DNA of 64,000 nt, taken from the NCBI RefSeq assembly GCF_000383855.1, contig NZ_KB912877.1, positions 3,599,917 through 3,663,916 of the forward strand, read 5' to 3'. Every line of letters starts with the position of its first letter. The stretch's first letter is position 1. The notes beneath the pieces were generated by a model. That model was not told where the DNA came from and did no database searches. It saw only the letters and a list, made by a program, of their open reading frames with translations. The translations under genes and the position numbers were made by a program. Shown here piece after piece: positions 1 through 64,000 of this stretch. This DNA comes from Methylobacter marinus A45 (GTDB lineage: Bacteria; Pseudomonadota; Gammaproteobacteria; Methylococcales; Methylomonadaceae).

Positions 1-1
1 G

Positions 2-802
2 ACCGAAACCACCGCCGCCAAGGAACGGATCCAGAGCGAGCTCAAGGTGGCGACCCAGATTCAGGCGAGCCTGCTGCCGCGCATTTTTCCGCCCTTTCCC
101 GAACATCCCGAGTTTGAGATTTACGCCTCCATGGTACCGGCCAAAGAGGTGGGGGGCGACTTCTACGACTTTTTCTTCATTGACGAGAACAATCTGTGTT
201 TCCTGATCGCGGACGTTTCCGACAAGGGGGTTCCCGCGGCGCTGTACATGATGGTGGCCAAAACCCTGCTGAAGACCGAAGGCCAGCGGCTTGGCGAGCC
301 CGACCGGATGCTGGCCTCCGTCAACCGGATTCTCGCCTCGGACAATGACAGCTGCATGTTCACGACGGTGTTCTGCGCCATCCTGGACACCACGACCGGC
401 CACGTGCGTTTCGCCAATGCCGGACACAATCCGCCGTTGCTTGTCGACTCGCAAGGCGTGCGCTATCTGGCCTTAAAACCCGGTCTGATGCTGGGCGCCA
501 TGGCTGAAACCGTCTTTGTGACCGAGCGCCTGACCCTGGAGCGGGAAGGCATTCTTTTTCTCTATACCGATGGCGTGACCGAGGCAAAAAACGGGGAAGA
601 GGCGCTGTATGGCGAGGAACGCCTGCTCAGGGCGTTGCAAAGCGCGCCGCAAGCGGACCTTGCAACCCTGGTCCATTACATCGGCGCCGAGGTGGCGCAG
701 CATGCCGGAGGCGCTCCTCAATCGGACGACATCACCATGCTGGCGATAAAAATGAAGACCAATAATGTCAATCGGCAACAGGCAGGGAAGGGACATGAAT
801 AA
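2..802 (+). CDS. SpoIIE-type PP2C serine phosphatase, 5' truncated by window edge
   Basis: The reading frame is open from base 2, so the gene begins before the window and only its C-terminal catalytic part is seen. The product looks like an RsbU/SpoIIE-type PPM phosphatase that dephosphorylates a STAS antagonist. A helical linker (AAKERIQSELKVATQIQASL) leads into the catalytic domain. The metal-binding motif GGDFYD, then IADVSDKGVPA, NAGHNPP, LYTDGVTEA and the final QSDDITML are all present, so the enzyme should be active. Its stop overlaps the next start by 8 bases, indicating translational coupling to the ABC transporter gene. The missing N-terminus probably holds a sensory domain (REC, HAMP or PAS), but this cannot be seen. 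Confidence 0.9.
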   Translation, partial: TETTAAKERIQSELKVATQIQASLLPRIFPPFPEHPEFEIYASMVPAKEVGGDFYDFFFIDENNLCFLIADVSDKGVPAALYMMVAKTLLKTEGQRLGEPDRMLASVNRILASDNDSCMFTTVFCAILDTTTGHVRFANAGHNPPLLVDSQGVRYLALKPGLMLGAMAETVFVTERLTLEREGILFLYTDGVTEAKNGEEALYGEERLLRALQSAPQADLATLVHYIGAEVAQHAGGAPQSDDITMLAIKMKTNNVNRQQAGKGHE

Positions 803-3058
803 ACCGACGCTGTTAACGCTGATTATTCTGGCGTTCATCGCTTTTATCGCCGGCTGCGAAAAAACCGAAACGGTCATCGCCCGCCTGGACGATGCGGAAA
901 CGGCAAGAATCGGCGTGATGACCGGCTCAACCGGAGAAGCCATCACGACGGCCAGGTTCCCCAAGGCGCAGGTCAAAAGCTTCGACGATATCATGGACGC
1001 CGTTGCCGCGATGAGCTCCGGCCAGCTCGATGCCATCGTGACGGCATATCCGGCGGCGCTTCAGGTCACGAAGAAAAATCCGGCATTGGGCCTGCTGCCC
1101 GAGCCGCTGGCTTACGAAGACACCGCGATCGCGGTCAAAAAAGGCAATGACGAGCTGTTGGCCGACTTGAACCGGATCATCTCCGAACTGAAGAGCGACG
1201 GGACCCTCGAGTCGATGAAGCGGCGCTGGTTCAAGCCGGATCTGGCGCCTTACGAAGAACTGGACATCGTGCTCCCCAAGGCAGGAACGCCGCTGAAAAT
1301 AGGCGTCAGCGCCACACGCGAGCCGTTCAGTTTCGTGGACAAAGCCGGACGGGTCAGCGGCCATGACGGCGAGCTGGCGCGCATTATCGGCACCAGACTC
1401 AACAGGCCGGTCGAGTTTTTCAACATGAAATTCATGGCGCTGATCCCGGCGCTGCAATCGGGCAAGGTGGACATGATCGTAACCGGCATGACCGCAACCG
1501 ATGAACGCAAAAAATACGTCGATTTCACCCAACCCTATTACGCCAACGCGCAGGTCATGCTGGTCAGGCGGCTTCCGGCCGGCGGACGGGAACCGGCTGT
1601 CCGGCGCGCCGGACAGCTTGCCTCCGTTGAGGACCTGAAAGACAAGCGCATCGGCGTGCTGGTCGGCTCCGCGCATGACACTTATGCGACCAAAAACTAT
1701 CCGGATGCAACCCTTCTGCAATACAAGACGCCCGCCGATGTCGCACTGGCGGTCAAGACCGGCAAGGTCGATGCCGCCCTGTTCGATGCCGAGCCCTTGC
1801 GCGAAATCCTGCGCCAGGACGACAGTCTGGGTGTTTTGGAGGCGTCCCTGTTTTCCTTTGACGTAGGCGTCGGCTTCAAAAAAGGCAATGAGGCACTGAG
1901 GGATCAGTTCAATCAGTTTCTGGCCCGGATCAAGCAAAACGGCATCCACGCCGACATGATCCGGCGCTGGATGGAAAAAGGCGACACGCGCATGCCGGTC
2001 ATCGACAACCCCGGATCGAATGGCGTTCTGGTCGCCGGCGTCAGTGATGTCGGGCTGCCCTTTACCGCGGTCAAGGATAACCGGCTGGTCGGGTTCGATA
2101 TCGAACTGGCGGAACGGTTCGCCGCGTCTCTCGGCAAAACGGTCGAATTTTCCAACATGGAGTTCGGCAGCCTGATCGTCGCCGTTTCGACCGGCAAGGT
2201 CGACATGATCGCCAGCTCCATTTATATAACGGACGAACGAAAACGGCAGATCAATTTTTCCGATCCGTATTATGAAATGGGCACCAGCGTCTTCGCCCTC
2301 AAAAAGAGTATTGCCGCTTATGACGCCGGACCCGGCGCGGCAACCGGGGCTCCCTCGTTCCTCGAAAGGACAGCCACCAGCTTTCGCAGCAACATCATGC
2401 AGGAAAACCGTTACCTGCTGATCTGGAACGGATTGAAAACCACACTGGTCATTTCCATTTTCTCGACGCTCCTGGGCACACTGCTGGGCGCGCTGGTCTG
2501 CTTCATGCGCATGTCGCCGCGGACCGTGCTCAATCTGCCGGCCAGGGTTTATATCAATATCATCCGTGGCATGCCGGTGCTGGTACTGTTGATGCTGATC
2601 TTTTATGTGGTCTTCGCGTCGGTCAATATCAGCCCGGTGCTGGTGGCGATTATCGCCTTCGGGATGAATTTTGCCGCTTACGTCTCCGAAATCTTCCGGT
2701 CCGGCATCGAAGGGGTAGGCAAAGGCCAGATCGAGGCCGGCATCGCCATGGGCTTCACCCGGGTCAAGACCTTCGTGTTCATTGTGCTGCCGCAGACCGT
2801 GCAGCGCATTTTGCCGGTCTACAAAGGGGAGTTCATCTCGCTGGTGAAGATGAGACGTCCATTGTCGGCTACATCGCGGTCCAGGACCTCACCAAGGCCA
2901 GCGACATCATTCGCAGTCGTACCTTCGACGCGTTCTTTCCGCTGGTCATGGTGGCGATTCTGTATTTCGTGATCGCCTGGATTCTGATGCTGTCACTGGA
3001 ATACCTGGAACGGATGACCGACCCGAAATACAAACGGCGCAAGGCGGCCAGACCATGA
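795..3058 (+). CDS. Fused amino-acid ABC transporter binding protein and permease, frameshifted near 2850
   Basis: A lipoprotein-type signal (IAGC, Cys21) leads into repeated SBP_bac_3 modules: a partial lobe (about residues 30-145), a full domain (about 165-400) and another lobe (about 410-505). A His/Gln/Arg-type permease follows from about residue 540, with an EAA loop around EAGIAMGF. The chosen ATG at 795 follows a GGGAAGGG Shine-Dalgarno. After FISLVK near 2848 the original frame runs into unrelated sequence and stops at 2972. The neighbouring frame continues as [17 protein letters not shown] to a TGA at 3056-3058 that overlaps the ATPase start. One lost base (or two gained) explains this. 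It is either a real lesion inactivating the last helices or a sequencing error. Substrate is inferred to be a polar amino acid. Confidence 0.85.
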
Positions 3059-4152
3059 TCCGGATCGAGCACCTGTCAAAAAAATTCGGCGACCTGACCG
3101 TGCTGAAAGACATCACGACCGACATCAAAACCGGCGAAGTCGTTTCCATCATCGGCCCGTCCGGTACCGGCAAGAGCACCCTGCTGCGCTGCCTCAACCT
3201 GCTTGAAATGCCGAGCGGCGGGTCCATTTATATCAATGGCGTGGACATCCTGGACAAGAACACCGATGTCGCCAAAATACGCCAGAAGATGAATATGGTG
3301 TTCCAGTCATTCAATCTTTTTTCCCACCTGTCGGTGATGGAAAACCTGACCCTCGGGCCGATCAAGCTGAAGGGCATGAGCAAGCCGGCCGCGCAGGCCA
3401 AAGCGCTGGAACTGCTGCGTCTGGTCGGGCTGGCCGAGAAAGCCGGCAATTACCCGGACGAGCTTTCCGGCGGCCAGCAGCAGCGCGTGGCGATCGCCCG
3501 CTGCCTGGCCATGGAGCCGGAGATCATCCTGTTCGACGAGCCGACTTCGGCGCTGGACCCCACCATGATCAGGGAAGTGCTCGCGGTCATCCATCGCCTG
3601 GCCAGGGAGGGCATGACCATGGCGATCGTCACCCATGAAATGGATTTTGCCCGGAATGTATCGAACCGGGTGCTGTACATGGACGAAGGGCTGATCTACG
3701 AAGAGGGCACGCCGGAGCAGATTTTTGAGCACCCGCAAAAGGCCAGGACCCAGGCTTTCATCAACAGGATTCTCAGTTACACCCGGCGCATCAGCTCGCC
3801 GGACTACGACCTGTACGCCATGAATGCGGAAATCGAAGCCTTTTGCGAAAAGCAGATCCTGCCAAAGCAGACCCGAAACGACTTGCTGCTGGTGGTTGAG
3901 GAATTGCTGCAAATCTACAAGCCTTACCTGCGTACGGCCGTGCTGGACATGACCATCACCTATTCGGAAAAGACCGAACGCCTTGAGCTGGTCTGCGAAA
4001 GCACCGGGGAACCGGCCAATCCGCTGGAAAGCGAGCGCTTGACCGATGACCTGGGGCTGATGATTATCAGGAACTTGACCGAAAGCATCGACTACCGCTG
4101 GATCGACGGCAAAAACAGATTACAATTCCTGATCAAGACCAATCGCCCGTGA
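3055..4152 (+). CDS. Amino-acid ABC transporter ATPase with C-terminal RsbW-like domain
   Basis: Residues 1-245 form a GlnQ/HisP-type ATPase: Walker [10 protein letters not shown] (34-42), signature LSGGQQQR, Walker [13 protein letters not shown] and the switch His in VTHEMDF. It should energise the permease encoded just upstream (4-base overlap). After residue 247 comes about 118 residues not normal for this family. They resemble a GHKL/RsbW-type serine kinase fold: VVEELLQ in the N-box position, then [11 protein letters not shown] in the G-box position and a GKNRLQF end. The N-box Asn appears to be missing, so this domain may bind rather than phosphorylate. A STAS gene starts 12 bases downstream, which supports a link to partner switching. 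ATPase assignment is sure; the tail assignment is from motif reading. Confidence 0.88.
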
Positions 4153-4164
4153 GGAATAGCATCC

Positions 4165-4500
4165 ATGGATTTGCACACCAGAGTAGAAAGCCATGCCACC
4201 GTGGTAACAATCAGCGGCAGGCTGGACGCGGTTACGGCGCCCGAGTATGAAAAAAGAATCCGGGAAATGATCGACAGCGGCGCTGTTTCCTTTGTGGTTG
4301 ACTTTGACCAGGTTGACTACATCAGCAGCGCCGGCCTGCGGGCGTTGCTGCTCATGACCAAGCTGCTGAATGCCAAAGGGGGCAGGGTGTGTCTGGCGAA
4401 TGTCAAGGGCAACGTCCGGTCGGTATTTGAAATGTGCGGTTTCTGCGCCGTGTTCAGGATGGAGAATTCCGTCGCCGAGGCGCTCGCCGCACTTGCCTGA
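4165..4500 (+). CDS. STAS-domain anti-sigma factor antagonist
   Basis: This 111-residue single-domain protein has the STAS fold signature. DQVDYISSAGLRALL carries the Ser that RsbW-type kinases phosphorylate and SpoIIE-type phosphatases release. It follows the transporter ATPase by 12 bases and ends the operon that begins with the phosphatase. A convergent anti-sigma-type kinase gene lies directly downstream. In family terms it would be the RsbV/SpoIIAA-like switch protein, whose phosphorylation state reports a signal to a sigma factor or another target. The target is not visible in the window. Start ATG 4165 follows GTGAGGAATAG. Confidence 0.92.
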   Translation: MDLHTRVESHATVVTISGRLDAVTAPEYEKRIREMIDSGAVSFVVDFDQVDYISSAGLRALLLMTKLLNAKGGRVCLANVKGNVRSVFEMCGFCAVFRMENSVAEALAALA

Positions 4501-4522
4501 ATAAAGGCTTTGCGGGAAACCG

Positions 4523-4972
4523 CTATTCCGAAGCCTTATGCCGCAAGTGCTTGCGCAAAACAATCACATTGCCGGAGCCGTCATAATCGGCATGGACCTC
4601 GTCCATCAGCTTCTTCACCATATGCACCCCGAGCCCGCCGATCGGGCGATCGTTAACATCCAGATCCAGATTGGGCTCAGGGGCCTGCATGAAAGGGTCG
4701 AACCGGGGCGCGTCATCCCGAAGCAGAATTTCCAGCCAGTCGTCCGATATAATCAGTTGGACCTGCATGAACCGGTCGGCGGCACCCTTGAGGCCGTGAA
4801 CAATGACGTTGGTTATCAACTCTTCCAGACACAGGTTGACGGAGAAGGCCAGATCGCGATCGGGCAGAACCTCGTTGACCGCATCGGCCAGTGTTTCGAT
4901 TGCTTCGAGTCGCGCAGGCACCCGGCAATCCAGCAACACCTGCTTGTCGTGCCCGCAAGGACGGGATTTCAT
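4523..4972 (-). CDS. Anti-sigma regulatory factor, RsbW-like serine kinase
   Basis: This GHKL-type protein has an intact N-box (CLEELITNVIVHG), a G1 region (DDAPRFDP) and a G2 region (IGGLGVHMVKKLMDEV), the hallmarks of RsbW/SpoIIAB-type kinases. It probably phosphorylates the STAS protein encoded convergently 22 bases away and sequesters a partner when the STAS protein is phosphorylated. The ATG at 4972 is preferred because AGGAAG sits 8 bases upstream. The frame extends to a GTG at 5017 without a good ribosome site. Together with the SpoIIE phosphatase it completes a full partner-switching set within 5 kb. Confidence 0.88.
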   Translation of the reverse strand: MKSRPCGHDKQVLLDCRVPARLEAIETLADAVNEVLPDRDLAFSVNLCLEELITNVIVHGLKGAADRFMQVQLIISDDWLEILLRDDAPRFDPFMQAPEPNLDLDVNDRPIGGLGVHMVKKLMDEVHADYDGSGNVIVLRKHLRHKASE

Positions 4973-5117
4973 GAATCTGGCTTCCTGAGTCTGGGTGGGT
5001 TTGTAGGATTCCATCACATTAAGACTCGAATCTCAAAAGAGTATTCTATTGGGACTCCGGTTTTTAGCGTTTTTGGTTCTTTCCAATAAAAACCTATCGT
5101 GTGGCATGATACAAAAT

Positions 5118-5138
5118 GTAGGGTGCGCACCGCGTACC
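5118..5138 (+). repeat. REP-like palindromic element downstream of the RAYT gene
   Basis: This 21-base element reads GTAGGGTGCGC followed by ACCGCGTACC. It lies just past the 3' end of the REP-associated transposase. Two more copies lie beyond its 5' end, so the transposase is bracketed by its likely substrate repeats. Confidence 0.65.
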
Positions 5139-5153
5139 TTTAACAGCCGGGCA

Positions 5154-5714
5154 TCACTCACCCGTACATTGAATGCTGTCGAGACCGGCATAGTCTTCAA
5201 TTCTCGATCCCCAGCGTTCCGGGTAAAAGCCTTGTTTCAGCCAATGGTGAAACGACGAATAAGGCCAGTCAATGACATGTTTGACCAGCCCGTGCTTTAC
5301 CGGATTGAAATGCAGGTAATCGAGGTGGTTCTGGTAATCGCGTTCATCGCGCAGCGCATGTTCCCAAAAGCGCCGCTGCCAGATGCCGCGCCGCCGGTAG
5401 CGCAGGCGCGAGGCGGTCACCGATTGTTCGGTGCCGCCCGAAGCCAGCCAGGTCTGAGTGAAGTGTTTTTTGACAATGCCCCAGCGTTTTGAGTAATCGC
5501 AATCAACAATCGGCAATGTCCAGATGGCGTGGATATGATCAGGCAGCATCACCAGCGCATCGACGCGAAACGGTAGTTGTTGCCGGCAATGTCGAATCGC
5601 CTCCCGCAAGCAATCCCGAGCCTTATCATTCGCCAGAATACCCGCCCGGCGTTCCGTCACCACAGTAAAGAAATACGATCCGCCCGGCACGTAACAGCGA
5701 CGATAATCAGACAT
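5154..5714 (-). CDS. REP-associated tyrosine transposase (RAYT)
   Basis: The product is a Y1-type transposase of the IS200/RAYT superfamily, about 186 residues. It opens with MSDYRRCYVPGGSYFFTVVT, typical of RAYTs, and carries the metal-binding HUH motif in LPDHIHAIW. The later HLDYLHFNPVKHGL segment is also diagnostic. The ATG at 5714 is chosen because GGAG lies just upstream and the family begins here. RAYTs act on REP palindromes, and three REP-like elements flank this gene. It is single copy here without IS ends, as expected for a domesticated RAYT. Confidence 0.9.
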   Translation of the reverse strand: MSDYRRCYVPGGSYFFTVVTERRAGILANDKARDCLREAIRHCRQQLPFRVDALVMLPDHIHAIWTLPIVDCDYSKRWGIVKKHFTQTWLASGGTEQSVTASRLRYRRRGIWQRRFWEHALRDERDYQNHLDYLHFNPVKHGLVKHVIDWPYSSFHHWLKQGFYPERWGSRIEDYAGLDSIQCTGE

Positions 5715-5765
5715 CCCCATCTCCGAAAAAAACACGAGCAACCATATTACAACGGCAAATCCACC

Positions 5766-5786
5766 GTAGGGTACGCATTGCGTACC
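5766..5786 (+). repeat. REP-like element, left half of an inverted pair
   Basis: GTAGGGTACGC then ATTGCGTACC, upstream of the RAYT start. It faces the inverted copy at 5823-5843, 36 bases away, giving a BIME-like pair able to fold into one large hairpin. Confidence 0.7.
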
Positions 5787-5822
5787 ATTTTCAAAGTTTT
5801 TTCGGTGAACCAAACCTCAAAA

Positions 5823-5843
5823 GGTACGCGGTGCGTACCCTAC
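5823..5843 (-). repeat. REP-like element, right half of an inverted pair
   Basis: Inverted copy of the element at 5766-5786 (read on the minus strand: GTAGGGTACGC then ACCGCGTACC). The pair lies between the RAYT gene and the small zinc-ribbon gene, 8 bases past the latter's stop. Confidence 0.7.
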
Positions 5844-5850
5844 GGGCTGG

Positions 5851-6099
5851 TTATGTGTTTCTTTCGTTGCCATATTTATCTACCTCGCATCCACAGCAGT
5901 GGCAAGTCCAGCCACCGAACAAAACCTGTGTTTGATTCTTTGGTTTTCTAATTATGGGTAATGGGGTATTGCACTTCGGGCATTTTACCCAGTCGAGATT
6001 GATGCCCATTGCGCCTGAATCTGGCCATATTTTAATAATCTCATAAGCTGCTGAGACGAAAACAAAGATTATTAAAATTATGGTGATAATGTTATCCAT
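5851..6099 (-). CDS. Small membrane protein with zinc ribbon, unknown function
   Basis: I do not recognise the family. The 82-residue product begins with one transmembrane segment (about residues 4-22, IITIILIIFVFVSAAYEII). A soluble part follows with two cysteine pairs, CPKC and CHCC, that look like a zinc ribbon. The ATG lies 8 bases from the end of an attC-like site (6107-6156), the spacing typical of an integron gene cassette. The next gene upstream on the same strand ends on the other side of that site. The region is AT-rich compared with the neighbouring housekeeping genes, in keeping with acquisition. Confidence 0.6.
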   Translation of the reverse strand: MDNIITIILIIFVFVSAAYEIIKIWPDSGAMGINLDWVKCPKCNTPLPIIRKPKNQTQVLFGGWTCHCCGCEVDKYGNERNT

Positions 6100-6106
6100 G
6101 TTATTT

Positions 6107-6156
6107 GCATATAACGTCGCATTCAGCGGCTTGTCCGCTGCAATGCATTGTTCAGC
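6107..6156 (-). repeat. attC-like integron recombination site
   Basis: Read on the minus strand, GCTGAAC is followed by AATGC, a folded stem and GTTATATGC. The stem arms are GCATTCAGCGG (6119-6129, plus strand) and CCGCTGCAATGC (6135-6146). They pair over 11 bases with a single unpaired C, like the extrahelical base of attC sites. The site starts 2 bases after the DUF262 stop and ends 7 bases before the next ATG, exactly as between integron cassettes. The outer 7-base cores match the RYYYAAC/GTTRRRY consensus only partly and no integrase gene is in the window. Confidence 0.55.
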
Positions 6157-6158
6157 TT

Positions 6159-7730
6159 TTATAGAGTTCCCTGCTCAACCAGTAGTTGACCAATTCTGGT
6201 CAACTCTTTTGTGCGTAGTTCAATAAAGTCTTCGAAGGACAATTTGCCATCACGAGCTACCTTAGGAATTAAGGCTGCATCAAAAATGGCGCCAGCTTGA
6301 TCTTTAGGTATATCCTTAAAGTACTGTTCTGGTGCCTTATCGCTAATTGCATTATTTTCTGAAGCCGAAAGAAAACAAATATTAGAAATTATGTTAGCCT
6401 CATGAAAATAAATTCCCTGGCTATTAAGGTGCGCTTTAGGATAAATATGATGGAATTGGCGAGCGTTGTATGCTGAAAGTACAGACCCCAAGTCTACGTC
6501 TGAACCGGTTAGAAATGATTTTGGACGCAGTTGAGCCATCAAACACAATGCGGCCTTGGCCGAAGTCGAATTAATCCGCCAAGAACTTTTAAAAACACTC
6601 TCCTTCACGACAACTTTAGTATCATCAAACGGTGTTTCACCATTAAATACCAGCTGCATTTTCGACAAGTCTTCAAGAACTAACCTATTTGTACCTGCTT
6701 TGTATCTTTGCGTAAGCGCACACTGCCAGAACCATTTTTTTAACTGTAAAAATTGATTGGCAGTTGGCTTTTTGATTTTTGCATAAAAATGCACAATTGG
6801 AATAATCATAATTGGGAAAGGGACAAAGACAATATTTTTTATTTTTAGTTGTCCCTCAAGGAAATCAACCGCCGCAAAAACAGCATTTTTTAGATTACTA
6901 ACCCCGTCAACTAGCGTATCGGGATCGACATCTACTAAATCATTCTCATCAATTGATCCGATTGTAATTGATGCCAACATACGCATAAGTAGTGGTTGGT
7001 CAATTTTTTCGTAGCCTTTGTCTGCCAGCTTATCTAATAGTGACTCTATTTCTCGCCTGAGATCGAACTTGTCAGACCACGTCCAAGCTGTGAGAAGCTC
7101 CATGCTACTAAGTGGCGTTCCAGATGAGTTAATCCTTTGAAAAATACTACAAACCTCTTTATTGCTTCTTTCTCTTATTGTCACTATCGGAAATTCATAA
7201 TCTTTAAACGCCTCAGTCAACTTAGCTATTTTTGCCTTTTGCTCATCTTTAAACTTGGGCAATTCCGCTAAAAGCTTTGTGGTGTCAAGTATCTTGTTAA
7301 GCTGGATCCTATCTTTGTTTGCGGTTGCGGAGTTGTGTGCAAAAATATCTTCTTCAGGCAGATAGCAAATATTAAACCTTCCTGCTAGTTCTACATCAGC
7401 TGTATTCTGATCAGAGTTGAATACTCCATATAGTGTTGTTAGCCTTTGCTGTCCATCAAGTATATAGTTCACAGGGTAGTCTTCTGGTGTTTCTGGCAGT
7501 TTAAAGCCACCAACATTTCTTTCGTGCTTGAGTTCTACTTTAGTTGACCACATTAATAGCGATCCAACCGGATAGCCCCTATAAATAGAATCCAACAAAC
7601 TGATTATCTGCTCATCAGTCCAAATATACTGGCGCTGAAAAACAGGAATCTTAATGTTACCCCTTTCAACATCGGACAAAAGCGATGCCAAGCGCGGACT
7701 GGAGGGCGTTATCTTTGTTGCTGCTGCCAT
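6159..7730 (-). CDS. DUF262/GmrSD-like protein with HNH-type C-terminus
   Basis: The N-terminal DUF262 domain has the ParB-like DGQQRLT motif (residues 92-98). The C-terminal part carries FHHIYPKAHL (about residue 425) followed by a conserved Asn region, the DUF1524/HNH-like nuclease signature. GmrSD proteins with both domains are modification-dependent restriction enzymes, so an anti-phage or DNA-cleavage role is plausible but not shown. At 523 residues it is a complete single-chain form. The gene is clearly more AT-rich than nrdJ beside it, and its stop abuts an attC-like site, so it was probably acquired as a cassette. No partner methylase or resistance gene is adjacent. Confidence 0.82.
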   Translation of the reverse strand: MAAATKITPSSPRLASLLSDVERGNIKIPVFQRQYIWTDEQIISLLDSIYRGYPVGSLLMWSTKVELKHERNVGGFKLPETPEDYPVNYILDGQQRLTTLYGVFNSDQNTADVELAGRFNICYLPEEDIFAHNSATANKDRIQLNKILDTTKLLAELPKFKDEQKAKIAKLTEAFKDYEFPIVTIRERSNKEVCSIFQRINSSGTPLSSMELLTAWTWSDKFDLRREIESLLDKLADKGYEKIDQPLLMRMLASITIGSIDENDLVDVDPDTLVDGVSNLKNAVFAAVDFLEGQLKIKNIVFVPFPIMIIPIVHFYAKIKKPTANQFLQLKKWFWQCALTQRYKAGTNRLVLEDLSKMQLVFNGETPFDDTKVVVKESVFKSSWRINSTSAKAALCLMAQLRPKSFLTGSDVDLGSVLSAYNARQFHHIYPKAHLNSQGIYFHEANIISNICFLSASENNAISDKAPEQYFKDIPKDQAGAIFDAALIPKVARDGKLSFEDFIELRTKELTRIGQLLVEQGTL

Positions 7731-7926
7731 AAATATTATCCTTAGTTGGATTCGATCTCATTATCAGCTGAATAAGCGATTATCTAAATCTGGATAACAT
7801 GCAAATTAAGTATGTTATCCAGCATTATTTTTAAAAAGTTGTTCTTTATTCGATTTAAGCTCAGCAGGGGCGGTTCGACATTAAATAATCCACCTCATGC
7901 AGCGTCGCTATGAAGCCCAACCTTCA

Positions 7927-8604
7927 TCACCCACACTTACTCTCCCCACAATTCAAGCAAGTCATACACCCATCCATCAACACCATGGCCTTGGTGCTGC
8001 ATTTGGGGCAGAGCACGGCTTTCTCGGGAAACGCCTGGCCTTCCGATTCGCCATGCTGAGCTTCGAACTCGCGGCGCTTTTCTTGCAGAAACTGTTTCTG
8101 ATGATCGCTCATCACTTCCGGCTTGATCATGCCGATGTGTTTCAGGTGCGATTCGATGGCGTAGCCGATTTCGGCGACCAGTGACGGCATGAATACGCCG
8201 CCTTTCTTGAAGTAGCCGCCGCGCGGGTCGAATACGGCTTTCAGCTCTTCGACCAGGAAGCAGGCGTCGCCGCCTTTTCTGAACACGGCCGAGATAACGC
8301 GCGTCAATGCCAGTACCCATTGGAAATGCTCCATGTTTTTGGAGTTGATGAAGATTTCGTAAGGGTGGCGCTCTTCGTGGGGCGTGCCCTGGTTCAGGAT
8401 CATGTCGTTGATGGTGATGTACAAGGCATGTTCCGATTGCGGCGTTTTGATTTTGTAGGTGGAGCCTACCAATACTTCGGGCCGCTCGACATTTTCGTGC
8501 ATGCGTTCTAGCGCCTGCTGTTCTTCTTCCTTCTTGGCCGCTTCGGTGGTGTCTTTGGTCAGTACTTTGTAGCCGACGATTTTTTTATTTATCTTATGTA
8601 TCAT
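7927..8604 (-). CDS. nrdJb: B12-dependent ribonucleotide reductase, small C-terminal chain (NrdJb)
   Basis: This 225-residue chain corresponds to the C-terminal part of class II (adenosylcobalamin) ribonucleotide reductase, which in some gammaproteobacteria is a separate polypeptide. It contains the TSCPD-type domain (NMEHFQWVLALTRVISAVFR, about residues 90-110) and ends in a zinc-ribbon with CPKC, CLNC and a final C near the end. In the family such terminal cysteines help re-reduce the active site. It starts 14 bases after the large chain, with GAGG before its ATG, so the two are co-transcribed and must associate. Confidence 0.88.
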   Translation of the reverse strand: MIHKINKKIVGYKVLTKDTTEAAKKEEEQQALERMHENVERPEVLVGSTYKIKTPQSEHALYITINDMILNQGTPHEERHPYEIFINSKNMEHFQWVLALTRVISAVFRKGGDACFLVEELKAVFDPRGGYFKKGGVFMPSLVAEIGYAIESHLKHIGMIKPEVMSDHQKQFLQEKRREFEAQHGESEGQAFPEKAVLCPKCSTKAMVLMDGCMTCLNCGESKCG

Positions 8605-8618
8605 GTCTGTAACCTCGA

Positions 8619-11600
8619 TTAAAACTTGCCGTAGTAGCCTTCTTTCAAGGCGTCAAACAGGTTGGCGGCGGTGTGGATTTCGCCGTCGTATTCCACTTCC
8701 TCGTTACCTTTCAGTTCGACCACATGGCCGTCTTCGAGCGTGAACTGGTAGGTGGTGTTTTCCAGATCCGATTCCTTGACCAGCACGCCCTGGAATACTT
8801 CCGGGTTAAAGCGGAACGTGGTGCAGCCTTTCAGGCCTTTGTCATAGGCGTATTCATAGATCGACTTGAAGTCTTCGTACGGATAATCGGTCGGTACGTT
8901 GGCGGTTTTGGAAATCGACGAGTCGATCCATTTCTGCGCGGCGGCCTGGATGTCGACATGCTGTTTGGGCGTGACGTCGTCGGCCGATATGAAATAGTCC
9001 GGCAGCTGCTGATCCGGCTCCTGGCTGTACGGCATCGCCTTGGGGTTGACCAGGGCGCGATAGGCCAGCAGTTCGAAGGAATAGACATCGACTTTTTCCT
9101 TGGATTTTTTGCCGGCGCGGATGATGTTGCGCGAGTAATGGTGCGCAAAGCTCGGTTCGATGCCGTTGCTGGCGTTGTTGGCCAGTGACAGGGAGATCGT
9201 GCCGGTCGGTGCGATCGAGCTGTGGTGCGTGAAGCGCGCGCCGGTCTCGATCAGTTGCGCGACCAGTTCGGGCTCGACCTGGGCCAGTTGCTGCATGTAG
9301 CGGCTGTATTTGGCGTGCAGCAGCTTGCCCGGCACCTGATCGCCGATTTTGTAGCCGTCGGTGACCATTTCAGGGCGTTTGTGCAGCATTTCGCCGGTGA
9401 CGCTGAACATCTGTTCCATGATCGGAGCCGGGCCTTTTTCCTTGGCCAGCTCAAGGCCTTCCTTCCAGCCTTCCACGGCCAGGATTTTGGTCACTTCCTC
9501 GGTAAATTGCAGTGAACGTTCGTCGCCGTATTTCATGCCCAGCATGGTGACGGTCGAGCCCAGGCCCAGATAGCCCATGCCGTGGCGGCGCTTGCTGAGG
9601 ATTTCGTGCTGTTGCTCGGGCAGGGGCAGGCCGTTGATTTCGACGACGTTGTCGAGCATGCGCGTGAAAACGCGAATGGCTTTGCGGAATGTGTCCCAGT
9701 CGAAATGGGCTTCGCTGGTGAACGGCTTCTTGACGAAACGGGTCAGGTTGATGGAGCCCAGCAGACAGCTGCCATAGGGCGGCAACGGTTGCTCGCCGCA
9801 GTTGTGCGCATGCAGGCCATTGGCGTCGAATGTATTGATGCCGGGAACCTGTATGTCAAATACATCTTCGGTTCCATCGGGATCGACCGATTCAACGGTG
9901 GCGACGAAGCGCTCCCGGTTTAATGACCGGCGATAATTTTTTAAGCAGGTTTCAAGTTGAGCGGCTTTGCTGCTGTCGGTAAAGTTTATCAGTTCCCGAT
10001 AAACGGCAAGATTGTCGCCGCTGATAACGAGTTCATGCTGTGGGGAAATTTTGTAATCGGCGGCGCCGCCTTTACCGTCAGGCAGTTTTGTTATGCCGGC
10101 TGGACGACGGTGGCGATAGAGCGTGGAGTTGATGCCCAGGCGAAGCAACATGCGCTGTACGGCTTCTAAACGCGGAAGGTCCGATTGGGACAGGCGAACA
10201 CTGACGCCTTTGGCTTGATTGCCTTGAACTGAGCCATCAGCGTCAAAAAATCCTTGCAGGAAACCCCGATAAAAATCGCTGGAGGCCATTTCGACTTGCG
10301 CGGTGATGCATTTATTGCCGGGCGACATGCCTAACTCTTCGGCCAGAGCCTTCAGGCCGGCAAAACTGAGTCTGAATTCGTTTCTGCCAGGTATTTCCGA
10401 CCAGCCTTTAAAGTCGCTGCGCGTATTGAATTCGGTCGCGGCGATCATCACTTTATCCATAACAGCATTGGCGCCGCTATTCAGCATGCCGATATCGCTG
10501 TTTGTGACTTGCGCGCTTTTCCAGACAGACAGCACGGCTTTATCTTCTTTTAAGGTGCCGTTGCCAACTAATAATCCGATTAAATAGCCTTGGTTTTCGG
10601 TGTATTTGCCTTGCCAGCGGTTATACTGGCGATGGTTGTTCAGCAAGACCTGATCGCCGGCTGCAAGCTGGCCTGCTTCGCACCATTCGGTTTCCAGGTT
10701 ATGGCGGTCCAGGCGGGTGACTTTACGCACGCGGTGATCAGGGGTCAGACGCAAGCTGAAGCCTTCTTTTGTTCTCAGGCGGACTACATTTTTGGTTGCG
10801 GTTTTGAAGAAGCCGTCAGCGCCGGACAGGTGCAATTTGCCGTCGACCAAGGCGTTGATTTGTTGGCCTAGAATAGAGCCAATCTGTCTTGGGCCTTGCT
10901 CGGTTTGAACCCAGGTGTCGGCTGTCACGCAAGGGTTGGTCGCGCGGATTTTCTCGCAGAACCAGTTGTTGTTCATTTCGTTGACCTTGTCGATCAGGAT
11001 GAATCCGGGCTCGGCGTAGTCGTAAGTGGAACTCATGATGATGTCCCACAGACGGCGCGCGGGAATCGTTTTGGTGACCCGGCAGGCGAGCAGGCCGTCT
11101 TCGTTGACGATATAGCCGTCCTTGCCGGGCAGGTCGCGCCAGATGATTTGCTCGGGATTGTTCAGGTCGAGCTTGTCCAGTTTGAGCTCTTTTTCGGTAA
11201 TAGGGAATGACAGCGGCCAGGGCTTGTCGTTTTTGACGGCTTCGACGAATTCGGTGGTGATCAGCAGCGACAGATTGAACTGGCGCAGACGGCCGTCCTC
11301 GCGCTTGGCGCGGATGAATTCGACGACGTCGGGATGGCCGACATCGAAGGTCGCCATCTGGGCGCCGCGCCGGCCGCCGGCCGAGGAAACGGTGAAACAC
11401 ATCTTGTCATAGATATCCATGAACGACAGCGGACCGGAGGTGTAGGCGCCGGCGCCGGAGACGTAGGCGTTTTTGGGGCGGAGGGTCGAGAATTCGTAGC
11501 CGATGCCGCAGCCGGCCTTCAGGGTTAATCCGGCTTCGTGCACTTTACCCAGGATGTCGTCCATCGAATCGGCGATGGTGCCGGAAACGGTGCAGTTGAT

Positions 11601-11900
11601 GGTTGAGGTGGCGGGCTTGTGTTCCAGGGCGCCGGCATTGGAAACAATGCGGCCCGCCGGGATCACGCCCTGACGCAGGGCCCACAAAAACTCCTTGTAG
11701 GACTGTTCTTGCCGGGTTTTGTTCTTTTCCACTTCGGACAGCGCCTTGGCCACGCGTTGATACGTTTCATCGATCGTGGCATCAATAGCGACACCTTCTT
11801 TGGTTTTTAAACGATATTTCGTATCCCAGATATCCATCGAGGCATCCTGGAACGGTATTTCGGTTACGGCATTGGCGACGACGCGGAGTTTGGCTGTCAT
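8619..11900 (-). CDS. nrdJa: B12-dependent ribonucleotide reductase large chain with an intein (NrdJa)
   Basis: The mature enzyme reduces ribonucleotides to deoxyribonucleotides using adenosylcobalamin and works without an oxygen-dependent radical cofactor. The precursor is 1093 residues from the ATG at 11900, which has AGGG upstream; a TTG at 11942 also opens the frame. Family motifs include NCTVSGTIAD, AGCGIGYEF, the active-site NPCGEQ segment, and GCTTFRFNPE. The NP/CGEQ motif is split by a 377-residue intein (residues 324-700). Splicing would leave a 716-residue protein. The small chain NrdJb follows in the same operon. The active site only forms after splicing, so DNA synthesis through this enzyme depends on intein activity. 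Confidence 0.95.
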   Translation of the reverse strand: MTAKLRVVANAVTEIPFQDASMDIWDTKYRLKTKEGVAIDATIDETYQRVAKALSEVEKNKTRQEQSYKEFLWALRQGVIPAGRIVSNAGALEHKPATSTINCTVSGTIADSMDDILGKVHEAGLTLKAGCGIGYEFSTLRPKNAYVSGAGAYTSGPLSFMDIYDKMCFTVSSAGGRRGAQMATFDVGHPDVVEFIRAKREDGRLRQFNLSLLITTEFVEAVKNDKPWPLSFPITEKELKLDKLDLNNPEQIIWRDLPGKDGYIVNEDGLLACRVTKTIPARRLWDIIMSSTYDYAEPGFILIDKVNEMNNNWFCEKIRATNPCVTADTWVQTEQGPRQIGSILGQQINALVDGKLHLSGADGFFKTATKNVVRLRTKEGFSLRLTPDHRVRKVTRLDRHNLETEWCEAGQLAAGDQVLLNNHRQYNRWQGKYTENQGYLIGLLVGNGTLKEDKAVLSVWKSAQVTNSDIGMLNSGANAVMDKVMIAATEFNTRSDFKGWSEIPGRNEFRLSFAGLKALAEELGMSPGNKCITAQVEMASSDFYRGFLQGFFDADGSVQGNQAKGVSVRLSQSDLPRLEAVQRMLLRLGINSTLYRHRRPAGITKLPDGKGGAADYKISPQHELVISGDNLAVYRELINFTDSSKAAQLETCLKNYRRSLNRERFVATVESVDPDGTEDVFDIQVPGINTFDANGLHAHNCGEQPLPPYGSCLLGSINLTRFVKKPFTSEAHFDWDTFRKAIRVFTRMLDNVVEINGLPLPEQQHEILSKRRHGMGYLGLGSTVTMLGMKYGDERSLQFTEEVTKILAVEGWKEGLELAKEKGPAPIMEQMFSVTGEMLHKRPEMVTDGYKIGDQVPGKLLHAKYSRYMQQLAQVEPELVAQLIETGARFTHHSSIAPTGTISLSLANNASNGIEPSFAHHYSRNIIRAGKKSKEKVDVYSFELLAYRALVNPKAMPYSQEPDQQLPDYFISADDVTPKQHVDIQAAAQKWIDSSISKTANVPTDYPYEDFKSIYEYAYDKGLKGCTTFRFNPEVFQGVLVKESDLENTTYQFTLEDGHVVELKGNEEVEYDGEIHTAANLFDALKEGYYGKF
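9801..10931 (-). mobile_element. Intein with LAGLIDADG homing endonuclease in NrdJa
   Basis: The insert starts with Cys1 (CVTADTWVQTEQG, block A) and ends NGLHAHN, followed by the extein Cys of CGEQ. Block B is seen in LTPDHRVRK and block F in VESVDPDGTEDVFDI. Two dodecapeptide motifs, GYLIGLLVGNG and GFLQGFFDADG, mark a LAGLIDADG endonuclease between the splicing halves. The terminal His-Asn and both nucleophilic cysteines are present, so splicing should work. The second dodecapeptide keeps its acidic residue, while the first has Asn where Asp is usual (VGNG), so cleavage activity may be reduced. Confidence 0.93.
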
Positions 11901-14100
<2,200 letters not shown>

Positions 14101-14104
<4 letters not shown>

Positions 14105-14373
14105 ATCACCGGCGGCGATTAAAGCAACAGATAGACAATCAGGTCAAACGCATCAAAAAAGCGGACCGCGAACGCCCGACCCTGTTTGCGCAAACGGTTT
14201 ATATCGGAACACTCGGGCTGGTGATGGTATTGCCGATCATCGGCGGCGCCTATCTGGGCCACTGGCTGGACAGCATGATGCCGGGCTATTCGATGCGCTG
14301 GACGCTCAGCCTGCTGTTTGCCGGTGTTGTGGTCGGTGTTTTTAACGTTTATTTTCTGATTCAAAATAAATAA
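14101..14373 (+). CDS. atpQ: N-ATPase accessory membrane protein AtpQ (AtpI-like)
   Basis: A 90-residue protein with a basic N-terminus followed by two transmembrane helices (about 40-57 and 68-86). PIIGGAYLGHWLD resembles AtpI/gene-1 proteins. It sits third in the operon, where N-ATPases encode AtpQ. AtpQ is normally followed by AtpR, but here only 140 bases remain before atpB and they hold a palindromic repeat instead. AtpI-like proteins help ring assembly or cation supply; the exact role here is inference. Confidence 0.85.
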
Positions 14374-14397
14374 AGTTTGCCGGGCTTACAAAATAAC

Positions 14398-14478
14398 TGT
14401 GGAGGCGACTTCGCCTAAAGCGCCTACTTTTGGCAGTCGCCTTCAATGTCTGAACAGGCGACTAAAGTCGCCCCACAG
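14398..14478. repeat. Palindromic repeat between atpQ and atpB
   Basis: Arms CTGTGGAGGCGACTT (14398-14412) and AAGTCGCCCCACAG (14465-14478) pair around an inner region that repeats the GCGACT/AGTCGC theme. The same family occurs at 44037-44101 and, in part, near 39218. It lies where atpR would be expected and could also shape the operon transcript. Confidence 0.75.
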
Positions 14479-14513
14479 GCTTGCAGGATGATCACATTAA
14501 GCAACATTAAATC

Positions 14514-15179
14514 ATGGAAAACGAATTTTCTTTTATGCTCGGGCCTGTGTCCGTCAGCGCATCGGTCCTGACCACCTGGGGCATCATGCTGTTCATCGCG
14601 GCACTGGCCGGGCTTGCAACCCGGCATCTGGATATGCTGCCGGACCCGCTGCAAACCATGCTGGAAGGCATCGTTTCCACGCTGGAGGCGGCCGTGCTTT
14701 CGGTCGCGCCGGATCACGGCCGGCAAATTCTGCCTTTTATCTCGACCTTGTGGCTGTTTCTGATCGTCGGCAATCTGGTCGGCCTGATACCCGGCTTGCA
14801 TTCGCCGACGCGCGACCTCTCGGTTACCTCGGCGCTGGCCGTGCTGGTGTTTCTTTCGGTGCACTGGTTCGGCATCAAGACGCAAGGATTCAAAAAATAT
14901 CTGCATCATTACCTGATGCCCAGCCCGATTTTGCTGCCTTTTCACATCATCAGCGAGTTGACCCGCACGCTGGCGCTGGCGATTCGTCTGTTCGGCAACA
15001 TCATGAGCCTGGAAATGGCGGCGATGTTGATTTTGCTGGTCGCGGGCTTTCTGGCGCCGGTGCCGATTTTGATGCTGCATATCATCGAGGCGCTGGTACA
15101 GGCGTATATTTTCGGCATGCTGGCGCTGATTTATCTGGCCGGTGCGATACAATCCCAACAACTTAATCGACAGGAATAG
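14514..15179 (+). CDS. atpB: N-type ATP synthase subunit a
   Basis: The membrane stator subunit a, 221 residues with about five or six hydrophobic helices. The essential Arg is in [19 protein letters not shown], the conserved helix facing the c ring. It forms the ion half-channels with AtpE. It follows the palindromic repeat rather than atpR and ends 2 bases before atpE. Confidence 0.93.
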
Positions 15180-15181
15180 TT

Positions 15182-15448
15182 ATGACAGACATCGCCTTAA
15201 TCGTGCTCGGCTCCACCATCGCGGCCATAATCGGCATCGCCATTGGCGTCATGATGCCGGCTCTGTCCATGGGCAAGGCGATCGGCAGCGCTCTGGACGC
15301 CTTGGCCCGCCAGCCGGAATCGGAACAGTCGATCATGCGGACGCTGTTTATCGGACTGGCGATGATCGAATCGCTGGCGATCTATTGCCTGGTGATCATC
15401 TTAATCGTGCTGTTCAAGAATCCATTGCTTGAGTTCATCGCCAGATAA
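15182..15448 (+). CDS. atpE: N-type ATP synthase subunit c
   Basis: An 88-residue hairpin protein with the loop ARQPE (42-46) and the ion-carrying Glu63 in MIESLAIYC. Na+-type N-ATPase c subunits normally have a Gln or Glu in helix 1 plus Glu-Ser-Thr and a Tyr in helix 2. Here the helix-1 position is Met30 and the Thr position is Leu65, while Glu63, Ser64 and Tyr68 remain. This suggests proton rather than Na+ coupling. The assignment as subunit c is secure; the ion is inference from the ligand pattern. Confidence 0.94.
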   Translation: MTDIALIVLGSTIAAIIGIAIGVMMPALSMGKAIGSALDALARQPESEQSIMRTLFIGLAMIESLAIYCLVIILIVLFKNPLLEFIAR

Positions 15449-15463
15449 GCGGGCCAGGCAACC

Positions 15464-16213
15464 ATGGAATTCAATTTCTCCACCTTTGTGCTTGAAATCA
15501 TCAATTTCCTGATTCTGATCTGGATCTTGCAGCGGCTTTTTTATAAACCGGTACTGGCGGTCATTACCCGGCGTAAGCAGTATATCGACCAAACCCTGGC
15601 CGAAGCTCAAAGCATGAAGCAAGAGGCCGAGGATTTACGTCAACGCTATGAAAACCGGCAAAACCAGTGGCAGCAGGAAAAACAGGCCGCGCTCAGCGCG
15701 CTGCACCGGGAAATCGATGCCGAAAGAAAAACGCAAATGGACAAACTGCGGGCCGACCTGGAGCTGGAGCGGCAAAAAGCCAAGGTAACCCTGACCCGGT
15801 TGCAGCAGGATATCCAGCAACAGGCTGAAAAAAAAGCGCTGCAAAACGGCGCCCGCTTTGCCGGGCTGCTGTTGCAACAAGCAGCCGGCCCGGAACTGGA
15901 ACAACGCTTGTGCGCCATGCTGCTGGAACATTTCACGGATTTGCCGGAGGAGTGCAGGTTGTGCCTGCAAACACTGGACGCTGAAGCATTGGTCTCCATC
16001 GATGTTAGCAGCGCCTATCCTCTTCCAACCGGGCTGAGGCAAAAACTGGAGCAAAAGCTGGGGTCGCTCATCAAGCGGCCCGATGTCTTTCATTATCACC
16101 AGAACCCCGAACTGATCGCCGGTCTGCGCATCGATATCGGCGCCTGGGTCATGCATGCCAATCTGCAGCATGAACTGACCGGTTTTGCCGAGATAGCCCA
16201 TGAGTCCGAATAA
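15464..16213 (+). CDS. atpF: N-type ATP synthase subunit b with delta-like C-terminus
   Basis: An N-terminal membrane helix (residues about 5-24) precedes a long charged coiled coil (about 45-130), forming the peripheral stalk. The last 80 or so residues, including [19 protein letters not shown], resemble the C-terminal part of subunit delta, so one protein seems to serve as b and delta. This matches the absence of a separate atpH, as in N-ATPases. It overlaps atpA by 14 bases. Confidence 0.9.
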
Positions 16214-17696
16214 CGCCGAAGCGCCCATGAGCTTGATAGACAAGCAAAGCGCCTGGCTGGACCGGTATCAGCCGGGATTTCGGGTTACCGAACAGGGCAC
16301 GGTCGTGTCGGTCGGCGACGGCATTACCTGGATTAAGGGGCTGCCCTCGGCGGCCATCGAAGACATCCTGGTTTTTGCCGACGGCAGTCGGGCCATGGTG
16401 TTCGACCTCAACCGCGATCAGGTCGGCGCGATTCTGTTATATGAAACCGAAGCGCTGACGGCCGGCACGCTGGTGCGTCTGTCTAAAAACGCGCCTAGCG
16501 TTCCCATCGGCGACGCTTTTATCGGCAGAGTGGTCGATCCTTTGGGCGCGCCGCTCGATGGCGGGGATATTCCGGTTCCCGCCGGGCGCGGCAATCTGGA
16601 AAAAGCATCGCCGCCGATTATCGCCCGCGACTTTGTCCATAAGGCGCTGTATACCGGCATCAAAATCATCGACACGTTGATTCCGGTCGGCAAGGGCCAG
16701 CGGCAGTTGCTGATCGGCGATGAAGGCCTGGGCCGCAGTTCGATCGCGATCGACACCGTCATTAACCAGAAAGACAAAGAGGTGATCTGTGTTTATGTGC
16801 TGATCGGTCAGAAGCGTTCGGCGGTGGTGAAGACCCTGGAGACATTGAGAAGTCAGGGCGCGATGGACTATACCGTCTGCGTCGTGGCCGAAGCCAGCGC
16901 CTTGCCGGGTTTGCAATACATCGCGCCGTTCGCCGGCTGTGCGTTGGCCGAATACTGGATGGCGCAGGGGCGCGATACCCTGGTCATCTATGACGATTTG
17001 TCGACCCACGCCAGAACCTACCGGGAGTTGTCCCTGCTGCTGCGCCGCCCGCCCGGGCGCGAAGCCTATCCCGGCGACATCTTTTTCGTCCATTCCCGGC
17101 TGCTGGAACGTTCGACCTGCCTGAATGCCGAAAACGGCGGCGGCAGCATGACGGCCCTGCCGATCGTCGAAACCCAGCAGGGCGAAATCGCCGCCTATAT
17201 TCCCACGAACCTGATTTCCATCACCGACGGGCAGATCTATCTCGACGCCGACTTGTTCGCAGCGGGATTTCGCCCCGCCATCGATATCGCCAGGTCGGTA
17301 TCGAGGATAGGCGGCATGGCCCAGCATCCGGGCATCCGTCATCAGGCCGGGCAAATGAAGCTGGATTATCTGCAGTTTCTGGAACTGGAGGCCTTCTCCC
17401 GGTTCGGCCAGCGCCTGGAGCCTTCGATGGAAGCACGGATTCGGCGCGGACGATTGCTGCGGGAGATTCTCAAACAAGACCGGCTGGCGCCGCTCAGCAG
17501 CCTTTTTCAGCTGGCCTGGCTCATCGCCTTCAATGAAAATCTGTTCGACCCAATCAGGCCTGAGGACATCAAGGGTTTTCTGGCCCGGATCGAACAGGGC
17601 GTCAGCGGCACGACGCTGACACTGAACAGCAGCCCCGAGCAATGGCTGCAAGCTCTCAGTGACTGGCTGGGCATCGAAACGAAGCGGCAGCCATGA
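16200..17696 (+). CDS. atpA: N-type ATP synthase alpha subunit with altered P-loop
   Basis: The F1 alpha subunit (498 residues), with [31 protein letters not shown] and [13 protein letters not shown] as family landmarks. The P-loop reads GDEGLGRS, with Arg179 in place of the usual Lys, and a Ser rather than Thr. In alpha this is the non-catalytic nucleotide site, so the enzyme could still turn over, with changed regulation. The start at 16200 overlaps atpF; an in-frame ATG at 16227 is an alternative. The stop overlaps atpG. Confidence 0.94.
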
Positions 17697-18517
17697 GTAA
17701 AAGTCGGCGGCTGCGTCAGCACATCGGCCAGATGGAGGAGATCCGGGGCATTCTGAATTCGATGAAAAATCTCGCGTTTACGGAAACCCATAAATTGCTC
17801 CGCTTTCAAGCCGCGCAGAACAAAGCGGTCGAGTCCCTTGAAAAGGCGGCCGGGGACTTTTTGGCTTTTTACCCGTATTCGCTGGATACCGATGCCCAGG
17901 CTCCACCTATCGCTATTTTGTTCGGGGCGGAACGCGGCTTTTGCGGCGACTTCAATGACAGCCTGATCAATGAAATAGCGACGAAAGCCTACTATCCCGA
18001 TGTCATTATCATCGGTAGCAGGCTGGCTGGCAGATGGCCAGACGCTTATCCCGAGCCCGTGGCCACGCTGGAAGGGGCCAATGTCGCCGAAGAGGCGCCC
18101 GCTATCGTCAGTCGTTTGCTGGACGTGATTGCCGCGTTGCAGGAACAGCGCGGTTTTTTTGAATTAACGGCCGTATATCACGATGACGCGTTGAGCGGGC
18201 TTACGCACGACTCTCTATTGCCGCCTTTTCAGCAAACCGTTCAGGATCGCCCCGCGTTCACTTTTCCGCCGGTGCTGAATCTCGATCCGGCCGATTTTTT
18301 TGCGGACATGGCAGGCCACTATTTATTCGCTGTGCTGCATAACCTTTGTTACACGTCGCTGTTGGCGGAAAATCACCGGCGCTTGCAGCATCTGGAAGGC
18401 GCGGTGCAGCATCTCGACAATGAAACGGTAAAACTGCGCCGAAAATCCCAGATTTACCGGCAAGAGGAAATCACCGAGGAAATCGAGGTCATCTTGTTGA
18501 ATGCGGAAAATTTGTGA
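17693..18517 (+). CDS. atpG: N-type ATP synthase gamma subunit
   Basis: The central shaft subunit (274 residues). It begins [20 protein letters not shown] and ends with a long helix, [11 protein letters not shown], the two helices that form the rotor's coiled coil. [12 protein letters not shown] is the usual Rossmann-like middle segment. The N-ATPase gamma is more divergent than the standard one. It closes the operon; no clear terminator follows before the alcohol dehydrogenase gene. Confidence 0.92.
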
Positions 18518-18774
18518 GGGACGGGATATTAGGGATGCCGATTTTTACGGATAACCTGCATACCGCGTGCTGTCTTTCGCTTTCTGCGGCATAAATCCGG
18601 TGGTGCAGCAGATCAGGCACGGACCGGAAAGAGTAAGTGCGTTGTCTTTTTGGTGACCCGACAGGATCACTTATGTACGTCATCGTACCGACAGGAAGGG
18701 CCGATCAAACTAAGCTTTCTTCACGTTCATATGAGGCAGGTCGCCTTGCAACCCGACTATTCAGGAGCGTTGTT

Positions 18775-19947
18775 ATGAAAGCACTTTGTTGGCATGGCAA
18801 ATATGATGTACGCGTTGATACGGTTCCCGATCCGATCATTGTCGATCCAACCGATGCCATTGTGAAGATTACAGCCACCGCGATTTGCGGTTCTGATCTG
18901 CATCTTTACGATGGCTATATGCCGACCATGGAGTCAGGCGATATATTGGGGCATGAGCCCATGGGCGAGGTGGTTGAAGTTGGCAGTGAGGTTACAAGCC
19001 TGAAAACAGGCGACCGCGTCGTCGTGCCTTTCACGATTTCGTGCGGACACTGCTTCTTCTGCGAAAAAACGCTTTACTCATGTTGCGACACCTCCAACCC
19101 GAATGCCGATATGGCGCGCAAGGCGATGGGACATTCTCCAGCCGGTATTTTCGGATATTCCCACATGCTGGGCGGCTTTGCGGGCGGCCAGGCCGAGTAT
19201 CTGCGCGTACCTTATGCCGATGTCGGGCCGATCAAGATCACGTCGGACTTGCCGGATGATAAGGTGCTGTTTCTGTCCGATATTTTTCCGACCGGCTATA
19301 TGGCCGCCGAAAATGCCCAAATTGAGCCGGGGGATACGGTGGCGGTCTGGGGTTGTGGGCCAGTGGCGCAATTCGTGATCCAGAGTTGCTGGATGCTGGG
19401 GGCGGGGCGCGTCATCGCCATTGACCGGGTACCGGAGCGCCTGACCATGGCGCAAGAACATGGCAAGGCTGAAATTATCGATTTTGAGGAAGAAGATGTC
19501 TACGATCGGTTGATGGCGATGACAAACGGCCGCGGCCCTGATTGCTGCATCGACGCGGTGGGCTGCGAGGCTCATGGGGCCGGCAGCTTTGATGCGGTGC
19601 TCGATAAGGCGAAAGCGGCCCTCTATTTAGGCACCGATCGCCCGCATGTCTTGCGCGAGGCGATTATGTGCTGTCGCAAGGGAGGCACTGTCTCGATTCC
19701 CGGCGTTTATGTCGGCCTGCTCGATCAACTGCCGATGGGGGCCGCGATGAACAAAGGTCTGACCTTGAAAATGGGGCAGACTCATGTGCAACGCTATCTT
19801 GAGCCCTTGCTGGAGAAGATAGAAGAGGACCAGATCGATCCCTCTTTTGTTATCACCCATAGCCTGGGGCTGGATGAGGGCCCTCAGGCTTACAAGACGT
19901 TCCGCGACAAGGAAGACGGCTGCATTAAAGTGGTATTGAAACCGTGA
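18775..19947 (+). CDS. Zinc-dependent alcohol dehydrogenase, formaldehyde dehydrogenase-like
   Basis: A 390-residue medium-chain dehydrogenase. Catalytic zinc ligands lie in [10 protein letters not shown] and GHEPMGEV. Structural zinc cysteines lie in [15 protein letters not shown], and the cofactor fold begins [11 protein letters not shown]. It is closest in look to the glutathione-independent formaldehyde dehydrogenase-like clade, with extended [18 protein letters not shown] and a late [10 protein letters not shown]. The ATG at 18775 has AGGAG at 18762-18766; the longer upstream frame has no support. Substrate is not shown. A DUF421 remnant follows 12 bases later. Confidence 0.88.
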
Positions 19948-19959
19948 ACAGGCAAACGG

Positions 19960-20500
19960 ATGGATATTTTCTTTCAAATTGATTGGAAATCGGTTTTTAT
20001 TCCGTCTGTCGGTATTTTTTAGAGATTGTTCTGCGAGGCACGATCATCTATCTGGTGTTGTTCGTTTTATTGCGTTTGCTAAGGCGTGGGACCGGCGCTG
20101 TGGCTGTTACAGATATTTTGCTGATTGTGCTTATTGCCGACGCGTCCCAGAATGGCATGGCCGGCGAGTATAAATCCGTTACCTGAGGTCTTGTTTTAGT
20201 CGCAACCATTTTTTTTGGGATTATGCGCTTGACTGGCTAGCCAGTGAGATTCCGGCTTTTCGAAAACTTATTTCTCCTGCGCCTTTGTTGTTGATCAAGA
20301 ATGGGCATATGTTGCGCGGGAACATGCGTCGGGAAATGATTACCCAGGAAGAAATGATGAGCCTGATACGTGAACAAGGAGCGGAGTGTTTGGACGAGAT
20401 CAAGGCCTGCTATTTGGAGGGTGACGGCAGCGTCAGCGTAATAAAACAAGAGCCGGAGGATAATGATGCCCAGAGCCCAACAAAGAAAGGACCGTTATGA
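19960..20500 (+). pseudogene. DUF421 (YetF-like) membrane protein, decayed
   Basis: Three frames together rebuild a DUF421 protein: an N-terminal part from ATG 19960 (MDIFFQIDWKSVFIPSVG), a membrane part (EIVLRGTIIYLVLF to MAGEYKSVT) and a C-terminal part (PAFRKLISPAPLLLIKNG to CYLEGDGSVSVIK). The first shift falls in a T run at 20015-20020, one base short. An in-frame TGA follows at 20184-20186, and a second short T run lies at 20209-20216. Two homopolymer losses could be sequencing errors, but the TGA could not. I call it a pseudogene. Confidence 0.78.
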
Positions 20501-20650
20501 GTTTCCGGTGAGCATTGCTTCTGCGCAATCCCTCTCATGGATGATGTGACTGCAGGGAAATGACGGAATCATTTTAGCCCATGCAGTCTTTCATGAATTG
20601 ATATGGCAATCTAACAGATGTAATCAGATAGAAAATCGCCTTAAAGTGGA

Positions 20651-20917
20651 TTAATGGCGTCTGCCATTTCTTCCTGTGCTGGAATCTTCAAATTTTACTT
20701 TTAAAGGTTTACCACAGTACAGGTTGCCGTCTAGCCCGGCTATCGCGGCTCTGGCTTCATGGCCTTCCATGCCGATAAAGCCGAAACCCCGGCATTTACC
20801 GCTAAATATATCCGAAACCAGTTGAATGGAGCGGACTCTCCCATATTGGGAAAATAAAGCTTGTACAGTTTCTTCAGTGGCGTCGCTAGGTAAGTTTCCT
20901 ACAAAAATTCGTTTCAA
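20651..20917 (-). CDS. RRM-domain RNA-binding protein
   Basis: A small single-RRM protein. RNP2 is IFVGNLP and RNP1 is KCRGFGFIGM, both complete, so it should bind single-stranded RNA. A basic tail (STGRNGRRH) follows. I prefer the TTG at 20917, preceded by AGGA, because it starts directly at KRIFVGNLP as in the family (88 residues). An ATG at 20968 would add a tail of unlike sequence. It sits beside a cold-shock gene on the same strand, and both proteins are RNA chaperone types. Confidence 0.82.
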   Translation of the reverse strand: MKRIFVGNLPSDATEETVQALFSQYGRVRSIQLVSDIFSGKCRGFGFIGMEGHEARAAIAGLDGNLYCGKPLKVKFEDSSTGRNGRRH

Positions 20918-21027
20918 AAGACATGTCCTAAGTTCAGGGGTGAGTTGATTGGCCGGTCCGGCCGACATTTGCCACAACCCCAGACGTTTATGCCGATCGA
21001 GGTTGTGAGTCAGAAAGTATCGTAAGA

Positions 21028-21231
21028 TCAGGCTGCGGATACTTGGGATGCTTGCAGGCCTTTAGGCCCTGTTTCTACTTCATATTTGACCGGTTGACCT
21101 TCAGTCAGTGTGCGGTAGCCGTCACCGGAAATTGCGGAAAAATGCACAAACACATCTGCACTGCCGTCGCTAGGCGCAATGAAGCCAAAACCTTTAGATT
21201 CGTTAAACCATTTAACAGTACCTGATGCCAT
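21028..21231 (-). CDS. Cold-shock domain protein
   Basis: A 67-residue CspA-family protein, [18 protein letters not shown] with RNP1 KGFGFI and RNP2 VFVHF. It binds single-stranded nucleic acid and melts secondary structure in mRNA. The sequence is full length. About 330 bases of AT-rich sequence lie upstream, long enough for the structured leader common to cold-shock genes; I could not assign a structure there. Confidence 0.93.
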
Positions 21232-21567
21232 ATAAATTACCTCAATAAATAATAGATGTTCAATTGCAAATCATATCGGGCAATTTAAAGGAAAAAATGC
21301 GAATAGAATCTCTGAAAAATGCTGATTAATATGCAAAATTTAAATAGTAACAATGTATTAGTTACTAACTTCTACATTATAGAGACTAATCCTTGCTGTG
21401 GCCATCAATATTATTTTGAAGGCCGCCCCTGAACAGTTTAATACTCAGGAGCCATGAAAAATAACTTCAGCATCTTGTCTGCTTGGCAAGGTCTCCAGTA
21501 TCCCGGCTAAGGTTGGGCGGGGGATAATGCTCAAGCATGTTTCATGCGCGTTTTTATGCCGCCATGC
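21232..21567. other. Intergenic region upstream of the cold-shock gene
   Basis: About 336 bases between the cold-shock gene start and the mltD 3' end. It is AT-rich next to the cold-shock gene (21240-21400) and probably holds its promoter and leader. I see no gene here. Confidence 0.4.
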
Positions 21568-23184
21568 TCAGGTTGTGGGCTGGCTGTTGTCAATCAGGAT
21601 TTTCAGTTTTTGCCCCGGACGCAGAACCTTTCCCATCGTTTCTGAATTCCATTTACGAATATCTGAAAGCGACACACTGAATTTTCGGGAGATTCGTATT
21701 AGCGAATCGCCTGATTTGACGGTGTAATGAATCAGGCGGAACGGATTCGGTGAAGCGGAAGAGGCGGTGGCAAGCTGTTGCTCTCCGGCTTTAATGACAA
21801 GCTTTTGGCCAGGTATCAATGCACTCGATAAAGTGAGTTTGTTCCAGCTTGCGATATCTTTATCGCTAACTGAAAAGTCCTGACCAATTTTCCAGAGGGT
21901 ATCGCCTTTTTTAACAGTATAGGTCTGCTTGTGATGAGGTTGGCTTTTAGATGCTTTAGCAATAATCGGAAAGTTGGCTGATTTTTTCGATGACGGAACT
22001 TTTAAAATCATGCCGGTGCGGATAGTGTTGCCGGCCAGATGGTTGGCCTGACGGATAGCTTTGACTGTTGTGTGGTTTCTGTTGGCAATTAATGAAAGCG
22101 TTTCTCCCGCGCGGACCTTGTGCTTGTTCTGAGCTAAACGCTCTTCATAATAGCGATGTTGAGCAACGCGATCTTCAACGGGCAGGCGCGCCAGGTTTCT
22201 TTTGAACGACTGGACCTCTTTGACGGGCACCAGCAAGCGATGCGGCCCTTCAGGGGCGGTGCTCCAGCGATTGAAGCCAGGATTTAGCTTTAGAAACTCT
22301 TTCAAGGGGGTATTCGCGAGTTGAGCCGCTTTATCTAAATCCAGTTGGGATTTGATATCCACGACTTCAACATAAGGCTTATTCGGGATAGGCCGCAAGG
22401 GAATATTGTATTCATCGGCATGGGCAAACAATTTGGCGATCGCCAATAGCCTGGGAACATAGTTGGTAGTCTCTTCCGGAAGGCTTAAGGACCAGTAGTC
22501 CGTCGGCAGGGACAGGCTTTCATTTTTTTCGATGGCTTTACCTACATTGCCTTTTCCGTAATTATAGGAAGCCAGGGCCAGCAGCCAGTCTCCGTCAAAC
22601 GTCTCACTCAGCTGCTTAAGAAATGTAGTGGCGGCCTTGGTCGATGCATAGACATCACGACGGCCATCGTACCAGGAGTCTTGCTTAAGACCGAAGAGGC
22701 GGCCGGTGGCCGGTATAAATTGCCAAAGCCCTGAAGCATCGCTTTTTGAATAGGCGTTCGGTAAGAAAGCACTTTCAACTACAGGCAACAGCGCTAATTC
22801 TCCGGGAAGATTTTTAGCTTCGATCTCATTGAGGATAAGGTGCATGTAGGGTTCTGCACGCTGCTGAACCCGGGCGATATAATCGGGATGTTGCAGGTAC
22901 CAGTTTAATTCACGATCAATGCGCTCGTTCTCAATTTCAGGTAATGCGTATAAAGACAGTAGTCGATCCCAAACGGTTTTGTGAGGGGTTAAGGGTGCTT
23001 TAAATTTTTTCTTGGAGAATATATTGTGCTGAATAAATGAATAGGTGTTGCTTTCCTTGGTAATAACAGGCGGTTTTTGACTAACGTTCAGGGGGGATTT
23101 AGTATTTTTCGAGCAACCGGATATTATTAAAAGGCTCAAAATAAATAAAAAATTAGCTGACCTGTTAAAATTGATATGCATCAT
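21568..23184 (-). CDS. mltD: Membrane-bound lytic murein transglycosylase D
   Basis: A 538-residue periplasmic lipoprotein that cleaves peptidoglycan glycan strands. The signal ends SLLIISGC. The lysozyme-like domain holds the catalytic Glu in PVVESAFLPNAYSKSDASG followed by LWQFIPATGRLFGL. Three LysM modules follow: VRAGETLSLIANRNHTT, VKKGDTLWKIGQDFS and VKSGDSLIRISRKFS. It is divergent from a methyltransferase and rnhA, a grouping also seen in E. coli (mltD, yafS, rnhA). Confidence 0.94.
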   Translation of the reverse strand: MMHINFNRSANFLFILSLLIISGCSKNTKSPLNVSQKPPVITKESNTYSFIQHNIFSKKKFKAPLTPHKTVWDRLLSLYALPEIENERIDRELNWYLQHPDYIARVQQRAEPYMHLILNEIEAKNLPGELALLPVVESAFLPNAYSKSDASGLWQFIPATGRLFGLKQDSWYDGRRDVYASTKAATTFLKQLSETFDGDWLLALASYNYGKGNVGKAIEKNESLSLPTDYWSLSLPEETTNYVPRLLAIAKLFAHADEYNIPLRPIPNKPYVEVVDIKSQLDLDKAAQLANTPLKEFLKLNPGFNRWSTAPEGPHRLLVPVKEVQSFKRNLARLPVEDRVAQHRYYEERLAQNKHKVRAGETLSLIANRNHTTVKAIRQANHLAGNTIRTGMILKVPSSKKSANFPIIAKASKSQPHHKQTYTVKKGDTLWKIGQDFSVSDKDIASWNKLTLSSALIPGQKLVIKAGEQQLATASSASPNPFRLIHYTVKSGDSLIRISRKFSVSLSDIRKWNSETMGKVLRPGQKLKILIDNSQPTT

Positions 23185-23278
23185 CCAACCCTGAGGTGAA
23201 GTTCATTATGTTGATTATTATTGTACAGCTTGTTCTCGCTGAAAACCATTCAAAGTCATGTATTGTTGAGTTGAATCA

Positions 23279-23998
23279 ATGAAACGCAATTTTTTATTTG
23301 CCTTCTACGAAACGCCCAGAGGCAAGTTGTTGAGGCAGCTTGAAGAGGATTATTTACAGCGAGCCATTACCGTTAGCTGTAAGCAGACAGTTTTACAGGT
23401 CGGCGGATTAGGCTGGGAGAATCAATTTATTGACTGCACTTTGTATAAAAATTATACGATACTCGATGCGAAAAATTTGGGCAGCGATGAGGCGCGGAAA
23501 ATTCAGGCAAAATCTTACAGTCTGCCGCTGCAAAGCAGCAGTATCGATATGATCATACTGCCGCATTTGCTGGAATTTGATGCCAATCGTTTTCAGACCA
23601 TGAGAGAAGTCGAGCGCGTTTTGAAACCCGAAGGCTTGTTGGTGGTGCTAAATTTTAATCCTTGGAGTTTGTGGGTTAGATATCAGTATGTCTGGGACAA
23701 GAAAATGGCCGATAACTGGCGCGGACATTTCATTTCCAGGTCCAGGATATTGGATTGGCTGAAATTGCTGAATTTTGAAGTAACGCTTTCATCGGATTTT
23801 AATCTTAATTCCATAAAATCAACGAATGGCAGAGCGAATGCCAACAGGCATGCGTTTTCGGCGACGGCCTACGCGGTTAAAGCAATAAAGCGCCGATATC
23901 ATTTAATTCCGCTGACACCCGCCGAAAGGACAAAGCCCCAGTTGGTTTTTGCCAATTCGATGACTTCACCATCAACAGAATCAAATCAACATGACTGA
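23279..23998 (+). CDS. Class I SAM methyltransferase, YafS-like
   Basis: A 239-residue SAM-dependent methyltransferase-like protein. Motif I is divergent ([11 protein letters not shown]). The later [12 protein letters not shown] and [21 protein letters not shown] are typical of the Methyltransf_11 fold. Its place between mltD and rnhA matches E. coli yafS. The substrate is unknown. The 3' end overlaps rnhA by 8 bases, so the two are translated together. Confidence 0.82.
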
Positions 23999-24437
23999 GA
24001 CCGTCATTATTTACACCGATGGCGCCTGCCGTGGTAATCCAGGGCCAGGCGGATGGGGGGCTGTGCTCAGCTATAAAGGCAAAAGCAGGGAGTTGTACGG
24101 AGGGGAGCTGGAAACGACCAATAATCGCATGGAACTGATGGCCGCCATCCAGGCTTTGGAAACACTGACAAGATCTTGTACGGTGCTGATCCATACCGAT
24201 TCGAAATATGTGCTGCAAGGCATTACCGAATGGATGAGCAATTGGAAAAAGCGTGGCTGGAAAACCGCGGCGAGAACACCAGTTAAAAATGAAGATTTGT
24301 GGCGCAGGCTGGATGCCGCTATTGAAAGGCACGATATCGAATGGCGGTGGATAAAAGGTCATTCAGGGAATGACGGCAATGAGCGGGCAGATGCTCTGGC
24401 GAACTTGGGCATTGATTCCTTGCTGGCGGCAAATTGA
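23991..24437 (+). CDS. rnhA: Ribonuclease HI
   Basis: A 148-residue enzyme that degrades the RNA of RNA-DNA hybrids. The four acidic catalytic residues are in [40 protein letters not shown] and GNERADALA. Length and motifs match E. coli RNase HI. The ATG lies within the end of the preceding methyltransferase gene. Confidence 0.96.
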
Positions 24438-24556
24438 CCTTACTGATTGGATTAACCGAGTTGATCGAAACCCGGATGCCTGGAGTCAAGTGATAATTTT
24501 CTCGGTTGCCGGATTTAATGGCGCAATCTGCCCGCGTTTTAAGCCGGTCTTTTTGA

Positions 24557-24937
24557 TTATTTTTTATTGTTCAGCAAGGTTTTGAGGTTGGCAAAAGGGC
24601 TGTGTGTGGCGACCGGTTCCGAGGCAGCATGGGATTGAGCGTTGCCGAAGCGGGTTTCCTCGTACCGCGAATGTTCATTGTCATGACAATACAGGCATAA
24701 CAGTTCCCAGTTGCTGCCATCGGAAGGATTATTGTCGTGGTTATGGTCTCTATGATGAACCGTGAGTTCATTCAGATTCTTATGTGTGAATTCGCGTGCG
24801 CAACGGCCGCATATCCAGGGATACATTTTCAGGGCTTGGCCGCGATAGGATTGCTCCCGGAGTTCCTGATTGCGTCGCGCTTCAATAACGATCTGGTTTA
24901 ATTTGTCTTTGTCGAGATGGGGCTTTTTCTGGGGCAT
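24557..24937 (-). CDS. yajD: HNH nuclease family protein YajD
   Basis: A 126-residue protein with a compact HNH module. Zinc cysteines are CGRC and CLYC, and the active-site segment is VHHRDHNHDNNPSDGSNWE. It opens with PQKKPHLDKDKLNQIV, typical of YajD. HNH proteins of this size cut or nick DNA, but YajD's role is not established. It converges with rnhA. Confidence 0.88.
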   Translation of the reverse strand: MPQKKPHLDKDKLNQIVIEARRNQELREQSYRGQALKMYPWICGRCAREFTHKNLNELTVHHRDHNHDNNPSDGSNWELLCLYCHDNEHSRYEETRFGNAQSHAASEPVATHSPFANLKTLLNNKK

Positions 24938-25170
24938 ATGAATACCTCGTCAGGTTGCTATGGTCTGCTTTTAATTGTGATTTGGCTAAAGGTATCGCTA
25001 AATAAGCGTCTTGTATAGACTTGAAGGCGATTTGTTGTAATATTTCATGTCGTTTTCATGGCCGGAATGGCGGATGAAAATTAAGAGTCCGGCAAAGCTT
25101 CAGGGAAGGCCTTGTCATTTTCCCCTTTTTTGCTTGAGTCGCATTTCAGCTAGCGATACAAGGTTAATAC

Positions 25171-27036
25171 ATGTCTATTCGTTATATATCCACTCTTGTC
25201 TTTTTTGCCGGCACTCTGGTGTCCGGATGCGCGTCTACCCGTCAAATTGCCATTGATCCCCCTGAGATCAAGCCGCATCCTTTTCAGCCCCTGCAAGGTT
25301 TCTCGGTTATCGATGGCGATGATTATTATGTGCGGCTGATTTCAGAGTTTGATTCCAAGGCGGATAATGCGCTAAAAGGCGGGTGCGTTGATATCGCGCC
25401 ATCCTATAGCAAAGGCGATCAGTCGGCGGCGTTGATTTTTTATGTTCGTAACAATGTGCTGAAATTCAACAGTGAAGCCGCCGGTTTTTTGTATCAAGCC
25501 AGGTCGGGAAAGTGCAATTTCAAGTTCGATGCCAAAAAACAGTATCTGACGCCCTGGATACGACTGGATTCGGGTAAAGAAACCATGATTGATTATGATT
25601 TCCATACCAATGCCAATAATGACATGGATTTCTCCAGATTGGCCGGCGATGTGAATACGGCCGGCAATCTGCTGGCATTGACCGGTGTCGGCATGGGGGT
25701 TGCCGTTATGGGACAGTTTGCCGGCGAATGGATAAGAAACAGTCAGCAAGCGGCCCCGGCTGTTGTTCAAGCGGCGCCGGCTGCCAGTCCGGCATCAGCC
25801 AAGCATAGTTCGGAGTCGCATTCGCTGCCGGCCGCGACTGCTTTCTCAGGTAAAACCGGTACGCTCAATCATTCTCTATTCAAGGTCTATGAAGTGGCCG
25901 AGGGCGGTGTTAATCCGTTCGGTTCGGATGTCAAACCGTTGGGAGAGTTAAAGATATACCCTGAAATTCTGCCGGCATTATTGTTGAAAATGACGGTTGA
26001 CGGGATACCCGATGCGCGTGACTTGTCGCTGGAAGAAATGTGGTACTCGCCTATAAAATCAACAACCGGCGACATTACGCTGCAGCAGATGATCGAGCAA
26101 TCGCAGCATCCCGCCAAGCCGAATTTAAACCCTGATTGGGATAATTACGTTGACGTCGAGAGCAATTGCCGGAAGTTGAAACTGGTTATGAAGGAGCTTG
26201 GTTTTAATAAATTCGATCGTAATGCCGTGCTTTACTATTTTCTGAATAAAAATGGCGATTGGAAAAACTACAATATATCCCGGCAAATGGCCATGGCTGA
26301 CGACATTCGGCCTAAGGATCTGAAGATGTATCGCAATAAGGGGTTCGGCAATTGCCTGGCAGATGATGATTATACCGTCATGAAAACCATGGGGTTGTCC
26401 GTCAATGCGCCATCGGACTGGGAACTGATCGGAGAGACCAGGCAGAAAAAAGAGCGGGTTTTTTCAGCGCTCCAATCAATAGAAAGACAACTGTTTTCGG
26501 TGCTTAAAAACCCTAATCCGGCGGAAATGGCGCGTCAGATATTTCCTTTGTTGACCACCGAAAAAAAGGGCGATGGTACTGTGTTGCTACAAAATCATTT
26601 AGGTGATTTGGGACTGGAAGCCTTGTTGAGTCAGTCTGTTGCGTCGGCCTCTCCATCCCCGGGTACCTCAGGGGGTCCGGCAGTGCTGCCGGAATCATCC
26701 GCTCCCATGGTCATCCCCGGCGAAGGTGTGGTAGTTGATGCGCGTCAACTGGCGCAATTCATGTCAGGACTTTCCATAAGCGAGCTCAGTTGTGCCCGTC
26801 CCGCGCCTGGACCGCAAGGTAAACCGGGAGGGGAGGTGGGCATTTTCTTGTTTGCTACCAAAGAGGGCAGTCCACGCGCTAAAGGTGGCGCCATGGAGTT
26901 TGAATTTTCCGGAGGCAAAATCAATCGTATCGCTTTACAATTGCCTACCGTCAGGGATTTCGAACAAGATGTGCTGGATCATCCCGAAATTGGCGGCTGT
27001 CGAATTGATGCCGCTTTTCTAAATAAATTGCGCTAA
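25171..27036 (+). CDS. Large lipoprotein of unknown function
   Basis: I do not recognise this 621-residue protein. The signal ends VSGCAST, so it is probably a lipoprotein anchored at Cys19. Residues about 45-150 have a beta-rich look. A Gly-rich hydrophobic stretch follows (about 165-190, AGNLLALTGVGMGVAVMGQF), then an Ala/Pro-rich linker (about 192-225). A second large domain (about 230-470) holds DWDNYVDVESNCRKL, and a Pro/Ser-rich linker precedes the last domain (about 520-621). The gene stands alone between yajD and the cox genes. The domain pattern suggests an envelope protein, without a function I can name. Confidence 0.75.
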   Translation: MSIRYISTLVFFAGTLVSGCASTRQIAIDPPEIKPHPFQPLQGFSVIDGDDYYVRLISEFDSKADNALKGGCVDIAPSYSKGDQSAALIFYVRNNVLKFNSEAAGFLYQARSGKCNFKFDAKKQYLTPWIRLDSGKETMIDYDFHTNANNDMDFSRLAGDVNTAGNLLALTGVGMGVAVMGQFAGEWIRNSQQAAPAVVQAAPAASPASAKHSSESHSLPAATAFSGKTGTLNHSLFKVYEVAEGGVNPFGSDVKPLGELKIYPEILPALLLKMTVDGIPDARDLSLEEMWYSPIKSTTGDITLQQMIEQSQHPAKPNLNPDWDNYVDVESNCRKLKLVMKELGFNKFDRNAVLYYFLNKNGDWKNYNISRQMAMADDIRPKDLKMYRNKGFGNCLADDDYTVMKTMGLSVNAPSDWELIGETRQKKERVFSALQSIERQLFSVLKNPNPAEMARQIFPLLTTEKKGDGTVLLQNHLGDLGLEALLSQSVASASPSPGTSGGPAVLPESSAPMVIPGEGVVVDARQLAQFMSGLSISELSCARPAPGPQGKPGGEVGIFLFATKEGSPRAKGGAMEFEFSGGKINRIALQLPTVRDFEQDVLDHPEIGGCRIDAAFLNKLR

Positions 27037-27774
27037 GGAAGGGGAATTTTAGCTCCCGAAACTGACTTGTCTTTCGGCTCAATTTCAGTATCGATTTTTA
27101 ATCGGCCTGTTCATTTTCTTTGATTCCCAGGCGTTTTAATCGGGCAATTCCTACGGATTGATGCCCTGAGACCGTAAAATGAACAGACACGTAGGGGCGA
27201 ACCTGTGTGTTCGCCCTTGCCCAACGGCTCTTCGATAACCCTTTGTCCACCCAAAAAGGGCGGACACGTAGGTCCGCCTTTATATTGGCTGCGAAATGTC
27301 GGACATAGGATGCGCCTCACCACGTCGTCTGGAGCGCCTGCTTTGGGTCAGCGCATCCTGTGCAGGATTATAATTTCAGGAAGTCATTTTTAGCCAAATC
27401 CTAAACCCGAACTTGATACGCCCCGTCTCTGCCTTTGGCGGGCAATCTTAAAGATAGGTCAGACTTATGAGAGACAGTCGGTCCTCCTTCCTATTTTTTA
27501 GCGCTTGATTTAATGCCGTCAGCTTTATGTAAGCTGAATATTCATGGACTTTCCGGATAGATCTCAATGCGCTGAATATAAGGTAATTAACGCGCTGCTG
27601 TAGTTTTAATTCTACAGACTTCTAGCTTAGAAAAGCTTCATAGGTTAAAATTACGCAGTTTATTTGTGAGAATTCTTATGGAAAAGGCATAGAGCGAAAT
27701 TTGGCGTGTCTTGGAAATTACGAAACGATATAAAGCATACAAGAGTTTACAACTACTAACGAGGGGGCTGCTCC
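27037..27774. repeat. Intergenic region with several palindromic repeats
   Basis: This 738-base stretch has no convincing gene. It holds a GGGGCGAAC...GTTCGCCC palindrome (27193-27218) and a GGGCGGAC...GTCCGCCT hairpin followed by T residues (27256-27280), which could end transcription. A wide inverted pair AGGATGCGC/GCGCATCCT spans about 27307-27359. The last 200 bases lead into coxB and should contain its promoter, but I could not place it. Confidence 0.6.
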
Positions 27775-29295
27775 GTGAACAAAACAAAGCAACTGCTCGC
27801 AGGTCTGATCTTAATGGCTTTTGGCCTAGGGACAGCGCAAGCGGCATATACGCTCAATTTAATGAAAGGGGTTACAGAGATCAGTAATGATATTTATGAC
27901 CTGCATATGCTGATTTTATGGATATGCGTATTCATAGGTATCGTCGTATTTGGTACCATGTTTTATTCGATTTACCATCATCGTAAATCAAAAGGACATA
28001 AAGCGGAGCAGTTTCATGAAAATACAACTGTCGAGATTATCTGGACAATTATTCCGACGCTGATTCTCGTCGGCATGGCTATTCCGGCAACAAAAGCCAT
28101 GCTGGAATTGGATGATGTGCAAGAATCAGAAATGTCCATCAAAGTCACCGGGTGGCAATGGAAATGGGAATATGAATATCTGGACAACGGTATTCATTTT
28201 TTCAGTAATCTTGATGAAGCCAGCAATAAAGCACGGCAAATCGATTCCGGCATAGATCCTCGTACCGTTCCACATTATCTGTTGAACGTAGACAAACCTT
28301 TAGTTATTCCCGTTAAAAAGAAAATTCGTTTCGTATTTACAGCGGCTGACGTCATTCATTCGTGGTGGGTGCCTGACCTGGGGTGGAAAAAAGACACAAT
28401 TCCCGGCTTTATTAATGAAGCCTGGACTTCTGTAGATGAGCCCGGAACCTATCGCGGTCAATGTACAGAGCTCTGCGGTAAGGATCATGCCTTTATGCCT
28501 ATCGTGGTCGTTGCAATGGAACAGGCGGACTATGATGCCTGGGTGAAAAAGACTCAGGAAGAAGCCGCGAAAGGCCCGGATCTGAACGATCAAAGTCATG
28601 ATGAGTTGGTGTCAAAAGGCGCCGGCGTCTATGCGAAAAACTGCGCATCCTGCCATATGGCTGGCGGCGAAGGTGTGCCGGGAACATTCCCTGCTATTAC
28701 CGGCAGCTCTATTGTGACAGGCGATGTTAAAGCTCAGGCTGAGCTGGTATTGAACGGTAAAGGCATGATGCCTGCTTTCGGAAAAATGTTGGATGCCTCT
28801 GAACTGGCTCAGGTCATTACTTATACCAGAAATGCATTAGGCAATTCGGTCGGTGATGAAATACAGCCAAAAGCTATACAAGAGTTGCTGCCTGAGGGAG
28901 CAGCTCCCGCCGCTTCCACTGAAAAAGCGGAGCCGCAAGAGCAAGTGGATGCGAGTGCGGAAATGTCACTTGATGATTTAGTGGCTCGAGGGGAGTCTGT
29001 TTACGCCCAAAACTGTGCATCTTGCCATATGGCGGATGGTTCCGGAATGCCCGGTACTTTTCCGGCCTTAACGGCGAGTCCCGTGGTAACGGGAGATATT
29101 GATGCCCAGGTTGATTTAATGTTGAACGGAAAAGGCATGATGCCGGCTTTCGGAAATACGTTAAATGCGGTTGATTTTGCCGCGGTCGTAGCATATACCC
29201 GTAACAAACTGGGTAATTCGGTAGGGGATTTTATACAGCCTTCAGCGATTCAGTCTCTGCAATCGGCTATGCCTGCTGAGGATGATGATGAGTAA
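27775..29295 (+). CDS. coxB: Cytochrome c oxidase subunit II with two cytochrome c domains
   Basis: The subunit takes electrons from cytochrome c through CuA and passes them to subunit I. A signal peptide and two transmembrane helices precede the CuA domain, whose ligands lie in VIHSWWVPDLG and QCTELCGKDHAFM. Two cytochrome c domains follow, with CASCH at residues 290 and 414. The two domains are close duplicates sharing CASCHM, PGTFPA, NGKGMMPAFG and LGNSVGD. Subunit II with one fused cytochrome (caa3) is common; two are less so. The GTG start has GAGGGGG upstream. Confidence 0.95.
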   Translation: MNKTKQLLAGLILMAFGLGTAQAAYTLNLMKGVTEISNDIYDLHMLILWICVFIGIVVFGTMFYSIYHHRKSKGHKAEQFHENTTVEIIWTIIPTLILVGMAIPATKAMLELDDVQESEMSIKVTGWQWKWEYEYLDNGIHFFSNLDEASNKARQIDSGIDPRTVPHYLLNVDKPLVIPVKKKIRFVFTAADVIHSWWVPDLGWKKDTIPGFINEAWTSVDEPGTYRGQCTELCGKDHAFMPIVVVAMEQADYDAWVKKTQEEAAKGPDLNDQSHDELVSKGAGVYAKNCASCHMAGGEGVPGTFPAITGSSIVTGDVKAQAELVLNGKGMMPAFGKMLDASELAQVITYTRNALGNSVGDEIQPKAIQELLPEGAAPAASTEKAEPQEQVDASAEMSLDDLVARGESVYAQNCASCHMADGSGMPGTFPALTASPVVTGDIDAQVDLMLNGKGMMPAFGNTLNAVDFAAVVAYTRNKLGNSVGDFIQPSAIQSLQSAMPAEDDDE

Positions 29296-29350
29296 GTCAT
29301 TGACTTTATTATCTGTAAAATCTTTTCATATATTCATAGAGGTATAAAAT

Positions 29351-30964
29351 ATGTCTGCTGTAGTAGCTGAACATGAGCATGATGAGCATCATGATCACGG
29401 CCCTCAGAAGGGGCTTTTAAGATGGGTTATCACGACTAACCACAAAGATATCGGCACCTTATATCTGGTGTTCTCGCTGGCGATGTTTTTTATCGGTGGC
29501 GCGATGGCAATGATCATTCGTGCCGAGCTGTTCGAACCGGGTATGCAGTTTGTTGATCCCCAGTTTTTTAATTCAATGACTACCATGCATGCGCTGGTTA
29601 TGGTATTTGGTGCGGTTATGCCTGCATTTGTGGGTCTGGCCAACTGGATGATCCCCATGATGATCGGTGCGCCGGATATGGCCTTGCCTCGCATGAATAA
29701 CATGAGTTTCTGGATGCTGGTGGCAGGTGTTCTGTTGCTGGCCAGCACTTTGTTCATGGAAGGCGGCGCGCCTGCATCCGGTTGGACTTTGTATCCGCCG
29801 TTAGTGCTGCAGACTGGCGCGGCCTTGCCTTTTGCGATTTTCTCGGTGCATTTGCTGGGTATTTCATCCATCATGGGGGCGATCAACATTATCGCGACTA
29901 TTTTCAATATGCGCGCTCCAGCCATGACACTGATGAAAATGCCGCTGTTCGTCTGGACCTGGCTGATTACCGCTTTCCTGCTGATTGCCATCATGCCGGT
30001 TTTCGCTGGCGCGGTAACCATGCTGTTGACAGACCGCTTCTTTGACACCAGCTTCTTTGACGCGGCTGGCGGCGGTGACCCGGTTCTTTATCAACATATT
30101 TTCTGGTTCTTCGGTCACCCTGAAGTTTATGTCATGATTCTGCCTACTTTCGGCGTGGCTTCCACCATCATTCCGGTATTTGCCCGTAAACCTTTGTTCG
30201 GTTATAGCTCAATGGTTTATGCAACCGCATCGATTGCCTTTCTGTCATTTATCGTATGGGCTCACCATATGTTTACAGTCGGCATGCCGGTGGCGGGCGA
30301 GTTGTACTTCATGTATGCAACCATGCTGATTGCTATCCCTACTGGCGTTAAGGTCTTCAACTGGACTGCCACCATGTGGAAAGGATCGATGACTTTTGAA
30401 ACGCCCATGCTGTTCTCGATCGCTTTCGTCGTATTGTTTACCATAGGCGGCTTTACCGGTTTGATGATGTCTATAGCGCCTTCTGATTTCCAGTATCACG
30501 ATACTTATTTTATCGTGGCGCACTTTCATTACACGCTGGTGCCTGCTTCTGTCTTTATTTTGATGGCGGCCGGTTACTATTGGCTGCCTAAATGGACTGG
30601 CAACATGTATAACGAAAGAATCGGCAAGTTGCATTTCTGGTTGTCCGCGGTATCTGTCAACATCCTGTTCTTCCCGCAGCATTTCCTGGGATTGGCCGGC
30701 ATGCCACGCAGAATTCCTGATTATGCGGTTCAATTTGCTGACTGGAACATGATTTCAAGTATTGGCGGCTTCATCTTCGGCATAAGCCAGTTGCTGTTCT
30801 TGTACATCGTTATCGATACCATTAAGGGCGGAACCGGCGAAAAGGCAACGGATGAAGTGTGGGAAGATGCACATAAACATGGTCTGGAGTGGACCTTGCC
30901 ATCACCCCCTCCGTATCATACGTTTACAACACCTCCAGCCACCGTGCCGACTGAACATATCTGA
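29351..30964 (+). CDS. coxA: Cytochrome c oxidase subunit I with His-rich N-terminus
   Basis: The catalytic subunit (537 residues, twelve helices) carrying heme a, heme a3 and CuB. Ligand motifs include [20 protein letters not shown] (CuB His and the cross-linked Tyr), VWAHHMF and [19 protein letters not shown] identifies a type A heme-copper oxidase with a full K channel. The N-terminus carries a run [11 protein letters not shown] before the first helix, a possible metal-binding tail. It follows coxB by 55 bases. Confidence 0.96.
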
Positions 30965-30977
30965 TGCATTGGACGCC

Positions 30978-31004
30978 GCTGCTGCTTTCACATAAAGCAG
31001 CAGC
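30978..31004 (+). other. Perfect stem-loop downstream of coxA
   Basis: Arms GCTGCTGCTTT and AAAGCAGCAGC pair over 11 bases around a CACAT loop, 14 bases past the coxA stop. No T tract follows, so it is more likely an mRNA-stabilising or processing hairpin than a terminator. Confidence 0.6.
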
Positions 31005-31084
31005 GCCAGATCATGTTTATGAAGGTATAAATAATTTATTTAAGATACGTTGTCTGAACAACGGGCAACGTATCAGGTGAAATT

Positions 31085-31183
31085 ATGGATACAAAAAAGA
31101 AAAATATTTTGACAGCCGTGGTTTTAATTATCGTTGCGGTCATTATTTATGTTTTTGCGGTATTAAGAGCAGTTTCTCAATGA
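31085..31183 (+). CDS. Small cytochrome oxidase assembly membrane protein, 32 residues
   Basis: A very short gene with ATG at 31085. Its TGA overlaps the ctaG start by 4 bases. The product, [20 protein letters not shown] onwards, is a single membrane helix with a basic cytoplasmic start and a short tail. Proteins of this size and place are known before ctaG in proteobacterial cox clusters as small oxidase assembly proteins. The overlap and position make it more than a chance frame. Confidence 0.7.
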
Positions 31184-31722
31184 AAGAAAACGTTACACAA
31201 AAAAACACTAGGTTGGTTCGCATATTAGTGTTTGTTGTATTGGGTATGTTTGGGTTTGGCTATGCGCTGGTTCCTCTTTATGATGTGCTGTGTGATATCA
31301 CGGGCCTCAATGGCAAAGTCGAAGCAGCAGTCAAGGAAGAGAGCTATGAGGTCGATAAGAGCCGGGAAATTACTGTAGAGTTCATGACTGCGCTGAATGA
31401 ATCGACACCGATGGTATTTCGTTCAGAAACAAAAAAAATAAAAGTTCATCCAGGCGAATACCATACGGTGAATTTTTATGCCGAAAATAAGACCGACAAA
31501 GCGATGGTGGCTCGGGCAATTCCAAGTATTTCGCCTGGGCCGGCTGCAGAATATTTAAAAAAAATAGAGTGTTTTTGTTTTTCAGAACAAACATTTAAAG
31601 CTCGAGAAGGCAAAACCATGCCCGTGCGTTTTGTCGTGAATCCTGAGTTACCTGAAAAATACAAGACAATTACACTCGCATATACGTTTTTCGATAATAC
31701 TGAAACATCAGTGAAAAAATAA
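31180..31722 (+). CDS. ctaG: Cytochrome c oxidase assembly protein CtaG/Cox11
   Basis: A copper chaperone that delivers copper to CuB of subunit I. One N-terminal helix ([19 protein letters not shown]) anchors a periplasmic beta-domain. The copper-binding cysteines are in [13 protein letters not shown] (the CFCF motif), and the first conserved Cys is in [13 protein letters not shown]. It is 180 residues, near the usual length. It overlaps the small ORF upstream and precedes coxC. Confidence 0.94.
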
Positions 31723-31734
31723 TAGGGGATGGTT

Positions 31735-32598
31735 ATGTCTACAAATAATGCTTACTACGTACCGCATAAGGCTACCTGGCCGGTTGTGGGCACTGCCGGC
31801 CTGGTGATTATGCTGGCCGGTTTTGCAAATCATCTAAATGGTTCACCCATGGGGTCAGCCTGGATGATTCTTGGGTTGGTCGTTTTTATTATCATGCTGA
31901 CCGGTTGGTTTACCTTGCAGGCCGGTGAAAGTGAATCTGGTATGTACAATACTCAGGTAGGCATTTCCTATCGCATGGGTATGATGTGGTTTATCTTTTC
32001 AGAGATTATGTTTTTCGGTGTGTTCTTCGGCACACTTTGGTATACCCGTAATTTATCAGTGCCATGGCTGGGCGGTGAAGGAATCGGCCAGGCGACTAAG
32101 GAACTTCTGTGGCCATCATTTGACGCTGTCTGGCCTACTAACGGTCCTGCTAATGTCGGTGGCGAGTTCGAACCGATGGGCGCATGGGGCTTGCCTTTCC
32201 TGAACACCCTGATTCTGTTAACCAGCGGTGTAACCTGTACCTGGGCTCATCACGGTTTATTAGCCAAAAAACGTGATCAGTTGATCAAAGGTTTGGTCGC
32301 GACAGTCGCATTGGGCTTTTTGTTCGTGGCCTGTCAGGCCTATGAATATCATGAAGCTTATTCCGAAATGGGCTTGACTTTAGGCTCTGGCATTTATGGT
32401 TCTACTTTCTTTATGCTGACCGGTTTTCACGGTTTCCATGTCTGCGTAGGCGCCATTATTCTAAGTGTTGTGCTGTTTAGGAGTTGGAGAGGTCATTTCA
32501 AACCGGAAAATCATTTCGCTTTTGAAGCGGCCGCCTGGTATTGGCATTTTGTTGACGTAGTCTGGTTAGGCTTGTTTGTCTTCGTTTACTTGATGTAA
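31735..32598 (+). CDS. coxC: Cytochrome c oxidase subunit III
   Basis: A 287-residue membrane protein with seven helices. Diagnostic segments are MWFIFSEIMFFGVFFG, YGSTFFMLTGFHGFHV and the end WYWHFVDVVWLGLFVFVY. The ATG at 31735 has GGGG 6 bases upstream; the ATG at 31729 overlaps that ribosome site. A strong terminator follows at 32615-32650. Confidence 0.95.
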   Translation: MSTNNAYYVPHKATWPVVGTAGLVIMLAGFANHLNGSPMGSAWMILGLVVFIIMLTGWFTLQAGESESGMYNTQVGISYRMGMMWFIFSEIMFFGVFFGTLWYTRNLSVPWLGGEGIGQATKELLWPSFDAVWPTNGPANVGGEFEPMGAWGLPFLNTLILLTSGVTCTWAHHGLLAKKRDQLIKGLVATVALGFLFVACQAYEYHEAYSEMGLTLGSGIYGSTFFMLTGFHGFHVCVGAIILSVVLFRSWRGHFKPENHFAFEAAAWYWHFVDVVWLGLFVFVYLM

Positions 32599-32614
32599 TC
32601 AGAAAATAAGTCTG

Positions 32615-32650
32615 AAAAAAGCGCTGCCTAAACCGGTAGCGCTTTTTTTT
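32615..32650 (+). terminator. Rho-independent terminator after coxC
   Basis: A GC-rich stem AGCGCT(G)CC / GG(T)AGCGCT follows coxC by about 20 bases. It is flanked by a run of A and a run of 8 or more T, so it can act in both directions. It also serves the convergent DUF2909 gene. Confidence 0.88.
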
Positions 32651-32669
32651 TGTCGGAAAGACGGCGATA

Positions 32670-32921
32670 TTATTTTTCGGTTTGTGCCGGTTTCTGGCCG
32701 TGTATTTGAACGCCCAACCCATGGGGTTTGAAGAGACCAGTTGCAACAGCTATAAAAATAAAAATAAATAAAATAACGGAAAGAGTAATGCGAAAAGTCA
32801 GTGCCCGGACTGTTTTTTCGGATTGTTCCTGATCTTTATATTTCACCAGATAAAAAAGGGCGGAGCCAAGACTGATGATAATCAGGATAAAGGCAATAAT
32901 AATGAAGGTTTTTATAATCAT
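32670..32921 (-). CDS. DUF2909 twin transmembrane protein
   Basis: An 83-residue membrane protein with two hydrophobic helices (about 3-25 and 44-63) around a short charged loop. The loop YKDQEQSEKTVRALTFRITLS fits DUF2909 proteins, which lie beside coxC and SURF1 genes in many gammaproteobacteria. It is on the opposite strand from its neighbours. A role in oxidase assembly is inferred only from place. Confidence 0.85.
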   Translation of the reverse strand: MIIKTFIIIAFILIIISLGSALFYLVKYKDQEQSEKTVRALTFRITLSVILFIFIFIAVATGLFKPHGLGVQIHGQKPAQTEK

Positions 32922-33001
32922 ATTGTAGTCATACGGGCAAGTAAGGTTTTTTGTATTCTCGGTTATTCAGGCGTCCGTGCCAAGAGGTTAAAGCAAAAAG
33001 T

Positions 33002-33739
33002 ATGAATATTAAAATTGGTAGCAGGTCATTGACGTTCGAAATAGTGCCTACTGTCGCTTACCTATGCCTGTTATCGTTATTGTTGACATTAGGTGCGTGG
33101 CAATTGAGGAGATCGGATGAGAAACAGGCGTTTATCAAGCTGGAAGAACAAAGATTGGCTTCAGAAACTTTGGACTTGTCGGCAAATGTCACAGACGATG
33201 TGGACGAACTGAGATACAGGCATGTGACGGTGGCCGGCAGTTACGATCACGCTCATCAGTTCTTGATAGATAATCAAATCAGCGATGGCAAAGCCGGTTA
33301 TTATGTGTTGACACCATTTATATTGCAGGGAGAATCCAAAGCGGTATTGGTAAACCGGGGATGGGTGCCTTTAAATGAGGATCGATCAATCTTGCCCGAA
33401 ATAGCAGTCGAAAAACGGCAAACAATTATCGAAGGGCGGATTAATAGTTTCCCCAGTGTCGGTATAAAACTGGCCGGCGCCGAGATTCCGACTGACAGTT
33501 GGCCCTCGGTGGTTCAATGGGTCGATAGCGAGATTCTGGCAAAAAAGTTAGGTTATTCATTATTCCCGTTTCAGGTTGAACTGGATAAAGATCAACCCGA
33601 CGGCTTTAAACGGGAATGGCGCACGACAACGGTTATGCCGCCTGAGCAACATATAGGTTACGCGGTTCAGTGGTTCGGGTTGGCTTTGACGCTGACGATT
33701 ATATTTATTTGGTACAGTATTAAAAAAGACAATGAATAA
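33002..33739 (+). CDS. SURF1-family cytochrome oxidase assembly protein
   Basis: A 245-residue protein with a helix at each end (about 15-33 and 220-240) and a periplasmic domain between. Family landmarks are GAWQLRRSDEKQ, YRHVTVAGSYD, VLVNRGWVP and HIGYAVQWFGLA. SURF1 proteins help insert heme a into subunit I. The ATG at 33002 has AAGAGG upstream. It overlaps the next gene by 8 bases. Confidence 0.92.
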   Translation: MNIKIGSRSLTFEIVPTVAYLCLLSLLLTLGAWQLRRSDEKQAFIKLEEQRLASETLDLSANVTDDVDELRYRHVTVAGSYDHAHQFLIDNQISDGKAGYYVLTPFILQGESKAVLVNRGWVPLNEDRSILPEIAVEKRQTIIEGRINSFPSVGIKLAGAEIPTDSWPSVVQWVDSEILAKKLGYSLFPFQVELDKDQPDGFKREWRTTTVMPPEQHIGYAVQWFGLALTLTIIFIWYSIKKDNE

Positions 33740-34328
33740 TCAGCAGAAAAAAAATCGGTTATTGATTCTGGCAATTTTTGGCATGTCTATCATTCCTTTC
33801 CTGATCGCCTGGGTGCTCAAGGAAAACCCCGGATTTTTAAAGGGCAGGACCAATTACGGGCAGTTGATAACCCCTGTTGTGACCACCGAGCGCAGCGAGT
33901 TAATTGGGTTTGACGCATTTTCAGCGCAAAATATGGATCAACTGCCGGGGCGTTGGCTGATTGTCAATGTGATTCCGCATGATGATTGCAATGACGTCTG
34001 CCTTGAGGCCATGTACAAGACCAAACAATTACAGTTAATGATGAGCAAGGATTTGGTCCGCACGCGCCGTGTCGCCATGATTTTTAAGGATGTGGCGCCC
34101 GAAGTCGCGGCACAATGGTGGAAGGAGGATACACGCCTGTTAAGAGTCAAGCCCGATCCAGCCATCATTGAAAAAATAACAGCCATCAGACAAGGCGAGG
34201 TACCCGATGGCATGCTTTTATTAATGGATCCGCTAGGCAATTTAATGATGCAGTACGAGCCTGGATTCGATCCTTATAAAGTAAAAAGTGATCTGACGCA
34301 TCTTCTGAAAATTTCACAAATCGGCTAA
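33732..34328 (+). CDS. Membrane-anchored thioredoxin-like oxidase assembly protein
   Basis: A 198-residue protein with one N-terminal helix (LILAIFGMSIIPFLIAWVL) and a periplasmic thioredoxin-like domain. In related proteins at this locus, a Sco-like copper role is proposed. Here two cysteines (DDCNDVCLEAM) sit at the Sco CxxxC position. The gene follows SURF1 with an overlap and precedes heme A synthase, which supports oxidase assembly. Whether it binds copper is inference. Confidence 0.8.
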   Translation: MNNQQKKNRLLILAIFGMSIIPFLIAWVLKENPGFLKGRTNYGQLITPVVTTERSELIGFDAFSAQNMDQLPGRWLIVNVIPHDDCNDVCLEAMYKTKQLQLMMSKDLVRTRRVAMIFKDVAPEVAAQWWKEDTRLLRVKPDPAIIEKITAIRQGEVPDGMLLLMDPLGNLMMQYEPGFDPYKVKSDLTHLLKISQIG

Positions 34329-34348
34329 TTAGAAATAGAAAAATAACA

Positions 34349-36349
34349 ATGTTTAGAAAAATAACTCTCTTTAGCGCCGTTTTAGCGTTAATAGTGATTC
34401 TGTTGGAAGCGTATGTTCGTTTATCCGGGGCAGGGCTTGGCTGTCCTGACTGGCCAGGTTGCTATGGTCAATTCTTGGTGAGCGATGATGCGGATTTTAA
34501 ATCACGGGCCGCACAGGCCTTTCCCGATAAGCCGCTCGATACCGTAAAAGCATGGAAGCAAATGGGTTACCGCTATCTGGCCGGGTCTTTGGGCGTGTTT
34601 ATTATTTTGCTGGCTTTGACGTCCTGGCGTCAGAAACAAGCGCGCCTGGCCGCCATGACAACTTCATGGGTTCTGGTATTGCTGTTCGGGGTGCAGGCGG
34701 CTTTAGCTCTGGGGATTGTCAAAACGCAAGCCATGCCGATTGCAGTAACCGGTCATCTGTTATCGGGAATGCTGATTTTCTGGCTGCTTTCCTGGCTGTA
34801 TTTACGGTTAAATCCTCGAGTTTCTACATCAAAATCGCGTACGGGTCCGGGAAATTTTGCCCGCTTCGCCATGCTGGTTTTGTTCCTGCAAATTGTTTTA
34901 GGCGCATGGACCAGTACGAATTACGGTGCGATGGCCTGTACCGGTTTTCCGCAGTGCAATGGCTCCTGGTGGCCTGAGGCCGATTACCAGGGAGCGTTGA
35001 ATCTGTTTAAAGGCTTAATCACAGGTTATAGCGGCGTTATCTCTTATGACGCGCAAGTCGCGGCGCACTGGTTGCACAGGGTTGGTGCGCTGATCAGCTT
35101 TATCCTGCTGAGTCTGGTGATGCTGAGCGCTACTTCGGCAAGCTATCCGAAGCCGGTAAGAAAAGCCGGTTTGCTGCTGAGTCTGTTGCTGTTTGTGCAG
35201 ATCGCCCTGGGCATTGTCATCGTCAAATTGACCATGCCTTTATGGGGGGTAGTGGCGCATAATGCTTTTTCGGCGCTACTGATGCTGCCGCTGATCGCTA
35301 TCAGTTTTTACAGCCGCTATGCTTATGCGGAAGCGCCTCAACCCGCTGTTGAGCTTGAGGCGCCGCCTCAGCCGGCCGTGGTCGCTCCACCCGCGGTCGC
35401 CGAGGAAGTCTATGTCGAGCCTGAGCCCGAGTCGCTTTATTTGCGCCTGAAATCACAGCTAAAACGTACACGCTCCGGGCTTAGCGGGGTTCTGGCCACA
35501 ATTCCTCTGGGCCACAAAGAAATCAATGAGGATTTGCTGGAAGAAATTGAAGCCCGCTTGTTAATGGCGGACATCGGCATGGATGCAACGACGGAAATCA
35601 TCAGGCGCTTGACTGAGCGTGTCGAGCACCATCAGTTGAATGACAGTGCCGCGTTGTCCTCGGTACTCAAGCAGGAGCTGCTTTCAATGCTCAAACCGTG
35701 CAGCCTGCCATTGCAAATCCCGAAACAGGATAATCCTTTCGTCATTCTGGTGGTCGGCGTTAATGGGGCGGGGAAAACCACGACCATCGGTAAATTGGCC
35801 AAGCGCCTGCAAGCCCAGGGTTATAGCGTCATGCTGGCGGCCGGCGATACCTTTAGAGCGGCGGCTGTCGAGCAGCTGCAAACCTGGGGCGAGCGCAATA
35901 ATATCCATGTCGTGGCCCAGCATACCGGCGCTGATTCGGCATCGGTTATTTATGATGGCGTCCAGTCCGCGCAGGCGAAAGGTATTGATGTGTTGATTGC
36001 CGATACCGCCGGCCGATTGCACACGAAATCAAATTTGATGGATGAATTGAAAAAAGTAAAAAGGATTATGGGTAAACTGGATCCTGAGGCGCCCCATGAA
36101 GTATTGCTGGTACTGGATGCCGGCACTGGACAAAACGCATTATCCCAGGCCAAGCTGTTTAATGAGACCGTCGCCTTGACAGGGCTGGTTTTGACCAAAC
36201 TGGATGGCACGGCAAAAGGCGGCGTCATTTTTGCCTTGGCCAAACAATTCGGCATTCCCATCCGGTATATAGGCATAGGCGAAGGCATTGATGATCTGCA
36301 GGACTTCAATGCGGAAACCTTTGTCGACGCATTATTCGTCAACGACTGA
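34349..36349 (+). CDS. Fusion of heme A synthase (CtaA) and SRP receptor FtsY
   Basis: One 666-residue frame holds two normally separate proteins. Residues 1 to about 329 are a full heme A synthase: eight helices, with EAYVRLSGAGLGCPDWPGC, VTGHLLSG, HWLHRVGA and VVAHNAFSALL carrying the heme-ligand histidines. A Pro/Ala/Glu-rich linker (about 330-361) follows. From about 362 it is the NG GTPase of FtsY, with P-loop GVNGAGKT (470-477), DTFRAAAVEQL, DTAGRLHTK and LTKLDGTAKGG. FtsY docks ribosome-SRP complexes at the membrane. ftsE and ftsX follow as usual for ftsY. No separate ftsY or heme O synthase (ctaB) gene is in the window. Confidence 0.93.
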   Translation: MFRKITLFSAVLALIVILLEAYVRLSGAGLGCPDWPGCYGQFLVSDDADFKSRAAQAFPDKPLDTVKAWKQMGYRYLAGSLGVFIILLALTSWRQKQARLAAMTTSWVLVLLFGVQAALALGIVKTQAMPIAVTGHLLSGMLIFWLLSWLYLRLNPRVSTSKSRTGPGNFARFAMLVLFLQIVLGAWTSTNYGAMACTGFPQCNGSWWPEADYQGALNLFKGLITGYSGVISYDAQVAAHWLHRVGALISFILLSLVMLSATSASYPKPVRKAGLLLSLLLFVQIALGIVIVKLTMPLWGVVAHNAFSALLMLPLIAISFYSRYAYAEAPQPAVELEAPPQPAVVAPPAVAEEVYVEPEPESLYLRLKSQLKRTRSGLSGVLATIPLGHKEINEDLLEEIEARLLMADIGMDATTEIIRRLTERVEHHQLNDSAALSSVLKQELLSMLKPCSLPLQIPKQDNPFVILVVGVNGAGKTTTIGKLAKRLQAQGYSVMLAAGDTFRAAAVEQLQTWGERNNIHVVAQHTGADSASVIYDGVQSAQAKGIDVLIADTAGRLHTKSNLMDELKKVKRIMGKLDPEAPHEVLLVLDAGTGQNALSQAKLFNETVALTGLVLTKLDGTAKGGVIFALAKQFGIPIRYIGIGEGIDDLQDFNAETFVDALFVND

Positions 36350-36356
36350 AAATGTT

Positions 36357-37013
36357 ATGTTAAAGTTCGATAGAGTCAGCAAACGTTATCCTGAAACCGG
36401 GGATGTATTGCGTAATATCAGTTTCCATTTGCAGCACGGGGAAATGGCTTTTCTTACCGGTCATTCAGGCGCCGGGAAAAGCACCTTGCTGAAATTGATT
36501 GCGGTCATCGAGCGCAGCAGTCGTGGACAAATTTTGTTGGATGGCCACAATCTTAATCATGCCAAGGACAGACAGATTCCCTACCTAAGAAGAAAAATAG
36601 GGCTGATTTTTCAGGATTATAAGCTGCTGCAGGACCGGACGGTTTTCGATAATGTGGCGCTGCCGCTGTTGATTGCCGGTTATGGTCGTCACGAAGTTTC
36701 TCGAAGAGTGCGCGCGTCACTGGATAAAGTGGGCTTATTAGGCAAGGAAAGAAAATATCCGTTGGCTTTGTCCGGCGGCGAACAGCAGCGAGTCGGGATT
36801 GCCCGGGCGGTAGTCAATAAGCCGCCGATGATTTTAGCCGATGAGCCAACCGGTAACCTGGATCCGGAACTGTCAGCGGAAATCATGCATTTATTCGAAC
36901 AGTTTCAACAGGTAGGCGTCACTGTATTGATTGCCTCGCATGATATTTCGTTGATTTCCCAAATGAACTATCGCGTTTTAAAGTTGGATCATGGGCAACT
37001 GGTGGCGAGTTAA
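36357..37013 (+). CDS. ftsE: Cell-division ATP-binding protein FtsE
   Basis: An ABC ATPase (218 residues) that with FtsX activates septal peptidoglycan hydrolases. Walker A is GHSGAGKST, signature LSGGEQQR, Walker [32 protein letters not shown] is the usual FtsE start, at ATG 36357. It follows the CtaA-FtsY fusion by 7 bases and abuts ftsX. Confidence 0.95.
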
Positions 37014-38120
37014 ATGATGAAAGGCAGAAAAAACACAGCTAGCTTTCCGAATATCTTGGCGATGATTTTCAGAAGTCTATATGGCGAGCGAGAAAAACGA
37101 ATGCCTGCAAGACATCAACGTCATCACCCAAAGAACAAAAAAACAGCGCAAACCAGACCGGATGGTCCGCAAACCCGGGTTTCGGGGGGGGATTTCAGCG
37201 ATAAATTGCATGCCTATTTTGATCTGCATGCACACGCCCTTTTTTCCAGCCTCGGACGCCTGGTTGATTCTCCGTATACATCCATTATGACTATAACCGT
37301 GCTGGCTATTGCTATTTCGCTGGCCAGCGGTTTTTATATCGTGGTAGCGAATCTTCAGCAGCTGGCCGGTAATTTGGAGGCAAGCAATCAAATATCACTA
37401 TTCCTGCGCGATGATATCTCCGATGCAAACGCCAGAAAATTTGCAGCGAGCATCAAGCGGAATCCATCTGTCCAGGAAGTCAAATTAATTACCAAGAGCG
37501 AGGCAATGGAAGAATTTCAGACATACAGCGGCTTTGGCGAGGCCGTTAAATCGCTGGGTAAAAATCCGCTGCCTAATGTTGTACAGGTTCTGCCTGAAAA
37601 TGCCCTGGAAGACAGGCAGGAACTCGAAAACCTGCTTAATACGTTTAAACAGGCTTTTGAAGTCGATTTTGCTCAAATGGATATGGACTGGGTCAGGCGC
37701 CTGCAGTCATTCATGGAATTGGCACGACGTGCCGGTATTTTGTTAAGCCTGCTGTTGGGAGTCGCTGTGCTGTTCGTTACCGGCAATACCATACGACTGG
37801 AATTGCATAATCGTCGCGAAGAAGTGGTTATTGCCAAGCTGGTTGGCGCCACCAACAGCTTTATTCAACGACCGTTCCTGTACAGTGGGTTTTGGATCGG
37901 TTTTTTTTCCGGTGTGGCGGCATGGTTTATCGTTGCTGTAATGATGCTGATATTGAAGCGCCCTATAGAAGAGCTCTCCGGTTTATACGAAGGCGATTTT
38001 CATTTATTGTTTTTAAGCTATTCGGAAACACTGGTCCTGTTGTTTATTTCCTCTCTGCTCGGCGTATTAGGATCGTGGGCTGTGCTCAGCTACCAGCTTC
38101 AACAACTGAAACCCGAGTAG
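37014..38120 (+). CDS. ftsX: Cell-division protein FtsX
   Basis: The membrane partner of FtsE (368 residues). A long basic cytoplasmic N-terminus (about 90 residues) precedes four helices. The large periplasmic loop between helices 1 and 2 (SNQISLFLRDDISDANARKF) contacts EnvC-type activators in the family. GNTIRLELHNRREEVVIAKLVGA is the conserved FtsX segment. The gene starts right at the ftsE stop (TAAATG). Confidence 0.95.
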   Translation: MMKGRKNTASFPNILAMIFRSLYGEREKRMPARHQRHHPKNKKTAQTRPDGPQTRVSGGDFSDKLHAYFDLHAHALFSSLGRLVDSPYTSIMTITVLAIAISLASGFYIVVANLQQLAGNLEASNQISLFLRDDISDANARKFAASIKRNPSVQEVKLITKSEAMEEFQTYSGFGEAVKSLGKNPLPNVVQVLPENALEDRQELENLLNTFKQAFEVDFAQMDMDWVRRLQSFMELARRAGILLSLLLGVAVLFVTGNTIRLELHNRREEVVIAKLVGATNSFIQRPFLYSGFWIGFFSGVAAWFIVAVMMLILKRPIEELSGLYEGDFHLLFLSYSETLVLLFISSLLGVLGSWAVLSYQLQQLKPE

Positions 38121-38142
38121 AACAAGTGAACTTAGAAAATTA

Positions 38143-38169
38143 TTAGCACTCTTAGGAATGGAGTGCTAG
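38143..38169 (+). promoter_or_regulatory. CIRCE operator (HrcA site) upstream of rpoH
   Basis: TTAGCACTC, nine bases, then GAGTGCTAG. This matches the CIRCE consensus TTAGCACTC-N9-GAGTGCTAA at 17 of 18 positions. It lies 34 bases before the rpoH start. A possible -10 (TAGAAT, 38167-38172) overlaps its right arm, with TTAGCA as a possible -35 in the left arm. HrcA bound here would block that promoter. Confidence 0.85.
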
Positions 38170-38202
38170 AATTCGAACAAAGATTTTTACTAAGGGGATA
38201 TC

Positions 38203-39060
38203 ATGAGTAATGCATTAGCTTTACCCGCGGATTTATCAATCGGTACATTTGATGCCTATTTGAATGTTGTCAGGCAGATGCCTCGATTGACTGCCGAACA
38301 AGAACGCGAGTTAGCCTTGAGATTCAGAGATCATGGCGATCTGGAAGCGGCTCGGGAATTGGTGATGTCCAACTTGCGTTTCGTCGTTCATGTTGCCAGA
38401 GGCTACAGCGGTTATGGCCTGCCCATGCCGGATATTATTCAGGAAGGTAATATCGGGTTAATGAAGGCGGTGAAGCGCTTTGATCCTGATGTCGGCGTAC
38501 GATTGGTTTCATTTGCCGTGCATTGGATCAAAGCCGAGATTCACGAGTACGTCATCAAAAACTGGCGTATTGTAAAAGTCGCGACAACAAAGGCGCAGCG
38601 CAAGCTGTTCTTTAATTTGCGCAAATCCAAAGCGAATCTGGGCTGGTTGTCCAATGACGAAGCCACGGCTATTGCCAAGGACCTCGATGTCGATGTCAAT
38701 ACCGTTTATGAAATGGAAAAACGCCTGGATAGCCGGGACATGGCGTTCGATATGCCCACCGATGACTCGGCGGACGAAAGTTATGCCGCCCCTGTCAATT
38801 ATCTTCAGCAGCACGGCACTGATCCGGCTGTATTGCTTGAAAATGAAGATTGGGGAGGGCACGAGCAGAGTTTATTATCCGAGGCTTTGTCGGAACTGGA
38901 TGAACGCAGTCTCGATATTCTTTCCAGTCGCTGGCTGGCAGATAAAAAAGCGACCTTGCATGAACTTGCCGAGCGCTATAGCGTGTCAGCGGAGAGAATC
39001 AGGCAATTGGAACAAAATGCCATGAAGAAATTACGCGCGGCGGTTGTGCTTGAAGCCTGA
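38203..39060 (+). CDS. rpoH: Heat-shock sigma factor RpoH (sigma-32)
   Basis: A 285-residue sigma-70 family protein of the RpoH group. Region 2 includes [21 protein letters not shown] and [18 protein letters not shown]. The RpoH box is seen in the [12 protein letters not shown] segment. Region 4 ends [20 protein letters not shown]. It follows ftsX as in many gammaproteobacteria. AAGGGG precedes the ATG. A CIRCE operator upstream implies HrcA repression in addition to any other control. Confidence 0.96.
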
Positions 39061-39082
39061 TCAATAGATAGATAGCTTGAAC

Positions 39083-39118
39083 AAAAAGGCCTGACGGTTA
39101 AAACCGCAGGCCTTTTTT
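39083..39118 (+). terminator. Rho-independent terminator after rpoH
   Basis: Stem AAAGGCCTG(A)CGGTT with AACCG(C)AGGCCTTT followed by TTTT, 23 bases past the rpoH stop. Confidence 0.88.
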
Positions 39119-39215
39119 ATTTGGTTCGCCGTTGGATCGGCGAAATAGCGAGCCTGAGGCGTTGTTTAGGATGCGGCAATTAATAGCATCCTTGAACCTT
39201 GATGAACAAATGCCT

Positions 39216-39245
39216 TTGTAGGAGCGACTTAAGTCGCCTGGGCGA
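39216..39245. repeat. Short copy of the GGCGACTT/AAGTCGCC palindromic family
   Basis: GTAGGAGCGACTTAAGTCGCC is a compact relative of the palindromes at 14398 and 44037. It lies in the 277-base gap between the rpoH terminator and the TIGR02647 gene, which is otherwise empty. Confidence 0.55.
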
Positions 39246-39337
39246 ATACTCTAAAAGGTACAAGTGAATTTACCCTACATAACCGTTAATTGCATCCGCA
39301 AACCGGGAAATTATTTACGGCCAAATCCTTGGGTTTT

Positions 39338-39574
39338 TTAAGCTGGTTTGAGTATATCAAGAATAGCCTGGGCCTGTTCTGCAACTTCACGGCCCAGAGT
39401 GGTCAGATAGCCGCCGTCTTTCTGCGAAATAAGCCCTTTATCATATAAACGCTGGGTAGCGTTGATAATTTCCGGGGTCGCTGTCTTATGAACCTTAATG
39501 CCCTCTTGAGTGGTCGTCAGGTTGTAACGGACCAGTATGTTAAGCTCCTCTACAATATCTTGGGTATAGGGCAT
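39338..39574 (-). CDS. TIGR02647 family protein
   Basis: A 78-residue conserved gammaproteobacterial protein. MPYTQDIVEELNILVRYNL, QEGIKVHKTATPEIINAT and KDGGYLTTLGREVAEQAQ fit TIGR02647. The second half looks like a small winged-helix module (KGLISQKDGGYLT), so DNA or protein binding is possible. Function is not established. Confidence 0.85.
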   Translation of the reverse strand: MPYTQDIVEELNILVRYNLTTTQEGIKVHKTATPEIINATQRLYDKGLISQKDGGYLTTLGREVAEQAQAILDILKPA

Positions 39575-39674
39575 GGCAAATCCTCATGATTATTAAATGA
39601 AACGATAGCATAATGCTTTTCGGGAAGAGGCGTTGAATTTTTACAGTTACCATTGCGCGACGGTGCGGCAGGCA

Positions 39675-40280
39675 TTACTCCGGTTTTTGACACGGATAAT
39701 GACCTTGTTTTTCACAAAGCTGATAGCTTAATTGGGCAGCCCAATATTGATAGGATTGCTCGATATCCTCCCAACTATGGAATGTGTTAGGCAATATTTT
39801 ATTGCTGCCTGCCCGGCAGTCGGCCGAAGCCATAAGCAATTCGCCGGTGCGTGAGTCGGTTATTTTACCTTCGACACTGGCTTTTCCGATAGCGGATTCC
39901 GCGTCGGTAATGGCGAATTGAACGCGCAATGTATCAGAGCCGGGTTTGGTGACTAATTTATGATCCTTTTTCAAGGCTTCGCGGATTCTGTACTCGAACA
40001 GTTCCTTTAGCCGGTAATTCTCGGCATGGGGCAATTCATTAAGTTCGGAATCGGGGACTTTACGGATAATGACCGGGGCGACAATAATTTTTTTATAGGT
40101 TGTCCAGTCCGTCCCGCTGTTCCAGTAACTTAGCAGGGCATCATTTTGCGAGCCTTTCTTAAGCAAGGAATAGTCGTCAAGGAAATCGGATGTCACTACC
40201 GATTCTGCCTGATGGATTTTTGCACACCCCGCATTCAATACGATAAAAATGCTGAGCGCGATACGATTAAAGAAGAACAT
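39675..40280 (-). CDS. DUF3313 lipoprotein
   Basis: A 201-residue lipoprotein with signal ending VLNAGC. The mature part has FLDDYSLLKKG, IIVAPVIIR, ELFEYRIREALKKD and the final WEDIEQSYQYWAAQLSYQLC, the DUF3313 pattern. Members are outer-membrane-associated with no established role. It stands alone on the minus strand. Confidence 0.82.
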   Translation of the reverse strand: MFFFNRIALSIFIVLNAGCAKIHQAESVVTSDFLDDYSLLKKGSQNDALLSYWNSGTDWTTYKKIIVAPVIIRKVPDSELNELPHAENYRLKELFEYRIREALKKDHKLVTKPGSDTLRVQFAITDAESAIGKASVEGKITDSRTGELLMASADCRAGSNKILPNTFHSWEDIEQSYQYWAAQLSYQLCEKQGHYPCQKPE

Positions 40281-40388
40281 AAAATACAGTTACCTGGGCT
40301 GAGTTTTGGGATTCAGTTTATAAGTGTAATGTATTTTCATTGGTTGAATAGGGCGGCTGGGAACGTTTTGGAGCTGGTGTTTTGATGA

Positions 40389-40426
40389 TAAAAAAACCTG
40401 CCTGAATTTCGCCGGGCAGGTTTTCT
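40389..40426. terminator. Bidirectional terminator beyond the glycine-zipper gene
   Basis: Stem AACCTGCC and GGGCAGGTT with A residues on one side and T residues on the other. It lies 24 bases past the stop of the minus-strand glycine-zipper gene, so it ends that transcript. Confidence 0.8.
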
Positions 40427-40449
40427 TTTTGTTGAAAGGGAATATTTTG

Positions 40450-40803
40450 TTAGCGGCCGCTCATGCCATTGCCGATATAAGCACCTGCGGCTGCGCCCAG
40501 ACCGGAAGCGACAGGATCTCCCTTGCCCATTTCATAGCCTAAGGCACTGCCTAAGGCACCGCCCACCAGACCTTGTGTGGAGCGTTGATCGACCGGGCGC
40601 GAATACTGGGGCGGTGGCGGCGCGGGATAATGCCTTACCTCCTCATGATAATAGTGTTTCTCTATCACCACCGGGCGATGCTTATGTTTGTGTTTATAGT
40701 GTCCCAGTGCACGGCCCTTGCCATGGCCTCCGGACGCGTATGTGGGCGAGGAATATACTGCGACAAGCGCAGCCAATTGAATGATAAAAAGCAACTTTTT
40801 CAT
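40450..40803 (-). CDS. Glycine-zipper 2TM envelope protein
   Basis: A 117-residue exported protein. The signal peptide (residues 1-23) ends at TYASGG. A His/Lys-rich stretch (HYKHKHKHRPVVIEKHYYHE) and a Pro-rich segment follow. A glycine zipper, GLVGGALGSALGYEMGKGD then GLGAAAGAYIGNGMSG, ends the protein. ATG 40803 has AAGGA upstream. Rickettsia 17 kDa-like proteins share this zipper. The His-rich part could bind metal; this is inference. Confidence 0.85.
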   Translation of the reverse strand: MKKLLFIIQLAALVAVYSSPTYASGGHGKGRALGHYKHKHKHRPVVIEKHYYHEEVRHYPAPPPPQYSRPVDQRSTQGLVGGALGSALGYEMGKGDPVASGLGAAAGAYIGNGMSGR

Positions 40804-41238
40804 AGGAATCCTTCTCAATTAAGTAATTTAGTTCCGAGCAGGTTTTTAATCAAAACGATTGATAACCATGAGTTTGGATAAATGGTAAGCGGTCAAACCT
40901 TAATGACGGCTTAACAGATTCTGCTAAATCGCAAGCTCATGCTTAAGTAGATGAAAATTAAGCACTGATATTAAAGAGCTATATCTTATTGTCGTATTTT
41001 TCAAGGACCGCTTCCGCTTCATCAAACCGGAGATAAACCCTGGAAGTATAGTTGCTCTTGTTTATTATTCAATCAGCCCACCCCGGCAATCCATAACGAC
41101 TGACAGAAGCAATTATCAAGTCTGTTCAAATAAAACGAATAGGGGCAGAAAAGCAAATAATTAATTGCCGTAACAATTTATGTAACGCTTATAATGACAG
41201 TGTTTTTTGACTAAATTATTTTAATGGCATAGCAATAA
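40804..41238. other. Intergenic region upstream of rapA
   Basis: A 435-base divergent region between the glycine-zipper gene and rapA. It is AT-rich, with no repeat or gene I can support. Confidence 0.4.
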
Positions 41239-44010
41239 ATGGAAAATTTCATTCCCGGCCAGCGCTGGATAAGTAATACCGAGTCAGAACTCGGTTTAGG
41301 TCTTATTCTTGAGGTAACAGGCAATCGTGTCACCGTGCTTTTTCTGGCCAGTGACGAGCGGCGTATATATGCGCGTGACAACGCGCCATTAACGCGTGTC
41401 CGTTTTTCGCCAGGCGACCAGATTGAATCGATCGACGAGATCAAGCTGAAGGTAATCAGGACGGTTGAGCAAGAGGGCTTGATTACTTATATCGCCCAAA
41501 ATGAGGCTGGCGGGGAAGTCCATTTGGATGAAGTCGAATTGAATCACCACATTCAATTTAACAAACCTCAGGACCGGTTATTCACCGGGCAAATCGACCC
41601 CAGCGCCTGGTTCCAGTTGCGGTTCGAGACCTGGCGCCGTCTACGGCAACATCAGCAATCACCCGTTAAAGGCTTGCTCGGCGGGCGGACTTCATTGATT
41701 CCTCATCAGCTATTTATTGCCCAGGAGGCGGCTAACCGCTCCGCGCCCAGAATCATGCTGGCTGACGAAGTGGGCTTAGGCAAAACCATCGAGGCCGGCC
41801 TGATCCTGCACCACCGACTGATCAACGGGCTGAGTACCCGTGTCCTGATCATCGTGCCTGAAAGTCTGCTGCATCAATGGCTGGTGGAAATGCTCAGGCG
41901 ATTCAATCTGCGGTTCAGTATCTTCGATGAGGAACGCTGTCTCGAAACGCACGGCGACAACCCGTTCTCGACCGAGCAGCTGGTGCTGTGCAGCCAGAAC
42001 TTCTTCGCCGCCTATCCGCGCCGGCAGCAGCAGGCGTTACAGGTATCGTGGGATATGGTCATTGTCGATGAAGCCCATCATCTTGAATGGCGCGAGCAAG
42101 CGCCAAGCCCCGACTACCTGTTTGTCGAGAGACTGGCTCAGTCAACGCCCGGCTTGATTCTGTTGACCGCTACGCCGGAGCAGTTAGGCAAGGAGAGCCA
42201 TTTCGCCCGGTTAAGACTATTGGACCCTGACCGCTTCTACAGTTTTGCCGCGTTCCTGGAAGAAGAGCGGCTTTTTGAACCGGTAGCCGATGCGGCCAAG
42301 GTATTACTGGCCGGAAAACCGCTTGATGAAGTTGCGACAGAATCGTTAAGGACACTGCTTAAAAACGACAACGTGGAAGCCTTGCTGCAAAATCTGAACG
42401 ATGCCGCCAAAGCCCCGGCCGCACGCGATGAGTTGATCAGGATCTTGCTGGATCATCACGGAACCGGCCGCATCCTGTTCAGAAATTCTCGGCAAACGGT
42501 GCAGGGTTTCCCTGAACGGGAGCGTTACGGTTATGCGTTAACCGGACAGACCAATACCGAGGATCTGCAACAAGATCCGCGCTATATCTGGCTGGTCGAT
42601 AAGATCAAGCAACTGGCCGGCCAGAAGGCCCTGCTGATCTGCAAGCACGCGCAAACGGCGATCGACCTGGAGCAGTCACTGAAAAATCGTGCCGGCATCG
42701 CGGCGGCGGTTTTCCACGAAGGCATGTCGATTATCGAGCGCGACCGCGCCGCTGCCTATTTTGCCGACCAGGAAAGCGCGGCACGTTTGCTGATCTGCTC
42801 CGAAATCGGCAGCGAAGGTCGCAACTTTCAGTTTGTCCATCATCTGATTCTGTTCGATTTGCCAACCAATCCCGACTTGCTGCAACAACGCATCGGGCGG
42901 CTTGACCGTATCGGTCAGAAGCATGTGATCCAGATTCATGTGCCTTATCTGGAGAATACCGAGCAGCACCGGTTGTATCGCTGGTATGACGAAGGGCTGA
43001 ACGCCTTCCGCAGCAATTGTTCGGCCGCCCAGCCGGTCGCCGACCGACTGCACGACGATCTGGCCGCTTTTCTGCAAACCGAAGATCAGGCCGGGATAGA
43101 CGCTTTTATCGATAAGACGAAGACCCTGACGGCGGAAATCGAAATCGAACTGCATAACGGCCGCGACCAACTGCTGGAATTGAATTCCTGCCGCAAAGAA
43201 CAGGCCAATGCCATTATCGACCAGCTCAAGTCCTACGAGAACGAAGGCGTGCTCTGGCCCTACATGGAAGATGTGTTTGAGTGTTACGGCGTCGATACCG
43301 ATTTTCATTCGCCGGACTGCTTCATCCTCAGGCCCAGCGAACATTTGCGGCTCGCCCATTTTCCGGGACTGCTTGAAGACGGCGTCACCGTAACCGTTGA
43401 CCGGGACTGTGCGCTGGCGCGTGAAGACATGCTGTTCATGACCTGGGAGCACCCGATGGTCACGGGGGCCATGGATATGGTGCTGTCCAGCGAAACCGGC
43501 AACGCCGCGGTCAGCGTGGTCAAACACAGCGATCTTAAAGCCGGGCAGTTTCTGCTGGAATGTCTGTTCATTGTCGAGTGCAGCGCCCCTGCCGAATTGC
43601 AGATCGGCCGTTTTCTGCCGCCTACGCCTATCAGGGTCCTGATTGACCAAAATATCAAAGACCTGAGCGAAACCGTAGAGCACCGCAGTCTGGTCGAAAC
43701 AGGAACGACCTTCGACAAGCAGAAAATAGTGGCGTTTATGAACGGCCAGCGCCAGCACCTTGTCAAGATGCTGGACAAAGCCGAGCAAAAAGCCAATGCC
43801 GACATGCAGGTGCTGATCGCCGATGCGACCAAGGCCATGCTGGACTCATTGACCAGCGAGATAAAACGCCTGGCCAGACTGAAGAAGGTCAATCCGACTA
43901 TCAAAGAGGAAGAGATCGAACTGCTGAAGGACAGGGCGATGCTGTTGCATGAAAACATTCAGGTGGCGCAATTGCGGCTCGATGCCGTGCGATTCGTCAT
44001 CACCAGCTAA
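41239..44010 (+). CDS. rapA: RNA polymerase-associated SWI2/SNF2 protein RapA
   Basis: A 923-residue ATPase that recycles stalled RNA polymerase. Two N-terminal Tudor-like domains (PGQRWISNTESELGLGLILE) bind the polymerase. The helicase core has Walker A DEVGLGKTIEAG (about 174), DEAHH (about 277), LLTATPEQLG and, in the second lobe, LLICSEIGSEGRNFQF and LQQRIGRLDRIGQ. The length is slightly below that of E. coli RapA. It stands alone, with a palindromic repeat after it. Confidence 0.95.
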   Translation: MENFIPGQRWISNTESELGLGLILEVTGNRVTVLFLASDERRIYARDNAPLTRVRFSPGDQIESIDEIKLKVIRTVEQEGLITYIAQNEAGGEVHLDEVELNHHIQFNKPQDRLFTGQIDPSAWFQLRFETWRRLRQHQQSPVKGLLGGRTSLIPHQLFIAQEAANRSAPRIMLADEVGLGKTIEAGLILHHRLINGLSTRVLIIVPESLLHQWLVEMLRRFNLRFSIFDEERCLETHGDNPFSTEQLVLCSQNFFAAYPRRQQQALQVSWDMVIVDEAHHLEWREQAPSPDYLFVERLAQSTPGLILLTATPEQLGKESHFARLRLLDPDRFYSFAAFLEEERLFEPVADAAKVLLAGKPLDEVATESLRTLLKNDNVEALLQNLNDAAKAPAARDELIRILLDHHGTGRILFRNSRQTVQGFPERERYGYALTGQTNTEDLQQDPRYIWLVDKIKQLAGQKALLICKHAQTAIDLEQSLKNRAGIAAAVFHEGMSIIERDRAAAYFADQESAARLLICSEIGSEGRNFQFVHHLILFDLPTNPDLLQQRIGRLDRIGQKHVIQIHVPYLENTEQHRLYRWYDEGLNAFRSNCSAAQPVADRLHDDLAAFLQTEDQAGIDAFIDKTKTLTAEIEIELHNGRDQLLELNSCRKEQANAIIDQLKSYENEGVLWPYMEDVFECYGVDTDFHSPDCFILRPSEHLRLAHFPGLLEDGVTVTVDRDCALAREDMLFMTWEHPMVTGAMDMVLSSETGNAAVSVVKHSDLKAGQFLLECLFIVECSAPAELQIGRFLPPTPIRVLIDQNIKDLSETVEHRSLVETGTTFDKQKIVAFMNGQRQHLVKMLDKAEQKANADMQVLIADATKAMLDSLTSEIKRLARLKKVNPTIKEEEIELLKDRAMLLHENIQVAQLRLDAVRFVITS

Positions 44011-44036
44011 GGAATGTGCATGAAATAACTTGAGCA

Positions 44037-44101
44037 TGTGGGGGCGACTTCAGTCGCCCTGCTGATGGCAATCGCCCTGGGCGACTGAAGTCGCCCCCAC
44101 A
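44037..44101. repeat. Palindromic repeat with perfect 22-base arms
   Basis: The arms (44037-44058 and 44080-44101) begin TGTGGGGGCGACTTCAGTCG and are perfect reverse complements around 21 bases. The family matches those at 14398 and 39216. It lies between rapA and the S1-domain gene and could act as a hairpin in both transcripts. Confidence 0.85.
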
Positions 44102-44172
44102 TATTAAAGCTGATTTATGCGAATGTTTCGTATGAATCAGCTATTCTCCAAAGACTAAGCGAGTATTTATTC

Positions 44173-45000
44173 ATGATTCATATCGGCAAAATCAACAAGC
44201 TGAAAGTCGCCAAACAGCTGGGCTATGAGATTTATCTCGATAGCGGAACCACCCGGAAAATCCTGCTGGCCGATAAAAAACTGCCGGCCAATTGCCAGGC
44301 GGGCGATACGTTGGACGTGTTCGTCTATGTCGATTCGGAAGGTCATCTGGCCGCGACGACGCAAAAGCCTCTGGCTCAGGTGGATGATGTGGCCTGGCTG
44401 AAAGTGGTGTCGGTCAGCTATGTCGGCGTTTTTCTGGACTGGGGACTGCCCAAGAATCTGCTGGTGCCGTTCAGTGAACAGCATCATGAAATGGAGGTCG
44501 GCAAGTCTTATCTGGTCAAATTGTTTCTGGATGACAAAGGCCGCATTGCCGCATCGACCAAACTGGACGAATGGCTGGAAGAAGAATCGGACGATTTTAA
44601 GGCGGGCCAGAAAGTGTCGCTGATCATCGCCGATAAAACCGATCTGGGCTATAAGGCTGTCGTCAACAACAGCCATTGGGGACTGCTGTATAACAACGAA
44701 ATATTCCAGCCGCTCAGAAAGGGGCAGAAGCTGGACGGTTACATCAAGCAGATCAGGGACGATAAGAAGATCGATCTGATGCTGCATGAGCCCGGTTACG
44801 GCAAAGTCGAATCACTCACCGATAAAATTCTCGCCAGTCTGAAGCAGAATGACGGCTATTTGATGCTGAGCGACAAAAGTCCGCCCGAAGCTATTTATGC
44901 GGCGTTCGGCGTCAGCAAGAAAGTGTTCAAGCAGGCCATTGGCGCCTTGTACAAGAAGCAACTTATCCTTATAGAAAAAGACGGAATCAGGCTGGTTTGA
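44173..45000 (+). CDS. S1-domain RNA-binding protein, CvfB/YitL-like
   Basis: A 275-residue protein made of S1-type beta-barrels: VVSVSYVGVFLDWGLPKNLL and the VPFSEQHHEMEVGKSYLVKL segment. A C-terminal winged helix ends it (SPPEAIYAAFGVSKKVFKQ). Three barrels plus a winged helix is the CvfB/YitL layout, linked to RNA binding and virulence or regulation in Gram-positives. It stands alone. Confidence 0.85.
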   Translation: MIHIGKINKLKVAKQLGYEIYLDSGTTRKILLADKKLPANCQAGDTLDVFVYVDSEGHLAATTQKPLAQVDDVAWLKVVSVSYVGVFLDWGLPKNLLVPFSEQHHEMEVGKSYLVKLFLDDKGRIAASTKLDEWLEEESDDFKAGQKVSLIIADKTDLGYKAVVNNSHWGLLYNNEIFQPLRKGQKLDGYIKQIRDDKKIDLMLHEPGYGKVESLTDKILASLKQNDGYLMLSDKSPPEAIYAAFGVSKKVFKQAIGALYKKQLILIEKDGIRLV

Positions 45001-45389
45001 TCCGTCTTTCAGCGCGCGGTGTTCCCCTGGCAGTCGAAATACGATTACCAGGGGCGAGGCAAGTTCAAATGTTTCGAATTTTCAACACCAATATTGGTCA
45101 GATTTTCATAACAATAGCTGATGTTACGCAGTTTGTTGGATTTAGATCAGATTCCAGATGTCAATAACGGCATACTTTATTTCAATCGGGCTCTGGGACT
45201 GGGGCGGCTATCGATAAATGCAGACACTGTATAAATGCGGACACTGTGAATCCCCGCCAGCCAACTGAATATGGTGAGACTCAAGGGGCGGCACGCTTGT
45301 GCAATATAAGTAATCATGAGGATAAATTTAACGTAACTTTCTGAAAATAACGCACTGATTCAGCACGATATTAAAAACGACAAACAAAA
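45001..45389. other. Intergenic region with stem-loop and a short direct repeat
   Basis: CCCCTGG (45024-45030) and CCAGGGG (45048-45054) form a stem-loop after the S1 gene, without a T tract. ATAAATGC(A/G)GACACTGT is repeated directly near 45216-45250. Otherwise I see nothing. The kinase promoter should be here. Confidence 0.45.
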
Positions 45390-48374
45390 ATGGTGGTAGC
45401 CATTATGAATGGAAGGTTTTTTAATGCAAACAAGGATCATCGGGGTTGGTTGATAGCACGCCAGTGTATGTTGATATGGGCGCTACTGACACTGGTGCTG
45501 GCCGCCGTTTTCTGGGGCATTCATATAACCCATCAAAATTCGACGCGGGCCTTCATGCGCGATGAAGGCCAGCAGAGTATAAAAAGTGCAAGCCAGGCCA
45601 TTGCCGAAGAATTGGGCATGTTGCACGGCGATATACTGTACTTGAGAGACCAGCCGGTGCTGAATGACTGGCTCAGGCGGGAAACGCCCCAGATCCTGGA
45701 ACGCCTGGGCGCCGATCTGCTCGCCTTTGTCAAATATCGCCAGCTCTATGATCAGATCCGGTTTCTGGATGAACAGGGGCGGGAAAAAATACGCATCAAC
45801 TGGAACCAGGGACAGCCGATGATCGTGCCGACGCAGGAATTGCAGGACCGGTCCGAACTCTATTTTGTCGAGCGCACGCTGGCCCTGAACAAGGACGAAA
45901 TCTACATTTCCTCATTCGATCTCAGTATCGAGCGCGGTCAAATCGATCAGCCGATCAAGCCCGTGATCAGGTTCGGCACGCCGGTGTTCGACCGGCGCGG
46001 CCAAAAACGCGGCATCATCCTGTTGAATTATCGGGGACAACGACTGATTGACCGGTTTCGGGCCATTTGCGAACAAAGCATCGGCAGCCTGTGGCTGCTC
46101 AATAACCAGGGATATTGGCTGAGCGGTGCCCGCCCTGAAGATGAATGGGGCTTCATGTATCCGGACCGCCAGGACAGAACGTTCGCCAACGAGTACAAAG
46201 CCGCCTGGTCATCTATTATCGAGCACCCCGAACGGCAACAATTCATGGCTGACGGCGATTTTTTCAGTTACAGAGCCATTATTCCGAAAAGCATGTTTGG
46301 AGAAGACCGCGATGGTGTTATTGCCGGCGATGAACGTTGGTTGTTGGTCGCCCGTGTGTCGTCCGAGATGCTTGCAGAGAGGTCGGTAGCCCAAGCCCGA
46401 TGGCTTGCATTTTTCGCCTTGGCCTTGCTTCTGGGTGTCGTCAGCTGGTTTATTGCCCATTACCGTGTCAAGCGGCGGCAGGTTGAAGAAGAGAAACGCG
46501 CCAGCGAAACCCGCTTCCGTGGACTGGTCGAATCGGCGCCCGATGCCATTGTCATCGTCAATGAAGCAGGACATATCGTACTGGTCAATGCCCAGGCCGA
46601 GAAGTGGTTCGGCTATACGCGCGACGAACTGCTCGGGCAGCCGGTCGAACACTTAATGCCCGAGCGTTATCGCGAACAGCACCAGCACTACCGGAAAGAC
46701 TATACCGCTCATCCTGCTGTCCGCCCGATGGGGAGCGGTCTTGATCTGCATGGCCTGCGTAAGGATGGCAGCGAATTTCCGGTGGAGATCAACCTGAGTC
46801 CATTAGAGACCCAGCGGGAAAAACTCATCACCAGCATTATTCGCGATATTACCGAGCGCAAGCGTGCCGAGGAAGAACTCCGCGCCAGCGAAACCCGCTT
46901 TCGGGGTTTGCTCGAATCGGCGCCCGATGCCATCGTCATGACCAATCGCGATGGGACGATCGTACTGGTCAATGCCCAGGCCGAGAAGTGGTTCGGCTAT
47001 ACGCGCGATGAACTGCTAGGGCAAAAGGTTGAAATGTTGGTGCCCAAGCGCTTCCGTGAAGATTACCTGCGGTATCGTCAAGCTTATATGGCCAACCCGG
47101 TGGTCCGTCCCGTGGGAATCGGCCTCGATCTGTACGGCCTGTGCAAGGACGGCAGCGAATTGCCGGTGGAGATCAACCTGAGCCCGATGGAAATAGAACA
47201 GGAACTGTTCGTTATCAGTATTATTCGTGATGTGACGGCGCGCAAACGAGCGGAACAGGCTCAGCGCGAGGCGCAAGCCAAGTATCAAGAGTTGGTTAAT
47301 AATCTGCCGGTCGGCGTTTATCGCCAGACGCCGGCGGCGAATGGCCGGTTCCTGGAAGTCAATCAGGCCATAGTCGCCATGTTCGAGGCCGAATCGGCCG
47401 GACAGTTACAGGCGCATCCGGTCAGTGATTTGTGCCGGGACAAGGACTGCTGGAAAGAGTTTACGGACAAAATCATGCAGCAAGGTTTTGTCGGTAACGA
47501 AGAGATAGAACTGGTCACTCTGCAAGGGCGCGAGTTTTATGGGGCCGTTAGCGCCGCCATGAAAAAAGACAGCGCCGGCAATTTTTATTTTGACGGCATC
47601 ATCGAGGATATCAGCGAACGCAAGGAAATCGAGCAGCGCATCCGGCAATTGAACACGGCCTTGCGCGACCGGGCCATGGTACTGGAATCGGTCAATCACG
47701 AACTCGAGGCCTTCAGTTATTCCGTTTCCCATGACCTGCGTGCGCCGTTACGTGCCGTGGATGGTTTCAGTCGTATTTTGCTGGATGAGTATGCCGATCG
47801 CCTCGACGACACCGGCCGGGACCGCCTGAGAAGGGTACGTGCCGCCGCCCAGCACATGGCGGCACTGATCGATGACCTGCTCAAGCTGTCACGCATTACC
47901 CGCGCTGAGCTGAAACGCGAAAACGTCGATTTGAGCGCGCTTGCCGGCGAGGTGATCGAGGAACTGAGCAAGCAGGAGCCGCACCGCACTGTGCAGTATA
48001 CGATACAGCCGGATATGACTGCCTGGGGCGATGCCCGGCTGTTGCGCATCGTGCTGGATAACCTGTTGGGCAATGCCTGGAAATTTACCAGCAAGCAAGC
48101 CGATGCAAGGATCGAGTTCGGCGTGCAGAGTCAGGATGGCGAGCCGGTTTATTTCGTGCGCGATAATGGCGCCGGCTTCGATATGGCATATGCCGAAAAA
48201 CTGTTCGGCGCCTTTCAGCGACTGCACGATACCAATGAATTCCCCGGCACGGGTATCGGACTGGCGACCGCGCAACGCATTATTCACAAACACGGCGGAC
48301 GTATTTGGGCCGAGAGTGAGGTCGAACATGGAGCGGTATTTTATTTTACGCTGGAAGCCCGGGAGGATTTATGA
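45390..48374 (+). CDS. Membrane sensor histidine kinase with three PAS domains
   Basis: A 994-residue kinase. A first helix (about 23-45) and a second (about 332-352) enclose a large periplasmic sensor domain of dCACHE type. Cytoplasmic PAS domains start near 372, 499 and 630. The first two are near duplicates ([35 protein letters not shown]). HisKA carries [18 protein letters not shown] (about 776), and HATPase has [12 protein letters not shown] and [13 protein letters not shown]. The [10 protein letters not shown] type is phytochrome-like and often pairs with Rcp1-type regulators, encoded next with a 4-base overlap. The start may instead be ATG 45405, which has GGTGG upstream. Confidence 0.92.
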
Positions 48375-48808
48375 ATAAAAAGGTCATTCTTCTAGTAGAA
48401 GACAATCCTGATGATGAGGCGCTTACTTTGCATGCCCTCGAGAAGAATAATGTACAACACGACATAGTCGTGGCGCACAATGGCGCTGAAGCGCTGGATT
48501 ACCTGTTTGGTACGGGGGCTTATGCCGGGCGGGATCCTCATGATTTGCCGCTGGTTGTGCTGCTGGATCTGAAATTGCCCAAGATAGACGGTCTGGAAGT
48601 GCTGCGCCGCATTCGGGATGATGAACGTACGCAATTGCTGCCGGTTGTCCTGCTGACTTCCTCGAATGAGGAAGAAGACCGGCTCAAGGGATATATGCTG
48701 GGCGCCAACAGTTATGTGCGCAAGCCGGTCGATTTCGACGAATTCGTTCGGGCGGCCGGCCAGCTTGGGTTGTACTGGATACTGCTCAATGAGCCACCAC
48801 CAGACTGA
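48371..48808 (+). CDS. Single-domain response regulator, Rcp1-like
   Basis: A 145-residue receiver with [15 protein letters not shown], phospho-accepting Asp in [14 protein letters not shown], Thr/Ser in [10 protein letters not shown] and Lys in [11 protein letters not shown]. These are the usual active-site residues, and the EDNPDDE start marks the Rcp1 group. It has no output domain. It is translated with the upstream kinase and lies 25 bases before the REC-GGDEF-EAL gene, so the three form a phosphorelay unit. Confidence 0.93.
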
Positions 48809-48833
48809 TCGTATGGAAGAGAAAGGTAATGTT

Positions 48834-51287
48834 ATGTTGAAGCGTGTAGATTCCGCACAACCCTTGCGCACACTGATTGTTGAAGATTCCGAAGACGATA
48901 CGCTGCTGCTGGTGGATCAATTGGAGCTGGAGGGCGGCCGGTCGGTCGATTGGCGACGGGTCGAGACGGAGCCGGCTTTAACCGAGGCCCTGAAACAGCA
49001 GTGGGATATCGTATTGTCCGATTATACGATGCCGCATTTTAGCGGTATGCGGGCGCTCGAAGTCGTCAGGCAGCACGACCTCGATCTGCCTTTCATCTTT
49101 GTGTCGGGCACGATCGGCGAGAATACGGCCGTACAAGCGATGAAGTCCGGCGCTCAGGACTATGTCATGAAAGATAACCTGACTCGCCTGGTGCCGGCCG
49201 TGGAGCGCGAACTTGAAGAAGCGAAGCTGCGGCGCGAACGCCGCCAGGCCGAGGAGATGCTGCGCAAACTGTCCCTGGCCGTGGAGCAGGCGGCCGACAG
49301 TGTCATCATTACCGATCCGCGCGGCTGCATCGAATACGTCAATCCGGCGTTCGAACGCCTGACCGGTTATGCGCAAGACGAAGCCGTGGGCGGTAAACCT
49401 TCGCTGCTGAAATCCGGCCGGCACGATAAGGCTTTTTATCAGGTGATATGGCAAACAGTGCTCAAGGGCGAGATATTCAGGGGCACCCTGGTCAATCGAA
49501 AAAAGAACGGCGAGCTGTTCTATGAGGAGAAAGTCATCACGCCCTTGACGGACGATCAGGGACGTATTACCCACCTGGTTTCCACGGGGCGTGATATCAC
49601 CGCACGGGTAAAGGCCGAAGAAGCGAGAGCCCAATTGGTCACCATTCTGGAGGCGACTACCGACCTGGTTGCGATTCTCGACCCGGCCGGCTGTCTGCGG
49701 TACCTTAATAATGCCGGTTATCGTTTGCTCGGCCTTGACCCGAAGGTGGATATCAGCAAGTTCTGTCTGAAAGAACTGTTTCCCGAACGCATAGCGCACC
49801 TGTTACAGAGCGAAGCGCTGCCTATCGCTCACCGTGTCGGCACCTGGTCCGGGGAGACCGCCTTGCGGCGTATGGACGAGATAGAAGTACCGGTCTCTCA
49901 AGTACTGCTGGCGCATCATGATGCGTCCGGCAAGGTCGAATACCTGTCCACGATTGCCCGTGATATTTCCGAACGCAAGCGTTTCGAGGCCGAATTGCAG
50001 CATCAGGCGACCCATGATCTGCTGACCGGCCTGCCGAACCGGTTTCTGTTGATGGACCGTCTGGCCGCGGAATTGGAACGAGCCCGGTCCAGCGATAAAT
50101 TCGTGGCCGTGTTATTTCTGGATATAGACAACTTCAAACGGATCAATGACAGCATGGGGCACGCGGTCGGCGATGCCTTGCTCCAGCAAATATCCGATCG
50201 GCTGCAGGCCGCGCTGCGTCCTAATGACACCATCGCGCGCCATGGTGGTGACGAGTTTGCGGTGGTGGCCGGCGATCTGCCGCGTTCGGAAAATATATTA
50301 GACGTGCTCCGCAAAATTTATGCCGCTTTCGAGCGTCCGATGTCATTGGGCGCCCAGGAAACTTACATCACCTTCTGTACCGGTATCGCTATCTATCCGC
50401 ATGACGGAATCGATGCCGAAGATTTGTTGCGTAATGCCGGCACGGCCATGTATCAGGCCATTGCGGCGGGCCATAATCAATACCGTTTTTACGCCCCGGA
50501 TATGAATACCCGCAGCCATGAACTGCTGACCCTGGAAACTGATCTGCGCCTGGCGCTGAAGCGCAACGAGTTTGTGGTTTATTACCAGCCGCAGGTGGAG
50601 CTTGGCACCGGCCATATCGTTGCCATGGAAGGATTGATCCGCTGGCGGCATCCGCAACGCGGCCTGGTAGCGCCGGCCGGTTTTGTTGCCATGCTGGAAG
50701 AGTCCGGGTTGATCATGCCGGTCGGGGAGTGGGTCCTGAGCCAGGCCTGCGCCGAGTTTAGAGAAATGGGGCTTCACGGCATGCGTATTTCCGTCAACGT
50801 ATCGGCCTCCCAGTTCAACGACCCGGAGTTGCTGCACACGGTGTGCCGCATCATGAAGGAAGAATGCATCCCGCCGAATGCGCTGGAATTGGAAATGACC
50901 GAGAACATCATCATGCAGGACCCGGCGGCCACCATCGAGATCCTGAAGAAACTACGGGCACTGGGGATTCGCATTGCCATCGACGATTTCGGCACGGGCT
51001 ATTCATCGCTGTCCTATCTCAAGCGTTTTCCGCTGGATGCGCTTAAGATCGATCAGAGTTTCGTGCGCGACCTGACCCTCGATACCAACGATGCGGCCAT
51101 TGTCGAGGCCAGCATCACGCTGGGTAAAAAACTCGGCCTAGAAGTCATCGCCGAAGGCGTGGAAACCAAAGAGCAATTCGACTTCCTTCGCGCCCATGAT
51201 TGCGATCTGGTACAGGGGTACTATGTCAGTCGTCCCTTGCGTAATAACGACCTGGTCGACCTGCTGCGGGAGGGCCGGCACTGGTGA
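48834..51287 (+). CDS. REC-PAS-PAS-GGDEF-EAL cyclic-di-GMP protein
   Basis: An 817-residue regulator. The N-terminal receiver (IVEDSEDDTLLL, Asp in IVLSDYTMPHFSG) is followed by two PAS domains (from about 140 and 265). GGDEF holds HGGDEFAVV. EAL has AMEGLIRWRHP, EMTENII, IDDFGTGYSSLSYLKRF and KIDQSFV. The GGDEF motif is intact, so synthesis is possible; the EAL core is EGL but the metal-binding residues look complete. ATG 48834 with AAAGG upstream is preferred; earlier in-frame Met codons overlap the receiver gene. It should answer the kinase upstream. Confidence 0.92.
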   Translation: MLKRVDSAQPLRTLIVEDSEDDTLLLVDQLELEGGRSVDWRRVETEPALTEALKQQWDIVLSDYTMPHFSGMRALEVVRQHDLDLPFIFVSGTIGENTAVQAMKSGAQDYVMKDNLTRLVPAVERELEEAKLRRERRQAEEMLRKLSLAVEQAADSVIITDPRGCIEYVNPAFERLTGYAQDEAVGGKPSLLKSGRHDKAFYQVIWQTVLKGEIFRGTLVNRKKNGELFYEEKVITPLTDDQGRITHLVSTGRDITARVKAEEARAQLVTILEATTDLVAILDPAGCLRYLNNAGYRLLGLDPKVDISKFCLKELFPERIAHLLQSEALPIAHRVGTWSGETALRRMDEIEVPVSQVLLAHHDASGKVEYLSTIARDISERKRFEAELQHQATHDLLTGLPNRFLLMDRLAAELERARSSDKFVAVLFLDIDNFKRINDSMGHAVGDALLQQISDRLQAALRPNDTIARHGGDEFAVVAGDLPRSENILDVLRKIYAAFERPMSLGAQETYITFCTGIAIYPHDGIDAEDLLRNAGTAMYQAIAAGHNQYRFYAPDMNTRSHELLTLETDLRLALKRNEFVVYYQPQVELGTGHIVAMEGLIRWRHPQRGLVAPAGFVAMLEESGLIMPVGEWVLSQACAEFREMGLHGMRISVNVSASQFNDPELLHTVCRIMKEECIPPNALELEMTENIIMQDPAATIEILKKLRALGIRIAIDDFGTGYSSLSYLKRFPLDALKIDQSFVRDLTLDTNDAAIVEASITLGKKLGLEVIAEGVETKEQFDFLRAHDCDLVQGYYVSRPLRNNDLVDLLREGRHW

Positions 51288-51334
51288 CGCGCGCAATAGC
51301 TTAATCTTCTCTTGAAAAGTCCTCATTTGGAGGG

Positions 51335-51357
51335 GCCGAGGCGCCGCCTCGGCTTTT
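51335..51357 (+). terminator. Terminator after the GGDEF-EAL gene
   Basis: GCCGAGGC, GC loop, GCCTCGGC then TTTTT, 48 bases past the stop. It closes the kinase-regulator-GGDEF operon. Confidence 0.9.
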
Positions 51358-51593
51358 TGCCTTAAGTGCCCGTGCCATGTCCGGTCACATAAACCGAACA
51401 TTCATTCCGCAACTTGAACAGCGCTTCTGACACGGCAATAAAAGGTGTCAGGTCAGTAGCAAACGCTGATCAGATTGAAGCAGAATGAATGTTCAAACCG
51501 TCCGTCATCAGCATGCGGCAAGATGAGCGGATGCTCCGCAGGCTGTCGCCAGCCGCTGGCATCCCGTTCGGCTTTGCCGGATCAGTTTTTTAC

Positions 51594-51800
51594 TCAGGCT
51601 GTATGACAGGTCGCCGCGCAATGCGTGCACCCGTTAACCTGCCTGAATAATTGAGCGGCTTTTTTCAGGGCGCTGTTGCAATTGCTGATGGCTCCCAGGT
51701 ATTGAATCGCTTCCTTGCCGGGAAGATGATCGCAATCCGCTTTATGAACCACATGGTCCCCATTGCTTTGAGCATTAACCTCAACGTAAAACTCTGCCAT
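51594..51800 (-). CDS. Small Cys-rich protein of unknown function
   Basis: I do not recognise this 68-residue protein. It has five cysteines: one in HKADCDHLPG, one in AISNCNSALK and three in GCTHCAATCHTA. Spacing and the His residues suggest metal binding. The ATG has GAGAGG upstream, which supports a real gene. It lies alone. Confidence 0.65.
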   Translation of the reverse strand: MAEFYVEVNAQSNGDHVVHKADCDHLPGKEAIQYLGAISNCNSALKKAAQLFRQVNGCTHCAATCHTA

Positions 51801-52313
51801 TGTTGATACCTCTCACGGTTTTGTGTTGTCGGAAGGTGGGCTGAAAAAACGCAGCTCACCTGATCGGTCCGGTTTCTGTCGAACTTCGAACATTCAATTT
51901 GCAATATGTTGGAAAAATGACAGAAATAAGGCCGATTCCTGGATATTTTCGAGCTCATTTAACAATGAAGCAGAATTTGTACCAGCACAAATCAGCGGTT
52001 TAACCCGGATATTTCATGGAACCACAGAGAACACGAAGAACACGAAGAAAATCATGGCATTATCATTTCTCACAGATAACTTCATGAGCTCATTATGAAA
52101 TATTTGCAAGTAATTGAATTGAAAAGCCTTCGTGTACTTCGTGTCCTTCGTGGTGAAATATTCAGGTTAAAGTAATTAGGCTACGAACGATGCGAGGTAA
52201 AACTCAGGTAAAAACTGAAAGTTCAGAATGGCTGTGCGCCCCGTGATTAATCAGGGCTGATGGAAATGTGTGAATTCTTGGAAATGAGTCCGCATTTATG
52301 GCATGTCCGTTGT
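51801..52313. repeat. Intergenic region with a diverged inverted repeat
   Basis: A 513-base gap. The stretches near 52010-52050 (CACAGAGAACACGAAGAACA) and 52128-52160 (CCTTCGTGTACTTCGTGTCC) are imperfect inverted copies. They belong to the CACGAAG-type repeats spread in many environmental bacterial genomes. I see no gene; a short Met frame at 51823 has no support. Confidence 0.6.
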
Positions 52314-53270
52314 TTACAGGGCTGCCGTTACGGATTCGAGCAGGACTTTTATCTCGCCGTCAGTGATGAACACCAAGCGGCCGCGGCCATCTTCGGAAGT
52401 CCTGGCAGGCAATAGTGCTGGCGGGAACAATCGCCCGGCCGAGCCTTGCACGCATACGGGGCGACGGTGTTCAGTGGTGTAAACCACGCCTTTCAGGCGC
52501 AGCAACCGGTCGGCATGCCGCATCATCAGGTTCTCCAGCGCGGCCTGCAGGCGCGGCCAGGAAACAGGTTGGTCGAATTGCAGCGTAGTGCTGCCAAAGC
52601 GGTGCTCAGGTATAGGCGGATCGGATATTAATCGATAGCGGTGCTGTTTCTGGAAAGTGAGCAAGGTATCAGGATCGATTGCGCCATGCACGGCGTGAAG
52701 CTTTGCCGCCGCCGGGGCCAATTGGTCCAGGCGCGCCGTCAGGCTATCGATTTGTCGGTCTTCCGCCAGATCAGTATGGGTAATAATCAATGTATCGGCC
52801 CAGACAATCTGGGCCTGGGCTTCGGGATACCGATTCAAGGCATCCTCGCCGGCAGCGGCCGAAACCGTTACGATCAGGCCATCCAGACGATAGCGCGATG
52901 CCAGCCATCGCTCCCTTAACAAGGTGTCCAGTATCGGTTCGGGGGTGGCGATGCCGCTGGTCTCGATCAACACGCGGTCGAACGGCTTCTCGGCCTGCGC
53001 CTGCCAGGCCATGCGCAGGTTTTTCAGCAGCGGCGTCAATGCTCCGTGTACCTGACAGCACAGGCAGCCGCCTGACAGGACGCTCAACGGCACGTTGTGT
53101 TGCCTGAGCAACTGCTGATCGACAGGTGTGGCGCCGAATTCATTGATCACAACGGCCGAGCGCGGGGCATGGTTTAACAGCTGGTTCAATAATGTGGTTT
53201 TGCCGCTGCCGAGGAAGCCGCTCAGGACGATGACGGGAATACGGTTGTCTGGTTCAGGGGAAAATGTCAT
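52314..53270 (-). CDS. COG0523 (CobW-type) GTPase, probable zinc metallochaperone
   Basis: A 318-residue G3E GTPase. Walker A is GFLGSGKTTLL, the metal-binding CxCC is GGCLCCQ, Walker B lies in RVLIETSGIATPEP, and the base motif is ITHTDLAED. A CobW_C domain follows. The gene lies 14 bases after the ZnuD-like receptor, under a Zur box, so it is probably a zinc allocation chaperone made during zinc starvation rather than a cobalamin enzyme. Confidence 0.9.
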   Translation of the reverse strand: MTFSPEPDNRIPVIVLSGFLGSGKTTLLNQLLNHAPRSAVVINEFGATPVDQQLLRQHNVPLSVLSGGCLCCQVHGALTPLLKNLRMAWQAQAEKPFDRVLIETSGIATPEPILDTLLRERWLASRYRLDGLIVTVSAAAGEDALNRYPEAQAQIVWADTLIITHTDLAEDRQIDSLTARLDQLAPAAAKLHAVHGAIDPDTLLTFQKQHRYRLISDPPIPEHRFGSTTLQFDQPVSWPRLQAALENLMMRHADRLLRLKGVVYTTEHRRPVCVQGSAGRLFPPALLPARTSEDGRGRLVFITDGEIKVLLESVTAAL

Positions 53271-53284
53271 GCGTGATGCCTGTT

Positions 53285-55384
53285 TTAAAAATCAACCCGC
53301 AGACCTACCTCAAAACCTCGGCCCGCTTCCGGGGCGAAGTTGCGCAGGAACGAGACGGAATTGCGTATTTCCTGGTTCAGCAGATTGTTGCCTTTGACGT
53401 ACAGCATTAAGTCGGTATTTTCGGCCACGCCCAGGCGGTAGTTGGCACTGGTGTTCAGCAGCCAGTAATCGGGCGTTTCGGTTTCGTTCTCGCCGGGCCG
53501 GTTTTGCCGTTCGGCGCGGGTCAGGCGGATGTTGGCCTGCCAGTCCATGTCGGACCAGGTCAGCTGCGTGCCGTAGCGCAGCGGCGGCAGGCGCGGGACA
53601 TCTGTGCCATCGGTAAAGCGGCCGCGCACGTAATCGCCGAACCAGGTACTGTCGAGCTTGCCGTAGCGGGTTTCGAGCAAGGGAAAGGTGAAATTGGCTT
53701 CAAAGCCCTGGAACTCGGCGTCGCGCTGCTGTGCTCGGACGACCGGCGTGCAGTCGCCGGCGGGGCATGCGTCGACAAAGGCGTCGGCGTCACGATCGAA
53801 GAATGTGCCGTCGTAAATCTGCGCGATATAGTCATTAGCCCAATTGTAGTAAAAGCTGACGTCGGCCTGTATCCAGTTTCTATCGACATGAAAGCCCAGA
53901 TCGAGGTTATGCGCGGTTTCCTCGCGCAAGTCGGCATTGCCTATTTCATAGTTGCGGGTAGCCAGATGCAAGCCGTTGGCGAACAGTTCCTGCACGCCCG
54001 GGGCGCGCTCGGCGCGCGAGAAGGCCAGGCTGACCGATTCCTGGTCGGTGATGTTCCAAAGGGCCGACACCGAGCCGCTGATCGGCGTATGCGTGCGTGC
54101 CGTCCGGCTTTCAGGCGAGATCGTCTGGTGTTCGCCGCGCAGGCCGAACTCATAAATCCAGTCGCCGTGGTGGATGTCTTCGACGGCGAAGAAACCGTAG
54201 GAGTCTATTTGCGATTTCGGTACGATGGCTTCGGCGCCGGTCGCTGAAAAGGTGCTGTTTTTGGTTTGCATGCCGATGACGCCGTGATCGAAAACAGCCC
54301 ATGATTTCTGCATCATCTCCAGCCGGCTTTCGAAGGTTTCGTTTTCGTAGCGCGTGCTGGGGCTGTTGTTTTCCAGTTCCACATGCTGATAATCGGTGTA
54401 GGCCAGGCGCATGCGCAAACTGTCGGCATGCGCGAAAGGGTCTATCAGTTCGCCTTTGATGTCGTAGCGTGTTTGCCGCATATCGACGCGCACGGCTTCT
54501 GGCATCTCGGCTTGATCATCATGACTTTCTTCTTCGTGGACATGATCATGAGCGCCTGGCGGTACGCCGTAATTGTTTTCCAGATGATTGACGGAAAAAC
54601 CTAGCAAGCCTTTGTCGCCGATTATGGAAAATCCGGCGCTGCCGTTCTTGGCGCGCGCGTTACTGTTAGGCAGGCGTCCGTTGCTGTTGAGTATTTCCTC
54701 TTCATGCTCGTCTTCGGTGTGTGTCGCGGCTTCGGCGGATTCGTCGATAGCCAGTCCCGGAATTTGCATCGGGATGCTTTCGCGGAACAGACCGTCCAGA
54801 TGCCAGGCGAACATGTCCTTGCCGCCTTCCAGTTTAAAGGCGCTGGTTTTGCCCTCGAAAACGGAATTATAGCGCTGTTCGACGGCACCCTGAATCAGGC
54901 GCTCGGGAACCTGCTCCGGGATGCGGTTATCGATGACGTTGACGATGCCGCCGATGGCGCCGCTGCCGTACAATAAGGTCGCGGGGCCGCGCAGGACTTC
55001 GACTTGGTCGGCAAAGAACGGTTCTATGCTGTTGGCATGATCAGGGCTTAATGACGATGCGTCATTGGTGCCCAGGCTATTTTGCAGAACCTGTACGCGC
55101 GGCCCGGACTGGCCGCGAATAACGGGCGTGCCGACGCCCGGCCCGAATGACTGGCTGGTAATACCGGCTTCATCTTTCAAGGTTTCACCAATCGTACTTG
55201 CTGCTTTCAGGCGCAGTTCATCATCGTTTAATACCGTTACCGGGCGTGCGGCACTGGAGATCGTTTGCGTCAGTGGGGTGCTGATGACGATTGTTTCCAG
55301 CTTCTGGGGTTGTTCGTCATCTGCTTTAGCGGTAACGCTGACCGCTCCAGCCGAGATGAAAAAAAGGGCGATTTTTTTCTTCAT
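53285..55384 (-). CDS. ZnuD-like TonB-dependent zinc receptor
   Basis: A 699-residue outer-membrane receptor. After a signal peptide come a TonB box region (ETIVIST) and a plug domain (PVIRGQSGPRVQVLQN, VEVLRGPATLLYGSGAIGG). A beta-barrel ends in GFEVGLRVDF. Two surface loops are rich in His/Asp/Glu (EAATHTEDEHEEE and AHDHVHEEESHDDQAE), as in ZnuD receptors that bind zinc. A Zur box lies 72 bases upstream and zur lies beyond it. The COG0523 GTPase follows in the same operon. Zinc import is therefore well supported. Confidence 0.9.
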   Translation of the reverse strand: MKKKIALFFISAGAVSVTAKADDEQPQKLETIVISTPLTQTISSAARPVTVLNDDELRLKAASTIGETLKDEAGITSQSFGPGVGTPVIRGQSGPRVQVLQNSLGTNDASSLSPDHANSIEPFFADQVEVLRGPATLLYGSGAIGGIVNVIDNRIPEQVPERLIQGAVEQRYNSVFEGKTSAFKLEGGKDMFAWHLDGLFRESIPMQIPGLAIDESAEAATHTEDEHEEEILNSNGRLPNSNARAKNGSAGFSIIGDKGLLGFSVNHLENNYGVPPGAHDHVHEEESHDDQAEMPEAVRVDMRQTRYDIKGELIDPFAHADSLRMRLAYTDYQHVELENNSPSTRYENETFESRLEMMQKSWAVFDHGVIGMQTKNSTFSATGAEAIVPKSQIDSYGFFAVEDIHHGDWIYEFGLRGEHQTISPESRTARTHTPISGSVSALWNITDQESVSLAFSRAERAPGVQELFANGLHLATRNYEIGNADLREETAHNLDLGFHVDRNWIQADVSFYYNWANDYIAQIYDGTFFDRDADAFVDACPAGDCTPVVRAQQRDAEFQGFEANFTFPLLETRYGKLDSTWFGDYVRGRFTDGTDVPRLPPLRYGTQLTWSDMDWQANIRLTRAERQNRPGENETETPDYWLLNTSANYRLGVAENTDLMLYVKGNNLLNQEIRNSVSFLRNFAPEAGRGFEVGLRVDF

Positions 55385-55456
55385 TGTTGTTAGTTGGATG
55401 TGTTAAATATTAAGTAGCAAATAGATTGAAATGGGGATTACGCGATTATTCTTAAA

Positions 55457-55472
55457 TTATGTTATAACATAA
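55457..55472 (-). promoter_or_regulatory. Zur box upstream of the znuD-like gene
   Basis: A perfect 16-base palindrome TTATGTTATAACATAA lies between the zur stop and the receptor start. Its core matches the gammaproteobacterial Zur motif (TGTTATA-N-TATAACA type). Zn-Zur bound here would repress the receptor-GTPase operon. Confidence 0.85.
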
Positions 55473-55510
55473 CAACCAAAAAGCCTGATTCGTGCGGATA
55501 TTGGCCCGAC

Positions 55511-56008
55511 TCAGGCATTCGCTCTCGCGCAAGCGGCACAAGTGCCGTGGATCTCAATTGATTTATAACTGATGATAAAGCCGGCTTTTTGGATTTCCGA
55601 TGTCAGGGCGTGCATGACATCGAATGCGGCGCGCTCTTCGATCTCATGGCATTGATCGCAAATCAACAATAATTGCTCATGCTGTCTGTCGGAGCAGTTG
55701 CAGCCGACATAGGCATTAAGGCTTTCCACTTTATGAATCAGGCCCTGGCCCAATAGGAAATCCAGCGCCCGATAGACGGTTGCCGGTTTGGCGGAATAGT
55801 TCAGTGGCTTGATGTGATCGAGCAGGTCATAGGCCTTGACGGCTTTGTGGCTTTCCCAGATGAGTTCCAGTATTTTGCGGCGAATCGGAGTCATATTTAC
55901 CCCTCGCTTGACGCAAAGCCGTTCCGCCATGCTGATGGCTTCGGTAATGCATTTTTTGTGATCGTGAGCAAGGGGTGCTTGTGTATTGTGAGAATCGGGT
56001 TTGCTCAT
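55511..56008 (-). CDS. zur: Zinc uptake regulator Zur (Fur family)
   Basis: A 165-residue Fur-family repressor. The DNA-binding part is MTPIRRKILELIW to SAKPATVYRALDFLLGQGLIHKVE. Metal sites include the CNCSDRQHEQLLLICDQCHEIEE segment and the final CAACARA. The short basic length, C-rich sites and zinc-receptor neighbour identify Zur. A Zur-type palindrome upstream suggests autoregulation. Confidence 0.92.
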   Translation of the reverse strand: MSKPDSHNTQAPLAHDHKKCITEAISMAERLCVKRGVNMTPIRRKILELIWESHKAVKAYDLLDHIKPLNYSAKPATVYRALDFLLGQGLIHKVESLNAYVGCNCSDRQHEQLLLICDQCHEIEERAAFDVMHALTSEIQKAGFIISYKSIEIHGTCAACARANA

Positions 56009-56083
56009 GGTTGCATTATGGATTTGAACGTTAATTAACTGAATTTGACAGTCGTCAGCGGTGCGGCGGCTGTCAGGAATTCA

Positions 56084-56106
56084 AAAATGTTATGTTATAA
56101 CATTTT
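56084..56106 (-). promoter_or_regulatory. Zur box upstream of zur
   Basis: Arms AAAATGTTAT and ATAACATTTT around three bases form a perfect 10-base inverted repeat 76 bases before zur. This is close to the E. coli-type Zur consensus (GAAATGTTATA-N-TATAACATTTC). No other gene start is near, so it should control zur itself. Confidence 0.85.
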
Positions 56107-56460
56107 AAATAAAAAAAATAGCGCTTATACGGATTGGGACGTGCTGGCTGGAATTAATGTACTGGTTACGCACGAATCATTTTATGTTTTTCTGTGAACA
56201 TTGCGGTACCTGAGTCGCGCTGTAGGTGAGAATTCATTTATGCCCTATGGGGGTACTTGTGCCCAGAAGGGTTTCGCGTTGCCTGTTAGTGTGCCGGCAC
56301 TCCGGCTTTTTCCTTGGTCGAATACCCTAAAGGACCAGTGAGTTCGACCCTGCGGGCGCCTGAGCCAATTATCTGCGTAGTGGCATCAGTTAATGTATTT
56401 TTAGCGGATGATCGATTAAATTGCTGCGCGTGGTTATCGTGCTAAATAGGGATTGGTTTT
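56107..56460. other. Intergenic region between zur and the FixJ-like gene
   Basis: About 350 bases with no gene, repeat or terminator I can support, beyond the zur promoter at its left end. Confidence 0.4.
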
Positions 56461-57084
56461 TTACAGGAGGTCGCATTGCATGGCCATCACCATCAATTCG
56501 GCGAGATTTTCAGCCTGCATCTTTTCCATGATATGGGCTCTGTGTACATCAATGGTGCGGTTGCTGATATCGAGTATTCTGGCGGCCTCTTTGTTGGAAT
56601 GACTTCTGACTATCAGGCTCAGCACTTCTTTTTCGCGGGCCGTTAAATGATCGAGGCGGTCAAGTATCTTGCGTTTCTCCCTGAGCTGTTCCCGGGTTTG
56701 GGCATCCTTGCTAAGGGCTTCCTCGATACGGCTCAGCAGAATTTCCTCATTGAACGGTTTTTCCAGAAAATCGACGGCTCCGGCTCTGAATGCTTTTGCC
56801 GAATCCGGCACATCGGCATGGCCGCTGATGAAGATTATGGGGATATCTATGCCTCTTTTGATGAGTTCTTCCTGAAGGTCGAGTCCGCTCATGGATGGCA
56901 TCCTAACGTCCAGAAGCAGGCAACTGGGTTGCTCAGGATTATAGTGATCTAAAAAGGCTTCAGCCGATTCGAAACTCATGACAGGCTGTCCTGTCGATTC
57001 GATCAATAGCGTCAGGGAATCGCGCACGGCAAATTCATCGTCAACTAAATAGACTATAGGGGTCGCCGGCTTATTGTGCGTCAT
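56461..57084 (-). CDS. FixJ-family response regulator
   Basis: A 207-residue regulator with a receiver (VYLVDDEFAVRDSLTLLI, Asp in CLLLDVRMPSMSG, Lys in DFLEKPFNEE) and a LuxR-type helix-turn-helix (LTAREKEVLSLIVRSHSNK to RTIDVHRAHIMEKM). ATG 57084 has GGAGGAA upstream and overlaps the kinase end by 14 bases. FixJ regulators are activated by PAS kinases of FixL type, and such a kinase, though split, is encoded just upstream. Confidence 0.92.
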   Translation of the reverse strand: MTHNKPATPIVYLVDDEFAVRDSLTLLIESTGQPVMSFESAEAFLDHYNPEQPSCLLLDVRMPSMSGLDLQEELIKRGIDIPIIFISGHADVPDSAKAFRAGAVDFLEKPFNEEILLSRIEEALSKDAQTREQLREKRKILDRLDHLTAREKEVLSLIVRSHSNKEAARILDISNRTIDVHRAHIMEKMQAENLAELMVMAMQCDLL

Positions 57085-57778
57085 CAGATTTCCTCCGTAC
57101 CGGTATAGTAAAGTAAAAAGTACTGCCTTTTCCCGGTTTGCTGGCAAAGTATAATGCGCCATCATGGGATTTGATGATTGATTGGCTGATGGATAATCCC
57201 ATTCCCATGCCGGACGATTTAGTCGTATAAAAAGGCGTCAATATCTTTTTTTGGCTGGACTGGCCAAGTCCGATGCCGTTGTCTTTAACTTTTACTTCTA
57301 TAAAGTGATCATCATTCAGCAGTGTCTGAATAAACAGTTTTCGCGGTTTATTATGTGGTAAATTTTTTAGGGCATCAATGCTGTTTCTGACTAGATTTAA
57401 GATCACCTGTTCAATCTGAACACTATCGACATAAATGGCAGGCAGGTCGTCCGCCAGGTTAAAAGTCAATAGAATATTATATTGTTTTAAATCGGTCACC
57501 GATAAGCTGACCGCATTTTCGATCAGCGCGTTCATGTCGGCGGTCGAGCGATGTATTTTCTTGGATCTGACAAACTCCCGCATGTGATGAATGATTTGTC
57601 CTGCTTTCAAGGCCTGATCATGGGTTTTTTGCAGGATTGAGCTGAGCTTCGAAAGATCGGGTTTTTCGGCCTGAATAAAACGCAGGCAGGCCTGCGTGTA
57701 GTTGACAATCGCTGTCAGCGGTTGATTGACTTCATGGGCGATACCGGACGCCAGTTCTCCCATCAAACCCAGGCGCAT
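57071..57778 (-). CDS. C-terminal kinase part of a FixL-type histidine kinase split by TAG
   Basis: Residues MRLGLMGELASGIAHEVNQP start the dimerisation/phospho-acceptor domain. HATPase follows with QVILNLVRNSIDAL, VKDNGIGLG and GMGMGLSISQSII. The frame is the same as the PAS part upstream, and only an amber codon at 57803-57805 separates them. A GGAGG lies 14 bases before ATG 57778, so separate translation is possible. As a stand-alone piece it would be a soluble kinase without its sensor. Confidence 0.82.
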   Translation of the reverse strand: MRLGLMGELASGIAHEVNQPLTAIVNYTQACLRFIQAEKPDLSKLSSILQKTHDQALKAGQIIHHMREFVRSKKIHRSTADMNALIENAVSLSVTDLKQYNILLTFNLADDLPAIYVDSVQIEQVILNLVRNSIDALKNLPHNKPRKLFIQTLLNDDHFIEVKVKDNGIGLGQSSQKKILTPFYTTKSSGMGMGLSISQSIIKSHDGALYFASKPGKGSTFYFTIPVRRKSDDAQ

Positions 57779-57802
57779 AACATGGGAGAGTGCCTCCAGG
57801 TG

Positions 57803-58927
57803 CTATTTTTGCTGGCGCTCTTGCATCTTGCGCAGGCTGACGTCACGGACGATGCTGGTGAAATAGTCCTGGCCATCAAGCGTAAATTCGGCGATGGAGA
57901 TGTCGAGTGGTACCGCGGAACCGTCCTTGCGCATGCCTTCCACTTCGCGAATGCGGCCCAGGACTTTTGGCATGTCGGCTTCCTGCTTATAGCTTTTTCG
58001 TTCCCGATGGGAGCATTTGTTTTGCGAAAGAGGCATGAGTTTATTGATGCGCCGGCCAATCAGTTCTTTCTCGGTATAGCCAAAAATGGTTTCGACCGCG
58101 GCATTCACGGAGATGATTTTGCAGGACATGTCGCAAGTAATGATACCTTCTATGGAGGCATTGAAAATGGAATTAAGCTTTGCCTCGCGTTCCAGTATCT
58201 GCTGTTTTGAATGCCTGAGGTCTTCAACCAGCTTGGTCAGGTTCTGATTGCTCTGAGACAAATCGCAATCCTGCTTAAGTACCTTTTGGGCCAGTTTTTT
58301 ATTGAGATTGGCGATGGTTGCCTCGGCGCGTTTGCGTTCGGTGATGTTGTTCAAGGTCAGCCAGATTTCGCTGTCATTATCATTGATGTCATTGATTTTA
58401 CCCTGGCATTCCACATAGACAACATCATCGTTGCTGTGTTTGAGCCGGACATCCAGCGTTTGATTGTTTTGTTCCGTCATCAGGCTGCGCAGGAATAAAT
58501 AATACGGGTCCTGGTCAGCCGGATCAATATATTGAGCCAGCTTCCGGTTGATGAGCTTTTCCTTGGGATGGTCTAATAAACGGGCGGCGGTAAGGTTGGC
58601 TTGCAGAATCACACCGTCTTTATTCAGGGTCAGATAGCCTACCGGGGAAAGATTATACAGGTTGGCGTACAGATCACGAGAGGCGAGCAGTTCCTGATGC
58701 GTTCGGCTAAGTTCCTCATTCTGTAATTCAAGCTCTATCTGGTGAACCTGGAATTCGAACAGCAGCTTTTGAATATCCTGGCTGGACATGCGAGTAATAT
58801 CGGTGCCGGATTTGCTAAGCATCGTTTCCGCCCGTTTGCGAAGGTTTTCTCGGTATTGGACCAGCAGGTGCTCCGCATCTGTTTGGAGAATTTCGTAATC
58901 GGTATTCCTGTCAAATGAATTAAACAT
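57803..58927 (-). CDS. N-terminal PAS sensor part of the split FixL-type kinase
   Basis: A 374-residue piece. It begins with MFNSFDRNTDYEIL, a helical stretch with the family motif FQVHQIELELQNEEL, then PAS domains (NLSPVGYLTLNKDG and FNASIEGIITCDMS) separated by a coiled coil. It ends ERQQK followed by TAG, and translation past the stop continues HLEALSHVMRLG into HisKA. ATG 58927 has GGGAA upstream. The pair together would make a 618-residue kinase. A point mutation is the simplest explanation. Confidence 0.82.
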   Translation of the reverse strand: MFNSFDRNTDYEILQTDAEHLLVQYRENLRKRAETMLSKSGTDITRMSSQDIQKLLFEFQVHQIELELQNEELSRTHQELLASRDLYANLYNLSPVGYLTLNKDGVILQANLTAARLLDHPKEKLINRKLAQYIDPADQDPYYLFLRSLMTEQNNQTLDVRLKHSNDDVVYVECQGKINDINDNDSEIWLTLNNITERKRAEATIANLNKKLAQKVLKQDCDLSQSNQNLTKLVEDLRHSKQQILEREAKLNSIFNASIEGIITCDMSCKIISVNAAVETIFGYTEKELIGRRINKLMPLSQNKCSHRERKSYKQEADMPKVLGRIREVEGMRKDGSAVPLDISIAEFTLDGQDYFTSIVRDVSLRKMQERQQK

Positions 58928-59044
58928 GGCGATTGATTCCCGCGGATAGGTGAAAAAATGGGCGCACACAGTCCATGCGGGTGCTGGCCGGGGTAATGGT
59001 GCGGAATTTCAGCCTGAGCATTAGTGGAGTTTGGAGGGTTGTGC

Positions 59045-62002
59045 TCATGACTTATCCCGTTCGATGTCCTCGATGGTCAGCAGGATGCGCCTGTTTGTCG
59101 ATGCCTGCTGTAGTAAGCGGCCATTGAGGATTAAATGTTTTTTCCCGATTACCGGGAATTCATAGCTGTGGTTAAACGCCTCAAAGGTCGTGTTGTGATT
59201 CAATGTTTTGCTTAGATGGCCGCGCAGTTGTTCCGTGTCCCAGGCAGCGCCATTGATAGTGAAGAACGATTGTTCTGTCAGATTTTCATTAGCAGGATTG
59301 AAAGCCTTATAAAATGCCGGATTGGCGGTAATGATATTGAAATTTTCATCGAGCACCAACAAGGGATGGCAGACCGTGTTGACGATCGCACTGGCCATAC
59401 TGGCATCTACCGCCGCCTGTTCGGCTTTTTTCAATCTGCCGATATCGATAAACGTGATAACCAGTCCGTCAATCATGTTTTCCGCGGTTCGATACGGCAG
59501 GATACGCAACAGGTACCAGGCACCATTTGTGGATTGTACTTCCGTGTCCTTGTAAATCAGCGTTTGCAACACCGCTTTGGCATCATCGATCAAATAGTCA
59601 TATTTAAGGCTTAAGGCCAGATCGCCAAGAGGTCGCCCTATGTCGCTGTTGATCAGGTTGACAATGTTGACGACCGATTTGGTGAAGCGTCTTATTTTAA
59701 GGTTGTTGTCGAGAAAAATCGTCGCGATATTCGTGCTGTTCAGAAGGTTTTGCATGTCATCATTAATCTTGGACAGGGCATCGACTTTCGTTTGAAGCTC
59801 ACTGTTGATGGTATTCAGTTCTTCGTTCAATGACTGCATTTCTTCCTTGGAGGTTTCCAGTTCCTCGTTGGAGCTTTGCAATTCTTCATTGGTGGACTTG
59901 AGCTCTTCGTTCGAGGTTTCCAGCTCTTCTATCGTTGCACGCAGGGATTTTTTAGTAAACAGCAGTTCCTGCGCGAGTTGCTCTTTATCACTCTCATTGC
60001 CCGGGACCGGGTTGCTATCCTGTTCGCCAGTCTGTGTGACGAGTTTGTCATGATGCGGATGAAAACTGACTAAAAACAAATCCTGCAGCGCTTCCGGCTC
60101 GAAAATCCTCACCAGTTTCAGGTCGATCGTTTCGATGCCATTGTTGGTTTTGATTCTGAGTCCATTGCTGATGATGTCCATATCACCTTTTTTTTTGGCT
60201 TTGCGCAGCGATGTCGCCAGCGGTACGCGCAAGCCTTCCCGGGCCATTTCAATGATATTCCAGTTGGGCTGGCCTTGCGCGGGTTCCAGATAATTTCCCG
60301 TATGGCCATGAATATAAATAATTTTGCCGTGTTCGTTGATGATAATACAGACCGGTGCGTAGTATTCCAGCAACAGCTTTTCTATTTGTCGGGCGATATG
60401 ACCGGGTTGAGCGATTGGTTTGGGTAATTTATGTGCCATTGACGAGACGTTGTGTGAGCTTGTCGGTAGTAAGCCGGGTTTGGATATCGGCAAATCGATA
60501 TGGATGTTTTTTCGCTGATAAATCTTGCATTTTTTGTCAATGACTGAGAATAGATGGTTAAAATTGCCAATCGATTCGGATGTGCCGAGAAACAGAAGGC
60601 CGCCGGTTTTCAGCGTATAGTGGAAATGTGGGAAAATCTGCTTTTGCAGTTCGGCGCCCAGATAAATCAGCAGGTTGCGGCAACTGATCAAATCAATACG
60701 CGTGAATGGCGGGTCCTGAAGCAGATTCTGTATGGCAAATATCACGGTATCGCGGATTTCCTTGCTGATACGGTAGCGATTGTCTTCCTGATCGAAGTAG
60801 CGCGCCAGCCGATTCGGTGAAACATCGGCGGCAATCCCGATCGGATAAGTACCTTCCCGTGCCTGGTGAATGGATGACTCGTCCAGGTCGGTGGCAAAAA
60901 TCTGAAAACTGTATGATTTTTTATATTGCTCGTTATACTCTTTAAGCAAAATGGCAAGGGAATAGGCCTCCTCGCCGGTGGAACAACCCGGAACCCATAC
61001 ACGCATTTCGTAGTTGTCGGGTTTATCTTCAAATAGTTTCGGCAAGGCAGTGTGTTTTAGCGCCTCGAATGCAGGTTCGTCTCTGAAAAAATTGGTGACG
61101 TTGATCAACAATTCCTTGAACAATTTATCTATTTCGACCGGATTCTCTTGCAAAAATCGCACGTAAGCATCCGTATTTTTGATTTGATGGATATTCATGC
61201 GCCGGTTTATGCGGCGGTTGACAGTAGTGGGTTTATAGGCCGATAAATCATGGCCTGTACGATTGCGCAACAGAATGAAAATTTTTTGGATTGGTTCGGT
61301 GGCTGCCAGCATTTCCGCCGGCTCCAGCGTCTGAAAATTGTTAAAATAAGACGCTTCAATATATTGGACCAATTGTTGCCCCATTTTTTCAGCAGGCAAT
61401 ATAAAATCAATATCGCCCATCGCTATGGCATTGTTGGGCATGCCGCCAAACTTTGCGGTTTCAGGGGCGTGCACCATGGTCATGCCCGACACTGCCTTAA
61501 TCGTTTTAAGGCCCAAAGTGCCATCCGTGCCGATACCTGAAAGCAGGATGCCAATACTCATTTCCTGTATATCTTCCGCCAGGGAACGTAAAAAGAAATC
61601 AATAGGTAAATGCATCGTCCCATGGCTGGATCTATCCATAACATACATTCGATGATGGAATAGCGCCAGGTTTTTTCCGGGCGGGCATACAAAGATATGA
61701 TTTTTTTTCAACACCATGCCGTCTTCAACGACAATAACCGGTATTTCGGTAACTCCGGATAGTAAATCGGATAATAGCTTCGTGTGCCCGGGCTGCTGGT
61801 GGTGGGTTATGATGACAAAGGCAAAACCGCTAGGCGATGAAAGATTGGAGCAAAATGCCTCCAGGGCTTCCAGCCCGTCCGCTGAAGCTCCGATGCCGAC
61901 CACGGGCAGCCTGGAATTCATCAAGTGCTTTTTATAGTGCATGTCTCGAGCACTGGACTCTAATGCGATTCGTGGCTCTACTTTACTGCCGCCTGATTTC
62001 AC
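59045..62002 (-). CDS. CheB-CheR-PAS fusion signalling protein
   Basis: A 985-residue protein. An N-terminal CheB-type methylesterase has GIGASADGLEAL (Ser), the ITHHQQPGHTKLL His and GIGTDGTLGLKTI (Asp). CheR-type methyltransferase follows (about 210-480: VTNFFRDEPAFEAL, VWVPGCSTGEEAYSLA and DLISCRNLLIYL). A long repeated coiled coil (ELETSNEELKSTNEELQSSN) and two PAS domains end it. These hybrids feed PAS kinases or GGDEF proteins rather than flagellar chemotaxis. The gene lies just upstream of the PAS-kinase pair. The start is GTG 62002 with AGAGG about 12 bases away; ATG 61942 is possible. Confidence 0.9.
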   Translation of the reverse strand: MKSGGSKVEPRIALESSARDMHYKKHLMNSRLPVVGIGASADGLEALEAFCSNLSSPSGFAFVIITHHQQPGHTKLLSDLLSGVTEIPVIVVEDGMVLKKNHIFVCPPGKNLALFHHRMYVMDRSSHGTMHLPIDFFLRSLAEDIQEMSIGILLSGIGTDGTLGLKTIKAVSGMTMVHAPETAKFGGMPNNAIAMGDIDFILPAEKMGQQLVQYIEASYFNNFQTLEPAEMLAATEPIQKIFILLRNRTGHDLSAYKPTTVNRRINRRMNIHQIKNTDAYVRFLQENPVEIDKLFKELLINVTNFFRDEPAFEALKHTALPKLFEDKPDNYEMRVWVPGCSTGEEAYSLAILLKEYNEQYKKSYSFQIFATDLDESSIHQAREGTYPIGIAADVSPNRLARYFDQEDNRYRISKEIRDTVIFAIQNLLQDPPFTRIDLISCRNLLIYLGAELQKQIFPHFHYTLKTGGLLFLGTSESIGNFNHLFSVIDKKCKIYQRKNIHIDLPISKPGLLPTSSHNVSSMAHKLPKPIAQPGHIARQIEKLLLEYYAPVCIIINEHGKIIYIHGHTGNYLEPAQGQPNWNIIEMAREGLRVPLATSLRKAKKKGDMDIISNGLRIKTNNGIETIDLKLVRIFEPEALQDLFLVSFHPHHDKLVTQTGEQDSNPVPGNESDKEQLAQELLFTKKSLRATIEELETSNEELKSTNEELQSSNEELETSKEEMQSLNEELNTINSELQTKVDALSKINDDMQNLLNSTNIATIFLDNNLKIRRFTKSVVNIVNLINSDIGRPLGDLALSLKYDYLIDDAKAVLQTLIYKDTEVQSTNGAWYLLRILPYRTAENMIDGLVITFIDIGRLKKAEQAAVDASMASAIVNTVCHPLLVLDENFNIITANPAFYKAFNPANENLTEQSFFTINGAAWDTEQLRGHLSKTLNHNTTFEAFNHSYEFPVIGKKHLILNGRLLQQASTNRRILLTIEDIERDKS

Positions 62003-62590
62003 GGAATAGAGACCTCTAAATTGCTACCTTGGCTGAATTAAGTTCTTGTTTTATCATATTTTTTTAATTATAGAAATTCAGCTTAACACACCAGATTAAT
62101 GTTGAAAACAAGCGATCATCACTAGCCTCAGTGCCTTGTTTGATGAGGTGCGCAATATCAATTCAACTTATATGGGAATTAAGGAAGCATCTGAACCAAT
62201 GACTCCAGCAAAGCTGGAATTGGATAGTTATGAATTTTTCCAGAATGACTGTCTTTCGATAAGTTGCGGACCACTTCTCATGAAACAGGGTCTCAATCTG
62301 AATCAAATAAAGTTTGTTAGAAAAATACTACATTTTGCGATAACCAGCCATGCGTAAAAATACTTAGGTGAATATACGAATTTGTTAATCAAGTTTTTTC
62401 TTTTATAAATATGCGAACCATAAAAATAAATTTAGAAAATCTGAAAGTTTAGCTTCTGTAAGAGCCCGTTTGGGTTAAGTATTTTTTTATGGATGCTTTT
62501 CAGGGGTTGCACGTTTTTTTGAATGGGACGGCTTTTTAAATTTAATTATGGTTGATATTCAAAAAATTCAGATGAAATAGTGAGTTCAAA
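62003..62590. other. AT-rich intergenic region
   Basis: About 590 bases between the CheB-CheR gene and a short frame at 62591. A Met frame at 62136-62357 uses a TTG and has no ribosome site. I see nothing else. Confidence 0.4.
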
Positions 62591-62758
62591 ATGGCAGTTA
62601 ATGTATCTAAACAACATCAAAGTTTTGATTGGCAATATAAAATAGCTGGGATTGATATTGAGTTAAAAGAAAAAAAATTCATGGATGATGAATTTGAATA
62701 TTACAAATCCACCAAAACCAGATCGAAGAAAAAATTTCGGCAAGACATGCAAAGATAA
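62591..62758 (+). CDS. Short basic ORF of 55 residues, uncertain
   Basis: ATG 62591 opens a 55-residue frame. It starts MAVNVSKQHQSFDWQYKIAG and ends in a Lys/Arg-rich segment (TKTRSKKKFRQDMQR) after an acidic patch (MDDEFEYY). The charged pattern resembles small proteins of unknown function. The ribosome site is weak and the sequence is AT-rich, so this may not be a gene. Confidence 0.35.
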   Translation: MAVNVSKQHQSFDWQYKIAGIDIELKEKKFMDDEFEYYKSTKTRSKKKFRQDMQR

Positions 62759-63134
62759 GTAGAAGTAATTCTGTAACCATCGGGTAATCGATCGGTAAAT
62801 TATCAGTCGGCGCGTTGACCGGAATGCCGAAGGAATGAGGATAGCCGTAGGTCGATAAGGATAATCGCATCAAGTAACGATCATTAAAAACTAGTTAGAT
62901 TTTGCTGTTCCTCTTCGCGTTTTTTGGAGTCGAGCGTGAAGAGGGCTCCAGTTTTTCGTATCGCAAAACAGTGGCTTAAAGAGGTCGCTTTCAAGCTGAA
63001 GTTTGGGATCCAAATGGAGAGAATCAATATGTTGATCCGATGTAAAAATTGCCACACAAATTGTCAGGCATATTTGAAGTATTCAGGCGCGGTAACACCT
63101 TTATCATGTAATGTGATGAGGGAGTAAGTAAATT
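62759..63134. other. Intergenic region before the last gene
   Basis: A 376-base stretch. Short Met frames exist (for example 62924-63127), but none has a recognisable product. GGAG at 63121-63124 serves the PAS gene. Confidence 0.4.
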
Positions 63135-64000
63135 ATGTTCAATTTATTTAAGGATGAGTCACAAAGCGTTAACTCTTTTTTTCTGTTCATGCAGAGCTTG
63201 GCGAATCGCAATCTGGTTGCGGAAGCATTAAAAGTCAGCGAAGCTAAATACCGCAGTTTGCTCGAAAACATGGGGCTGGGCGTGATCTATCTGAGTAATG
63301 TGGGAACGGTGATCTCCGCTAACCAGGTTGCTGGACAAATAATGGGGATGCCGCTTGATAATATGATGGGGCGCGCATTGACCGATACTTGCTCAAGAAT
63401 TGTTAAGGAAGACGGCTCGGTTCTTGCTCATGATCAGCATCCGGCCATGTTGGCCTTGCGTACCGGCAAGCCTGTGGAAAATGTCGTCATGGGGCTGTTT
63501 AATCATGCACAGCAAAACCATACCTGGGTGATGTCCAGTTCCGTACCGGAATTCCTACCGGGAGAGCGAGAGCCTCATCAGGTTTTTATGACTTTGACCG
63601 ATATTACCCGGCGAAAGCGGGCCGAGGAGGAGTCAAGTCTGGCATCGGTTATCGTTAATAATACAGGCGAAGGCATTGTTGTCACAGATCAGGACAATAA
63701 AATCATTTCGGTGAATCCTGCCTTCACGATCTTAACCGGTTTTTCCCGTCAGGAGGTTTTGGGCAAGAGGGCTCATTGTTTTCAATCCCCAAAAGATGCC
63801 ATAAAAATTGATGAGGCGTTGCGCAACAGCAGAAAAAACGGCAACAGTTGGCAAGGCGAGCTATGGCATCGGCGCAAAAATAGCGATGATTTTCCGTGCT
63901 GGACGACCATTAACCAGGTCAAGGACGCAACGGGCAGGACAACGCATCATGTTTACGTGGTTATGGACATAACCCATCTGAAAAAGGATCAGAACCGCCT
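63135..64000 (+). CDS. PAS-domain sensor protein, 3' truncated by window edge
   Basis: ATG 63135 with GGAG upstream opens a frame still running at the window end. The first 288 residues hold two PAS domains: YRSLLENMGLGVIYLSNVGT with TDITRRKRAEEE, and VNNTGEGIVVTDQDNKI with NPAFTILTGFSRQEVLGK. The absent C-terminus is likely a GGDEF, EAL or kinase output. There is no membrane segment, so it is a cytoplasmic sensor. Confidence 0.85.
   Translation, partial: MFNLFKDESQSVNSFFLFMQSLANRNLVAEALKVSEAKYRSLLENMGLGVIYLSNVGTVISANQVAGQIMGMPLDNMMGRALTDTCSRIVKEDGSVLAHDQHPAMLALRTGKPVENVVMGLFNHAQQNHTWVMSSSVPEFLPGEREPHQVFMTLTDITRRKRAEEESSLASVIVNNTGEGIVVTDQDNKIISVNPAFTILTGFSRQEVLGKRAHCFQSPKDAIKIDEALRNSRKNGNSWQGELWHRRKNSDDFPCWTTINQVKDATGRTTHHVYVVMDITHLKKDQNR

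Follow-up and report, generated by a model that had tools for sequence, protein, structure and literature searches.

A heme A synthase-derived membrane domain fused to the SRP receptor FtsY in Methylobacter and related Methylococcales

The fusion gene in the Methylobacter marinus genome

The window that we analysed, a stretch of 64,000 nucleotides from Methylobacter marinus A45, carries on its forward strand a single uninterrupted frame of 666 aa (34349..36349, +) in which a CtaA/COX15 domain is joined through a disordered linker to a complete FtsY NG domain. The identification of this frame as a ctaA-ftsY fusion gene is supported by the open frame itself, Pfam, NCBIfam, an AlphaFold model, and the sequences of relatives. 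The CtaA/COX15-derived part, with eight transmembrane helices according to Pfam and the model, occupies residues 1-323 (34349..35317, +). It is followed by a Pro/Ala/Glu-rich linker (residues 324-362; 35318..35434, +), mostly modelled with low confidence and without in-frame ATG in a frame scan, and by the FtsY part (residues 363-666; 35435..36346, +), composed of an amphipathic N-terminal helix and the NG GTPase domain and recognized by Pfam, NCBIfam, the model, comparison with PDB structures, and sequence motifs. Pfam placed COX15-CtaA at residues 5-313, with a domain score of 197.9 bits for a cut-off of 29.9, SRP54_N at 388-444, and SRP54 at 463-663, and the NCBIfam FtsY equivalog TIGR00064 matched the frame with 374 bits (cut-off 260.7). 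The AlphaFold model of the protein, obtained with 36 aligned rows (mean pLDDT 82.8, pTM 0.53), contains eight long helices (residues 2-25, 65-94, 99-125, 130-153, 168-190, 233-261, 268-293, and 298-323), a region of low confidence at residues 329-360, and an NG domain very similar to that of E. coli FtsY (TM-score by target length of 0.92-0.95 in the best 12 rows of the PDB comparison). Since the best 50 Foldseek matches of the model are SRP GTPases throughout, support for the CtaA fold comes from Pfam, phmmer, and the model, in which the even number of helices would leave both chain ends on the same side of the membrane. All this agrees with an earlier note, made from the sequence alone, that had read in this frame an eight-helix CtaA, a Pro/Ala/Glu linker, and a full FtsY NG domain. 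The doubt that it raised about the assembly at the joint is settled: an artefact can be ruled out because the same one-frame fusion recurs across many independent genomes, including three of the same genus (87-90% identity). The frame probably yields a single 666-aa product.

Immediately upstream of the fusion gene lie SURF1 (32951..33739, +; Pfam) and a gene of the cox cluster encoding 198 aa (hereafter orf198; 33732..34328, +), which has no Pfam match, and downstream lie ftsE and ftsX (36288..38120, +), the first an ABC_tran protein in Pfam and the second named from gene order and sequence only. The neighbours listed in the earlier note, cox genes before the fusion and ftsE-ftsX-rpoH after it, were thus confirmed by Pfam for SURF1, ftsE, and rpoH (sigma-70), and the names of cox1, ctaG, cox3, and ftsX come from order and sequence. 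Among 79 loci with enough flanking sequence, orf198 is retained in 77, SURF1 in 76, ftsX in 75, ftsE in 72, cox3 in 69, and rpoH in 59; in three genomes (G040, G060, and G069), the 3.5 kb that follow the fusion revealed neither ftsE, ftsX, nor rpoH. orf198 also adjoins ctaA in families f7 and f8 (33-36% identity) and represents a cox-cluster gene that lacks a name.

The window genome contains three matches to the SRP54 domain, namely the fusion and two others whose frame length and similarity point to Ffh and FlhF. The fusion is therefore the only FtsY of this genome; a separate FtsY elsewhere can be rejected, and what the earlier note had remarked for the window alone holds genome-wide. Likewise, a search of 61 Methylococcales genomes revealed, among the matches listed, no second FtsY-like match in fused genomes but only Ffh-like ones (~33-37% identity). 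CtaA, for which the earlier note had advised a check for a second gene, does occur twice: one copy is the fused one, and the other, at C1:4935211 outside the window, stands alone in the vicinity of HDOD and GCV_T-like genes. This standalone copy (L219:4227-6168) is preceded by the HDOD-domain gene and is far away from the cox genes. Two UbiA-family genes are found elsewhere in the genome, one of which is presumably ctaB.

Distribution and origin of the fusion

The search for the same fusion in relatives, proposed in the earlier note, was carried out in a set of 61 genomes unselected for this trait, 54 of them from Methylococcales families f1-f6, five from f7, and two from f8, the genus of the window being Methylobacter. 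Of the f1-f6 genomes, G007 and G034 had no FtsY-type match and the other 52 all carry the fusion, whereas CtaA and FtsY are encoded by separate genes in the five f7 and two f8 genomes of the sister families. In a larger set of 234 genomes of the order, all at least 90% complete, 11 belong to f7 or f8 and have CtaA in frames of its own (325-350 codons), and all matches listed for the other families start at query residue 126 or earlier; among the matches listed, no complete ftsY free of CtaA was seen in f1-f6. Twenty weak cases among the 223 f1-f6 genomes at least 90% complete were inspected. Ten have both domains in one frame, four have the gene in pieces, mostly at contig ends (G094, G121, G132, and G227), one has a CtaA piece alone at a contig start (G123), one has two adjacent frames on the same contig (G088), and four lack an FtsY-type match (G034, G175, G180, and G210). 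The gene is fused in all 96 f1-f6 genomes from which it was fetched, a non-random set composed of the 52 from the unselected search and 44 chosen from rows that already showed the fusion. Holders among the first 80 of 366 loci include Methylobacter, Methylotuvimicrobium buryatense, Methylovulum, Crenothrix, and Methylomonas; the fused gene is present in the laboratory methanotroph M. buryatense 5G and in Methylobacter luteus.

At the class level (369 genomes), the only matches listed that cover CtaA come from three Methylococcales (G000, G013, and G039), and at the phylum level (398 genomes) only the window's own genome does so among the matches listed; the fusion as a general gammaproteobacterial trait was thus not seen among the class-search matches listed. 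Some unfused FtsY matches in other Gammaproteobacteria (e.g., G504, with 944 codons, and G889) are found in open frames of 600-944 codons, which could reflect a long A domain, a different fusion, or sequence that is open by chance. The copper methane/ammonia monooxygenase gene (PF02461) was also considered as a trait accompanying the fusion, and it is uninformative because most f7 and both f8 genomes carry relatives of it as well, at weaker scores.

In a phylogenetic tree of FtsY, the 96 fused rows form one group (SH-aLRT 92) that contains no separate FtsY and is adjoined by f7 and f8, in a quick tree search in which the outgroup does not fall on one side of a branch. Because the FtsY sequences of the fused genes form one clade, the fusion likely arose once. 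A tree of CtaA, which took 44 of the 153 fused rows, omitted two short standalone rows, and has long branches flagged as unsafe, places all 49 second copies on one side and fails to bring the fused rows together on one, so that the argument on origin relies on the FtsY tree. The sister families show how the genes are arranged when separate. In four f7/f8 loci (G043, G048, G053, and G056), the ctaA and ftsY operons are convergent and the two genes lie ~4-9 kb apart, the first operon being SURF1-orf198-ctaA-UbiA (with cox3 too in three of the four) and the second ftsY-ftsE-ftsX-rpoH; in G042, each is on a contig of its own. The most economical explanation is a rearrangement by which the ctaB between them was lost and ftsY came to follow ctaA. 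It would have occurred in the ancestor of the f1-f6 Methylococcales, placing ctaA directly before ftsY and joining their frames. The early fused protein would have been a working heme A synthase with an SRP receptor on its cytoplasmic C-terminus, and FtsY would thereby have become a permanent integral-membrane receptor with an eight-helix anchor and a flexible linker. As to the other contents of these loci, the f8 genome G043 encodes a divergent COX1-family protein of 470 aa (L167:9486-10895) between rpoH and UbiA-ctaA, a place taken in the f7 genome G053 by an aspartyl-protease-like gene.

The CtaA half and the second CtaA copies

The N-terminal half of heme A synthase is presumed to be where heme O binds, with the participation of Glu57 and two histidines (H1 and H2), and its C-terminal half to bind heme b as a cofactor through H3 and H4; in the same account, Leu at H1 or H2 abolishes activity though not heme binding, and Asn is possible at H1 (PMC12808453). 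In the window protein, aligned with B. subtilis numbering, the catalytic Glu57 position is occupied by Gln (Q71; 34559..34561, +) and the His60 (H1) position by Tyr (Y74; 34568..34570, +), that is, neither by the first His nor by the known Asn variant, and alignment with the solved Aquifex enzyme gives the same Gln and Tyr. The first cysteine pair (C32 and C38) and H2 (H136, at the His123 position; 34754..34756, +) are present. In the C-terminal half, the second periplasmic pair (Cys197 and Cys203; 34937..34957, +) and both heme b ligands, H3 (H243, at His216; 35075..35077, +) and H4 (H304, at His278; 35258..35260, +), are conserved. Judging from these residues, the window copy is doubtful as a working heme A synthase, and synthase activity has probably been lost in its lineage. 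The proposal that FtsY is held in the membrane by an oxidase biogenesis enzyme therefore stands for its first part, as the sole FtsY of the cell is in one frame with a CtaA-derived membrane domain, and is not supported in this genome for the word enzyme, since Q71 and Y74 replace Glu57 and the first His and an independent CtaA exists.

Across the 96 fused genomes, the N-half set (first Cys pair, Glu57, H1, and H2) is intact in 35 and the Glu57 position is kept in 41, against 93 with an intact C-half set (C191, C197, H216, and H278, corresponding to the second Cys pair, H3, and H4); the exceptions are G028 and G199, which have lost a heme ligand, and G010, whose alignment lacks the Cys pair. 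Counted over 153 distinct frames, Glu57 is found in 64, H1 in 101, H2 in 95, and each first cysteine in 105, compared with 150 for each second cysteine, 150 for H3, and 151 for H4. On the FtsY tree, the N-half set changes 11 times by parsimony, or is lost 21 times if regain is barred. One genome scored as lost, G035, has its N-part in another frame (record L126, coverage 1.57), probably because of a sequencing error; without it, the lost rows are 60 of 95 and one of the 21 barred-regain losses drops out. Among the 61 lost rows, only seven columns (G185, W187, C197, P201, C203, H243, and H304) reach 95%, with the two heme ligands and the two cysteines among them, for which the chance under a random draw of columns is ~1.6e-6. 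Median identity in lost rows is 0.288 for the N-half and 0.403 for the C-half, and in intact rows 0.535 and 0.497, respectively, a contrast that is partly circular because lost is defined on N-half residues and in which the N-half alignment of the most decayed rows is unsure.

Selection on the two halves was also compared. Between the window and G003, a genome of the same genus, dN/dS is 0.16 for the N-half, 0.07 for the C-half, 0.08 for the linker, and 0.04 for the NG domain, and for the C-half it amounts to 0.07-0.12 within the genus, dS being saturated in several comparisons wider than that; these values reflect purifying selection. The C-half values speak against the idea that the CtaA part is a passive passenger without role, slowly decaying. 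The repeated decay of the N-half would be expected of such a passenger, as would the loss of a heme ligand in G028 and G199 and of the Cys pair in the G010 alignment, but the heme ligands and Cys pair are all kept in 93 of 96 genomes and every complete ftsY seen in f1-f6 among the matches listed comes with CtaA, so that we regard this explanation as extremely improbable. The ligands may nonetheless be kept for a reason other than bound heme. In genus g14 (L148:5589-7280 and relatives), decay has gone as far as a fused frame of 565 codons in which MFRKIT and helix 1 are kept and helices 2-3 are gone; six helices are left according to hydropathy and a model (pLDDT 72.8) and, their number being even, both ends would stay on the same side.

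A second CtaA copy, understood as a second PF02628 match (part of these matches were inspected, and the single match of G010 is the standalone one), is present in 90 genomes. Some N-half residue has been lost in 60 of them and the whole set is kept in 30, so that decay need not follow where a spare copy exists. The second copies form one group, with Glu57 and mostly with Asn, the known variant, at H1. Two standalone second copies are contained in long open frames (L186:5065-7218, 718 codons, in G057, and L200:4503-5975, 491 codons, in G031), possibly further fusions or merely open upstream sequence. Seven f1-f6 genomes of 90% completeness or more, namely four from genus g22 plus G040, G135, and G203, have no CtaA match besides the fused gene. 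Five of them (the four g22 genomes and G040) keep the whole N-half set, evidence that is suggestive only, because these five represent two lineages. In G135 (90% complete), G203 (92%), and G050 (85%), the copy is also the sole one and its N-half is degenerate, with an intact C-half in G135 and G203; a contig may be missing from these three genomes, since their congeners have a second CtaA match.

These observations bear on whether the fusion might be bifunctional everywhere, its CtaA half still making heme A with unusual residues and positioning the SRP-dependent insertion of oxidase subunits beside heme A synthesis. The cox genes that stand right before the fusion at most loci (orf198 in 77, SURF1 in 76, and cox3 in 69 of 79), the catalytic set intact in 35 of 96 genomes, and the fused copy being the sole CtaA match in genus g22, G040, G135, G203, and G050 are all in line with it, and it would explain how the last three live with a sole copy that lacks catalytic residues, unless they suffer from assembly gaps. 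However, the Glu57 position is kept in just 41 of 96 rows, Tyr replaces the first His in the window, g14 has no helices 2-3, and most f1-f6 genomes have a second CtaA match, which makes bifunctionality throughout unlikely in our opinion. In the 35 of 96 genomes whose fused copy has retained the catalytic residues, oxidase insertion may still take place beside heme A synthesis.

The FtsY half, its membrane tether, and known SRP receptors

FtsY is an essential, usually cycling SRP receptor that guides ribosomes to the cell membrane. All 153 fused frames possess its GTPase motifs (GxNGxGKTT, GDTFRAA, DTAGR, and TKxDGxAKGG), and the amphipathic helix before the N domain shows its hydrophobic pair in 146 of them, as it does in 13 of 14 separate FtsYs, the remaining one being without the motif. 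The pair is R-D in four of the 153 frames, among them L022 and L234, both from genus g22, which is also the genus with the fused copy as sole CtaA. The linker has a median length of 56 residues (range 39-80). Between helix 8 and the N domain, no in-frame ATG exists in 129 of the 153 frames, including that of the window, where an internal start producing FtsY alone had been named in the earlier note as a possible objection; the window linker contains three GTG/TTG codons, without an SD-like site. A cleavage of the full-length protein or an internal start could in principle yield free FtsY, the fusion being then an operon-like packaging of two proteins, and an in-frame linker ATG in 24 of 153 frames as well as an SD-like site before some linker start codon in 14 of 153 agree with this. 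Yet the linkers of the 129 other frames and the start codons of the window speak against it, and packaging would not need a single frame kept across such wide divergence; we judge it highly unlikely.

The natural fusion fits the tether design reportedly due to Zelazny et al. E. coli FtsY needs membrane contact (PMC2780400), and its NG domain is functional with a transmembrane tether (PMC5533587, PMC2780400) and in this form supports growth (PMC5533587), which tethered FtsY without helix N1 does not (PMC5533587); the natural fusion matches the tethered design and retains the N1 region. On the whole, we consider it probable that the fused heme A synthase became the permanent, and probably still heme-binding, membrane anchor of FtsY. 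Many lineages, including the window's Methylobacter, would have a second CtaA of another type able to make heme A. Once this copy could supply heme A and had presumably taken over its synthesis, the substrate half of the fused CtaA would have decayed, and the four C-terminal helices, which contain the two heme b ligands and the Cys pair, would have been kept because it anchors the only FtsY of the cell. Heme b probably occupies the site of the fused protein and probably stabilizes this FtsY. A more speculative extension of the anchor would make the heme b site a sensor, the heme or redox state of the CtaA domain changing the coupled SRP receptor and so tuning co-translational insertion of membrane proteins in these methane oxidizers to heme supply or to the oxygen or respiratory state, for which we see rather little likelihood.

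Such an anchor would make an essential, usually cycling receptor a permanent membrane protein, and the fusion would be a natural, widely kept counterpart of the laboratory construct in which FtsY-NG is fused to an unrelated membrane protein. It offers a natural experiment in which a respiratory enzyme would have been turned into a structural part, with the same fold intact, half-decayed, or shortened in related genera and the heme b site nearly always kept, and thereby makes it possible to test what the heme b of heme A synthase, a cofactor that is poorly understood, does apart from catalysis. Annotation of the gene as plain ftsY or ctaA would mislead work on methanotroph respiration.

Fusions of CtaA with CtaB have been described (PMC8239418, PMC12808453), and neither these two papers nor PMC9145763 mention FtsY in the main text; PMC12808453 left fusion proteins out of its alignments. 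We found no report of an FtsY-CtaA fusion in the titles and abstracts searched in the open-licence literature. Compared with FtsY (TIGR00064), the protein has a complete NG domain, the GTPase motifs, and the amphipathic helix with its hydrophobic pair, but eight membrane helices and a linker in place of the free N-terminal region. With heme A synthase of CtaA/COX15 type 1B (class B), it shares the eight helices, the two Cys pairs, and both heme b ligands, and it differs from it by the C-terminal FtsY and, in the window and most relatives, by the loss of at least one substrate-half residue. Integral-membrane SRP receptors include SR-beta in eukaryotes. FtsY with a transmembrane helix is reported in Gram-positive bacteria and archaea (PMC2780400). 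Like such receptors, the fusion protein is predicted to hold its NG domain by a permanent membrane tether; unlike them, its natural tether is a whole former enzyme with a retained putative heme b site.
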